Assembly: GCF_036785885.1 (NCBI RefSeq)
Contig: NC_092312.1
Span: 19,300,001-19,364,000, forward strand
Source of the DNA: Coffea arabica
Taxonomy: Eukaryota; Streptophyta; Magnoliopsida; Gentianales; Rubiaceae
Reading direction: 5' to 3'
Length of the DNA: 64,000 bases
Shown: piece after piece, positions 1 to 64,000 of the stretch
Layout of the letters: every line of letters begins with the position of its first letter
Position numbering within the stretch: the stretch's first letter is position 1
Made by a program: the position numbers and the translations under genes
The notes under the pieces: generated by a model
Database searches by the model: none
Told to the model about the DNA's origin: nothing
The model's input: only the letters and a program-made list of their open reading frames with translations

Positions 1-900
1 GTAGAATGCCTTAGCAGTGGGTGTTACTCTGTAACTGGTACCGAAATTGCAGCCTCCTCTCCTCTCTCTCAGATTAAAAATGGAGATTATGGTTTCCTAG
101 TCGCTTTATGGTACTACAACGTTTTCATACGGCTTTTGTTTTCCAGCTGTGAGCTCGGATCTAAATCATCTGTGGTAGTGGGTAAAAGGAACAATCCTCC
201 ATGATTGGTCAAAATACCTCGACATTTTGACATGATCGACGAAAATTATGAAACTCAGATTTTGATGCATGTGGTGTGCAACAATTTGAACCAAACCACT
301 GATTATTTCATATTTTTAGCTAGAAGCATCTCATTTTCAGAGAAATTTCAGTACTTTTGCCCCGCAATCCGCATTCATTTGAAGCTGCAGCTCATTCAAA
401 GCAACAATCATGGCTTTACATTTGGTTGGATTCCAAACGTTAACAATCATACCTGCAAGTATTACCCGTGTACAAAGATGTCTACTCGCTCCTCGGCTTT
501 CAACTTATTTAGGTTACAGAGTAGTGTTTGATAACTAACTATATCTCATTTGTTAAATTTAGGAGTAAAGTCTTTCATGAAAAATCTTATTTCTCTATTT
601 CCTTTCCTTTCCTTTCACTTTTATTCCCTCAAAACAAACAGAGCCCCTTTAGTACAAACTCAAAATTAGTAACTTTGATGTTTTAAAAATAAGAAAATTA
701 ACTTAACCATTTTATCATAGATTTTACACGAAATGAAGAGATAAATATGTTGCAAAAATTCAAAATTACATAACGTAGGAAAACACACTTATAATAAGTG
801 TGCGCCTAAACAATTGAATTAAGCAGCTAAAAACTTCCAATGAACGACAAGTGCCAATAGATGAGACAAAGTAGAAGCAGGAAAGGGGTAAAACCGTCCT
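1..900. other. Intergenic sequence, no gene recognised
   Basis: AT-rich sequence upstream of the bHLH gene. The one sizeable open frame (205-531, +) has no recognisable motif, no composition shift and no flanking splice sites, so it was not called. The stretch probably holds distal promoter sequence for the bHLH gene that starts near 950. Confidence 0.5.
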
Positions 901-915
901 AAAATTTCTTATGCA

Positions 916-924
916 CTATATATT
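916..924 (+). promoter_or_regulatory. Probable TATA box of the SAC51-like bHLH gene
   Basis: CTATATATT lies about 30 bp before a pyrimidine-rich stretch (940-1010) that looks like the start of the transcript, and about 140 bp before the first 5' splice site at 1066. Position and sequence fit a TATA box. The start site itself cannot be fixed from sequence alone. Confidence 0.5.
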
Positions 925-1065
925 CCAGTTCCCCCGTTCTTTCCCCCACTCAGACAAATTTTCTCCGGCCTTCCGCTCAACTGTTCACTTCATGTTCTTT
1001 CTCTCCACTCAAGCGCTCTCTATCTGGCGGGCGCGACCCATTTGTTCTTTTGGATCTTTCCTTGT

Positions 1066-1762
1066 GTAAGTCCTTTTTCCAACTGTATTAACCTTTTTTA
1101 CTGGTCGGATTTTCCACCTGTTCATTTTTGTCTTGTTTAATCCTTAAATCCTCAATTCTTGATCAGTAAATTCATGAAGTCCTCGTCTTTTTATTTTTAT
1201 TTTTTTTGGGTCTTTTGTCGGAAAAAAAGTGATTCTTGTCCATAAGTTCGAAGTACGTTCGCTTAGCCAGCTTTTCTTAGTACATGAGTGAAACGCTTGT
1301 AGGCTTAACAATAAAGATGGGATTTTTATTTTTTTCCTTTTGTCGAAGTTTCTCTGGTCGATCTTTTCTCCTTATGTCCTACGATTAATTATGAATTGAA
1401 AGTTCAATGATTTCATGGGTTATGTTTCTTTCCTCGATTACTATTACTTACCTGAGTTCTTTGAGCTGTTTCATGGAAATAAAGAAATTAAATAGTGCCA
1501 TGTTGGCTAAATTTCTTTTTTCTTTTTCTTTTTCTTGTTCCCTTTCCTTTTCCTAGTTTTTCTAATTCTTCAGCGTTATACTTCATTTTCATGCACATAA
1601 ATAGGGAAATTCAACTTCCAATGCCATATTAGTTAATGTTCTTTCTTGCTTATATGTGAAAGGCATGCGCACTAGTCTGAGGATCATAAGATTCCATTAT
1701 GTTTATCCCACTCTACTTGAATACTGCTGTTCTTATGTTTGTTGATCATTTATATATTGCAG
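1066..1762 (+). other. Leader intron 1 of the SAC51-like gene
   Basis: A consensus donor (CTTGT|GTAAGT, intron from 1066) and acceptor (TATATATTGCAG, ending 1762) bound a T-rich 697-bp stretch. A long intron in the 5' leader is common in this gene class. Removing it brings the uORF cluster close to the cap. This is inference from splice signals. Confidence 0.55.
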
Positions 1763-1771
1763 GTAACGGGC

Positions 1772-2167
1772 ATGTCGCACTACTGCTGAGGCTATATTGA
1801 TCTCACCTATAAGTGAACAATATGCGGTGGATTAGTTTGTCCATTGATGTGTTTCGTCAAGTTATCTCCTTGAATTTGTATTGTAGGGTTATTCTGTAAA
1901 TGATCTCAGTTGTCCTTATTAAACCAGAATTACCTCTTGATTCTTTTGATCTCGTTTAACAAGATTTCAATGGGGTCCAATCACTTCTCTTTCATTGCTT
2001 CTAATATCTATATGATCAGCTGAGAATTATTTATGGTCTTAAGCAGTTTTAAGTTCATTCCTCTGACACCTCGTCTCTTGCCAGTACATCTTGTAGTTCC
2101 TTCAGATTTGGTACACTCCTCGTTTTCTTATCTTTTCTTTTTTCTTTGGTCCTATCTTTTGTTCTAG
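1772..2167 (+). promoter_or_regulatory. Cluster of short upstream ORFs in the leader
   Basis: Five small ATG-to-stop frames precede the conserved uORF on the presumed mRNA: 1772-1789 (5 aa), 1822-1899 (25 aa), 1900-1959 (19 aa), 1970-2023 (17 aa) and 2033-2167 (44 aa). Their peptides look unconserved, so they probably act by capturing scanning ribosomes and not through the peptide. A further 30-aa frame (2680-2772) ends 9 bases before the main ATG, if that segment is retained in the mRNA. Arabidopsis SAC51 likewise carries several uORFs of which one is conserved. Confidence 0.6.
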
Positions 2168-2232
2168 ATTTCTATTTCTATTGTCGTAGTCTTGCGTAGA
2201 TTTTGAAACTGATTCAAGGTGCAAAAGAAATT

Positions 2233-2567
2233 ATGGTGTGCCAAGCAGCAAGCCAGACAAGATTCCGGGCTTTAAAACATGAAAATGGCATAGCAGGGAC
2301 ACCAACCATTGTAGTTAGGGTGATAGCATGCTTTCAACCTTTGCAAAATTGTCAGGTTGGTTCAAGATTGTGTTAGGGTGCTTGCTAATGCGTTTCAAGT
2401 TGTAGTCTCTTTACCCTTTATGTTTACTCTTTGGATTTGTGTTTTCTTAATGTGACAGGTTTTTCTCTGTACTTGATAATGATGGAGAAGTTACTAAATC
2501 CTACTTGTTTCCTTTTGGATTTCTGTAGGCTGAGTACTTCCGTCACTTGCTTAAACCAGTTACGTAG
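2233..2567 (+). CDS. Conserved peptide uORF of the SAC51 class (53 aa, two exons)
   Basis: Exon parts 2233-2355 and 2529-2567 are joined across a 173-bp GT-AG intron (2356-2528). Together they encode 53 aa that begin MVCQAASQTRFRALKHENG, continue with GTPTIVVRVIACFQPLQNCQ and end AEYFRHLLKPVT. This is the deeply conserved peptide found upstream of SAC51/SACL bHLH genes across angiosperms. In Arabidopsis the SAC51 uORF represses main-ORF translation, and thermospermine relieves that repression. Recognition of the peptide is strong. Control by thermospermine in this plant is inferred from the family. The intron falls inside the uORF, so splicing decides whether the conserved C-terminus is made. 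Confidence 0.93.
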
Positions 2568-2781
2568 ATTGATAGTACGTTTTCAATAGTACGTGAGGCT
2601 GGAGTTTGAATATTTTGATTCATTATTTTGGTTTCTAAAAGTGTGGACGTTGAAGATTCATTACAATCAGTTTTCTGGTATGGTTTTTGACATCTTGCTG
2701 CTGTTCATCTCCATTGCCTTTTATTGCTTGGAATTTTCTAAAATCTGGCAATTTTATGTCTCAGATTATTGAATTAGCTGG

Positions 2782-3822
2782 ATGTTTACAGCCTACGATT
2801 TTCAGCATTCTCAGCACCATTATCTGTGGGATTCTCCTCGCTCAAATGACAGTACTGCTGTTCCAGATACAGGGACTTCAGCTTTTGGGCTTCTTCATTT
2901 TAAAACGGACCAACTTGATGGAGTTCGGGGACCTTTCCAATGGTTGCCTCCTCAAAAGGAGAGCTCGTCTCCCACAGCAGCTCCACATTTTGAAGAATCT
3001 CAACGTGCTTTTGGTCATGGACATGGTGTCGAACCTACATTCAAGGATGTATCTGCATCCGCTCATAAGAAGTTTCTCATTTTTGATCAATCTGGGGATC
3101 AAGTTAGATTGATCTCGAGATCTTTTCGTTCACCTTACCAAGATCAGATTATCATGCCCATGACACCAGTTGATTTTCACGATTTGCAAGGTGAAGCAGG
3201 ACAATCACAGATAATGAAGCCTCCTCCGCATACTGAGCACCATCCGCATACTGAGCACCATGTAAAGAGTGAAGGAGGTGACATGCGTGAGGACACAGAA
3301 GAAATCAATGCGTTGCTCTACTCTGATAGCTTCCCTGGGAATGATGATGATGTTGATGGTGAAGATGATGACCTGACTAGCACCGGGCATTCACCTTTTA
3401 CAATCATAGGTGGCATCGAGATGCATGAGAAGGTTTGGGAACTTACTGAGGAAGTTGGTAGCACTGATGGTTCAACTAAAAGGCATAAATTGCTTGATGG
3501 TGGTTACAAGAAATCATCGTTAGTGGACACTGCAGATCCATTGAAATTGGCTAAATTTTGCAATGATGATAACCATGTGGAGACAAATTGTGCCAAAGGT
3601 GGGGACCTCAATGAGGAGATGGACTCCAATATCAACACAACGCAAAAGCGGGCCAAAATTTGCAAGACGTTGAGAATTCTTGAAAGTATAGTTCCTGGAG
3701 CAGAGAATAAAGATCCAATCTTGATCATTGATGATGCAATAAATTACTTGATATCATTGAGGGAGAAAGCTGAAGCTTTGGGGCTTGGCCACCCTGAAGT
3801 GCAGTGCTCCCGTCAACAGTAG
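2782..3822 (+). CDS. SAC51-like atypical bHLH transcription regulator (bHLH143/145 type)
   Basis: The product is a 346-aa nuclear regulator of the SAC51/SACL group, which promotes vascular and stem growth downstream of thermospermine in Arabidopsis. The HLH lies at the C-terminus (about residues 286-335): KRAKICKTLRILESIVPG forms helix 1, the loop is short, and DDAINYLISLREKAEALG forms helix 2. The basic part lacks the usual His-Glu-Arg DNA contacts, which suggests a dimerising or non-canonical factor. The middle carries an acidic stretch (GNDDDVDGEDDD). The conserved SAC51 uORF upstream makes the assignment firm. The start at 2782 opens the frame with MFTAYDF. An extra intron between 2568 and 2781 cannot be excluded, but it would not change the HLH. 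Confidence 0.9.
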   Translation: MFTAYDFQHSQHHYLWDSPRSNDSTAVPDTGTSAFGLLHFKTDQLDGVRGPFQWLPPQKESSSPTAAPHFEESQRAFGHGHGVEPTFKDVSASAHKKFLIFDQSGDQVRLISRSFRSPYQDQIIMPMTPVDFHDLQGEAGQSQIMKPPPHTEHHPHTEHHVKSEGGDMREDTEEINALLYSDSFPGNDDDVDGEDDDLTSTGHSPFTIIGGIEMHEKVWELTEEVGSTDGSTKRHKLLDGGYKKSSLVDTADPLKLAKFCNDDNHVETNCAKGGDLNEEMDSNINTTQKRAKICKTLRILESIVPGAENKDPILIIDDAINYLISLREKAEALGLGHPEVQCSRQQ

Positions 3823-6284
3823 TACATTTCGGGTGCTTTTTTACTGAGGCAGTACGATCAAGGGATAAGTTGATCTCGTCTCTTTTGACTGAAAGGGATG
3901 GATAGGTGGTTTTTGCTGTGTGAAGCTTTTGTGATCTTGTTAAAGCTATAGTGCAGTTTGCTTTAAAAAGCCAATAGAGGAAAAGCTTAATGAGGTGAAA
4001 ATTTTCATCTTTGCTTACAGGAGGTGAAGAAAACTGGGGCTATAATTGCCGGGTAGAAATGATTGTTCATTTGCTTTCGGGATTGAAAATAGCCAGAATT
4101 TTGAACGCATGGTCTAGGCAGAGAGGTGGGCTGTGCTGTAAATGAGGACCTCTTTTGCCAACATGTTGAAAACACAATGGATTAAGTGCACGCGCATTTG
4201 CTAATTTGGGTCCCGCCTTCCACTCTTCACCTCCATCTTGTTTTCTTGATTCTAAGCTTTGTTATTTTTTTTTTACCTTATGTGGCTTTCAAAGAAGCAG
4301 CTAAGATGTTGGGCTGAAGCAGCAGTGAAGAGAGCTGAGAGTAGAAAGGGGGGCCCGGAAGATTCATCATGAATATTTGATGCTCATCCATGACCAAATC
4401 TTGTCTTAAAAGGCTAGTGCTAGTATGTTTCTTTAGTGAGCTGTGCAGAGGATTTGTGCTTTGCCTTTGCTGCAAAGAAGAGTCTCCTGTAGGCCGTCTT
4501 CATGAGCACGTGGGCATCAATCTTTAATGCAGGATTTTATTTGTATGTTTCGTTGAGTACAACAGTTGTTTTGGGTGGATATTGCAATGTAATCCTGGTT
4601 ATGTAGTGCCTATCTGTTTGGATTATGACTTTTGGCCGCTGCCTGTTGTTTGTTATTATTATTTTTCCCCTTTGGCAGCAGTGCTTTTCGGTCTTGCTAT
4701 GCTATAATTCAATTTAATTTGACATTTCCAACATTAACCCACTGCTAAACTGTGCTGTATTTGATTTGATTGCTACATTAGAGAGGATAATCAAATCAAA
4801 GGACCCTTGCTGCTGTGGGAGGAGTTGGACGACATTCTTCTGGACTGCATGATTTCCATTGAAGAGAGAAGACTTAACGAGTGTGTGTATGTAGGGGAGG
4901 GTACAAATAGTTCTCAAAATGAGAGAGTTGAACCTTGAGAAGGAAAAGGGGGAATCCAACGGTTTATAAGGAATTCGTAGTCGAAAGTTTTCCCTACAAA
5001 GGAGGGTTGTGGGGAAAACTAATGAGGTAGCCCATCAAGAGAAGAGAAGAGAAGAGCACGGCCGTTCTTTCTCTTTTTCTCGCTGCAAACAATTGTACTT
5101 ACCGTTCTATAGAGTTAGAGCACGGCCGTGCTACTACCAACCTAATGAGGTAGCCAAGCATGGTAAAGAAGCATTCTTTTGTCAATTGTTACTTCTACAT
5201 TTTAATTAGAGTATTTGCATTTTACCAACTTTACAGTATCTCCACAAGGCGCCCAAAAAAAAAAAAAAAGAAGCGATTTTATTCACTTTTTTGGGTTTTC
5301 CATAATAGTCCACGCACATGATTAGTTGATCGCTGTGCTTGCAATGCAGATTCGGCCCGGCTAAAAGCCAGAGAACAGCATCCGAATGGATAGCCGTTGG
5401 GGCCCAAAGGAGCTACCCAAAACCCCCAAAGAAAACGAGGGTCGATTTTGTGTCTTCAGCAAATTCTTAGTGCCAAGGCATGTGCTGACTCGTATTAAAA
5501 GTCAAAGTAACAAGTATGTGTAAGCGTAAGATCCATTCATATGGATATGTCCATGCTTAATGTAGTGAATGGTAATTGATATTCTGCATGCTGACTTCGG
5601 CATTATGGTAGGACTGTCTCCAATATATTAGTTTCTTGGATACTGTATGATACCCTAACAACTTTGTCTGGCTTTGAACTATTCTCATGATATACAATTA
5701 GTGTTCCATTGATATTCAGGAAGCTGATGAATTGTTCCTTCTCTGCAATTTTGCGTGCAAGATCTTATGGAAAAACTGGACAACTATGACAACCTACATG
5801 GAGAGAGAGAGAGAGAGATAATGCCACTGATAATCCTTTTCCAATCCATCCAGGTCCCAGTGTATGCTTGCCCAATTGCTTATATGCTCCACATCAATGG
5901 AATGAAAGATACAAATTGAACCTGAGAATTTTCAAGACCTTTTCAGCCTGAACTTTTTCTTGATACATCCAAAGTTGATTCATTGAAAACATGTAATGTG
6001 CTTTTGCGGGAAAAATGATAAAGATGTTCCACTCGTGCAACTAAATCATAATGCAGAACACACTTAAACAAACATGGCAATTGCACCACAACCACTCACC
6101 CAAAGACAGAAGGATCAAATGTGAAAGTTCCTAAGATAATTCCTGTGAAGGAGGAGGGAACCTTTGGAGTACTCCTAATAAGAGGAAAAAAAAGAAAGAC
6201 GACTACAGCTACAGGAATAGAAAAATGAAATATAGGGGGATCAAGTTTATCAGGAAATATCTTACTTCTTCACTTCCTTAGGTC
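3823..6284. other. 3' UTR of the bHLH gene, then intergenic spacer
   Basis: The first several hundred bases are probably the bHLH 3' UTR; no unambiguous polyadenylation signal was fixed. At 5021-5165 two short sequences recur: the block TAATGAGGTAGCC and the decamer GCACGGCCGT, each twice, flanking a GAAGA-rich run. A poly-A tract sits near 5255. A short GA microsatellite is at 5803-5818. The sequence from about 5950 to 6284 is probably 3' UTR of the NPH3 gene on the other strand. No further coding sequence was supported. Confidence 0.5.
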
Positions 6285-9100
6285 TCAAGAAACGGAATTT
6301 CTCCACCTTCTAGGTGCCTTTTTAGGTTGTTCTGGATTCGAAATCTGGGGTCCATCATCATGGTTTTCCAAATTTGACATCTTGGTGAGCTTGCCTAGCT
6401 TTTTCCATCCTGAGGTCCATGCGAAAGTTTGCTTTGGCTTAGCCATCTTATCGAACTGTCTCTGTAAGGTTTCAAAGTCGTTTTGGAGTTCCAAGTACTT
6501 AGCCTTGACTGTTTCAAGCTCAAACTTGAGAGTGTTGATGTCCTTCTTGGCAGTTGCCCATCCTTCTTGAAATGACTGTGGCGTCCCTTCAAGCAATGTC
6601 TTACGGGTTGACACCATTGGGTGGTAGTGGGATTCTCCAGCTTCCTTGAGGGAGCTACTAGCTATTGCATTGCTTATCTTCACCTGTTCAGAGAAGAGAA
6701 CTTGCACTACTACTCTTAGAGGAAGCCGTTCATTCTGAGCAGCATGCATGCATGCATCAATTGAGAGCTTCTGGCAATCCATTACACGGCAAAGCCTCTT
6801 CCTTTCATGCTCTGATAGTGTTGGATGGGCCTATCAACTCTTCAATGCGTTAGATTCTAAGTAAACTTGGATGAGCTTCATTATATGCAATATTTGAAGC
6901 AATAAATGTAAACGGCATATTGAGCATTATTATGAAGGCACATAGTGACTCGTTCATAACTTCTAATTTTGTGTTGTAAATTTTTCATCTGAAATTCTTC
7001 TCTTTGATCTTCACAATGCATAATAAATATCGACGTTTGTTTTAACTTAGAATTTAAAGATTTTGCAACTATTCTCTGGCCCTGTCTTCCTTCTATACTT
7101 ATCCATTTAACATAATTCTTAACGGATGCATGCTTTATAAAAAGACCATATCACACAAATATTTTATTTTGAGGAGCTCGTCAGCTCGAGGACCAACCTG
7201 TTTTAACACCATATATTGGTGATGAACAGATATCCTCACAGAAAATCAATGAAAAATATAGTTACTTTAGAAAATCGCGAAAATTAAATTTCAATTACCT
7301 TCAGGTAGGAATCAACAGCTCTATATAGTCCATCATCACAGGTTCTTGCTGAATCAGGTAGAGCTTCTGCCAAGACCTGAAATTTCGTTAGGGAGAGATT
7401 TCTATCTCTGGACACCTCTGTTAGATAACTGTCAACCAGCCTTGCCACTCTCATCTTAGCATTTGGATTTGTACCCCTTTGGGGTGCTTCAGCAAATGAT
7501 TGTCTGCTAGGACTTGAACTTTCTGTCTGCTCTTGGACAAGGAAATGCTCCAGTAGTCTTTGAACTAGATCAACATCGTATAATGTTTCACTCTTGTTGT
7601 ATGAAGGAATGAGAAGATCTGCCAATGTAGCCTGTTCAAACTGCATGCCTACCCTCTTTTCCAATTCAGTAACCAGAGCAGCAGCTACTTTCAACAAGTT
7701 TGCCATTCTCAACAGTCGAAGAAGGAAGCTACAGGAAACACTGTCCTTCTGGGGAGGTATTAAGCTAATAAGGCTCTCAATAATCATTCTTTGATCCTTA
7801 GCCTGAACAGTTGGTATATCTTCTTTTGTCCCTGCTACAATCATATGGAGCCCCCCTTTCCAACTTCTGTTTATGTCATTAGCGTGGCTGTAATTGCTTC
7901 CCTCATCAGCTGCTGCTGATCCCTCCGTTATTAGTCCTGGAAGCCATTTAGCTGCGTAATGCATTATTGCAGCTCCAATTAGTTCATGTCTCATCCCCTT
8001 TACCTTAATAGCAGTAATAACACGTACAAAGTGATCAATCCTGAGAATCGAAACATCTTCAAACCACCAATCAGGTGGCACTTGTTGGTTTCTGCTTGGA
8101 CTGGAATCCTTCATTTCATTCCAACTAGGGCTAGATACTTTTGGGGGCCTCCCTGTATATTGCCATCTTATTCCTTTTGGATTAGCACAAGCTTTCCAGG
8201 CAATGGACTCGCTGCATCTTCTGACAATTTGAAGGTTCTCTGCCCATGGCGACAGCTTCTCACTATTTTTAAGTACTAGTATAGAATCTCTCCATGATGA
8301 CAAAACCACGTAGCTGAGAAAAGCTTCTGTCTTGAATATTAGATTGCCTTCTTCTAAGTCCTCTGTCATTTCCAGGTACTCTGCTGCACATCTAAGGCCA
8401 GAGATATTGTTTGCTGTCAGATCAACAGCAATCCCATAGCAAAATTTTGCTGCAAGCTCAAAAGCCTCAGGTCCACCTGGGAGGTCATCTAAAACTATCT
8501 TGTTCAGGTCTTCCCGTGATTCATATATGATTCTGTTCAACTTGCCACTTCTAGAAAGCAGAGGATACTTGAGAGACGAGAGAAAGAATTAGTATATCAT
8601 CTAACCCCAACCCTTTTACAACCGTTATTAGTAATTCTATGTACACAAGTTGAGAAATGAGAAAAATGTTAGAATAGGATGGCAGCTACCTTATGTAAAT
8701 GGAAATTAACATCTCCAATTTGAACTAAAAAGTCACTTGGGATATCAGTTGCAACATACCTATTTACAGGACAAGCACACCAAACATTATAAGTAACTTG
8801 CTTTAACATTAATGATGATATTGCAAGAAAGAGATACGAGGTTCACCACAGAAAGTTTACGCTTTCAATTTATGCATCTTCTCCTAAACATACTCACTCA
8901 CTCGAGGCTTTCACAGGATGATTAACTTGAAGATGAAAATGCAAAAATAAAGATCCAAGCAATGCTGAACAAATGAGAGAAACATACCAAGACTGGCCTC
9001 TTTGCTCAAAACCATCGGTTTTAAGTCCATGCTTGCTTATGCTGAGAACTCCATTGCTGTAATCTCGCCCTCCTCCGGTCTCGCTTTCCGCGTCCCACAT
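6285..9100 (-). CDS. NPH3: NPH3, phototropin-1 interacting BTB/NPH3 protein (665 aa)
   Basis: Four exons: 9100-8988, 8759-8690, 8567-7299 and 6830-6285, all bounded by GT-AG introns and in phase. NPH3 is the plasma-membrane partner of the blue-light receptor phot1 and is needed for phototropism; it also acts as a CUL3 substrate adaptor. The N-terminus MWDAESE...KTDGFEQRGQSW is that of true NPH3 and not its paralogues. A BTB fold spans about residues 40-160, the NPH3 domain starts at DWWFEDVS (about 227), and a coiled coil covers about 581-613. The protein ends RRWRNSVS. The antepenultimate Ser663 matches the Arabidopsis residue that phot1 phosphorylates to recruit 14-3-3. It is about 80 aa shorter than the Arabidopsis protein (745 aa), mainly through loss of Gly/Asn-rich linkers. 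No lesion was seen. Confidence 0.95.
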
Positions 9101-10410
9101 GGTGAGTTGAGGAAGCTCAGAAAACTTCAGATTGAATTTTAGAGTTAAGTGCTTTGCTTCAGATGAGGAGCAGAGAAAGTGAGATGAACAACAAAACAGA
9201 ACAAGTAGCTAGAGAAGCTGCACCAATGAGCCAAAAAAGGTATCCCACATGGGGATGCTTGGAACTATCTCCAATTGTCGGCTTCTTCACTGATTTCCAA
9301 ATGACTCCTACAGGCTGGGTTGCGATGGGCTGACAACTAATATGTGTTTTTGGAGCACTTGATTTCTTGATTTGATCTCTAATATATGGATATACTTTCT
9401 CCAAGTAGCCAGAGTGGGAGACTTTGAGTTTGTGTGCAGCCTCTCACTACTGATTTTTTAACATTTTTTGAGCCACTGTTTCAAGAGTTCTTTAATCGCC
9501 CCTTTTACAAACATTCAGGACTGTGCAGGGATTTTCTTTCAGCACCGAACTATTCTTCTGATTAGCAAGTACGATAGGTTGGCAGGGAATTTTGCATCTT
9601 GATGAAATTTGGAATTTGGAATTTGGATGTAATGCAACTAAATGGACCGGACCACCTTCGACTTCAGGGTATACCTATCTACGTACCCAAAAAATATCTC
9701 AAAGAAATAACAAGTCTTTAAGCAAACTCTTTAATTCTCGAGCCAGCCTTCCTTATTTTTACGTTCGAAAGCTCCATTTATTCTTTTTGTTTCTTCGGGA
9801 AGTGTGGGGGATTATATAATTTTGATGAGCAATAGGCCGTACTATTCGCGCTGATAATACGTTAGCAAGCTTTCATTTTCATGCCAATTATTACAATCTG
9901 AAGATTAGCAAGGCGCATCTATCTATCTATGGTCAGATTGATGAAGTTTTGATCATTTTGATGTCTGGATTTTTTTGACTAATGGAGAGTTATTAGTTTT
10001 AAGTTGCACCCACGCAGGAGAAATACAGAGTGCCCAAACAGGATGACGAAATATATAGCAGCGGTTATTGTCTTTCACCTTTGGAAGATTCAGCAGTGAC
10101 AGCGGGGTGGATAAGGCTAAAAAGGAGTACTTGCAGAGCAAAAGAATTTGGCAGAATGCAACAAGGTGGAAAGGGGCTAGCTGCTCTCTTGCAGTTTTAG
10201 TAGTTTTTGAGTACCACGGATAAAGCAGAGGGCTTCCACAACCAATCACCAGTTTTAATGATAAGGCACAGAGTGGATAGCAATGCACGACAAATGCGAA
10301 GAAGAATTCAATAAATGTAAATATTAAAGCAACAACATGCAAAACACAACAATTTTTTGACACTCCTATAAAATTATATGCCCCCTCCCCCCCCCCCCCC
10401 CCCAGATCAA
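9101..10410. other. NPH3 upstream region and intergenic sequence
   Basis: This stretch contains the probable leader and promoter of NPH3 and then AT-rich spacer. Open frames at 9159-9404 (-), 9592-9819 (+) and 9953-10432 (-) show no family motif, no splice support and biased low-complexity composition, so they were not called. A C-tract of about 20 bases lies at 10384-10403 (G-rich on the minus strand). Confidence 0.45.
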
Positions 10411-11830
10411 TCTGACACCGCGGCGAAAGCAATTTAAAAACCTGTAAAATACAAGATTCGAATCAGAATTTAAAAAAAAAATTAGAATTTCAAATCCAAG
10501 ATTCGAATTAGAATTTCAACAAGATTCAATTAGAATCTAACCACTTGAGAACATTCAAGAACAATTATATATAGACCCAATACAATTGTGTTAAAATTTC
10601 AATAATATTGTCAAAACCTGTAAAATAAAACCCTAGAGAACCTTGTGAGTGGATTTTTGCAGTTTCAAAAGTTGATTTCCTTCTATGTCCTCACGTGTTC
10701 CTACACTTTTCACACGACCCCCCTTAGACTCCCTTGTCTCGAAGGGATATCTCATAGCAAATCCCTCCATCTCAAAAGAACTCAACCCCAAGTTCATAAT
10801 GAAGAACGCAATATTCAAAAGTGAAAATACGCCAGCAACTTTTTCATATAATTTTTAGAGTCGATACTTGTGATGGAACCTTTGTATCCAATTATGAATA
10901 GAATTAGATAGGTGCCCTGTTTGGAATTTAAGTTTTTTGACAATTTTATCTACTACAAATTTTTTAAAAATTTTAGCTACAGTAACCTCAAAAATTTTTT
11001 TAAAATTCTTAAACTATACATTTCAAAATATTTAAAAATTTACACTCTTCAAAAAAATTTTACAGTATACTACAGTAAAATTTTAGATAAACTTTTAAAA
11101 AACTCACCCTCCAAACGGGCCTGCGTCCTTTAAAATTCCAAAATTCAACAACTTCAGCAATTTGCATTTTGAAAACAAGTCTCATTTTCTCTTCACAAAA
11201 AGATTATGAACTATATACACAGATCCCTAGGGTTAGGGTTAATCGTGGCAAAATTCGTCTAGTCTCATCATCCGAAAATGACGACTTGATGTGAACCACA
11301 TTGAATAAGAACGCGATCATGAGCCACTCTCCTGACACATCTATTCCATTCTTTGTGATCCAAATTATGGTGAAACATTACACAAGAAATGTACTACGAT
11401 ATCAACTGATGCGACGGCAGAAGCAATTTAAGAGAACCAGTTTCATGAACTAATTCCATAATAATAAAGAATCAAGGGTGATTTATGATGAACCCTAAAG
11501 AAAATCAAAATTCAAACGCTCAAGAACAACTATATATAGACCCAATACAATTGTGTTAAAAATTTAATCATATTATTGTCAAAAACTGTTAAATAAAACC
11601 CCTATTCACAGGATACAAGTATTCCAAACGAAAAAGGAGAGAAAATACAATAATGAAGTTAGGAAAAACGATGATGAAACTTCACACTGCCACCAATCCA
11701 GGATCTGCTCGCCGATCCGTTTCGACAATTTCAGAAGTTGATTCACGGCCAGGTCTAGATCCACGAACGGATTGGGGGGGCTAGGGAATGGATCTTGTAC
11801 GCGACTCTTTTTTTAAAAAAAAAAAAAAAA
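10411..11830. mobile_element. Old LTR-element-like fossil with two diverged direct repeats
   Basis: Two diverged direct repeats about 0.95-1 kb apart share the same order of blocks. Examples are GCAATTTAA near 10428 and 11424, TATATAGACCCAATACAATT near 10567 and 11532, and a TTTCAAAAGTTGATT-like block near 10664 and 11730. A degenerate sequence like a primer-binding site (GATATCAACTG) precedes the second repeat. The arrangement suggests the remains of a small LTR element or TRIM with no coding capacity. A MITE with CTGTTTGG ends sits inside it (10914-11121). The element is thoroughly broken and old. Outer boundaries are uncertain. Confidence 0.4.
10914..11121. mobile_element. MITE with GCCCTGTTTGG / CCAAACGGGC ends
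   Basis: About 208 bp of very AT-rich DNA is bounded by GCCCTGTTTGGAATT on the left and CTCCAAACGGGCC on the right, which are imperfect inverted repeats. There is no coding capacity. It is nested in the older direct-repeat fossil and so is younger than it. It shares end motifs with other short elements in this window (for example 37593-37739). Confidence 0.6.
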
Positions 11831-13055
11831 TGCAACTTCAAAGGTTTTCTTTCTCTTTCCTTGCGTGTCAATTCCCACATCTGAGAAGGAGGTTCCACCA
11901 AAGAATCTCATCTATCCAATTTCAAATTAAACACATCCCCGCTGTTAACTACACCATACGATCCAAAACTGCAATTATATAAGCCTCTGCAATCTGTTTT
12001 AACACAAATGGTACAGTTCATTAGCTTTTAGTATCTATCAAAAATTAGGGGAGAAGAACAGGAATGAATGTAAGCAGCAATTCTACGATTATCCAAAAAA
12101 AAAAAATGTAAATGCCTCGATCTTGTGGTGTACATTATCTTTTAACATCATATCATATGTAGAGTCCACCAAAAATTGTTCCATGCTTGTATTGTATTCA
12201 AATTAGTTTGCATAGTTGAACAAAAGATTTTTTATAATATTAAACAAAAGATTTATATTATGTTCAATTCACAGAACCATTCCCAGACATTTGATTTGAA
12301 CTGTCCCGTTCCCAAAAGTTAAAAAGTTTTTAACAGGAAGTCAAGTGAAGCATCTTTGACAGCACTACTTGGCAATTTTGTGCCACAAGAATTCCTCCGC
12401 TAAGGTAATTGGAGAAGGATATTAGTTGGTCCATAATATCCAGATCAGACATTAATGGGTGCTTCAATCATTTCAAACATTTGTCCTGGGGTGCAGTGCA
12501 TTTCCAATACGCCTTGAGCTGATTTGATGGTATTACAGCATCTGGAATTATGGTTGTACCATCGAGGGAGCTGGTGAATGGGTCCCTGAGTTGCACAAGT
12601 TGTCTTGCAGTGACGGACGCTGTGGAAAAGATTGAACTTATGCAAGTCCCCGCCAATGGGGTCTTCAACACATTTATCGGCCGCTGTCAGAATTGATGAG
12701 CCCTATCCAGCACCATCCCTTTGCATTAATGACCATCACCCCACTCAATACTCTAATCAAAAGCCGCCTAATATCTCTGTCATGTCATTAACCTGCATTC
12801 TTCTCGTCAAGGAATTGTCCCCATTCCATACATTAGGGGATTTTTGTTGTCTGTTCATGGAATGGGATCAGAAAAAGGAGACTTTATATAGGATAATCCT
12901 CTCTTGACTTCTCGTTTTAACTGATTTTGACCTGATGGGCGCTTCTCTATGCCATAAAAGTGGTGACCGTGGCACAAATTATATAAATTTCTGTTCATGA
13001 CTTGATTCTTTAAGCTACCGTTTGTGTGTGAGCAGAAGTATGGAAAAGTGTAGGA
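11831..13055. other. Intergenic sequence, no gene recognised
   Basis: The most protein-like stretch is 12445-12671 (-), where two overlapping frames each look somewhat ordered in composition, as an old gene fragment would. I do not recognise a family in either, and no splice sites or neighbouring exons support a gene. The rest is AT-rich spacer. Confidence 0.35.
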
Positions 13056-13057
13056 AT

Positions 13058-13231
13058 ATTGTTTGGATAAGGTATTATTTGAAATATTATTTGGAATAAT
13101 TATTATAATACTTTTTGTGATGTGATGTATGTGAGATAAAAAAGTAGTTGGGAATATAAAAAGGTGGATTGGAAAATGTGTTTACGATGCAAGCGAAATA
13201 TTATTTAGAATAAGTTCACTATCCAAACAAA
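13058..13231. mobile_element. MITE, TGTTTGGAT ... ATCCAAACA family
   Basis: Inverted ends (TTGTTTGGATAAGG and CACTATCCAAACAA) bracket about 170 bp that includes the signature TGATGTATGTGAGATAAAAAA. The same core recurs in reverse at 48461-48619, where GCTTGCATCATAAACACATT is the complement of the segment here. It has no coding content. Confidence 0.6.
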
Positions 13232-13268
13232 CATAAGCGAAATATTATTAGCTAATTTTTTTCTCATT

Positions 13269-13291
13269 GCGTGTGTGTGTGTGTGTGTGTT
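13269..13291. repeat. (GT)n microsatellite
   Basis: A run of about eleven GT units starts just after 13268. It is an ordinary dinucleotide microsatellite next to the MITE at 13058-13231. Confidence 0.9.
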
Positions 13292-13659
13292 TACCGCAAA
13301 ATTTTCCTGCCATTTCTTCCACTGTTCTACCTTCTCTGTTTGTGCTTTCTTATGTTTTGTATCAAGCAAAATCATCAACACATTTTTTTAATTATTTTTT
13401 TTATTTTACATATATCACTTTAAAAAGTGTTATAATATTTTTTTGAAAAAATTATTTCGAATAATCATTCATTATCCAAACATGTTCATTATATTTTTAG
13501 AAACTATTACTAACTAATCACGTCCTCTCAAAGTATTTTTCGTCAAATAAACATACAAAAAAATTGATTTTCACTTTTCTTTACTTCACTTTCCTACATA
13601 GCTTTTCCTCCAATCAAAACTTTTCTAATAGATTTGTAACTTTCACATATATATATATT

Positions 13660-14260
13660 TGTTTTGTAAATAAAGATGCATTAAAATAAAGTCAAGTCAA
13701 CAGAGTGCAAATCAAAGTACAGTTATCCGTGGGGTGGTAACCCCCTTTAAGTCTTGCAAAAGTAAGGGAAGTACAAAATTAGGACATAATTCAAAAAAAG
13801 TGAAGTCTTAAGTGTTGCTTCTTCCCCAGTTGACAAGAATGTCTGCACATTTGTTTGCTTCTCTATAATTATGGTGAAAACATACTTTCCGGAATGTAGT
13901 CAATAGCTCCCTGCAATCAAGAATAATAGGCGAAAGTTCATGAGAAATAAGATTATTTGACTTGCACAAGGAGATGATAATGGCAGAGTCCATCTCCACT
14001 TCGAGAGAGTGGATGTTGAGGTTTTTTGCAAGCTGTAAGCCTTCTCTAAGAGCCCAGCATTCAGCAGAAGGAACTGAATAGAAGCCTAAATTTCTTGCAA
14101 AACCTGCAATCCATAACCCATTTGAGTCAGGAATTATGCCGCTAGCTCGTGCCTGGTTTGTTGGTCCAGAGACTGAACCATCAGTGTCATGGAGGTCTAG
14201 GAAGAATCTCTTCGAGATTGAATGTACATAATTGACCGAGTTGAATATTTTCATGCACAA
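13660..14260 (-). mobile_element. 5'-truncated LINE 3' end with RNase H-like domain
   Basis: The frame 14260-13808 (-) encodes a plant RVT_3/RNase H-like domain. Visible parts are the TDGSVSGPTNQARASGII strand with its Asp, DSNGLWIAGFARNLG, AECWALREGLQLA with the catalytic-type Glu, and VEMDSAIIISLCK with an Asp, then a C-terminal YREANKCADILVNWG. This matches the tail of ORF2 in plant LINEs and the 'putative ribonuclease H protein' relatives. Reverse transcriptase and endonuclease are absent upstream. The downstream 13660-13807 stretch resembles a LINE 3' tail. It is a dead 5'-truncated copy. Confidence 0.75.
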
Positions 14261-14623
14261 GAATACTAGATTATCTAATAAAAAAAGATTGAAAAATCAA
14301 CACAAACCTCCCTTATTTCTTTTCTATTGCAATTTCTGGATTATTATATGATGATTTTTTAACTGTCCATATATAAAAAAGAAATTTAAACTAGAAACGA
14401 CATCTGTTATGTCAATGACACCAAAGGGATATTAAATGAATGGAATTGGGTATGGATGGAATAAAATGAAATGAAATATAACCACTTTGAGTTTTTCTCT
14501 GAAATGAGGCATGGAAAGAGCCATTACGAAGAAGTTTTGGGGGTTACAAAGAAAGTTTCTAACTCATATTGGTCATGGGTTGAGAACAGGAATTGAACTC
14601 TATGAAATCTAATCTCCCATTAT

Positions 14624-14695
14624 TCCTTAGTAGTTCAGTGGTAGAGCGATCAGCTGTTAACTGATTAGTCGTAGGTTCGAATCTTATTTGGAAAG
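14624..14695 (+). pseudogene. Decayed plastid-type tRNA-Asn(GUU) copy in the nucleus
   Basis: The 72-nt stretch follows plastid trnN-GUU along its whole length. It has the D-arm AGTTCAGTGGTAGAGCG, the anticodon loop around CTGTTAACTGA with GTT, and the T-arm GTAGGTTCGAATCTTAT. Differences from the plastid gene are mainly C-to-T or G-to-A transitions, as expected for a methylated nuclear plastid insertion. The acceptor stem has lost pairs, so it is unlikely to be functional. The flanks may be plastid-derived too, but this was not established. Confidence 0.8.
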
Positions 14696-14699
14696 ATTT

Positions 14700-16800
14700 G
14701 AAAGAATTCAAAATAATGGGGCTCATTGACATTCTCAACTTGCCCCATTTTAAGGTGTACAAAAATAGTGGGCTAGTGAATATTAGATCATTTATGTCCG
14801 CAAATGATGATGAATATTCAAAAATTTGTGTTGCAGTTAAATGCATGTATGACTTCAGTGGATGATCTATAAAATTTCCGTGCAAGTGATTTATGATTTT
14901 GAGGGCACATTTTGAATTTCTAATATGTGATGATGATTAGAGTCGAAATCACCTAAATTTTTTTAACCAAAGGAGGGAGAATTTTAAATGTATTGACATT
15001 CACCAATCACCATCTTAGTAAACTTTGTATGGTGATGAATTTCCTCCTTTGATGTTTCTGGGATGAAAAAAGGAATTATTGCTTAATAAGTGGACAAAGA
15101 GCGAGCTATCATGGGCAGGGATCGAAGCAACATAAATTAATTAAGATTAAGAAATGGATGAAGATTTGTCTCTGATGTGAAACTACTATATCTTCAGCAA
15201 ATATCCAAGAAGGAAAATGAAGGAGGAGGGAAAAAAAAAAGGAAGTAGTTTCCCAAACACAAGGCAGTTTCAGGAAAAGGAGAAAAGAAAAAGGTTAATT
15301 AGATTGGGAAAGGATTGTGAGATCGTAAAATTGTGGCTTGAATGCCAAAACCGAAGTAAATGAAAGAGAGATCTACAAAGCAACTACTAATTGTGATTTG
15401 ACATCCATCAGTAAACAGTTACCAAACATTCAAAGAAAAGATTTTTGTGGCTCAGAGATGAGAATGGCAAAGGTTATACAAAACTTTTCAAATGATTTGT
15501 TTACTTTTACTATTCTTCTAGTAATTGGGAAGAACAACTTGTGGAGTGTTTTTGGGTAAACCCTTTTCGTTACTTTTGTTTCAATTCTTGTCGAGTGGTT
15601 TTACAAAACTCAACTGTGCAGTTCATATCATATTCGAGTGTATAGTAGGTAGTATTTCTTTGCCTTTTTAGTTTTTTCCACCATGCCCACTGAGGACTAC
15701 GTACAGATCAATCAAAGCTGGCAGGTTTCGGTGACGGGGGCGGAGGGACCGTCTCCAAGCTCAGCATCTGTTAATTTTCAGCCATGAATGAATAACCCAA
15801 GCCTTACACAATGATTGATTGTGAATAATACCAAAAAAAGCTGAAACCACACCAAGTAGCTGCCTACCTGAATCACATCACATCCCTAGACCTCCATGTT
15901 ACGTGTGGAATAAGGACTTGGTGAGTGCTAGTTCATTTCGTCATTGATTTCGATTTTTCGGTAGGGAGAAGCTCTGGCTGCAAGCTCCGCCGACGTTTGG
16001 CTTGAGCACCAAGAGTTGCTTGCATTATTAATCAATAGGCCTTGTTCCGAGACCAACTCTAATCATTGTACAAAGCCTGAAACTAGTAGTATTTTTACTT
16101 TGGGTTTCAATGGTACTCTAAACGTTACAAATATATATATGTAAAACTGTCTCAATCGCTACTTCATAGACGGTATAATCTAGGATTCTAAAAATTCGTA
16201 AGAGTATGGGAGGATGAAAATATCTATCTAAAATATAAGAATAAGAAAAATGATAGGGAGGGACTCAAGAGCAACTTTTTAACATTCAACGTTTTGGAGT
16301 TGATTGATAAAGATTTACAAATAATGAGTGTATAGCTCACGAGAAGAAACCACCACACATCAATCAATGCAGGCAAGAGAGAAATAATGCACGTATGGAG
16401 TAGTGGCTGAGGTTATAGAACACAACGCAGGTCCGCTCACTCTGGATCTTTCCCACGTGCTAATCTACCATGCCTGCTGGGGTTTTGCCTGACATGACAT
16501 CCACAGCTCGACATTTATGAAACCCATAAATTATTCGTAAGCTTGAGAAAGGAAAAAAAGAAATTAAAAGGACACTGAAAAGAGAGTGTCATGGCCTTAA
16601 ATAGAAAACAGGGAAAAAGAAAAAGAGAGGAATTAAGTGATATCATCATCCCAATTGGATGCCAAATGATAACGATGAAAGCACTGTACAGTGTGAGGAT
16701 ATTGAGCCCAGATTGGATGTTGTTGTTGGCAGAAACAAGTTCATCTGTCACCAACACCGGCCACATTAGAACATATCTCTGAAATTATAGAAATACAGAG
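14700..16800. other. Intergenic sequence, no gene recognised
   Basis: AT-rich spacer with short open frames at 15338-15559 and 16515-16782 that have no recognisable motif or exon structure. A flank-wide plastid origin near the tRNA-Asn copy is possible, but no other plastid gene was recognised. Confidence 0.4.
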
Positions 16801-16809
16801 ATCGTCCAT

Positions 16810-17160
16810 CAATGCCGTTGCAGCAAAAGACCTTTTGTCCGGTTGGGCTCGATCAGCATTTACACTTCAATTTAGGACAGTAATCTAATCACCATGAATT
16901 AGGACATATCTTCGAAATACTCCACAATAAGTAACCAGTATGAATTAGAATATGTAGACAACTACAAAAGATCTTTTGTCTCAATACGGTCTCAGCAGAA
17001 GATCTTTTGTCTAATTAGCCCAATTAGCATATAGATAACTACAAATCAAGACATACTTTTGAAATCATAAATTTACAGGAGTTCTTATAAATTATCCATC
17101 ATTATGGTCGCAGCAGCAGAAGACCTTTTGTCTAGTTGGCCCAATTAGCATATAGCTTTT
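16810..17160. repeat. Degenerate local direct repeats (GCAGAAGA[T/C]CTTTTGTCT unit)
   Basis: The phrase AAGACCTTTTGTC or AAGATCTTTTGTCT recurs at about 16826, 16965, 17000 and 17121. Shared context includes GCCCAATTAGCATATAG (twice), AACTACAAA and TTTGAAATCAT or TTCGAAATAC. Unit spacing is irregular (about 35 to 180 bp). It looks like an eroded tandem array or nested duplication of a non-coding repeat. Confidence 0.6.
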
Positions 17161-18284
17161 CTTCACAACACTACCTATAAAGGTCTACATATATGTTTGC
17201 CATTACACGGATCAATGTACAGATGTCTGGTTGGTTTCTCAATTCTGCATGCCCTACTTCTCAGTTTGGACGAGTCAAAAAACGTAAAAACAGACAGAAT
17301 CACGAAGCATGGGCATTCTTTTTTCTCTTTTTCCACTTTAATTACATGCTGGGGCATTATTTTTTTTTTCTTGTCTTTTCTCTTTTGTTTGTTTCGCAGA
17401 GGGTGTACTGATGCAGGCCCTGTAGGGCAACAGAGAACTCCAGTTTCTGTCAGTGCTTGGGCTCGAGACAGATTTTCTGCAGGAGGATGGGCACCTCAGA
17501 GCGCCAAGTTAATAGCAACAAGTTCCACATGCTTACGCTTGAAATAAGCTTTAGACAACCTTGAGCTAGTAGCTGGGCCTCATCTTGTTCTAGATATAGA
17601 TCATGTCGTTAGGCCCTCTCATGATGCAACCACACACAAAAAAAAAAAAGGTTCATAATAGAAAGAACTCAAACAAAAATGGGCTTACACGATGTCGCTT
17701 TTGTATATTTCGTTCTCCATCAGACAGAACAAGAAGAAGATTGAAAAAAAAAAAAAAAGAAAAAAATTGTCTGCCTAGCCATTTTGAATCGGAACTGTCA
17801 CCACTACCAATTTGTCCACCTAGCCATGTTCGATCGCAAATCCGTTTCCTTCTTGCTTCAAATGAGAACGATGAGGTGAAGAATAAGGGCTAGATTTAGG
17901 TCTTTGAGGTTTTTGTTCGATTTCTAATTTTTGTGCGAACAAAAAGACTCTTCAAATTTGAGAATTGCGTCTCACGCGATGGCCTTGCAGGTTGCAAAAC
18001 CAGAGCTAAATTGACAAAAAGGGTCAACAATTGACCGTTTGTAAATTCAAGGGCTAAAAGTGTTCATTTAATAGTTGAGGGGCTAAAAGTTGCCCTTATA
18101 AAAATTCAAGGGCAATCCGAATTTTTTTGCCCCAAACAAATATTGAGTCTCCATAGGATAACGAAGGACGTCTAATTAATAGTAATTTCAACAGTCGAAC
18201 CTGTAATCCTGTAATATGACTAAGAAGTAACGATAAGGAACAGTATTATAAATTATAATCAAAAATTTTTGAGAGATCAACTAT
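17161..18284. other. Intergenic sequence upstream of the copia insertion
   Basis: Low-complexity A/T runs and short unrecognised frames (17197-17547 and 17603-17893, +). Two similar phrases, AAGGGCTAAAAGTG and GGGGCTAAAAGTTG, occur near 18050-18095, typical of degraded transposon flanks. No gene is supported. Confidence 0.4.
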
Positions 18285-18289
18285 AATAT
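18285..18289. repeat. Target-site duplication (left), AATAT
   Basis: AATAT directly before the left LTR is repeated as AATAT at 22921-22925 directly after the right LTR. This is the 5-bp duplication expected of a Ty1/copia integrase. Confidence 0.9.
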
Positions 18290-18594
18290 TGTTGGTTATT
18301 TGAAGCATAAACAAAGAAATCAAGACTATATTGAGGACTGAAAAAGGAGTTTAATTTCTTCATTCATCAACACCCTATTTATAGTGCTTACAAAGAAACA
18401 AATTAAAATAATTTCAACTAACAATTCTCTAGAAAATCTCAACAAAAACTACTTGATAACATGATCTTCTACCTAGCAAATCTTAGCTAAAATATTTGAT
18501 CCTAATAATAAGACTTATTCTTCTACTAATTGAATGATTCTGATGTCAAACTTAATCTAATAAAATCTATAGGAAAAGTTGGCATATCTCAACA
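18290..18594 (-). repeat. 3' LTR of the copia element
   Basis: A 305-bp terminal repeat beginning TGTTGG and ending CAACA on the plus strand, so its termini form the usual TG...CA pair. It is about 96% identical by eye to the right-hand copy. A purine-rich tract adjoins its inner edge at 18595. Confidence 0.92.
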
Positions 18595-21500
18595 CTCCTC
18601 CTTGGCACTTTTACTGCAGATCCCCAACTGTCTTCTTAGGCATTCAAACCTTGTTTTGGACAAGGCCTTCGTAAAAATATATGCAATCTGATAATCAGTC
18701 TTGCAATGAACTAGAACAATTTCTTCATTCTTTTGAACTTATCGAAGAAAATAATATTTAATTTTGAAGTGCTTAGTCTTCCCATGAAACATTGGATTGT
18801 TGAAAATAGCAATAGCAGCTTCATTATCAACAAAAATTTGAGTAGTTTCTTGTTGAACTTGATTTAGATCAGTTAACAATTTCCTAAGCCATAAGGCTTG
18901 ATTAACAGCAGCCGTAGCATCAACATATTCTGCCTAAGCGGTAGATTGGGCTACCACATCTTGCTTCTTAGAATTCCATGAAAAACATTCAGAACCCAGG
19001 TTGAACAAGTATTCAGAAGTGCTCCTCATATCACCATATGAAATAGCCCAGTCACTATCTGAATAGTCATGTAACTCCAATTTTTCTGATTTTTTGAAAC
19101 AAACTCCAAAGTCAGCAGTGCCTTTGACATACCTGAGCACTCTTTTTGCAGCTTTGAAATGCAACTCACTTGCACAATGCATAAATGTAGACAGTAAACT
19201 CACAGCATACATAATATCAGGCCTTGTTGCTGTAAGATATATCAAACAACCTACAAGACTTCTGTATAGGCCTTTATCAACTTTGGCAGCTCCATCATTT
19301 TTACTAAACTTCTCGTTCTCCATTAATGGAATGCTAATTGATTTGCAACTTTCCATATTAAACTTTTTCAACACATCTCTTGCATATTTGTGCTGACTTA
19401 TGAAGATTTCTTGTTGAGATTGAATAACCTCTATGCCAAGAAAATAGGACATCTCTCCCAAGTCTGTCATTTCAAAGACTTGCTTCATTTGCTCCTTAAA
19501 CTGATTTATCAAGATTGGCTTACTTCCTGTGACAAGCAAATCATCAACGTATAGTGAAATAACAATTATATCATCATTGACAATTTTTACATAAAGAGTT
19601 GATTCACTCAAACTCTTCTTAAATCCAATCTTCAGAAGATGATCATCAATCCTGCTGTACCAGGCTCTTGGTGCCTGTTTTAGGCCATATAGCGCCTTGT
19701 GAAGTAGGTACACCTTGTCTTCTTGACCTTTCACTGCAAATCCTTGAGGTTGCTCCACAAAGATCTCCTCCTCCAAGTAGCCATTTAAAAATGTTGACTT
19801 GACGTCAAGTTGATAAACTCTCCAGTCTTTTTGAGATGCAAGTGCTAGGATCAACTTGATGGTGTCAAATCTTGCTACTGGTGCAAATGTATCCGAGAAA
19901 TTCACTCCAAATTGTTGAGCATATCCCTTGACTACCAACTTTGCCTTGTGCTTGTTGATAGAACCATCAGCATTTAATTTGGTTCTAAAAATCCACTTTA
20001 CACTAATGGGTTTCTTGTGAATTGGTCTGTCCACAAGCGCCCAAGTCTGGTTCTTTTCAATCATTCTCAAGTCCTCCTTCATTGTCTCGATCCACTTCAA
20101 GCCTTTGGCAGTTTCTTCATAATCTGCAGGTTCAAGAACTGCAACATTACATTTGTTATAAATGTCAGAGAGTAATTTGGTACCTCTAACTGTAATATGA
20201 TCTATTAATTCATCAATATTCTCCTCCTGCAATTCTTTAGATTCTGATCCCTTGAAATATTCAACTTTGGAATTGATCCAGTCCCATGTTGCGTATTCAT
20301 CAAAATGGATGTCTCTACTGACTATCACTTTTGCAGTCAAAGGTTGATAAACTTTGTAACCTTTGCTACTGCTGCAATAGCCAATTAGAGTCCCAACTTC
20401 TGCCTTTTCGTCAAGCTTGCCTCTCTTTACATCAGGAATATGTGTGTAGCAAATGGAGCCGAACACCTTCAATTTTGTAATGAAGGTTTATATCCAAACC
20501 AAGTTTCAAACGAGGTTCTACCATTCAATAATTTTGTAAACAACATGTTTAAAAGATACACTGCAGTATTGATAGCTTCTACCCAAAACTTCTTTGACAA
20601 TTTTTTTTCAAACAACAAACACCTGGCCATCTCCATGATTGTCCTGTTCTTTCTTTCACTTACTCCATTTTGTTGTGGAGTGTAAGTGACAGTTAATTGA
20701 TGTTCAATTCTTGCATTTTCACAAAACTTGTTGAACTGATTAGAAGTATATTCTGTTCCATTATCTGACCGAATCACTTTAATCATTTTGCCACTTTGAT
20801 TTTCAATCCAATTTTTAAACGTCAAAAAAATAGCAGCAACCTCTGATTTTTGTTTCATGAAATAGACCCAACAATATCTACTGAAGTAATCAATGAAAAC
20901 TATGAAATACCTGCTGCCATTTAATAAAGAAGTTCTCATTGGACCACATACATCTGTGTGAACAAGTTGAAACCTTTCTGAAACTCTCCAAGATTGGTTG
21001 TGAGGAAATGACAATCTGCTTTGTTTTTCCAACTGACAAACTTCACAAACTCCACTTTTATCTTCTATAAAAGGCAAGTCCTGCACAAGACTATTCTTAT
21101 GCATGTAGTTAAATGCAAAATAGTGATAGTGGCCCAATCGTTTATGCCATAATTCAGATTGATCCATTAAACTTGGATATGCACTTGAACCTGCTTTCAA
21201 CCAATTTAGAGAAAAACTTTTTCCATTCATTTTTACTGAAAAAAGTTTACTTCCATTTTGATCATAAATGACGCAGCTCCTATTTTTGAAGACAACAGAA
21301 TAATTTTTCTCAAGTAATTGTCCAACACTCAACAGGTTTTGATTAATTTCAGGTCCATATAAAACATCATAAATTATTTTAGTACCTGAACCATAATTAA
21401 TAATCACATTACCTTTGCCTTTCACCCCAATACAATCTCCATTTCCAATTTTAACTTTGGAAATATATGATTTATCCAATTCTTTGAATATGGACTCATC

Positions 21501-22615
21501 ATATGCCACGTGATGAGTACAGCCACTATCAATTAGCCAAGCTTTACTGGAGATCTTGCTTGTAAAGCAAGTGGCCACAAATAATTACTCCTCGTCTTGT
21601 TGGTCAGCTACTTGAGTATGTTGGTCTCTTCTGTTATTTTTGCATACCTTTTCGACGTGTCCCTTTTGATTGCACGACCTACATTGGACGTCAGGTCTCC
21701 ACCAGCAATATTGTTGTAGATGTGAAGTCTTTTTGCAATGTGGACATTGAGAAAATTTTCCTCTTCTTCTTTCATCTCTGCTAGACTCACCTTCTTTCTT
21801 GCTCTTCTTGTTTCATTGCTGTTTCTTTTCTTTGCCACCTTGTTGATTTTGAATTTTGTCTTTCACCTGAAAAGCACCTTCTACTGCTTCCTTCTTTCAG
21901 ATAGCTCTTCTCTGCTCTTGTGCTTGTAATGCATTGATTAGTTCTGGCAAAGTGATTTGAGACAAATCCCTTGAATCTTCAAGGGAGGAAATCTTGGCCT
22001 CAAACCTTTCAGGTAAGTTCACCAAGACTTTCTCTATAACTCTGTTATCTGGTAATTGTTCTTCAATCAATCTGATTTTGTTCACAACATCTAAGAGTTT
22101 GTCAGAGTACTCTTTGATGTTTTTTGTGTCTTTCATCCTAAGGAGCTCAAACTCTCTCCTAAGGTTCAAAACCTGCATTTGTCTTGTTCTGTCATTGTCT
22201 TGAAAAGCCACTTTGAGAGTATCCCAAACTTCCTTTGCAGTTTCACAAGTCATAATATTTGTGAATATTGCATCAGAAACTGCTGAATGAATACACGTCA
22301 TGGCTTTTGATCTCCTTTTGATTGCATCTCTATGGGCTCTCATTTCTGCAATAGTTGGATCTTCCGATAATTTAGGAACATGATCTGTCTCCACCACATC
22401 CCAAAGATTATTAGCATCCAAATAGGACTTCATTTTGACAGCCCAGATTTAGTAGTTTTCACCAGTAAAATTTGGAGGATTGGACAAGAAGTTATTTCCT
22501 GACATTTTGATGTTGAAGGGTTAAGTGTATAATTTTATAGTGAAAAGGATTTGTCACCAAGTTCACTCACTCTCAAAAAAACATGCCCTTAAGATTTAGG
22601 CTCTTGATACCACTT

Positions 22616-22920
22616 TGTTGGTTATTTGAAGCATAAACAAAGATATCAAGACTATATTGAGGGTTGAAAAAGGAGCTTAATTTCTTCATTCATCAACACC
22701 CTATTTATAGTGCTTACAAAGAAACAAATTAAAATAATTTTAGCTAACAATTCTCTAGAAAATCTCAACAAAAACTACTTGATAACATGATCTTCTACCT
22801 AGCAAATCTTAACTAAAATATTTGATCCTAACAATAAGACTTATTCTTCTACCAATTGAATGATTCTGATATCAAACTTAATCTAATAAAATCTGTAGGA
22901 AAAGTTGGCATATCTCAACA
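22616..22920 (-). repeat. 5' LTR of the copia element
   Basis: A 305-bp terminal repeat equal in length to the left copy. Its inner edge (below 22615) adjoins a TGGTATCAAGAGCC primer-binding site on the minus strand, close to the 3' end complement of initiator tRNA-Met. It would contain the element's promoter. Confidence 0.92.
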
Positions 22921-23285
22921 AATATATAATCCCACATCGTTTCTTCGGGATTGGGGGTTGGGGGTTGGGTAGTTAAGTCCCCAAGGTTGCCTCAAGAGTT
23001 GCTGGTATTTGGGGTTAATTTTGAAATTATGTTTAATTAACTAATTTCAAAAGTCTGAAAAAAAAAACTATAATATATAAATAGTGCAATCTAGAAGCTT
23101 CAACCACTTATGTTTCTTGTCATGTAAAGTATTGAATTTCATGAGAAAGTAATGTAATTGAAAAGTTTACGGGACAAGGGGAAAGGGAGCAAGTACTCCT
23201 ATGATGGTAAGCCGGGAAATTTGTTGAATTAAAACCAGTACATGAGATCATAAGCTCAATTAAAAGAAGAGTTCAGCTGGTTAAT
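22921..23285. other. Spacer and probable GT61 3' UTR
   Basis: This begins with the right copy of the copia target duplication. It holds a short G-rich duplication (GGGATTGGGGGTTGGGGGTT, about 22948-22968) and then AT-rich sequence that probably includes the 3' UTR of the GT61 gene on the minus strand. No gene was seen. Confidence 0.45.
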
Positions 23286-25944
23286 TCATAATTGCAAAGG
23301 GCATCCACTAACAATAGTAGTTTTGGTGTTGGCGCTGTTCTTCTTCATTAATGAGGCTAATTCCTCCATCTTCCTCATCTTGACATCGTCGAGAACATTT
23401 CTAGCCCATTCGGAAAAGTAGGTCTGGTTATGGCCGATTAGGCCACTCTTAAAGATGGACATGCAGCGCCTGTCATCTTCGGGATAGGGACATTTTTCGC
23501 CATCAGGGTCTCGCCATGCGCCCTGGTGCTTCATCCCTGACCAGCTAGCAATCCAGTGGTAGACGTATTGCCCTACTCCAGCAAGTTTTAGCCATCCTTT
23601 GGGGAAGAATTCCAAGACGCTGCTGTTTCTATCCATCAAGAACATGTTCGTTAATTGTGCCCCATGTGGAGAGATTAAAATGTCTGTTGAACTCATCAGT
23701 TTCACCTGAACAAAGAAGGAAAAAAATTTTAGAATTTGGCTTTACAAGTATCATCATCAACACTGATCATGAGAAATTACAAAATTGAAGTCTGGCTTCG
23801 TCTAACAAAATTAATAATTTGGTAAAGGGATCACTTATTTTTACATTTCCTTTGCTTTCGGATGGGGTAGCCAACCGCATGTGAGGGGGGAGTAACTTCA
23901 AAACTAATCAAATGGGATTACTCTGCATTGGAAATGAAGACATTACCAGCGATTTACAGCAGGGTTGACCATGTATACATGAATACTTTGATTGTCAATT
24001 AACGCAATACTACCAAGAGAAGGACGTGGACACCTGAATTTTGGTAAACAAGAGGTGATCCATATATTCCAATTGGGCACTTGAGATCCTCGGTGACATG
24101 TTTTCTATGCCAACCCAATGCCACCAATAGTATTGTGCCAAGTGTCATGTTATTATTTATCCTTGTGTTAAATCAAGCCAAATTAAATTATTAGAAAATT
24201 AAAATATAAATAATAACATGACACTTGGCACAACATTATTGGTGGCATTGGGTTGGCATAGAAAATATGTCACCGAGGATCTCAAGTGCCAATTGGGACT
24301 ACTTTCAGCCAAGGCGATCAAATATTTCAAAGAGATTCCTTTTTTTGTCTTTTTAAATATGGATAATGACTGGAAAAACCAACACATGCCAAGCAAGGAA
24401 AGAAAGTCGAACCACGTACCAAGATCCCCACATAGTCCCACCTTCACCTAATTATTTTCCACCGTTACTCCACTACACTATAGTAAGCATTATGTTGGAT
24501 TCGGCAGGTTCGCATTATTCCGTAGACTACTAGCATCAAACAAGTATTAACTTCCCAAAAATTGCATGCAGCTCCATGGAAAATGACAAGGATGAACCAT
24601 TTTTTTTCTTTTTCGGATTGCCAAGTTAAAATGAATGGGGATCAAAATTGTAGCCTTAGATACATAAAAATGCAAAACGAACGACGCTATCACCTTGCTC
24701 GCAACAAAAGAATAGAATTTAACGCAAAATTTAAACTAAGAATGCATACATAGACCGACCTGCTCACAGAATGTGAGATTATAGGAATAAGCAACCCTGA
24801 ATCGGCAGGCCTCAACCATGTTGCATTCCTTCTCAAAGATGGCAATAACAGCAGAAGGATTCCTGAATGATCTAGCTCCAGTCCTCATGAACATAGTCAT
24901 TCCAATCACCGGTACACCCGCCTTTTCATCAGCCTCGGCATTCATCCCCTCTATGCTCACGTTGCAGTAAATCCTAGCCTTGCACCTCAGCAGATCATAC
25001 ACCTCAATTCTCCTCTGCCTCGACATCCCACCTTCATTGTGTCTCATCACCACCGCTTCCTCAAAACAAAATGGATTTTCATCATCATCGTCATCATTAT
25101 TACCATGATCATCAGGCCCTCCTACCTCCTGATCATGAGTAAACCCTTCAACATAAAGCGGTTCGCCGAACGTAGCTTCCATTAAAGCCCTCAACCAGGG
25201 CCCCATTTTCATCCTCAGCTCACCCCAGTGGTACAAAACCCACCGCGTCGGCGCTGCACAACCGTTCTTGATATGCCACGCTACGAATGGCACCATGGCC
25301 GAGAGGCCGTGCCAAATGTTGTCGTAGTTGTAGTGGTTGTACGAGACGAAGGTGAGCCCTTTCAGGAGGGTGGCATTGTGGGGTAGAGTATCAGGCCATG
25401 CAAGCGCATAGGAATTCCATGCACCCTCATGTGTATCTCGACCTTTGAGGCATAAAAGTCTTCCTTTTGATGCCTCTGATGGGAATTGTTGGTACTGGAC
25501 TTCACCTTCCTCGTGTGTATCGTACATGGAGCTCATGAACCACGTGTGGCCTTGCTGGGCCGAGCTCGTGTAACGCAAGTCCTTTAGCGGGAGGAAAGTG
25601 ACCGCGTCACGAAGCTTCGAGGCCGTGGATTCGAGATCTTTGGCGCAGTATTGCTTGGCTAAAGTTGATAAGTTTGTGTTGTTGATTACATTTTGCCATC
25701 TGCTCATGAATGTCCACGAATTTGTAGTCGGGGGCAGTGATGGGATCTGCAAGGGTTGGATTTGGAAGAGAATGAGGAGGAAGGTGAAGGTGACTAGGAA
25801 GTAAAGAGAGAGCTTTGGTGAGTAGTGAAGAAATTGTGAGATTTTACTGCTACTACTTCGGGTATGTTGCTTTGAGTAACGAGGTTTGTTGTTTAGGTTG
25901 GAGCTGGCGATTCTTTCTGGTTCTGAGGTTACTCCCTTAGCCAT
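23286..25944 (-). CDS. GT61-family glycosyltransferase, Golgi type II membrane protein (534 aa)
   Basis: Two exons, 25944-24760 and 23705-23286, are joined over a 1054-bp GT-AG intron (24759-23706). GT61 enzymes of this plant clade add pentose or GlcNAc-type residues to cell-wall xylan or to glycoproteins in the Golgi. The substrate here cannot be read from sequence. A basic, Ser-rich cytosolic tail (residues 1-43) precedes one transmembrane anchor (about 45-63). The catalytic region carries the family blocks GLTFVSYNHYNYDNIWHGLS, VLYHWGELRMKMGPWL and, in exon 2, ILISPHGAQLTNMFLM, the signature GT61 segment. An Asp-rich insert lies just before CFEEAVVMRH. Close annotations in other plants are usually 'protein O-linked-mannose GlcNAc transferase 2-like'. 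The start at 25944 gives the expected tail plus anchor. No lesion was found. Confidence 0.9.
24068..24297. mobile_element. Hairpin MITE in the GT61 intron
   Basis: Two inverted arms of about 92 bp (about 24068-24160 and 24206-24297) flank a loop of about 45 bp. The left arm carries GCACTTGAGATCCTCGGTGA and the right arm carries its complement TCACCGAGGATCTCAAGTGC, with only a handful of mismatches along the arms. The DNA would fold into one long hairpin. It is non-coding and lies fully inside the intron. No target duplication was settled, so the superfamily is open. Confidence 0.85.
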
Positions 25945-27994
25945 GGGGTTGGTGATCTTAAATCTTAATAAGATTTGGCAGAGGTGGAATTTAATTTGAA
26001 GCAGCAGATTGAGATGTTGAGGATATATGGTGCAGGTTTGATGCGGTCCTGATGATCAGCAGGATGTTGGGAACTAAAGTTCAGAAGCTTTTTGAGTAGA
26101 GAATGGTCCTCCTAAGAAGGGGAATCGTATGGTTTCTCTAAAGTTGCCAAAATGACGCAAAACTTTCGGTCTTGAATAAATGGACAGAGATTATTACCAA
26201 AATCTAAAAGGGAGAGAGAAGTAAGAAAGTGGAAAGAAAGAAAAGTCTAATAAGGATTGTTTGAGATGATGAAATAGGAAATGAAGCTTACAAAGTGTAA
26301 GCTGCTAAACTAATATAGAAAGTAACAAAACAAAAAGCAGGGAGAGATTTCCTTAGGGTTCTTCGCCCCTTCTTTCTTAGAACCTCCTTTTGGAGAGAAG
26401 GATGCAATTATTGTAGGAGCTCGTATTGCTATTTTCTCGAATTTTTTGGTAAAAGAATGTATTGTAGAGTTTGCTTTTTTTTTTTTTTTTTCCACCCACG
26501 AAAATATGTAAAATTAAAAAACATCGTAAATTTAATAAGAGTTTGACATTTTTCTGAGATCCACATCCTACTTCCCCAAATGAATCTTTGGCTAGTGAAT
26601 AAGGTGGCGTCAAATTATTTCTTGTTGAACGAAGAATCAGGCGCATAAATATCACATAGGGTTGAACCCGGCTTTTTTCTGTTTCTAACTGCAGCTTAAT
26701 CGATATGTCATCCGAAAAGAAATCATCCTGTTTAAAAAAGAAACAGAAGACAACTTTGTCTAAAAAACGCTCCAATTTTCCAACAGTTGAGGTTGAAAGC
26801 AATTCAATCAACCCAGGTACGCACTCCCTTTTGCGGAAATACAAGAATTTGCTGCTCTATTTATCAACCAACATCTTTCAACTGAAAACACGGCGTTTAG
26901 CGTTTCTTGGTTTCAAATGAAGTGAAAATAAGTTCAACACATTGCTAGAATGCTTCGTTCTAAGGTTGTTAATCACCTGAGAGCATATATACTAATGTTT
27001 TGAAAGCATATCTGTTAGAGTCACTGACAGATAATGATGATAGTTGAGTTTTTAGCATTTAATTTGTTTTACATATTAGAGAGAGAGGAGTAATATTGAG
27101 TATTCGTTAGATTTTTTTTTTTTTTTTTTGGACTTCCTGTGCATGGGATCTGCAGCAGAACTTATCCAAGATCACCATTCAACCCCCGAGATTTTTTTTT
27201 CTTTTTTTTGAAGGAACCCCGGAGATTCAAATGTTATGAAACCCTCCGGTTGGAGATGATTTATATGAAATTAACCCCATTACCATGGTCTGGGATTCGT
27301 TTCAGTGGAAGTTTGGTTCATTTGTTTCACAGATAGATTCTGGCTCATGCATAATTCAGAATGCCCTGGGATTTCTCCTTAAAACATACCTGAGGCGGTG
27401 AGCTGGTAACGGTAAAGATGGCAATTCATTGTCATCCAAAGCGTCATGCCTCAATTCATTCATTTTTATTACAGTATCAATTAATGACAACTTTCTTTCA
27501 GGATGAGACCTGCAGCAAACAGTTATCAAGCCTAGTCATCGACGTTCAAAGACACTTTCAGCCAAAAACAACAAATTGTTATCCTTACAGCCCTTCCAAC
27601 TTTTACGCTGAGCAATAAATGTTCTTCTTGATTCCTACTACAGCATAATGTCAAGTAGACAGCTATTATCTGCATGACAAGCATAACAAGCAACCAAGAA
27701 GCAGCAAATCTGTATTTACATGATATCTACAGACCCGCTTGCAAGATTTACTAGGTCAAGTTAGAAATAAAGTGAACAAGGCACACCAGATAGCCTTATA
27801 ATTCCTCGGAAAAGGGGAAACAAAAACTTATTGCTTAACAATCAGGACATCCCTAAGTATAAAAAGTCAACATGCTCAAGCTCATCACGCTCTTTGTTAA
27901 ACTGCTGTCTGGTACGGTTCCTGATGTTTGTCTTCCATCCAAGTCATATTTACATTGGAAGTGATTTCTGAGGTATTAGCAGGTAGCAATTCAA
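25945..27994. other. GT61 promoter side, spacer and PEPKR2 3' UTR
   Basis: The right part (about 27600-27994) is probably the 3' UTR of the kinase gene, and the left part is the GT61 leader and promoter. Poly-T tracts lie at about 26475-26491, 27112-27130 and 27190-27209. Open frames on both strands (for example 26377-26844 and 27139-27336) lack any recognisable domain. Confidence 0.45.
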
Positions 27995-30900
27995 TCAAAA
28001 TGCAGTACAGAGGCTGCCAGCCTTCATGTTAGAGGAACATTCCGCCTGCATTGGCCTAACAGGGCTCCAAAGCCTGCTTCTCTTTGGCTCTGATATCCTT
28101 ACATGGGAGATTGCCACAGCAAGAATATCAACCAAAGCAGAATCTTCACCTTCAAGCATCTTTTCTGAAGTATAGGAGGAAAAAGTAGGTCTAGAGTCAT
28201 CATAGAGTGAGTTTAAAATTGTTGATCTGTTTCTCTCCGACTCTACTCCAGTATTAGCAGTCAACTGTCTTGAAGTCATATTAACCTGTTTTTTCCTACT
28301 TGGCAAGATCTTATGAGTCTTCATTGTGGATTCAGTGTAGAACAAAATCCATGGATGACCTTCAAAAAATTTTTTAAAAAATGTATTAAAAAAAACGAAT
28401 GTTAATAAATATCTGAAGAGAAACAAGACAGTTGTTTGTTAAACAAACTTCATGGAGACAGATCAGAAATTTAAACAGCTACAGCACCATTAATTTCTTA
28501 TGCTTTGTCCAAGAATGGATTTTAGGTAGCAAACATTAAGTTCATGAGTTTAGAAAGCTCTCTGTGTATTTCTGTTACAAAAACACTACCAGAAACTTGA
28601 TATAGTATGATAGACTGCAACTTCCCTACATGAAAATTTCACATTAATTCAGAAAAAGGCTAGACAATAATACGCTAAGACAAGAAGGAAGTTTCATTAA
28701 GATTAATTCATTTCAATGCTTATATGAATCCACATGTCCCTGTATTAACTATGGCTATGCGGCCGCAAGCAGCAGAGTTGTAAATTGATCAATCAAAAAC
28801 CAGAAATTTCGGAACAATAAAGATAGTTTCATCAAAAAGTAACTCTTTACCATGTTCACATGATTCTAGATGCCCTTAGACATACGCATAGAAAACAACT
28901 TCTTAAACCAAATGACTTATTTCTGTATTGCAAAAGGTTTACATTATCACTCTTTTTCCCCAGATATCAGATTTGCTCATCTCATTATAAAATCTCAAGG
29001 TCTTTTTGGGCATTTATATTACTCACTCAGTACTTCTGCTGCAGTAAATCTATTTGAAACATCCCTTGTCAACATGCAGCTAAGGAGATCACGAGCAGAT
29101 GGAGACACACATTCCCAGACTCCACCAATAAAGTCAAGGTTGTCCTTCTTGATAGCCTCAAAAACGTTTTCCAATGAATCACCTTGAAATGGCAAAAAGC
29201 CAACCAACAGTGCATGAAGGAGGATGCCAGCACTCCAAATATCTACCTTTTCCGAGTAGTCACCCACCAGAATTTCTGGGGCAACATAAGCAGGGCTTCC
29301 AACTACACCAGTCAAGCTCTGACCTATTACAAATAAGGGCCCTCATCAAACCAAGAATATTTTAGAAGTTGAATGCAAGAGACTAGCACTGCAGTGAATC
29401 AAATTCTCATGTAAAGTAAAAATCAACATATATGAAGAGACATAGATGGACAGAAAAATGATATAAATGGCCTACTTAAAGTCTGATTGAATAAACCACT
29501 TATTGGGAGGTCATAAGGAACCTGTCTACTGCTCTAAATAGAGCCAGACTAGAAGAAAATTACCCATGTTTAAGAACTGGATTGCATTGACCAGATTATG
29601 TCTTCAAGCAGGTATAGTCTACAGCAAAGTCAAACGTGCTCTTCTGGCAAATAGATATCTGCAACATAGATTAGCTAATCGTCACCCCACAACATTTAAG
29701 CATTGCAGGAATCTTATTTTTCCGCCTTTTCCAGATCCAAGTTACGAAAATCCATGTTGTTTATCCATCCAGAACTCTTCCATTTAAAGTACCACATTCT
29801 GTGTTTTTGATTAATAATCCCCATTAAGATGAGTACTAGCGACCTTATAATACTTGCTATGTAACGCATCTATTTGTCCTCTTTAAAATTTTTCTCGTCC
29901 ATTGCAACTTCTATTTTTACTACCCTGGATTCTACATACATGGTAACTTAACTATCAGTCTCGTGTTTGCTGTATGTCATGAATCAGCCAAGTTCTTTTG
30001 CTACCACTCTTAAAAGGCCATCTAGTGTTCTTCTCATATCCAACCAGAAAATTCATGCTTATTCAACTTGCAGATATCCAGTATGCTCAGTCGCATATAA
30101 GTATTGACTTTCCTGAACCATTGCAGCTTCGTCAACCAATAGATTTCCACAGACATGATAAATTCTGTGTTTTTCACTACTTCTTAAGCCAGATTTCCAC
30201 ATGCTTTATATACTACCACTTGTCTAAAATCCCCTTACTAATATTCTGATTTCCAACTATAAGGTTCATCCTTATTCACTAGAAACAAAACAAATAATAA
30301 ATAATAGGTTAGCAGATTCAGGCACCAAATCTAATATGAAAGTGGTAGAACTAGAAGAAGAAAGAGCAAATACTGTAAACATTCCACGATTAATCTAGAT
30401 GAGGACTAACATATGATATAGAATAGGCACCAACTATAATCTACTTGTCCACAAAAAATCACAGCGCAAACAAAAAATAAAGAGGAAAACCATGTCTACA
30501 ACAACTTAAGCAACTATAAGTGCAGAAGAAATTGTAATCACCATCCACAATTCTCACAGCCAATCCAAAATCTGCAAGCTTCATCTGTCCAGAGCTTGTA
30601 AGCAGGATGTTCTCAGGCTTTATGTCTCGGTGAACAACACCCATCTCATGGCAATATCTGATGACCAGAATCAATTCCTTAATTAAAATAGCAGCTCGCT
30701 GTTCAGAGTACTGCCCTTCATTGGTCATCTGATCAAGCAACCTTCCTCCTGAGCAAAGCTCCATAACCAGATGAAATGACTCAGCATCCTCGTAAACAGC
30801 CTTTAACGTCACAACACCTGGATGCCCAGAAAGATGCTGCATAATTTCTACCTCACGATGCACAGTCTCCTCCCCCTTCTTCAAAGTCTTGCAAGCAAAC

Positions 30901-31361
30901 TGCTCCCCAGTCACTTTGCTCGTACAAATCATCACATATCCAAATTTCCCATGTCCTATAACTTTCCCTAATTCATATTCCTGGTCAATCTTCTTCTTCC
31001 TCCCCAACTGAGTGGCCGAATCAATGCACCCAATTTTCCTTTTGAGTCCCCTAGCTGGAGGGTCCAGACAAGCACTACCACCACAAGGAGGAGCGGTGAC
31101 CACTCCAGGAACTACATTCAATCCGGCACCAACATCACCTTTCTCTATAAATTCCTTGCACTTCCTCTTCCTCCTTGAGTAATCTTTCAATGACAAATGA
31201 GAGAGAGATATCTCTAGCGAAGTCAGTGACAGTTCTTTTTTCCTAACAACTAAAACCTCCGCCCCTTTTCTCTTCTTTCCCAAATACTCCATGTTGCAAC
31301 CAGAAAAGCCAAACTTACAAGGCTCCCTGGAACCATAAACAGCTACCCCTTGTACAACCAT
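27995..31361 (-). CDS. PEPKR2: PEPKR2-type serine/threonine protein kinase (493 aa)
   Basis: Three exons, 31361-30542, 29323-29027 and 28359-27995, are joined in phase by GT-AG introns of 1218 and 667 bp. The kinase domain (about residues 129-377) is complete: Gly-rich loop GHGKFGYV, Lys158 in FACKTL, catalytic HRDIKPEN at 244-251, DFG at 264-266 and activation-segment VAPEIL. It belongs to the CDPK/PPCK-like superfamily but has no EF hands. A basic N-terminal extension (LGKKRKG, SRRKRKCK) and a Ser-rich C-terminal tail flank the kinase. This layout matches PEPKR2 (phosphoenolpyruvate carboxylase kinase-related kinase 2, about 470 aa in Arabidopsis). Its physiological substrate is not well defined. 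The basic N-terminus could be a nuclear signal (inference). Confidence 0.9.
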
Positions 31362-32274
31362 TCATTTCACTACAATACCTCCAAAATCTTAGTAAAAATC
31401 CCCAAAATTAAATAAGAAATAAGTCAATTACTCTAAAGGCAACGTTACTCCCCATAATAGACAGGATCCCGGCAGCAATCAGATAAATATTTTATCAATC
31501 GAACATTAGCCCAAGACTGAAAGTCGAGATTTTTACATCAAAATCTGCAATTTTCACCAAAAGGGTATCAATCAAAACCCAATCCAAACCCCAAGAAAAT
31601 TAGACCACAACAAAATTCAAAAAAAAAAAAAAAATCTAACCAGTAAACGTAATAAGCCGTTTGTCTTTTTTCTTCCTAACCATCTGCCCAAATAATAATT
31701 CATGGACCACAGACATGGATATGCTGCTTCTTTTCACACTAAAAATCTGCAACAAACAAAACCACAATAGCCCCAGAAAGTTTAATCCACAGATATTTCA
31801 GAGTAAAAGAACGAAAATTAGCAAGCTCAATAGAGTAGAGCCTGGAGAGACTTAAGTAGGATACAATGACTGAAAAATGATCCAATCATGACTGTAACAC
31901 CAGTATATAGCTGTAGTGTGTAGTAGTAGAAGTAGATCTCTGTTTTACCTTCATAGAGAAGAAATATTGGCGAGGAGTAATCAAAAAAAGGAGCCCCCTT
32001 TTTCCTCTTTCACTCTCTGCTATTTGGTGAGGAAAAAGGAAGGACCCAGTAAACTGTACTGCATACTTGTGTTGCTGCGTGTACAAAATACAGAGAGAGA
32101 CAGCCACACGTGACGATTTTTTCCGCCAATTGCCGTTATTATAATTCGCGGGAATCTGCTGATTTTGAGGCTCATGATTCTGCCATGCCACCACTGGTTG
32201 ACGGCTTTGATCAACTACGTGGGTCCAATCCAGTTTGTTAGTCATTTCGGTCAACTACCTTCTTGACAAAGTCA
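31362..32274 (-). other. Leader and promoter region of PEPKR2
   Basis: On the minus strand a good 5' splice site (TATGAAG|GTAAAACAG, near 31950) faces possible acceptors upstream of the ATG at 31361, so a leader intron is likely but not proven. A poly-A tract is at 31620-31635. The short open frames here have no supported product. Confidence 0.4.
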
Positions 32275-32282
32275 TTTCTTAC
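32275..32282. repeat. 8-bp target duplication TTTCTTAC (left)
   Basis: TTTCTTAC is repeated at 32881-32888, directly flanking the inverted-repeat element 32283-32880. Eight bases is typical of hAT transposons. Confidence 0.8.
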
Positions 32283-32880
32283 CTATGTTTTCAGAACCGG
32301 AACGGATAGTGACTCGGCCGAGATCAGAGGTCAGGGGTCAATGGGTTCGACCGGGGGTCGATAGAGATTGAACCGGATGATGTCATAAATAAAAATTATT
32401 TAAAAATTAAAATATTATATATATAATATCTAATAATACATTGATATTAATAAAGGTATATTCATATATATTTGATGTTTCAAATATATTTAACAAGAAA
32501 ATACAAAGAAATTAGAACAATCAAGTAGCAATTTATATTATTTAATAAATATTAACAAGTTTAGAATTAAAATTATGAATTTAATTGAAAAATAACATCA
32601 AATTTTAGGACAATATTTATAAAGTATCAAATATTTGAGGTATATCAATAAGTTTTAACAATTTAGGGGGTCAAAACATAATATTAAAAAGTTTGAATTT
32701 TTTTAAAAAAATTACTGTTGAACCGGAAAAACCGATTTTTTTCCGGTCAAACCCGATCAAACCCGATTTTTGACCGGATTTTAAATTTCCGGTTTTTTAA
32801 TATGACTCGGACCGGCTACCTGGCCGGTTCCCGATTTGACCGGTTCGACCGACCGGTCCGGTCCGAGTTTTAAAACAGAG
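32283..32880. mobile_element. hAT-like non-autonomous element (598 bp), CCGG-rich ends
   Basis: The inverted ends (CTATGTTTTCAGAACCGG and the complement of CGAGTTTTAAAACAGAG) are flanked by the 8-bp duplication TTTCTTAC. The terminal parts are rich in ACCGG/CCGGT words and the centre is extremely AT-rich. There is no transposase. A related copy with the same ATGTTTT ends is at 59189-59611. Confidence 0.8.
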
Positions 32881-32888
32881 TTTCTTAC

Positions 32889-34193
32889 TACTGGTCACTC
32901 GGCCGGTCCGATCCCCCCATGCTCAGATTGGGCTGCTGCCCTTTTTTTTTTATAAAAAAAAAATTTTTTATTTACTCGTGAAATTTAATCATGAATAAGT
33001 TATCAAGAATAAAAACAAAAATTGATTGTGAAGTTTTTATAGAAAAATGTACTGTAATAATTTTATACATATAAAATAAAAAATGTGTTTATAGAAAATA
33101 TAAAAAATTTTTGGAGAGAAATCTCAATCCAAACAATAATTTTGATGTTATAAATGATAAATTCTTGCACAAATTTAAGCATTTTAAAATGTGGAACATA
33201 GATTATAATCATTTGCCATTTGATTAGAAAAGAGTTCATTTACATGGACAGTTAATTTTAGTTTAGATTTTTTGACAAGCATCCAACGAATGCACAATGG
33301 AAAAATCCTTTCCGATTGAGTAAGTTCAACAAACCTTTTATTGTTTCTTATCACAAAATTGGGTGGCCATCGTCATTTTCAATATGATATTGTAAATTGT
33401 AATTTAAAGACATTTCATCAATGATAATTGAGATCTTGGACTAATTTTCGTAAAGTAATAAGTAACGGATTAATTAATTTTATATACACTGATAGTATAC
33501 TATTATCATTCAATACATAACAATTAATATAAATTTAAATTTTATATACGTATCATGGATGATGATAGTGTATATAAAATTGATTGATAAGTACTGCTCC
33601 CGGCGATTCGATTCAAAAGTGAACATAACATCTTTGTGTATACTTTAAATACGTGATTACTGAATACAAAATGTAACCTATAGTTCCTGAATACATGATT
33701 ACTGTCCATGATAAGGATTGCTAGGATTCGTGCTTGATGTAAGTTGATGCATGCTTCTTTAGATTAATCCCCCTTTGACAACTGTATTTGTAGCGAGTTT
33801 CCTTGTCTATTTTGGAAAGGCTAGGACCCTTGTCCACTTTTATGCCGTCTCTTTGCCGGTGAAGATGAATGAACGAGTGACGTACACGTTCATTGATGTG
33901 ATTACATAAGTGCTACATATGGCAGGTTGGTAACAGTTGATCAAATTGTTCGCTTCAAAAAGTAGAAGAATACTTGCCAGACAATGGGTTTAACCCAGAC
34001 AGCTGCGTCAATGCTTTTCCAGTGCCTCACTCCTCGAACTCGCAGAGTACAAAAACGTCAAATAACACAAACGTCAGATTAGTGGTAAAGATCCGTCCAG
34101 AAATTCGGAGTGTACATTTATTACTTGGCACTGCATCTAGCTCCTAAACTAATTGCCAAATGACACAAAAACGTAGAAGGCCGCTTAAGTCTA
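32889..34193. other. Intergenic AT-rich sequence with a small MITE-like palindrome
   Basis: Contains a degraded MITE-like stretch near 33040-33140 (TACTGTAATAATTTTATACA, then CAATCCAAACAAT) and the palindromic element at 33455-33595. The right part may be PPR 3' UTR. No coding sequence was supported. Confidence 0.4.
33455..33595. mobile_element. Short palindromic MITE-like element
   Basis: ATTAATTTTATATACACTGA on the left is mirrored by TGTATATAAAATTGATTGAT on the right, around an AT-rich centre. The stretch of about 140 bp folds as a hairpin. Ends and target duplication were not resolved. Confidence 0.55.
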
Positions 34194-36876
34194 CTATAAT
34201 TCCATCAAATTGTCACACCCCTTTTCTGTCAGAAGCATATGCAGAGTAGCAGCTCTCTCGGTCAACCCAACCTCCACAAAACCCCCAAGAATTCTGTTGC
34301 AGATGGTGCTATCAAAATCTGTAGTTGTCGATTGCTTCCACTGATCAATGATATCTCTCACCTCTTTCAAGTGCCCAAGAATCAAATAGGATGAAATTAT
34401 GCACGCATAGTTTCGACCAATCATTTTTTGCTTCGTCAATATCAAAGACTTCCAAATCTGATCAAGTTTATCTTTGTTTCCTAAGCCTCCATACAGGATA
34501 ATTAGGAAGTCATAAGTTATCCATTCTCTCTGTGTGATACCCTTCTCGCTTTCGACTAGAGAGTTGAAATCACAGTTCACAAGGTGACCTGAGCTAATGT
34601 AAACCTTTACAAGGTTCACATACCTCAACCAACTTTCACTAAAACCAGATTGAATCCCCATTTCATCAAGAATGTGTCTCGCCTCATCAATGTTGAGGCC
34701 CGCAGCAGATGAACTTACTAACAGATTATAAGTAAATAGGTCCGGTGCAACCTTCTGTCGCTTCATTTCTTCTGCAATAAAGGGAATCTTCTCCAGTTGC
34801 CCAACTGACATGTATAGTGTCATCAACTCATTGTAAGTGAGTGCACTCAGAGAAAGGTTTGATTCCTTTATCCTGTCAAAAAGGTCCTCAGCCTTCTCTG
34901 TGAGTTTTGATGCGGCATAAGAGTGCAGAAGAGCAGTATATGTCTCACAAGTTTTTGCAGAAGGAGGAAGACCTTCAAAGTAACGCTCAGCAGCATCGAT
35001 GCCAAAGACTTTGGTCATCAAGTCAATGCAGACAGCATAGTCAGAGTCAGATAGTTCAAACTCGTCATGTGCAACCATCCATTCAGATATCTGCAACATT
35101 ATTTTCAGATGCACGTGAGGATTTACATAGAGGAAAAAAATAAGAATGATGGACAACGCCTATGAAGATGAGCTAAGAATTTTCTTCTCCATGTCTCTGT
35201 GGTTGGATGCCAAACAATGTACCTAAAGCCTTCTCTGATGCCAAGAGACATAAATTACGAGAGATAATTCATGAAAAGCATCCAAGAGTGAGAGAATGTG
35301 CAAAGAAGATGAAATCATCTTAGTCCTAATACCTCAATAATCACAATTCAAAATGAACAACTGAGGCTACAACCACCTAAGATAACATGTTTTTGCAATT
35401 ATGGTGCACAATTACTTTAAGGGAAAAAGGATTTGAAGAACGATATTTTAATGAACTTCAGCCTGTGTGTGGTCTTGCAGTCAGTTTAAAGCAAGAACGA
35501 CAGAGCGACTACTCAGAGTAGTATAAATCATATGACCTAATACGCGAGTTCACATGTAATAACAGTCTAATGTATGGATCTGATAAACAGTATAGCTTTC
35601 CTATTTTCAGAGTTCCCAAAATGAAGAATACACATCAGGCAGATATGCTAAACAAGAAGGCAAAAATAGGACCTTGTGATAAGAATGAACCACTGCCCTA
35701 AAATCAGTCATCTCCTATTGATCATCAAGGAACAAAAAAGTCAGGCAAATTACCCATTAGGTGGAACTTCTGAATGGCACATTATTCCGTCATAAATGAT
35801 TTCTTTAGGGCCTTAAGTTGCTTTTCAATATCAGGGGGAAAAAAAGCCTTGATGAGGTCCTTATCCTGTATTTTTTATAGGTTAAATGGTAAATTGCCTC
35901 TTTGACATTACAATACTGCATGCCTGCCAACTTGAGCTACCTGCTTAACATTCTGTACTATTCACTGGCTCTGAACTTCAATGTAAAAGGTAAAAGTGAA
36001 TTGAGACCAGCTAGAGAAGGCACGAGCAATCCAGTTAAATAAATCCTAAGAAACATCTCAACTTCTACGTTCAACCCCAACCTAATGGTTATACATCTGG
36101 TTCATCGATTGATCGATCTATTAAATGAATATAATGCCAATGGCTTCAACTTTACAGATGGAATTCAAGTGCTCCAGTTGGTTTGTACCTATATGATGCC
36201 AACGCCGCCTTCAAATTCATATCAAATTCCCCAGAATTACTAGCCACCCTTTTCCCATTCAACCAATGGACATCAATCAAACCAAGAAAATAGAAAATCA
36301 AACCCAAAGTTTCTCTCTTTACACGACCAAACAAAAAATGCAGTTTTTTTTTTTTTAAAAAAAAAAAAAAAAGAAAAGAGAAGGGGAAACTTTAGGCAGG
36401 CTATTAAAAAAAGAAGAAGAAAACGGGGGGATGGAACCTCGAGGGCGTGCTTATAGCGCTGAGATTTACGAAGGTCTTTGGAGATTTGACGGAGGTCGGA
36501 GATGGTAATCCTGTTGCCCTCACTAACCCATCTATGGAGGACATTGGTGGCGCTTCTTTTGGGGAGCCTAAGCCTCGTTATTCTACTCTTCAAATCATCA
36601 TTCGTCGTAGTTTCTGAATAAGAATCAGAACCCTTCTCCTCATCTGCTTGATCACATGCTACAACTTCAACTTCGCTTGTAGAAGGAGAAGGAGTAGAGA
36701 AATATCGCATCGCAGTCGTCCTCCGCCTTAGTTTACTGCAGACAAGAAATTTTTTATGGGCTAATTTTTTCAGCAAAAGGGATGGAAAAAGGATGAAAGG
36801 AAACTGAAATACAGATGGAGATGGAAATTGTCAGTTGTTACCGAGCCATAGTGAGGAAGATGGAGCGGGCGGCCAT
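34194..36876 (-). CDS. Mitochondrial-type PPR protein, At2g20710-like (409 aa)
   Basis: Three exons: 36876-36842, 36735-36438 and 35090-34194, separated by introns of 106 and 1347 bp. The N-terminus MAARSIFLTMARKLRRRTTA, followed by MRYFS, is rich in Arg, Ser and Thr with no acidic residues, as in a mitochondrial presequence. Conserved family blocks follow: VLHRWVSEGNRITISDLRQI, EWMVAHDEFELSDSDYAV and KVFGIDAAERYFEGLPPSAK, then P-class PPR repeats such as ETYTALLHSYAASKLTEKAE and LTYNELMTLYMSVGQLEKIP. Members bind organelle RNA and aid its processing; the target is unknown. It stops after TEKGCDNLMEL, about 80 aa short of the usual length of about 490 aa, so the last repeats are missing. Confidence 0.85.
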
Positions 36877-37062
36877 GGCAGCTCGCTTCACTGCTTGCTA
36901 ACAGTTGCCCATGAAATGAACTCAACAGAAAACAATTCTAATTAAAAAAAAAAAATCAAATCATCATTTTCGTTGGTTGGGTTGAGCCCTTGTTGGACTA
37001 AAATAATAGTGTACTACTTGTTCGAGAAAAATTGAGAGAATAAAAGAAGCAAAACAACAGTC

Positions 37063-37146
37063 TGTCAGAAGTGGGATTTGAACCCATGCCCTCTCACGAG
37101 GACCAGAACTTGAGTCTGGCGCCTTAGACCACTCGGCCATCCTGAC
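37063..37146 (-). tRNA. tRNA-Leu (anticodon CAA), no intron
   Basis: The 84-nt minus-strand gene begins GTCAGGATGGCCGAGTGGTC. The acceptor stem GTCAGGA pairs with TTCTGAC. The anticodon stem is CCAGA/TCTGG with loop CTCAAGT, giving CAA (37110-37112). A long class II variable arm, GTCCTCGTGAGAGGGC, and the T-arm GGGTTCAAATCCC follow. All stems pair and a T-run for Pol III termination lies shortly downstream, so it looks functional. Plant tRNA-Leu(CAA) genes often carry a short intron next to the anticodon; this copy has none. Confidence 0.95.
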
Positions 37147-38250
37147 TTGTTTGAGAAGTGCACTTGAATCAAGGCTATTAACGTCTTACATCGTTCAATA
37201 AGAATTATGGTGAGAAGCCTGAAATTTAATGCGCAATCTCAAGGAATGACCCTATTTCCTCTGTGACTTCTTTTGTGGACTCACAATTATTAGGGATAAT
37301 TTCATATACCTCCCTGAGGTTTCTGACAACTTCACTAACTTTTCCTGAAGTTTGTAAAATTACACAAATTTTCTCTAAAGTTAAGGTTTTGATAATAAAA
37401 TTAATTTAATTAAAAAAATGAACATTAAAAAGTACTTTAACAAGAGAGGTGAAACTACAATTTGGATCTGATTCGGAGCAAGAACTTTGTAATTTAGATG
37501 CATGCAAATAGGCATAATCACTTTAACGTGAAAAAAAAAAAAAAAGATACTGGAGTATGTAGTAGTATTTAAACGAGGAAGAAAGAGTATTACAGCCTGT
37601 TTTGATTGTATTTTCCGTCATTTTTCATGGAAAAATTACTGTAGCGATTTGATGTATGTGAGGGAAAAAGGTAATAGGGAAATGTGATCACGGAAAACGA
37701 CGTAATTTTCTGGCAGAAAATAGCAATCCAAACAGGGCCTTAGATTCTCGTTGGAGAATTTGCTTGGATGTGACAGTCTGAGTTAATTTTTTTTTCTTTT
37801 AATTTTTGGTTAGTTAGATTTTGCAATATCCTCTTCGGGAGGGTCTCAAAAGCAGCAGTGTGATTTTCCTTCTATTGTAGACCAATTTTCGGCACTATTT
37901 TAATTCAAATTCAGGGTGCAGAAGGTCAAAACAAGGAATGAAGCAAGAGGCTGCACTTAACGAACGAATGCATGACCTTTTTATAAGTTGGTTTCATCTA
38001 CTGGGCGGGCAGTGGGCAACTTGTGCCGCAATCAAAAGCTTAAATCAAAAACAAATATTTGTGTGATTGTACAGTACAGAAGCTTGAATCTCTTCATTTT
38101 TCATAGTAAAGCACAAAAGACGGCACAATGTCCCAATTCAAGCAGATAGATAACCTTCAAAGCAGCCCTTCCTGGAGCAGAAGCCAACAGGCTTCCTATT
38201 CACAAACACCAACTAAAACATGTATGGTGTGCCACTAATAACGCCAATGA
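37147..38250. other. Spacer between the tRNA and the purine permease
   Basis: AT-rich sequence that contains the TTA-flanked MITE at 37593-37739. The right end (about 38040-38250) is probably 3' UTR of the purine permease locus. No other gene was seen. Confidence 0.45.
37593..37739. mobile_element. 147-bp MITE, TTA target duplication (PIF/Harbinger-like)
   Basis: Imperfect inverted ends (CAGCCTGTTTTGATTGTATT and the complement of AGCAATCCAAACAGGGCC) are flanked by TTA on both sides (37590-37592 and 37740-37742). The core carries ATTACTGTAGCGATTTGATG and TATGTGAGGGAAAAAGGTAA, shared with other short elements in the window (for example 63475-63598). The 3-bp TTA duplication fits PIF/Harbinger. 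Confidence 0.75.
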
Positions 38251-38676
38251 TTCAAGTACAAAAGGACCCTAATTCTACTTCCTTCTTCTTTTTCTTGATC
38301 TCTTGGAGTTCGCCGTAGAAGTAAGAGAGGAAACCCCAAAGAGACAAAGCCAGAGAAATTCCTTTTTCAACTGGGAATCTTTCATGGAAGAACAATACCG
38401 CTAAGGACTCTGTCACCGGCAGCAGAGTAGCAATTACGATACCAGAGAGCAATGCTGAGACAAGAAGAGTGACTCCAATGGCCCCCAAGAAGAAGAATTG
38501 CCACAAAAAATGCCTTTGATACCAGCGTTGCATGGTATCTTCAATTCTCTTGCCTCTCTTGCAATTGCCTGCAACATCAACCAGAAAATTCATATTTCCA
38601 GTTAATTCAACCACAAAAGCACAATGCTTTGATGCTAAATACGCCTTGGTCTATGTAGATAAATTTATGCATTATG

Positions 38677-39584
38677 TAGAGCTGGCAATTTGTCCCAAGT
38701 CCCAATGGGCTACCCATGCCCAAAGGAACTTTGGGCGGGATGGGTATTATAACTTGATATTGGGTTTAAGTTGGGACACATCCCAACTATACCCATTAAT
38801 GAATGGGAAAGGGTGGGAAATACTTGGGTACCCATTGGGTTCAAATAGCAAGGGCTCCGTTTGGATTAGCTGTTTTTAGGGGGTATTTTTGAAATATTTT
38901 ATTGTAACAGTGTATATGAAAAATATTTACTATAAATTTTTTTTTGAAATATTTGATATACTAATATGGATGGGATGTTTCTTGAGTTATTGTATATTAC
39001 TGTAACATTGTATTTGAAAAACTTATTTTTTGGAAAAATAGTCAATCCAAACGGAGTCTTAGATTCAAAAATCATCTTTAACAATTTTTATAGTCATACC
39101 AGCGAATATAATCTAGTAGTCTTCCTAGTCATTATCTACAAGAATTTCTAGCATTTCAGTCAGTTTAGATCTGTCATCCTTGGACAATGATCAGGATAAA
39201 TATTCAACATCCTAAGGACCTTGGTCATCTTGATATATGTTAGAATATAGCTGTATATCTATCTTTTCTTTTATTTGTTAATCTAATTTTTGGTGGGAAT
39301 CTTGAGTATAAAGCACTTGCATATTTATTTAATGAAACTAAAAAAAATTTAATAAATCAAAAATATTAAAATTATATAAAAAATAAAAAATGAATTAAAG
39401 GAAAAAAAATATGTAGGAAATGGATTTGGGTATTGGGCGGGATCAATCTAAACCCATCCCAAAATGATCCCGCCCAAGTTAGTCCCAAAACACATATGGG
39501 TAAGGTTTGGCCCAAACCCATATGACTCGGTTCCATCTCAAACCCAAGCAAATCCCACCCATCCCGCCCATTTTGCCACCTCTG
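38677..39584. mobile_element. hAT-like MITE in the permease intron, with a nested MITE
   Basis: The inverted ends TAGAGCTGGCAATTT and the complement of ATTTTGCCACCTCTG are flanked by the 8-bp duplication GCATTATG (38669-38676 and 39585-39592). Subterminal sequence is rich in CCCATCCC/GGGATGGG words. A second element (38852-39058) sits inside it, so the total length of 908 bp overstates the original. Confidence 0.85.
38852..39058. mobile_element. Nested MITE (GGGCTCCGTTTGG ends)
   Basis: GGGCTCCGTTTGGATT on the left and CAATCCAAACGGAGTC on the right form inverted ends around an AT-rich core of about 180 bp with TGTAACAGTGTATATGAAAA-like phrases. It interrupts the hAT-like MITE 38677-39584 and so is younger than it. 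Confidence 0.75.
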
Positions 39585-40362
39585 GCATTATGTACAGATA
39601 AACATGTAGAGCTAAAGAGAGAGAGACCGCGAAGTCATGGTTGATAAGCATTCCTACAGTGCAGAATGCAGTTGCAAAGAAGGATATGACCAACTGCATC
39701 TCCATGACCAGAGCATAAGTGATGACTTGCAAAGTTAGCTCCATCAGCGGCAAAACAAATCCGTATAACGCAGATGCTCCAAGTGTCATAAAGAAACCAA
39801 TATAGTAGTATTGCACGTTGGATTCATGAGCAGGACGATCGGTGCTAGAATGAAATCCAAGCGCTACAGCTCCAAGAGACAATAAAAATATTGAATTGAT
39901 GAAAAAAGGTGTAAGCTTTTGCTTAACCAGGAGGAAGGCAAATGCGGCAGTAAATGCCAATTGAGTGGCAATTATAAGAGCAGAGGTACTGACAGGAAGG
40001 CGCGAAACGCCATAAGCAGCCAAATAATCATCCACCCCTGTTAAAAGGCCAATAAGGGCACAACAAAGGAACAATCTAGGCTTGACAGACCAAACTTTTG
40101 TTGCAGGACCTTCTTTGCTTCTACGCTAAGCATAAGAAATCAGGAGTGGAAACAAAAGAAATGGCCAACCAGCAGTCAGTAACCAGCATGAGAACCAAAT
40201 TCTCTTGCCTCCTTTAAGAAAGTAGAGACGCTGAATCAAAGGACCACCACAGTTGCCGAGCCCCAACATTATGCAGTTCAATATTATGAGTGTTCTCTTC
40301 ATTGTTTTGTTTAGTTTGTGCTTTTCTTCTGGTACATGACTGCTTGGAACATCAGTCTCCAT

Positions 40363-41802
40363 CTCTAAAGATTGAAATCTCTCTTTCTATTTCTAGAGCT
40401 GCAACTGGTTACAAGTATGAGTTGTACATGGCGTATGATATGGTTAATCCACTGACTAAGGAAACTGGAGAAACTAAACCAGGATAACTTTTTTCTGAAA
40501 AGGTAAACCGGGAAATGCAATGTACACTACTACCACCGTAGGATGAATGAGTTGCAATCAGGAACTTATACTACGAAGACAACACTCAAGACCTGTCATG
40601 CTATAAAGATCCAATATTTTATAGTAATGTCAAAGTGGAAAAGATTGATTGACACAGGTACACAAGCATCTCTTTGGTGTTGATCTGGGAAACTTAAACT
40701 TGGCAACACTTAATGAAATTGAAAAGGTTATTGTGGATGGGAAAATCCAAGTTTTGGATTAACTCAACAAGCTAAAAAAGGCCACAAAAGAGAAGTTCAA
40801 AAGGAACAAGTTTGAAGTCAGACTCATGGCACAAGGCCACAGAACAGTAAGAGCCCATCTGCAAGGCAAAAAATTTTATCATGTCCAACTAGATAGCAGG
40901 CCCCCGGCGAGACAGCAAACCGCTGATTCACACACGGATGACACAGCAAAGATGCCTCGGGCATGTTTAAGAGGGACGGAATCTATTTCTTAGCCATACA
41001 GTAGCAGCACAATTTCCTGTACTAATTGTGCATAGAATGACAGAATTCTTAAACTTGATTCCCCACAGCAACATCAAAACCGAATCTGCTAAAAATAAAA
41101 AATGGTCATGACCTGATATACATGCATTATGTAGACCGAAATTAAGAACCCTCTAGAGTGGGCCTTAACGAATTAATCGAACTGGTTTATTAATTATCAC
41201 TTGCCAAAATGGGGATGGCTTAAATCATCAAGGCGTTAACCTTTCAACCTCTAACAAATAGACAATCTGAATCATCCGACAGATGTTCAGTCCGATCACC
41301 CTGTAATTAAAGTAAGCTGAGGCTAATTAATCAATTTAAGCCCAGAAAACCAGCTGCAACCCTGATACACACACACACACACACACACACACACTCCTAA
41401 AAATTACCAAAATAACGAACTGGACTGGAAGGCATGACATTAGCAAGAAACATTATGAATTAAAGTAACTGAGAGTGAGCCGAGTAAGAAAAAAAGAGAG
41501 CAGCACTGAAATTGAAGCATAGAAAACCTGAGTTGCTTGGGAGAATAATAATAATTGAAGCAGCAGCCCAAATGCTTCCGGACGAAGAAGTAAGAAAGCA
41601 GAGTGAAAGAGTAGTAGAATTATTATAAGGTGCTGAGTAGAATCATTGGACCGAAGAGGGTTTCAACTTTTCATCATTTCTATATATACCACACTCACTA
41701 TATCCAAAACGCGTTGTGTCACCATGCAGATTGCCCAAGATTCCCACACCTCTCGGTGTCAAAAACTCAAAAGAGCGAGTCTGCGACAGCCATTTCTGCC
41801 TC

Positions 41803-41833
<31 letters not shown>

Positions 41834-42306
41834 TTTTGCAAATTTTTTGAATCATTTGCTTATGACATAATACCGGACAACTTCCAGAGTGTATCCGACA
41901 GTTTACTATAGGTTAAAATCGTTTGCATGTATCTATCGGTCCCAAAATTTTCAGACTTGTTTTCCGAAAATCACAACCAATTGGACTTCGGTGAAGTAGT
42001 TGGCTGGTGGAGAAAACTGGTATACATTCCATTTATTAAGCTAAATGCATATCCGGGATCAGTTCCACTTTGCACCATTTTTCTTTTCACTGTTAGAATT
42101 CATGCCAAGAAAAACTCTCAAGAACCATTCCCTCTCCCTTGAGCCACCCCAGAGACTAAGCCATAGTACCAATTATTATTCGGTCGGGTCTTTCTTTGGG
42201 CTTTGTTTAAATCATTGTACATTTTCTTTATAAATCATCACACGATCCAACAGCACACAGAAAAATTTGTAAGGACGACGAGGGATGAACTAGGTAGTAG
42301 CTAGTC
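40363..42306. other. Purine permease upstream region and spacer
   Basis: No gene is supported. The stretch 40640-40900 has long weakly open plus-strand frames (for example around KKATKEKFKRNKFEVRLMAQ) that hint at an old coding fragment, but no family was recognised. A (CA)n microsatellite is at 41365-41394 and a poly-T tract at 41811-41837. The right part may be 3' UTR of the dioxygenase gene at 42307. Confidence 0.4.
41365..41394. repeat. (CA)n microsatellite
   Basis: About fifteen uninterrupted AC units. Confidence 0.92.
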
Positions 42307-45139
42307 TCACTGCGGAGTACAGATTGAGACCTTGACTCGATCCAAGCAGGATTTGCCATCAAGTTTATTGCCTTGTTGCCGCTCCAGATACTCTCTGAAC
42401 TTCATTGGAGCGTACAAACCTGGGATTTGATTACCATGACTGTCGGTCAGCAGGGGAGAGGCCGGGGCAACACATGCGTCGAATGATGGACCATTAGCCA
42501 TGGCTATGGAAATTCTTTTGGTTTTGTTATTCACCACTGCTCTGTGCAAAATACTCTTGTATTTCCCGTTGCTCACTATCTGTTTCAATTCACGGGCAAT
42601 TATATTGGTAATGGTAATAGATAATGAATTTAATCTCGTTCCTTTATAATGAATTTTTCCTTCTATGTATAATTGTACTACAGAACATAAATATGTTTTC
42701 ATTCGTGCCAGAAAAAGAATTCACAAAAGCGCTGGAAGAACCCTTAAAAGAAATTATTAAATGATTGATGATTTTACCTCAAGGTGGTCACCGGTATTGA
42801 CCAGAAAAGAGTTTGGAAGCGCATTGACATTAACCCATTTCCCGTTGTGTTGGATTTGCAGCCCTCCCACTCCATTTTGTAGGAGAAGGGTGAGGAGACC
42901 ATGATCCGAGTGCGGGGCTATGCCCATTGCTAGCTCAGGCTGAGGACACGGCGGATAGTAATTTGCTACGTATATCTGCACACCTGAATCGAAATCCAGT
43001 AATTTTGCTATGTATCCTTCTTCTAGACCAAGGCTTTGTGATATTCCTCCAAGCAACTCCCTCGCGACTCCTCGAGTTCTCTTGGCGTATTCCTCCAAAA
43101 GTTCACTACAGCGGACCATCGCCCCAACTACCGCTTAGATTCCAAACCATTTACGGCAATTATATTAAGAAAATTACTACTCAATGATTATAGTAATTAT
43201 ATTAAGAAAATTAAGAAGTAATGAATGAATTTGGACTAAATTCGATCCGAATCAGATAGATATTAACTTCACAAGTATTAGTCCGAAACTCTGAATGTCT
43301 TACTAGCTTAGGTGTGAGCTAAGCCTGAATTTATTAAATCCCGCCTTAGATGATTCGGTTTACCACCCTAGTTTGTGATGCAAGCAAATATTTTTTTTGA
43401 CAAATAATTCCTATCCAAATAATAATTTTAACCGACTATACTTAACTACCAGTAGTTTTTTTTTAATATACCATTTTTTTAATCTTCTTATCCCTATATA
43501 TGATCCCTTCGTATTGTAGTATTTCTATCCTCGATTTTGCAACTCTTTAAAACCTAAAACCATACAAACAATTGATTGAGTTTTATGGTACATGTTTGTA
43601 AGTTTCAAAATTACATTGATTGAGTCTTTTGTCTGTAAGTTTTGAAGTTGCATTTATGTGATGTTACAAGTTTCAATTTCTTTTTTTTTTTTTTTTGTCT
43701 GTTGATCAATCAGCAGGGGAAAACACACACACACACACTAATCCCAATCTAACACATATTAAGAGAAGGCCCAACTGACCATGGATGTCTAGAAGTAGAG
43801 AAATCCACTTTTAGACAAAAGGATTGCATTATTGCACATTCTTTAGATACAATCCTTAGATTTAATTGCGAAAGGACTAGCTAAAAGTGCATTATCCCAG
43901 TCAGAAAATTTAAATGGTCCACTAATTGTGCATAATATGTGATTAACGTCATATTCCACCCAGCACCCACTTAAAAAAGTGGGGTGTTTTCGGCTCATGC
44001 ACCTCAGCAACCCAATCCACAATGGTTATGGAGCCTACCCAATCCTCTTGATTTCGTGTAGAAAACAAATTTTGTCGAGTCACACTCGAAAACACACATG
44101 ATTTAAACAATAGTAATAGTGGTAGAGAATTCACCAGAAATACTTGCCTTCGTACCAGCATTATAATGGTGCTAAGAAATTGACAAATGGTTAGCGATAA
44201 GTAAAGGGAAAACTGCATCGTAATATTTTGCATATCCAGAATCACGAAGCGTTTGCCGAGGCACACTGATGTTTTGAATTTTGACAAATTTATGAACTTA
44301 GAGATTAAAAATCTTTTCAATGATACTAGTTGACCAAATTACCGTAAGTTTTTTTTTTTTTTTTTTTTAACTAAAAAAAATGACATGAGTCGTCGAGATT
44401 GAGAGAATCATGTGCACCTGAAAACTCTGGGGCTACGAGGACAATGAAAGTCAGGATGGACGAAGACCTTGAGGAAGTCCCTCCACAAGAAGATTTGCTC
44501 TTTGGAAGTATTGAAGCTGGTGCCATACCTGATGGGATCCAGCACATGCTTAGTTTCATATCCCATCTTCTCCTCCTCCGCCAAGTTGAAAAACTCGTTG
44601 GTAACATCAATTATGGCATTCATCAGACTTTCCGGTATGCCATGATTCACCACCTGCACGCGCCGTCACATACTATATAGTATCACCCAAACCAAACCAG
44701 GCACAAGTATGATATATTTTGCAGTTCTACTAGAAACAAAAAGAGGAGTCAGACTATCCAGAATTTCAGGTGTCCTGCCCCTACCAAGTAGCTAGGAATC
44801 CAAATTCTCAAGTGGGAGGAAAACAAAAGGAGAAAAACCACCAATAAGAAGTAAAGGGAATGATCCAGCAGCAGTTACCATGAAGAAACCCCAATCTTGG
44901 CATGCTCTTCCAAGGTCCCGGATAGCTTGAAGACGCTGATCAGGATTGTTGGAGCTAAGGAGTGAAAAATCGATGACGGGGATTGAAACTTGAGGGTCTG
45001 AAGCAACAGAATCATGGGGGTGGGCGTTGAAGTAAGCATAACTAGAAGGGATGAAATCGAGGCTTGGTGATTCTGCTAGTAGTTTAACGCTTGAGAAATT
45101 ATCTCGGGGTTGAAGCAGTGGCGCCACTGATGAGGCCAT
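42307..45139 (-). CDS. 2-oxoglutarate/Fe(II)-dependent dioxygenase, cluster gene A (365 aa)
   Basis: Four exons: 45139-44879, 44653-44418, 43105-42778 and 42579-42307, all in phase. It is a soluble DOXC-class oxygenase that uses 2-oxoglutarate, O2 and Fe(II) to hydroxylate or demethylate small molecules. The N-terminal DIOX_N part has PVIDFSLLSSNNPDQRLQAI and ACQDWGFFMVVNHGIPE. The catalytic fold carries YYPPCPQPELAMGIAPHSDH with iron ligands His231 and Asp233, distal His287 in LHRAVV, and the 2-oxoglutarate motif Arg297-Ile-Ser299. It resembles entries named '2-oxoglutarate-dependent dioxygenase 19-like'. The substrate is unknown. It is the most diverged of the three intact copies: longer N-terminus, exon 2 shorter by 9 bp, longer C-terminus. 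Confidence 0.92.
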
Positions 45140-46098
45140 AGCTTCAGTTGGGAGGGCAACAATTAACGATGAGGTGCCTGGGAAATTTCTCTGAGTAGAA
45201 ACTGATGAATTGGGAATGGATTTGTTAAGACTGCTAGCAGTCTAGTACATGATTGTTTGGTAGTGGTTGGTCTTTTTAATTGACGCCGAGGGCAACGAGA
45301 CCCCTGATCTTTGTGCTTTTTATCTTTTTCACCCTTTTTTTTTTTTTTTGGTGTCTTCAAATCCTTAAGTAGGGAGCTCAACAAGAAAGTTTTAATGAAT
45401 CGAGATCACCATTCGTTTTGGCATAAAAAGTCATTAGAATCTATTCTTTCACCGCGAGGGGAACTGGTTTGGGATTGCATAAGCAATTCATGTAATCATT
45501 TTCTAATGTGATAACGTGAGGAGATTACTCTTGTTAAGACGAACTCCAATGGCTTAATTTTGATTAGTTGAACTTAACAACCATGCTCTAAAAACTAAGC
45601 AAATAATGATGATATGCGATTACGTGAATCCCTGCTTCATTATATTAAATAGTGCCTCGAGCTGTTAGTATAAAAGATCTCACAACAGAGATAATTTGAA
45701 CTTTCAAACTAAGTCACTCAAAAGTATATGACCAAACAAAAGTCCTGAGATTTTTCTAGAGAATTAATCAAACTCAACAAAGCCGAGATCCATGCTAGAA
45801 AAGACAGGCGGAAGGGTGAAACTTCGGCTGATCAATCACAGGTAGAAAGTGAAAGGTACTATTCTGATTAGTATACTCCTAACACTTAGAACTCAAGGAG
45901 ACAGAGGCACGAACCAATAGAACAGATCCTGTTCAAGTAAGGTCGTAGCTTACTCTTAACACTACTAAACTCCCAAATATACTTAGTTAATTTTTTTTTT
46001 TTTTGGTCAACACTTGCTAGTCAACATGAAATTCGTACTTTGAGTTTCTCACAGTTGTCTAGCTATCATATTACTTAACTCCTATTTCCTTGGTTTTG

Positions 46099-46130
<32 letters not shown>

Positions 46131-46280
46131 TGCTATTATTTTGCTAAAACATGGAATAATAATTATTCAGTTCAAATCAATTTGCCCCTAAAGTGTAAAT
46201 ATGTAGAGACATAGTATAAATAGATTGTGGTGTAAAAAACTAAAAAAAGAATTATTTTTTCGTCAACTGGTTTGGAATGG
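45140..46280. other. Upstream region of dioxygenase A
   Basis: Promoter and spacer. It contains a poly-T tract near 45340-45350 and an (ATT)n microsatellite at 46100-46129. No clear TATA box was picked out, unlike the other two cluster genes. No coding sequence. Confidence 0.45.
46100..46129. repeat. (ATT)n microsatellite
   Basis: About ten ATT units in a row. Confidence 0.9.
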
Positions 46281-46585
46281 AACTAGCAAGTCCCGTGGTT
46301 TGGAGGGACTAATACAACTTTGAGTGTGTTCCAAGAGTCGTTTCTGATGAAATCCGGACCTTCGGAGCCCTTCCCTCCTGTACTTCGTTGGACCATAAGC
46401 AGCTGGAATAAGAACACGCCGCCCACTTAGCATAAATACCAAAATCATTCGCTTTCCTAATGATCTTTAAATTAAAATGTTTTCATTCCTATGATTTTAT
46501 CAATTTAGTATCAGTAATTTTAACTTGCATTAATTTGTTTTAATTTAATTTTTCAAGTAATTTTGGAGAATGGACATATTTTAAC

Positions 46586-47291
46586 TAGGGGTGGCAATTT
46601 TCGACACGACCTGAAAACACGACACGAACCTAACACGAAATTAATGTGTTTGGGTTGAGGTTTTGGGAATTCGGATCAGAATCGGGTTGGACCCGATGAA
46701 CCCGAAAAGAAAACATGTCGATTTCGGGTCAACCCGTGGTGACCTGATATGACCCGATATGACCCGTTTACGAATTAAAAATAATTTAATAAATATAAAA
46801 ATAATTTTATCTAACTAACCTAAGTTATTCTTTTTTTCAAAGGCATTAATTACTTAATCATAAATGAATTTATTTAATTTGTGTGAAGTTGAAATTATTA
46901 TATTTGGACAAATAATATATTATATTTTTTTTACTTTTATACTGTTTTAATTTATTTTATATTTTATTTGGGATAAAACACTTTTACGGTGTTTAATTTA
47001 TTTTAGATTTGGTTTGGAATTACTTATTTAAATTTTTACTACTTGATTATGTAATTAGTTTTGTGAGAAATTGATTTTATTAGAAATTACAGTGATAAAT
47101 TAATAAATTAAAATTAAGTTTTGGGTCATTTCGGGTCGACCCGCCAACCCGTCAACCTGAAATTTTCGAGTTCGGGTCAGCATACCTGACCCGTCACGGG
47201 TTGGCGGGTCGGGTTCGGATCAACAGATTTTCTGACGGGTTGACCCGAACCCGACCCGCCAACCTGATTTGGACCCGAATTGCCACCCCTA
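46586..47291. mobile_element. hAT-like MITE (706 bp), TAGGGGTGGCAA ends
   Basis: TAGGGGTGGCAATTTTCG at the left and CGAATTGCCACCCCTA at the right are inverted. A perfect 8-bp duplication ATTTTAAC flanks it (46578-46585 and 47292-47299). Subterminal regions are full of GGGTCGACCCG-like words and the centre is AT-rich. It is non-coding. It lies inside the dioxygenase relic. Confidence 0.9.
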
Positions 47292-47912
47292 ATTTTAACT
47301 ATGAATTTACATTTTTATATATAATTATTAGGTGTATATTTGATTGCAAGTCTAATATTTTTGGAACATTTTATATGATTGGTCAAATATGACCAAGAAT
47401 TTAATTTCAAAATTTTTGAAAATTATAAAAATATAAAATAATTATGATATCACGTTGACGTTACCGAATTATTAAGAACGATCCGATCGATCTGATCAGT
47501 TGGCCCCTAACCTAATAGTTTAGTTGAGTCGCTATCCGGTCCGAGTTTAATAACATTGCAATACGGGAAGAACAAAAGAAACAAGTGGTCATTCCAACAA
47601 CAACAGGAAAAGGAAAAAGCTGATAATCATGTACGCCTGAGAATACGAACAATAATAAACAACATAAGAACTAACCAGGAAGAGACAGATTTCTTGTACA
47701 TCAGCTGCAGCAAAACGTCCGGACAGAAACTCAAAAGACCAGTTCCCTAATTTACTTGAGCATGAATGTATTTTATACTCATTCATCCGACTATTTGATG
47801 AAGCACACCAATTCATCAGGCTCATGCGAAGAGAACACGCAGCAGCAAGGAAAGAACAAAAATCCACCGCACCGCTAAATTTTTTAATTGGAAACTGTGT
47901 AAGAGAAAAATG

Positions 47913-48441
47913 CAGTTTTGATACCCAAACTTTAACACGAGCAGTTTTAATTTTCAAATTTTGGACAAAAACAAATCTAATACCCAATTTTTTAACTATT
48001 GAGCGCATTTAGTACCCTTGACGGATTTGTCCCGAATTACTATAAAAAAAAATTATGTGATAGTTATATGTCCGGTAACTATTGTATAAAAAATGCCAAA
48101 AAAATGTAAAATTTTCTTCTAACATTAAGTTATCACGTAAAATATCCGTTTGATACTAGGTACTAAGTTTAAGGACTAATAATTTTATCAATTAAAATAT
48201 TCTTCTGACACTAAGTACTAAGTTTAAGAACTAATAATTTTATCAAAAGGATATTTTACATTTTTTTGGCAATTTTTTTATTAATAGTTGCTAGACACAT
48301 GACTCCCACGTAGCAATTTAAAAAAAAATTGTTAAAAGTACTAAATATGCTCAAAAGTTGAAAATTTGAATACCAAATTTATTTTCATTCAAAGTTTGAG
48401 GACTAAAAATGCTCATCTGTCAAAGTTTGAATATTAAAACT
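47913..48441. mobile_element. Foldback-type element with inverted arms of about 200 bp
   Basis: The left arm (about 47913-48115) and right arm (about 48250-48441) are diverged inverted copies. For example GCCAAAAAAATGTAAAAT on the left faces ATTTTACATTTTTTTGGC on the right, and the outer AGTTTTGATACCCAAACTTT faces AAAGTTTGAATATTAAAACT. The loop carries a direct duplication of AGTACTAAGTTTAAG-ACTAATAATTTTATC. Long arms and no coding fit a MULE- or foldback-like non-autonomous element. Target duplication was not resolved. Confidence 0.75.
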
Positions 48442-48460
48442 AGTACTTTTGGATACCCCA

Positions 48461-48619
48461 ATTATCCCAAATAATATTTCGCTTGCATCATAAACACATT
48501 TCCCAACCTATCTTTTTATATTCCCAATTATCTTTTTATCTCACATACATCACATCACAAAAAGTGCTACAGTAATTATTCCAAATAATATTTCAAATAA
48601 TACACTATCCAAACAATAG
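48461..48619. mobile_element. MITE copy, reverse orientation of the 13058-13231 family
   Basis: It includes CCAAATAATATTTCGCTTGC and ATCATAAACACATTTCCCAA, the complement of the 13.2-kb copy, then TCACATACATCACATCACAA and the end CACTATCCAAACAATAG. It directly follows the foldback element and lies between the two dioxygenase relic exons. Confidence 0.7.
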
Positions 48620-49115
48620 TATTTTTCTCAATTGAGCCATGTCATAATACAGCGGCTGTCTGAAGGAGCTGGAGCAAAGCAAAAGACCATAAAGTCAACT
48701 CTATTTGTTGTGGGTAATTAAAGTGAAATCCAAGGGTCAGATGGTCAGGAAAGAGGCACTAATCAATTGCAGCCAGTGCAATCGTAGCAAGCCATCAGCT
48801 TAAAATGTATATGAAATGACCAAAGAATCCACACACTAATGGTGTTGATAGGGGACAAAAAAGGGAACAAAAGTCACTATTCATTGTCTGCTACTTTGTA
48901 CGTTGCACCTGCACATATTCCTCGATGACTGTGACACGTTCATCAGGACTACAAGTTGAGCTGAGCAGGGAGAAATGATTAACGACGGGTAATATTGAAA
49001 CTTCAGGGCATGTTTGAATTGATTCGAATTCGATAGTCCATGAGGTGAGATGAGCACAATCGGAAGGGAGGGACCTGAGATCTTAGTTATGCCATTTTCA
49101 CCGACGGTTGATTTT

Positions 49116-49657
49116 AAGCCAGAAAAGAGAATTGCGAAGCAATACAGGTTTCCGATGGAACTGCTTATAGAGGGAATGAATCATAGTACACTGGCCGACT
49201 TAAGTAATTAAACATAATCGTTGATTCCTTCTAAAATGGATAAAAGAAAAACTCTTGCCGTCTAATGCGCCCCCCCCCCACCCCCCAATTAGGGTAAATA
49301 TGATCTCTTAAAGACGGGGAAATATTATTAGTTTTAGAAACATATTGGGCCACTAATTTTTCAGTCACTTCCATCTGCATACACTTTTTGCGTCACGTTT
49401 TAGAGCATTGATATTACCCAAGAACAAAAGCATAATTTACCTATCTTTGATAGTACCAGAATATCAACGAATTAATAGAGTATAATCCTATTGATTTGTA
49501 GTCACGTTTCATTCTATAGTTGTTCGTCTTCAAGGAACTGTAAATTCCAATGGAATCTGGAATCTAGAGCACAAAATGTAGTGTACTTGGACGCATTGGA
49601 AGAGCTGAACAGGAAGGCACGGAACAGGCGCCCGGAACAAAGATCATAAGCAGCTCA

Positions 49658-49706
<49 letters not shown>

Positions 49707-49715
49707 GGCATGCAA
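49116..49715. other. Spacer between the relic exon and dioxygenase B
   Basis: Non-coding. It holds a C-run at 49270-49278 and the AT microsatellite at 49660-49703, and probably the short 3' UTR of dioxygenase B. Confidence 0.5.
49660..49703. repeat. (AT)n microsatellite
   Basis: About 22 AT units, directly downstream of the dioxygenase B stop on the minus strand; such runs are prone to length error. Confidence 0.92.
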
Positions 49716-51292
49716 TTAGTGCAACTTGAGCTGTTCCAAGGTGGGTTTCTGATTAAGTCTGGAACTTCGTTGCAGCTGCACATATTCCATGTACTTCATT
49801 TGGCCATATGCGGGTGGAGTTTCGCGCAGTAGCGGTGGAGCTGGTGTGACAATGGTGTCGGGTGATGGACCATTGGCCACCACCAAGGAAAATCTTGTCT
49901 TCTTGTTATTCAAAACGGCTCTGTGCCAGACGCTCTTGTACTTTCCGTTGCTTATTATCTGTTAATGACCATCAAATTCACAAGTATATAACATCAGTCT
50001 CTTCTTTCTGATTGATTCACGTTGTTCTTTTTAATTTTTTCCCTAAATATCTACATGTTCAAACTATATAATTCGAACTTACCTCGAGCTGATCCGCAGT
50101 GTTGACGAAAATGGCGCCCGGAATGCCAGTAAGATGAAGCCACTTTCCCTTATTCTGAATCTCGAGGCCTTCAACTCCATTCTGAAGAAGAAATGTCAAG
50201 AGGCCAGGATCTGTGTGGGGTGGAATGCCTATTGCCAATTCAGGCTGAGGACAGGGAGGATAGTAGTTTGCGGCGAAGATTTGAGTACTCGAGTCCAATT
50301 CCATTGCTTTCTCAATGTAATCTTCTTCCAGGCCAAGGCTTTGTGAAATCCCTCTAAGTAATTTCCTCGCCAAATCTCGGGTTCTCCGAGAATATTCCAG
50401 TACAATGTCACTACAATGTAACAATAGTAGAGGAGTCAAGGATTTTTTTTATGAGCAGAAAATTAGTGTAGCAGTATGCATTAGTCTAGTGATTAAGATT
50501 GCGATTAACCCAAAAACTTAAAGGTCTTGAATTCAAATCCCATTTCCACTTCTTAAATCCCATTCCTCGTGCTTCTTCGGATAAAAAAAAAATGTAGTAG
50601 TAAAAAAGAAAGAACATCTCTACCTCATTTCTTTGGGTTTAGTGGGACAGTGATACTCTGGATGCACGAAAAACCTCAAATAATCCCTCCATAACTTGAC
50701 TTGCTGGTTGGAATCATTGCCATCAATGGTGCCAGACCTGACCATGACGGGATATAAAGGGTGTTTGTTGTCAAATTGCAACTTGTCCTCCTCCGGCATA
50801 TCGAAAAACTCATTACACGCATTAAACAATGCACTGATCAAGTTTTCCGGTATGCCATGATTTACCACCTGCATGGATGGAGATACTCAGGCGCGTCAAC
50901 CAATTTGTTATAAAACCATAACTAGCATATGCAAAGAGCAATATTGGTACAACGAGCAGGACTCGTACGAAACCATTTGCGGCGCATGGATATTCTCAAG
51001 GAAGAGCATATGTACAAAAGATTCATGATTAATGCTAATGAGTTCAATGGAGAAGAGGACAGAGTTTGTTAATTACCAAGAAGAAGCCCCATTCCTCGCA
51101 GGCTTTACCAAGGTCCAGGATGACTTTGGCACGTTCATCAGGATTAGTTGAGCTGAGCAGCGAAAAATCAATGACGGGAACTGGCACGTCAGGTCCCGTT
51201 TGAATGGACTCTTGGGCATCCTTAAAATGAGCAAAATCAGAAGGGAGGGACTTGAGGTCTTTTGATTGAACAAGGGTTTTGATACTGGCCAT
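49716..51292 (-). CDS. 2-oxoglutarate/Fe(II)-dependent dioxygenase, cluster gene B (343 aa)
   Basis: Four exons: 51292-51077, 50868-50624, 50410-50083 and 49958-49716. Exon sizes (216, 245, 328 and 243 nt) are identical to gene C, so the two are a close tandem pair. DIOX_N shows PVIDFSLLSSTNPDERAKVI and ACEEWGFFLVVNHGIPE. The catalytic fold has YYPPCPQPELAIGIPPHTDP with His219 and Asp221, distal His275 in WHRAVL and Arg285-Phe-Ser287 for 2-oxoglutarate, so all active-site residues are present. The residue after the HTD motif is Pro where A and C have His. A TATA-like CATAAATAGG lies about 115 bp before the ATG. The substrate is unknown; the DOXC class handles flavonoids, terpenoids, alkaloids and hormones. 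Confidence 0.92.
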
Positions 51293-51401
51293 TTTTCTGC
51301 AGGATGGTAATGATTAGCAAGCGAAGCTGGAATAATGGCAAAGGAGATGGGAGATTTGAGTCAGGAGTCAGGAGTGGCAAGCATGAACGGAGGATGTGTA
51401 C

Positions 51402-51411
51402 CTATTTATGT
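51402..51411 (-). promoter_or_regulatory. TATA-like box of dioxygenase B
   Basis: CATAAATAGG on the minus strand, about 115 bp upstream of the start codon. Gene C has CTATAAATTG at nearly the same distance, which supports both. Confidence 0.5.
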
Positions 51412-52290
51412 ACAGCGTCGGGCGCTGGACGAATTTGACTGTCAGGTGTGCGGGGTTTGGAAATTAGGTACCTGAGACAGCATAACATAACAGCCTCCCT
51501 GGTCAATAATTTATTCCTATCTCGCTTTGAGTTTCATTTTTCAGCTTTGTCCAGCACTAGGACTCATCTAGAATTCTAGCTAGATAATGATAATTTCGAA
51601 TGGCCGAGACGGAAGAGCATATATTTAACAAACAAAAAACTGCAAAAAAAAGTTTTGTAGGGAATCAGAAGCAATGAGCTCGCTCACTTGTTGTGTGATG
51701 TATCCCTCACAGTCACATTGTCGACGGGTCATCAAGCTGGTAGGTGAGATTATGTTTATTAGTCTCTGAGACGTGACATGTTTTTAGAGAACAATTCCAG
51801 GCCAAAAAAGGTGTGCTATGAATATTGGGGGGATTTTCTCCAACCAAGAAACACCGAAAAAATTCGTAAGGGATTGTTTATATAATAACAAAAGAGAAAC
51901 GTACCTAGTCTAGTCTTCTAGTAATAAAGTGCCACTCTGTTTGTGACTAGAAGGGGTGATTGTCAGTTTAGGTCGAGCAACTCGCGTACGAGAGGCTTTC
52001 ACAGTAAGGGTCCGATTAATGCAGGAGGCAATTAGAAAATGTCAAAAATGGAAAGTTGTATTTCTGCATCCCGATTTTAGGTTTGTAGGTCCCTCCATAC
52101 ACCCATTCTAGAAGCAACGTAACTCAATAGCAGTTAAAACAAATGGATCATAATTGGTGTACCATATAATAAACTCTGACGTAACCCTCGATCAAATCCA
52201 AAAAAAAATGGCTGCCCGGTTGTTTGCAGAGGTTATACTTGTTTTGCAGGAGTAGGATAGGATAGTTTTGTAGGATAGAAACACGAGCCT

Positions 52291-52310
52291 TCCCCCCCCC
52301 CCCCCCCCCC
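52291..52310. repeat. Poly-C tract
   Basis: About 20 consecutive C residues (G-run on the minus strand). A similar tract is at 10384-10403. Such runs can form i-motif or G-quadruplex structures and are also prone to sequencing error. Confidence 0.9.
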
Positions 52311-54122
52311 CTCCATGTCCGCTCTGTCTCTCTCTTAGGTTAATACTAGTAGTACTTCGCATTAAGTATTTCTTTTCCATTCTATACCCTATTTTTTGGG
52401 GTAGATTTTTTATTTTTATTTTTATTTTTTTTTGCAATTAAGTATTTTTTTTCCATTTTAACATTTAGCAAATGTTTATTTATATTTTTATAATAAAAAG
52501 TTTGGGTGATTTTGCTTTTGTTCGGCACCACGTTTTAAGACAGATCCATCAATTCATGAGTCACAACTTTTTTTTAACAAAAAAGTGGTTCATGTTTACC
52601 AACTGGCCGACATGTATTGCCAATATCTAACTAGACTAAAAGGTCAGTTGAATTGCACTTCTTGAAGAGTTTTTGGGAAATAATTACTGTAACATATTTT
52701 TTTAAAATGTAATATATGCAAGATAAAAAGATGATTATAAAAAGTTTGTAAAAGAAATATTCACGAAAAATGTAAAACTTTTCCACAAAAATTAACAATC
52801 AAATTAAAATAAGGGCTAAGCCATTGGATAAGTATTAGAAGTCAACACACGTTGGCTCACTTAATAAGAAATGACAACATCCTTTGAAAAATTGCGTACT
52901 TAAATTTTGCTACTGAAGATTGTGAGAAATGTGCCGATGGATAATATATAAATATTCAAACTATTTTTACAAACAAAAAAAAAAAAAAAGAATAAGTAGT
53001 GATAACGTTTCATGTACAATTCAAGCAATAAGTTAAACTTTTGCATGACATGACAAGAAAAATAGAATTTATTTGTTTGTTTGGAAATCTGGTTAGTTGA
53101 AAAAAATTTAGGGAATAGCCTAACCCGATTTTTCGCCCATTCCCAGCACATGTTGCTCATTCTTTCCAATTTAGCAATTGGGAGGCCTTTGCAAAAGCTT
53201 TAGCAAATGGGAAGATTGCCTGCCGTGTTTGTTCTTTACCTTTTCGGGGAAAAAAAAAACCTTAAGGCAAGCACGGCAGGTTTGGTTGTTGCAATTGTTG
53301 GCCAACTATTGGCTACCGTGGGCTTTTTCAATTAAAAAAAAAAAGTGTACGTTACCTGCCGTACTTAGTCAGTACGGCATGTCATAGAATTTTTTTTTTA
53401 ATTATAATTTAAGTAATTAGCCGTTAAACTTACAGTTTAGTCTTTAAACTTTAGAATAAGACGCTTTATTCTCTAAACTATCAAGTCTATTTCACTTTAG
53501 TCCCTAAAGTATATAACTTATTCCACTTTAATCCTTAAAATATAAAATTACTTTTATTTTTGTCCATAAATTATTTTCACTTTAATCTCAAAACTGTTCC
53601 ACTTCCTCGACAATCTTACTTAAATGGGATAAAATTTATAATTCAAGGACTAAAGTGTTTCATTTTTAAGTTTAAGGTCCAAAATGAGTGTTTGGGGATA
53701 GTTAAATGGTACAAATTGGAATTAACTCTAATTCCCCCGAAGAGATCAATTTATTTACTCGATTTCGAGGATCAAACCGTCTTTACTGTGCACGAAGTTG
53801 CCCACGTATACAAGATACCATCAAATTGATGAATATGATTGGGGGTGCAGCCTCTCAACCACAAAGGCCCTAGCCCTTAAGATCTAAAGTCTCTATTTTC
53901 GGAGAAAATTCTAAAATGTCAAAATTTAAAAATGAAGAGGAAAATTGGAGATCTAATATACTTGTATACTATATAAATGAAATAATAAACTTTGCTCCTC
54001 GTATTAGATTTCCATTTGTTTTTTTTTTCCTAGAACCCACCATTGTAGGTTTATCAATTTCTGTTTTAAAAATCATTCTAAACCAGAAAAGTCATCAAGT
54101 CTTTATCTTTTTCTATTTTGGT

Positions 54123-54832
54123 TAGGGGTGAACAAATTCGATACGTACTGAATTCATACCCGAATTCAAATTCAATTTGGTAATTTGAAATCGGGTATTT
54201 GGTAATTTGATACAAAAGCGGTATTTACCGAATTCACTGAATTCTAATATGGTATGAAATAAGTAATGAGATTACGAATTTGTTAATAACCAATTTCAAA
54301 TTCGTTTATAAAGAATTGGTTTACTATTAGTATATACTACTAATATATTATTATATTATATAGATAAATGCTATTAATAATAGTTAGTATATGGTATTTT
54401 CATGTACTTATGATAATAATAATATATAATGATGTACAATACTATTTTAGTATTTGTTAATTGTTATATGACTATAATAATACAAATATACAATAATACA
54501 TAACTTAACTATAATATTTATTATTTTATACATGACTAGAATTAGATAATAATTAATAAGTATAGGTATAATACATAACTATATTTAAGTATAACTATAA
54601 TACTTATTATTTTAATTAGGTCAGAAACTGCAATTAAAGGATTTAGCAAATTTTTTTTAAATGAAATCGGTTAACCCGAATTCATTACCGTTTCCAAATT
54701 CAACGGAATTGAATGAATTCGGGTATCTCTAATTCTAATTTGAAAGCGGTTTAGAATTTTGTAAGTTCAATAATCGAATTTACTAAATTCATATAACCGA
54801 ATTACCGAATATGCACCATTTGCTCACCCCTA
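54123..54832. mobile_element. hAT-like MITE (710 bp), TAGGGGTGAACAAA ends
   Basis: TAGGGGTGAACAAATTCG at the left and CATTTGCTCACCCCTA at the right are inverted. The perfect 8-bp duplication ATTTTGGT lies at 54115-54122 and 54833-54840. Subterminal GAATTCGGTAATTTG-like words are repeated many times. There is no transposase. Confidence 0.9.
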
Positions 54833-54840
54833 ATTTTGGT

Positions 54841-55787
54841 AAATCTTCTTCTTTGTAAATGGCATCAAGTCGTTATAGTCTTCCAAGACTATTATGCTCC
54901 ATGAAGCGCAAGGTGATAAACCTACGATGGAGTTGGAGGCCTAAACCGTTGGCGAAGGATTGAATGGTGACGATGAAAGTAATGGCATATGCAACAGAAA
55001 GAGAAAAACACAACGTACGTGTTATGAGAATTAGGCTAAAAACACATTCAATATTCGAACTTCAAAGTAAGGAAAACTTAGAGAGGATAAGTTATGGGGG
55101 ATTCTACGGAGAGAAATTTAACCGCATGCCTTCTCTGTTTCTTCTTTTTTGTTTTTGTGCTTTTCGAAGAGTTAAACTTAAACTTCTTTTATTTAGCAAT
55201 TACCGTCAAAGCGTATATGATGAACCTAAGCTCAAACTTGAATATGAAAACGATGATGAATGCGTTCATCCTTAATCCTCTGCATGAAAAGAACACCACC
55301 GACGCCAACTTCTTCTAAGGTGTCCCATTCTCTTATTCTGACCTACTCAGATTGCCTCAACATAATAGCCTCAAAATAAAAGCAAAATCAGCTACAGCTC
55401 TTTCCCCTAACAAGTTTCATCCGATGCCTCGAAAGCATTCTTGTTCTTGCAGTAAGCAGATTGGAGTAGTAGTCTAAAACTTTATATCTTGTGCGCCATA
55501 CATATAGTTAATTTTTTAAAAAATTAGTAAAAATTTTTCACTTAAAAGTTTGTACACAAATTTAGCAGTGCTTAATATATTAAGTTATGTTATCAAACAT
55601 ACACTGAATTTAAAAAATTTTAAATAAATTAATTTTCAGTATTAAGTGGAGATACCAAACAAGGCCTTAGCTGTAATAGGGAGTAATATTTTTCACCAAC
55701 ACCACCAATACGAGTATTATAAATCCCCAAAAATCGAAATTGCAAAAGTATGGTTCGAAATACATAGTGGAAGACACATATATAAAA

Positions 55788-55834
<47 letters not shown>

Positions 55835-56131
55835 AAGTAGGTTAGCTGGGAGGGAGGAGAATCCAAGTGGACGAAAAACTCTTTCACAAAAAACATAAAA
55901 GTAGTACAAGTCCAATAGTACTTATTTATCACTGTTGTACGAGGGAAAAAAAAAAAAAAAGAAATACATCTATATTTTTCCTCCAGTGAGTTTTAGTAAG
56001 CGGAGGAGGAGGAGCTCGTCAGCTAGCGTCCAATATCTCCCGCCTCGTTTACAAATGTAACAAATGTAGCAATAAGGTGGAAAGAATGGTAGCAGGACAT
56101 GCAGCAGACGATCGACAAGAGGAAGAACAAA
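54841..56131. other. Spacer and 3' flank of dioxygenase C
   Basis: Non-coding as far as can be seen. It contains a TA run followed by a GA run at 55786-55834 and short open frames with no recognisable product (54964-55275, +). Confidence 0.45.
55786..55834. repeat. Compound (TA)n(GA)n microsatellite
   Basis: A TA run of about twelve units followed by about thirteen GA units. Confidence 0.9.
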
Positions 56132-58753
56132 CTAGTGCAGCTTGAGTCGATCCAAGAGGGGCTTCTCGTGAAGTCTGGTCACACGTTGTACATTCACGTA
56201 TTCCATGTACTTCATCGGACCGTATGCAGCCGGAGCTTCGCGCAGCAGCGGTGCGGCTGGGGTAACAATTGTATCAGGTGATGGACCATTCGGCACCACC
56301 AAGGTAATTCTGGTCTTTTCGTTATTCACCACTGCTCTGTGCCACACACTCTTGTACTTCCCATTGCTCAAAACCTGGTGGTAATAATTTTGAGTTCATA
56401 AACAAACAAACCCCCAAAAAAAAAAAAAAGAGAAAAGAAACACACATTTGAAAATTTTATTATTCATGCATTTCTTTTAATCATTGCGTAATTCAAAGCA
56501 TCAAGTTTTTTAGCCCATTCTCTCTGCTTTTTTTTTTAAAAAAAAAAAAAAAAAGGTTTCGTCCATCCAAGAGGTTAGTAAAACTTGAGTAGTAGTATGC
56601 CATCCATACCTCGAGTTGATCGGCAGTGTTGACGAAAATGGAGTTGGGAAGGGCATTAACGTGGAACCACTGGCCTTCGTGTTGGATCTCGAGGCCTCCA
56701 ACTCCATTTTGCAGGAGAAAGGTGAGGAGGCCATGATCCGTATGAGGAGGAATGCCTATTGCCAATTCAGGTTGAGGACAGGGTGGGTAGTAATTTGCTG
56801 CGAAGATTTGGGTACCGTGGTCCAAGTCCATGGCTTTCTGGATGTAGTCTTCTTCCATGCCCAAGCTCTGTGATATTCCCTGCAGTAATTTGCATGCCAA
56901 ATCTCTGGTTCTCTGAGAATACTCCGATATAAGATCCCTACACCCATTCAAATTAAGTCAAAATGACCCCGTCTGGATTGGAACCCATTTTTAGTCAGTT
57001 CAGTTTCCATGTGGTAACAACATATATAGAACATATATTTATTTATATATAATCTATATCTATATAAGTTGCTTTTCATTCTTTTTGTTTGTCCTTCTGC
57101 TTTTTTTTTTTTTGAGGTCGCGTGGGTCAACAGAGATAAAGTAGAAAATAAAAGGGTTTGGTGGGGCCAGTACGGGACCATTTTTCAGGCAATTGGAGTC
57201 AAGTGCTAGTGCAATTTTTAATCAATTGACATCAGGTCAATTTCACACTTCCGTGCGTTGTAAGTTGTAACTTAGTTAGTAGTGTAGGTAACAAATCGAG
57301 GCCCCGCCAAAAGTGACGCAACAGTAGAATTTATGAGTCACTATAAGTCAAATCATACCTATTAGTATTACTATTCCTATTTAATACTAACATAATAAAA
57401 CACTTTCGTAATCCCTTGGGTCGGTCAAAAGAATATGGCTGATTTATAAATGATCATCCAGAAGATTGGTATTGCTTTAGTAGTGGATAGAGTATTATTT
57501 AAGATGTTATCTGGAATAATTATTGTAATATTTTTTATGATGTAATATACGTGAAATAAAAATATTGTTTGAAAATTAAAAAAAAAATGCATTGAAAAAC
57601 AAGTGTTGACTTCTGATCTAATTATTCCATTTTAAAAACTTGACCCCAAAAAAAAAAAAAAAAACTTTTTGGTTTTGTCTTCTTTTAAACAATAGAAAGT
57701 TCATTGTATCCTCTTCATCCATTTTAGGTGGGGGTGGGTTGGCAAGGGGTGATGGGATCCACTATATTTGGATCATTCTGCCAAGAATACTAGTAGCGAG
57801 CAAATCATCTACGTAACTTTTCACAGGGGAATCACGATTGTTGACAAGGGAAAGGAAAAACTATGATGGGATGGATGGTTTACCTGAAGTCCTGGGGTTT
57901 ATCCGGGCAGTAAAACTCCGGATGCACAAAGAACCTTAGATAATCTCTCCAGAAGAGGACCGTTTGGTTGGATTTATCGTGAATTGTACTGCCGGACCTG
58001 ACCATGACCGGATACAGGGGATTTGTGGTTTCGAACTTGAGCTTCTCCTCCTCCGGCATATCGAAAAACTCATTACACACGTTAAACAATGAGTTGATTA
58101 GGTTTTCCGGTATGCCATGGTTTACCACCTGCACGCATCTTATATTTCATCATCCAATTCAATCATATGCTATGCAACACTAGTTATATGCATGCCGGAC
58201 AGAGCGATTAATTATTCATTGGTTCAAATATGTGTATATATATGTGTATTAATTTTTTCATCAGCAAAGTTCAAGGTGGTGAAGAATATGATGGTTTTCT
58301 CAAAGGAGGATTATAGAAGCAAAGCGGTGAGAGGAGGATTAAATAAGAAAGACGACAACGGTGGCAATTGAACTCCCTCTCCCTCTCATTCTAAAGCGAA
58401 AAGGGGGAGAAAAAAATTCCTTTACGAACTACATTGCATTGGTTGGAGTATGAAGATTCAAACAATTCTCGAGTAGGATACGCAGTCTATGTTTGCTAGA
58501 TGCTTTATTCTCATGAAGGGAGAAAAAGAGAGTGTACCATGAAGAAGCCCCATTCCTCGCAGGCTTTTCCGAGGTCCTCGATGACTTTGGCACGTTCATC
58601 AGGATTGGTTGAGCTGAGCAAAGAAAAATCAATCACGGGAAGCGAAACTTCAGGGCCTGCAACAATGGATTTTTGGCTGTCTTTGAAGTGAGCGTAATCA
58701 GAAGGGAGGGATTTGAGGTCTTGAGATTGCACGAGTGCTTTAACGCTTGCCAT
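56132..58753 (-). CDS. 2-oxoglutarate/Fe(II)-dependent dioxygenase, cluster gene C (343 aa)
   Basis: Four exons: 58753-58538, 58128-57884, 56937-56610 and 56374-56132, with the same exon lengths as gene B. The start at 58753 (MASVKALVQSQDLKSLPSDY) aligns with MASIKTLVQSKDLKSLPSDF of gene B; an in-phase TTG upstream is not needed. Active-site residues are His219 and Asp221 (PHTDHGLLTFLL) and distal His275 (WHRAVV). The 2-oxoglutarate site reads Arg285-Ile-Thr287 in place of the usual Arg-x-Ser. This is a conservative change that keeps a hydroxyl, so the enzyme is probably active. Intron 2 (946 bp) holds a degraded MITE-like stretch. The TATA box is at 58870-58879. The substrate is unknown. Confidence 0.92.
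57476..57605. mobile_element. Degraded MITE-like stretch in intron 2 of dioxygenase C
   Basis: AATAATTATTGTAATATTTT, then TTATGATGTAATATACGTGAAATAAAAATA, recalls the core of the 13.06-kb and 63.5-kb elements. The ends are no longer recognisable, so extent and family are tentative. Confidence 0.4.
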
Positions 58754-58869
58754 TTGGGTCGTCAAGTAAATATGCTTAGTTAACTGATCAAGCTGGGAAC
58801 CGCAAACTAAGCAAACTGAGCTAAGCAGTAGTAGGATGGCGGTGGAAGAATGGCCCCCAGGCCTGGCTC

Positions 58870-58879
58870 AATTTATAGG
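58870..58879 (-). promoter_or_regulatory. TATA box of dioxygenase C
   Basis: CTATAAATTG on the minus strand, about 120 bp upstream of the ATG at 58753, matching the placement in gene B. Confidence 0.55.
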
Positions 58880-59188
58880 TGCAAAACTAGTAGACTCAGT
58901 AGTATATCCCGGGTCTCAAAGTGTGAGCGCCCGTTGCCCTTGGCTGGCAGCTGTTTTGATACTTTTGTGCGGATGGGTCCTACCAACCCCACTTCCCCAC
59001 TTACCAGATATTTTCAATTTAAGACCTCTTAGTATACTAACCTTCCACTATTTCCCTCTAATTCAACCCTTCCCCCATACTTCAATCCCGTTTGTCCTTA
59101 AAGAGCATAAATAAGATAGAGAGCAAGGCATCAAAGATTTTGAAATAACCATTTTACTCTGAAAAGGACTAAATTTGACCGGTGAGAT

Positions 59189-59611
59189 GCAATGTTTTAA
59201 AACTCATATCAGTAAGTAAACTAGTGAGGTGTCTGGCTCGCGATTTAATCGGTTTGACCGATTCAATCCCGATTCAATGTTTTGTTAATAAAATATATAA
59301 ATATATGTGTACAAAATAAGATATCAAGTGGACTAATTTAAGAGATCACCTGATAAAAACATAAATATTTTTCAAAGAACTTACACCTTCAAAGATAAAT
59401 TTTAGTGATTAGTCTTCAGACTTCAAAAAAATTATTCTTTTTTTTTTTCCAGTCTAATTGACAAGAGCATAAAACTGTCATTTTCATGGTCGTTATGATT
59501 CACACGGTTTTGATCAATTCTTAGACCTAACCAATATAAAGTATGAATCAAATCAAAGTCACGACCGATTCACAATTCGATCGATCTGATTCGATCTTCA
59601 AAACATTAATT
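59189..59611. mobile_element. hAT-like MITE related to 32283-32880
   Basis: AATGTTTTAAAACTC at the left and CTTCAAAACATT at the right are inverted ends. They are flanked by GGTGAGAT (59181-59188) and GGTGAGAC (59612-59619), an 8-bp duplication with one mismatch. Subterminal TCGGTTTGACCGATTC-like words recall the 32.3-kb element. It is more decayed than that copy. Confidence 0.65.
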
Positions 59612-59619
59612 GGTGAGAC

Positions 59620-61066
59620 CTCGAATCCCTGTTTTGATGGGGCAATTGCTACCTCGAAGTATATAACTTGACAAAATTATTCGAAAAGTTTGATATATCT
59701 ACCAAGACGACCTAGCACTAAGAGCCAAAATCGTTTTAATAGTGTGTTTGTCCCGCCAACAACATTAGCCACTTTTATCCACGGATATGATGGAAAAAGA
59801 ACGGACTTTGTTGTGGAAAATAATTTCCTGCAGCAGGAACCGACGCTTTCGTTCGTTATTCACAGAGGGAACACCAAAATTGACCTTTTGTTCGCAAGGC
59901 AGATCTCGTTTTTGTTAATGAAACTTCAAAAATATTTTTGGAGATTAATATTTAAATGGGACACGATGATGTATCATCAGTTGTCATATTTGGAACTTAG
60001 ATGTGAAAGTGCATTGTAAAGCTGCTAATTTCACTTTCACGTCATTGCAGTAATAAATGCGCTCTATTTATTTTTCCCGGTTGTTTGCTAGCATGAGAAC
60101 ACGGTAGAAAGAACATACAAGAGCAAGTTTCATTGAGCTCTAGTGCCTAGTAATCAAGTGAGAATTGTATGTGCTCTTTCATTAACAGCAGTTGAATGCT
60201 GCTGGAAGCCATGCAAGGAAAGTTTTTATCCATTAAATAAAATTAAAACAAAAAAAAAAAAAGGAAACACGACCACCATAATAAGGGCCGATCAAAACAC
60301 CATCTTTATGGTACACCAACGACGAAATTCATGAATACAAATATTTTGAGAATAATTTGAATAAAAAGCCAAGTGATCAGATGTTGACGAGTATTCGTTT
60401 CTTAGTAACACTACTCGATTATTACTATTTGTCACGTTGTAGTGTACATGCTTACACATCAAATTATTTGAACCCGATCCTGCATGTTATAATAACCTCT
60501 TTTTTAAAAATTTTAAAAAATAACTTTAGGGTTTTTAGTAGTCGATTCTGCTAGTTCATTTGAACTAACTCAACGAAGCTGCTGGGCTACAGATCAACTT
60601 GGAAATTTATCCGGCCAGCAGCGTAGCCTAATTGAAAAGACCGTAGCAGTAACCATGTACGTCCGACAACGATGCACGCACGCTGTGGTAATTTGATTCT
60701 GACTGCGGTGGCCTGCGAAGTTGTGCCTTTCTTTTTCTTTTTTTTCCTTACAATGGAGGGTGAGCGTTGTACAGAAGAGACTAATGTAGGTAAAGCAACA
60801 CCACGAATATCAATGCAGGGGGGGTCCCTGGGATTAGTCATTCTCGTAGCCAAGCTCCTTCCCACATCTAGAAGTTGTGCCTTTCTAGATGAAGAAGAAG
60901 TGATGCAGGTTCAAAGTCCAAGTAAATCATGAAAGAGGCACCCTGACAACCACAAGTTCGCACATGGCTTTCAACTTAAAAACTTGGTTGGTTGGATGGT
61001 GATACTGAGGCAATAGATACATTTTGAATAACTTGGAAATGATCACAAAGTCAAAATTTAGAACGA
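59620..61066. other. Intergenic sequence, no gene recognised
   Basis: The longest frame (59690-60019, +, 109 aa) has no recognisable domain or splice support. The pair of overlapping frames at 60587-60932 is equally anonymous. A poly-A tract is at about 60249-60261. Confidence 0.4.
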
Positions 61067-61074
61067 ATTGCAAG

Positions 61075-61505
61075 TAGAGCTGTTAATCGAGCCGAGTATT
61101 TGACCGTCGAGCTCGTTAGGAAAACGAGTTTTAAAATGTGTTCGAACTCGGCTCGTTAAAGGTACATGTGGCTCGAGCTCGAGCTCGAGCTCGACTCGTT
61201 TATCACAAACGAGTCGAGCTTCACGAGTTCGAGCTCGAGTTCGTGCAAATTAATCTTAATAAAAACCTATAATTTTTAATTTTTATAATTTTGATTTCTA
61301 AAATGACAAATATGCCATTCGTTAACGAGCTCTAACGAGCTAGTCGAGTATCAAACGAGCCGAGTAAGTTTCGAGCTCGTTAACTAAACGAGCATGTTTC
61401 GAGCTCGAGCTCGACTCGTTAACCAAAATTAACGAGCCAAGCTCGAGTCTTAACGAGCCGAGCTCTAACGAGCTTTCGAGCTACTCGATTAACTTAACAG
61501 CTCTA
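61075..61505. mobile_element. hAT-like MITE (431 bp), TAGAGCTGTTAA ends
   Basis: TAGAGCTGTTAATCGAGC at the left and GATTAACTTAACAGCTCTA at the right are inverted. The perfect 8-bp duplication ATTGCAAG lies at 61067-61074 and 61506-61513. Subterminal sequence is packed with GAGCTCGAGCTCG and AACGAGC words, most of them self-complementary. Confidence 0.9.
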
Positions 61506-61513
61506 ATTGCAAG

Positions 61514-64000
61514 CAACCACCTACTCTTAGGGTAATTAGTCACCAAAGAGTTTTAAAATTCTATTTGAGTGTAGGTCAAAGGATCAAATCCTCTTAATTA
61601 CATTTCAAAATTCAAACTTTCCTGAAAATGTTGTCAGCTGGCGCTCGTCTGAATCGGTGGTGATACAGTGGTCTCCGTTGCATATATTTATGCATAATAT
61701 CATTAGATATTGACTTATAATAGATAAATAAAATTTGACTTGAACTTATCCATATAAGTAAATCTACATAAATATTTCTTATGATCTCATATATAGTAAC
61801 AACCTTTTTTATTTTGAGGCATCGGAACATGCAACCTATAGTTAAAAATTAACTCGACGTTGAAAATAATTAGCACATTCTACTGAACCATTTTTTATAC
61901 CCTTTTCTTTGAATATAATTCATTTTCATAAATTTGGATACGAAAAAGAAATACTTCTTAAAAACTTTTTAGATTTTAATTTCATGTAACAAAAGTAAAT
62001 TTTTGTTATTGTGATAGTTTAAAATGTAAACCCGTGCATAGCATGCATGAGTCGACTCGAAATACTTAGTAAACAGTAGTGTAGAACCATGGAAATGGTA
62101 TGTGTTGCAGACATTTAGCACTCAGCCGCCGATTCCTTCGATAAGCTAACAACATGGATCAGAGTAAACTTTCTTCTTTTTATTTCTTTTTTGAAAAAAA
62201 TTCTAATCAGTAGTGCCTTTTCCACATCATTTTACTTGTATTAGTTAGTCACACTTGAAGACTTTTGACTTTTGCTACGAGAAATTAAGCAGTAGTAGTA
62301 TTAATTTGATGGAAAAACCCCATGGAGTCCAAGATCACATAAATCTCGATCAGTAGAACTAATTGGTCAAAGACAATTTTGAACTCATTAATTAAGAGCT
62401 CTGACTGAAATGACGATCCAAATCAACATTAGAAAGGTGAATCGTAGAATCCTACAACTGGGATCACAACTCTTTTGACAACAATGGGTTCCCAAAGCTG
62501 ATACTCCACTGTACTGGGAGCCGGCATTAGCGTCTTTGATCGACTGAGAGTTTAGTCCCACAAGAATAGGAAAACATATTAAGCTGGAAATTTCCATGGT
62601 TTTGCTTGTGACGCCGTCACTCTGTTGACTGTTTCTTCTCACCAGTCCACCTGTCGTAAGTAACCACTTGGAGGTGCAGTTGCCTTTTTTTTTTTTTTTT
62701 GCTTTATGCGTTACAATTATGTCTGTTTATGGCTGTATTTATTCCACATTCAATTCTGGGAGAGAAAATGTGAACTTGTTTGTTTCTTCGTTTGCTCATC
62801 AGGAAAATGCTACTTCTTCGTTTGACTTTAATGTAGTGTTATGCACCTGTCCAATTCTTAGAACACTAAGACGTAGATGCTCATTTATTCTTTCCCCTGA
62901 GTTGATGTTGTCAAACTTGACATCCCGCTTGTTATTTTTGAGTGTTCTAGGATAAGGTTGAATAAAAAGATGTTTTCCTGAACATTTTGAGGAGTGAATG
63001 TTCTTGAAGAAAAAGAAAAATAGTCGTCCAACTTAAATGATTCATGCTAAACATGAAAATAAAACGAATAAGTCGAAACGATCTTTTCTTTTTATGTCAT
63101 TCCTGCATGTCAAATCGAGAGGCAGAGGTTTTTAGTTCAAATTTTACAATGACAAGTTGTTTGAATCAACTGACATTATTATTATTCATCCTAACATTTT
63201 CAAGTCAGTTTGTAATTTTATTCAATTAAAGTTGTCTCAGGAATATTTTACTAGCACAATTTTTACTTTGAGGTCTCAAATGTTCTCCACCGGCTTGTGG
63301 GAAAAAAAAAGTATAGTTACTACATATATACTACTTGACTTCCATGCACACTTTTGCTGTAGTACTTTGCGGGGCTGTGGCTTAAACGAATGAAGTTACA
63401 ACCGCATTTTATGATCAAAATGGTTTTCCGTCGAACAAACAAGTGAATCAGCTCAGCAAAGAATCAGCCTGTATTGTTCTTGTTCTCAAAATGTACTGTA
63501 ACGATTTGATATACGTGAGATAAAAAGGTGATTGAAAAATGTGTTCATGAAAAGCGTAAAATTTTTTCGTTAGAAAATTGCAATCCAAAGAACACTAAGA
63601 TTTATAAATTTGGTTTTAGATCTAATAAAAATCTACTCCACCATGTAGAATAACATCATGCGTCCAAACTGGGAACCCATGATTAAAAAAGTAGGAATCA
63701 TTAAAGTTGATGCTTGGATAACCTTTGAATGTTGTACTTCCTTCCACTCAATTATATGTTTGACACATCAATTAAGCCTCCTCAATAATTGAGGTCCGAT
63801 ATTCTTTAGGCAAGAGCCGTATACAACAAAAATCCACACATCAAAAGAGTGCATTATTCCTAGAGCTTTATTGATTGCCCTTTAATCACACAAAATTAAA
63901 ATCTTTTCCTTGGCTTAGTTGTTTCTATTATTCTGTTCTTCTTCCAGCCTACATTAATCACATTTTTTAAGCATACCAAAATCTAAGTAAGGACGGTTAA
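61514..64000. other. Intergenic sequence to the window end
   Basis: No gene could be supported on either strand. Short frames (62388-62642 on minus, 62668-62955 on plus) lack motifs. A MITE copy lies at 63475-63598. Confidence 0.4.
63475..63598. mobile_element. MITE remnant, TACTGTAACGATTTGAT family
   Basis: TACTGTAACGATTTGATATA, CGTGAGATAAAAAGGTGATT, TGTGTTCATGAAAAGCGTAA and TTGCAATCCAAAGAACACTA match, in order, the core and right end of the 37.6-kb element and the 13.06-kb element. Ends are worn and no target duplication was seen. Confidence 0.6.

Follow-up and report, generated by a model that had tools for sequence, protein, structure and literature searches.

How should an intron be read when it divides a conserved upstream open reading frame (uORF)? 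The question is raised by a gene leader in the window, the whole 64,000-nucleotide stretch of Coffea arabica DNA analysed here (NC_092312.1, positions 19,300,001 to 19,364,000). The original prediction saw in this leader a SAC51-class uORF and proposed that splicing of its intron could act as a second layer of control besides thermospermine. The locus reads as an ordinary member of the known HG15-type uORF family with an inherited intron. Very probably it is an HG15.3 uORF of a SAC51-family gene, with an inherited phase-0 intron that is normally removed; its C-terminal AEYFRHLLKPVT most likely stalls ribosomes, and mRNA decay is possible.

The uORF lies on the forward strand and consists of a first coding part of 41 codons (2233–2355, 123 nt) and a last coding part that encodes AEYFRHLLKPVT and ends in TAG (2529–2567, 39 nt including the stop). 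A 173-nt GT-AG intron in phase 0 (2356–2528, forward strand) separates the two, with the borders CAG/GTTGGT ... TTTCTGTAG/G, a GC fraction of 0.35, and a T fraction of 0.46. These coordinates are exact. Joining the two parts gives a 53-aa product, MVCQAASQTRFRALKHENGIAGTPTIVVRVIACFQPLQNCQAEYFRHLLKPVT, followed by a stop; as first proposed, the frame is complete only without the 173-bp intron, and the coordinates and lengths given for it were all correct. The splice itself would join 2355 to 2529. Scored by background donor-site frequencies, the donor of this intron ranked first among 82 GT sites within 600 nt, and its counterpart ranked first in each of the five other copies described below. 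Splicing of 2356–2528 is presumably constitutive. Some retention is plausible because the window donor scores 4.62 on these frequencies, lower than the 6.35 of the donor in the copy called C17.

The main ORF downstream (2782–3822, forward strand) encodes a SAC51-type bHLH protein of 346 aa, which matches Pfam PF23173 (bHLH_SAC51) with 39.9 bits against a cut-off of 28.5 and is therefore placed in the SAC51 family. The related protein of copy C19 shares 38% identity with the window protein across residues 35–335, and that of C17 reaches 26.3 bits against PF23173, under the cut-off of 28.5. The uORF peptide is taken to be like the published HG15.3 peptide. The domain match and the conserved peptide together bear out the SAC51-class assignment.

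The search for relatives covered the plant's own assembly (1.2 Gb, 131 contigs), and paralogs stand in for orthologs throughout. The uORF matched four sites, namely C3 (the window), C4, C19, and C20, all of which carry the first coding part; the main ORF added C17 and C18 as weak matches (E about 6e-4). There are thus at least six copies, and more family members may exist because the genome searches score best candidates only. Near-identical pairs are formed by C3/C4, C19/C20, and C17/C18, which suggests two haplotypes of three genes or, possibly, recent homeologs. In C17 and C18 the uORF was taken from the ATG that gives 48 aa. The C17 frame stays open for 72 more codons upstream and includes an in-frame ATG at −207, which makes the N-terminus of this uORF uncertain; neither the intron position nor the tail in this pair depends on the ATG chosen. 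One scan each of prokaryote contigs and of viral contigs gave 91 and 6 pattern matches, respectively, and no confirmed relative, as expected.

Intron position was to be compared among orthologous genes under the original prediction. Run on paralogs, the comparison found position and phase common to 6/6 copies: in each, a phase-0 intron follows the same CQ codons and the last exon measures 39 nt, with the pattern CAG/GT ... [CT]AG/GCTGA and a last exon encoding AEYFR(H/Q)LLKPVT (H in the window and in C19/C20, Q in C17/C18). The acceptor is TAG in C3/C4 and CAG in the other four copies, and the intron measures 173 and 173 nt in C3/C4, 132 and 132 nt in C19/C20, and 957 and 958 nt in C17/C18. 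Because its position is common to all six copies found, the intron is explained by descent.

The coding parts are conserved as a peptide. Both uORF exons of C4 are identical to those of the window (162/162 nt). Between C3 and C19, 24 of 54 codons differ (stop included), 19 synonymously and 5 non-synonymously, and in the last uORF exon the differences, at 6 codons, are all synonymous. The NG86 estimates over 53 codons are dN 0.063, dS 1.40 (near saturation), and dN/dS 0.045. The uORF peptide upstream of this SAC51-family ORF is thus under purifying selection, as expected of HG15.3. In blastn comparison of the C3 and C19 leaders, blocks at 2225–2357 and 2520–2569 (window coordinates) have their edges 2 nt past the donor, 9 nt before the last exon, and 2 nt past the stop, and the sole block between the C3 and C17 leaders (2524–2567) terminates at the uORF stop. 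The leader blocks correspond to a first uORF, described below, and to both parts of the second, with edges 0–9 nt from splice sites or stops. Among near-identical copies, mismatches occur at 19 of 1262 intron sites (excluding one intron column with a gap) and at 0 of 471 uORF exon sites (Fisher p 0.003). Aligned with each other, the intron bodies of C3 and of C19 score −30, compared with a mean of −52 (sd 10) for mononucleotide shuffles (z about 2.3); this excess similarity may reflect shared splice signals or weak constraint. Conservation among paralogs and the common intron position support the exon model of 2233–2355 and 2529–2567. It is extremely improbable, given purifying selection and an intron position common to three genes, that the two-exon uORF is a chance reading whose second part is absent from the mRNA.

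Among the other parts of the leader, intron 1 (1066–1762, forward strand, GTAAGT ... TTGCAG) is predicted from sequence inspection and a motif search. From 1763 to 2360 the leader contains 11 AUGs, and two of its uORFs are kept in a paralog: the 53-aa split uORF and a first conserved uORF of 25 aa, MRWISLSIDVFRQVISLNLYCRVIL (1822–1899, forward strand), which falls within a blastn block shared with a paralog (1815–1899). The latter differs between C19 and the window by 6 synonymous and 2 non-synonymous codons. This 25-aa uORF (ending CRVIL) also occurs in C19/C20 and, in a more distant form, in C17/C18 (25 aa, also ending RVIL); in C4 an A-to-G change at 1880 would, by codon arithmetic, turn Tyr20 into Cys. 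In the accessible parts of the papers cited here and below, the first uORF of SAC51 is called highly conserved in one (PMC4308196) and not conserved in another (PMC6504692). Leader intron 3 (2678–2764, forward strand, CTG/GTATGG ... TGTCTCAG) is predicted from the best-scoring donor between the uORF stop and the main ATG, again scored by background frequencies.

These parts suggest how the leader would act. Once intron 2356–2528 is spliced out, the 53-aa peptide would be translated, and its C-terminal AEYFRHLLKPVT, next to the stop, would hold the ribosome near 2567. Held ribosomes would allow little bHLH protein to be made, and the exon junction that predicted intron 3 places 110 nt 3' of the uORF stop would favour nonsense-mediated decay. 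Relief by thermospermine would follow from the behaviour of relatives and is doubtful for the window copy. Repression, decay, and any relief are proposed here by analogy. HG15.3 appears in a list of regulators that depend on their peptide sequence (PMC7106846). Premature uORF stops in Arabidopsis, in sac51-d and in sacl2-d1 to d3, raise main-ORF expression or suppress acl5 (PMC6504692, PMC12436307); suppression by the SACL2 uORF stop alleles is partial (PMC12436307), and the newer alleles of SACL1 and SACL3 carry amino-acid substitutions (PMC11913374). By analogy, truncation of the tail should derepress the main ORF.

The intron might instead serve mainly to mark the mRNA: through the exon junctions around the uORF, its translation would be coupled to nonsense-mediated decay, and dividing the peptide would itself have no role. 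Such marking is consistent with the predicted junction downstream of the uORF stop and with the decay reported for SAC51-family mRNAs of Arabidopsis (PMC6504692, PMC3284524, PMC12436307). The 110-nt junction, however, belongs to predicted intron 3 rather than to the uORF intron; the junction of the latter lies inside the uORF, upstream of the stop, and would be cleared by a translating ribosome. For intron 3, C19 has a counterpart at +117/+220, and none is clear in C17. The triggering of decay by plant uORFs is debated (PMC11062462), and upf mutations failed to suppress acl5 (data not shown in PMC4308196). Decay marking as the main role of the uORF intron is accordingly judged unlikely, and an inherited intron within a stalling uORF is the preferred reading.

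If the intron were kept, computed translation gives a 47-aa peptide in the window gene and C4, with VGSRLC in place of AEYFRHLLKPVT; the last 12 conserved residues would be replaced, as the original prediction held. Since the TAG acceptor of the 173-nt intron is in frame with the last uORF exon in C3/C4, reading in frame into the tail is impossible in this pair. In C19/C20 translation of the retained form would continue across the intron and give 97 aa with the tail preserved, and in C17 and C18 it would stop at 82 and 59 aa (from the chosen ATG) with the tail lost. Retention therefore has three outcomes in three genes, which leaves no common outcome for selection to keep. The retained window intron also adds five AUGs (2388, 2420, 2450, 2479, and 2482), of which the last two start a 36/35-aa ORF overlapping the last uORF exon; C4 lacks the AUG at 2388 through a T-to-C change at 2389. 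Because of these gained AUGs, retention need not release the main ORF.

Regulated retention as a true second layer of control, in which a 47-aa peptide without its stalling tail frees the main ORF, has to be weighed against these outcomes. Retention does remove the 12-residue tail, an in-frame TAG acceptor stands directly before the last exon in C3/C4, truncating uORF mutations derepress Arabidopsis SAC51 and SACL2, and leader splicing that adds or removes uORFs has been described for individual plant genes, HCS1 and PIF3 among them (PMC11062462). Yet the paralogs would react differently, five AUGs would be gained, and the intronless cDNA leader of Arabidopsis SAC51 still responds to thermospermine. 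In the titles and passages covered, from a literature that was mainly open-access, retention of a SAC51 uORF intron was not described. A regulated switch at this intron thus has a low probability. What stands of the original interpretation is the SAC51-class uORF, the exon model, and the loss of the tail; splicing as a second layer besides thermospermine is possible but unsupported, given the shared intron, the divergent outcomes of retention, the gained AUGs, the responsive cDNA leader, and the missing internal in-frame AUG of the uORF.

Other functions for the intron sequence were considered. The uORF intron of C19/C20 (132 nt) is a multiple of three in length and stop-free in frame, as an exitron would be. 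Mononucleotide shuffling of this intron, repeated 20,000 times, left frame 0 open in 6.3% of cases; combined with a length divisible by three (one in three), the expectation is about 2% per intron and about 6% for one of three. The C19 and C20 introns differ at two sites, and each difference changes an amino acid of the read-through form, which argues against coding constraint. The exitron is entertained only within the highly speculative proposal given below. Predicted RNA folding of 2300–2600 was no better than that of shuffles (z 0.02; 50/100 shuffles as good), and Rfam at the gathering threshold identified only two tRNAs in the whole window, so no structured RNA switch was seen.

Thermospermine control of the window gene is itself uncertain because the internal in-frame AUG known as uORF6 is missing, as in unresponsive SACL2-type leaders. 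The spliced peptides of the window and C19 have only Met1, and the C17 peptide, counted from the chosen ATG, has methionines at 1, 21, and 32. In the accessible parts of PMC6504692, the four leaders of other species that are named as responding (broccoli SACL1, soybean SACL3, and rice SACL3A and SACL3C) all contain an internal in-frame uORF6, and the SACL2-type leaders tested there lack it and show no thermospermine response. The correlation is imperfect, as a SAC51 leader with a disrupted uORF6 still responded (PMC6504692). In the same source the genomic and cDNA leaders of Arabidopsis SAC51 both give the response, and the sac51-d uORF stop raises expression with the response retained (PMC6504692). 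That splicing of the uORF intron sets the thermospermine sensitivity of SAC51-type leaders is a highly speculative proposal. If it were true, retention in the window gene would delete the stalling tail, and the retained form of C19/C20 (97 aa, with the tail and in-frame AUGs upstream of it) would imitate Arabidopsis SAC51 with its nested uORF6. One candidate factor linked to splicing that could act here is JMJ22 (JMJD6 family); acl5 is suppressed when JMJ22 is lost, and SAC51-family mRNAs then appear to be stabilised (PMC12436307).

Elsewhere in the window, pieces of a Copia-type retrotransposon lie on the reverse strand at 18934–22433, with RVT_2, an integrase core with GAG-pre-integrase, and gag in separate ORFs, and a 148-aa ORF with an RVT_3 (RNase H-like) domain lies at 13808–14254 (reverse strand). 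The two tRNAs are tRNA-Asn (GTT) at 14623–14695 (forward strand) and tRNA-Leu (CAA) at 37063–37146 (reverse strand). Also on the reverse strand are exon(s) of an NPH3-family gene (7284–8369), of a protein kinase (30459–31361), and of a PPR protein (34194–35099). Two further reverse-strand ORFs occupy 23286–25944; the 136-aa one has a sub-threshold match to Glycosyltransferase 61, and the 402-aa one has no Pfam match at E 0.001.

The locus adds a SAC51-family leader from a further plant, with a gene model that is clean and open to checking. Its 53-aa peptide would be missed or truncated by gene finders looking for uninterrupted uORFs. If splicing did change the uORF, a nuclear input would be added to the thermospermine control of xylem growth.

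Several known leaders, as described in the accessible parts of the sources, resemble that of the window gene. The leader of Arabidopsis SAC51, a gene of four exons, is 870 bases long and has three introns and a fourth uORF of 53 aa, and the full CDS lies in exon 4 (PMC4308196); the uORFs are placed in exons 2 and 3 (PMC6504692). Like this uORF4 (HG15.3), the window uORF is a conserved 53-aa frame before a SAC51-type bHLH ORF, and the window gene likewise has three leader introns (the first and third predicted), its whole CDS in the last exon, and small upstream uORFs (PMC4308196). Unlike Arabidopsis SAC51 and SACL1, the window uORF has no second internal in-frame AUG (uORF6), and in this missing AUG lies its likeness to the SACL2-type leaders of Arabidopsis, rice, poplar, and soybean, which have the conserved uORF without an added internal one. 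As in the leaders of HCS1, PIF3, MtHAP2-1, and PHY2, an intron overlaps or contains uORF sequence (PMC11062462, PMC7284334); alternative splicing is observed in those genes, whereas in the window gene it is only possible.
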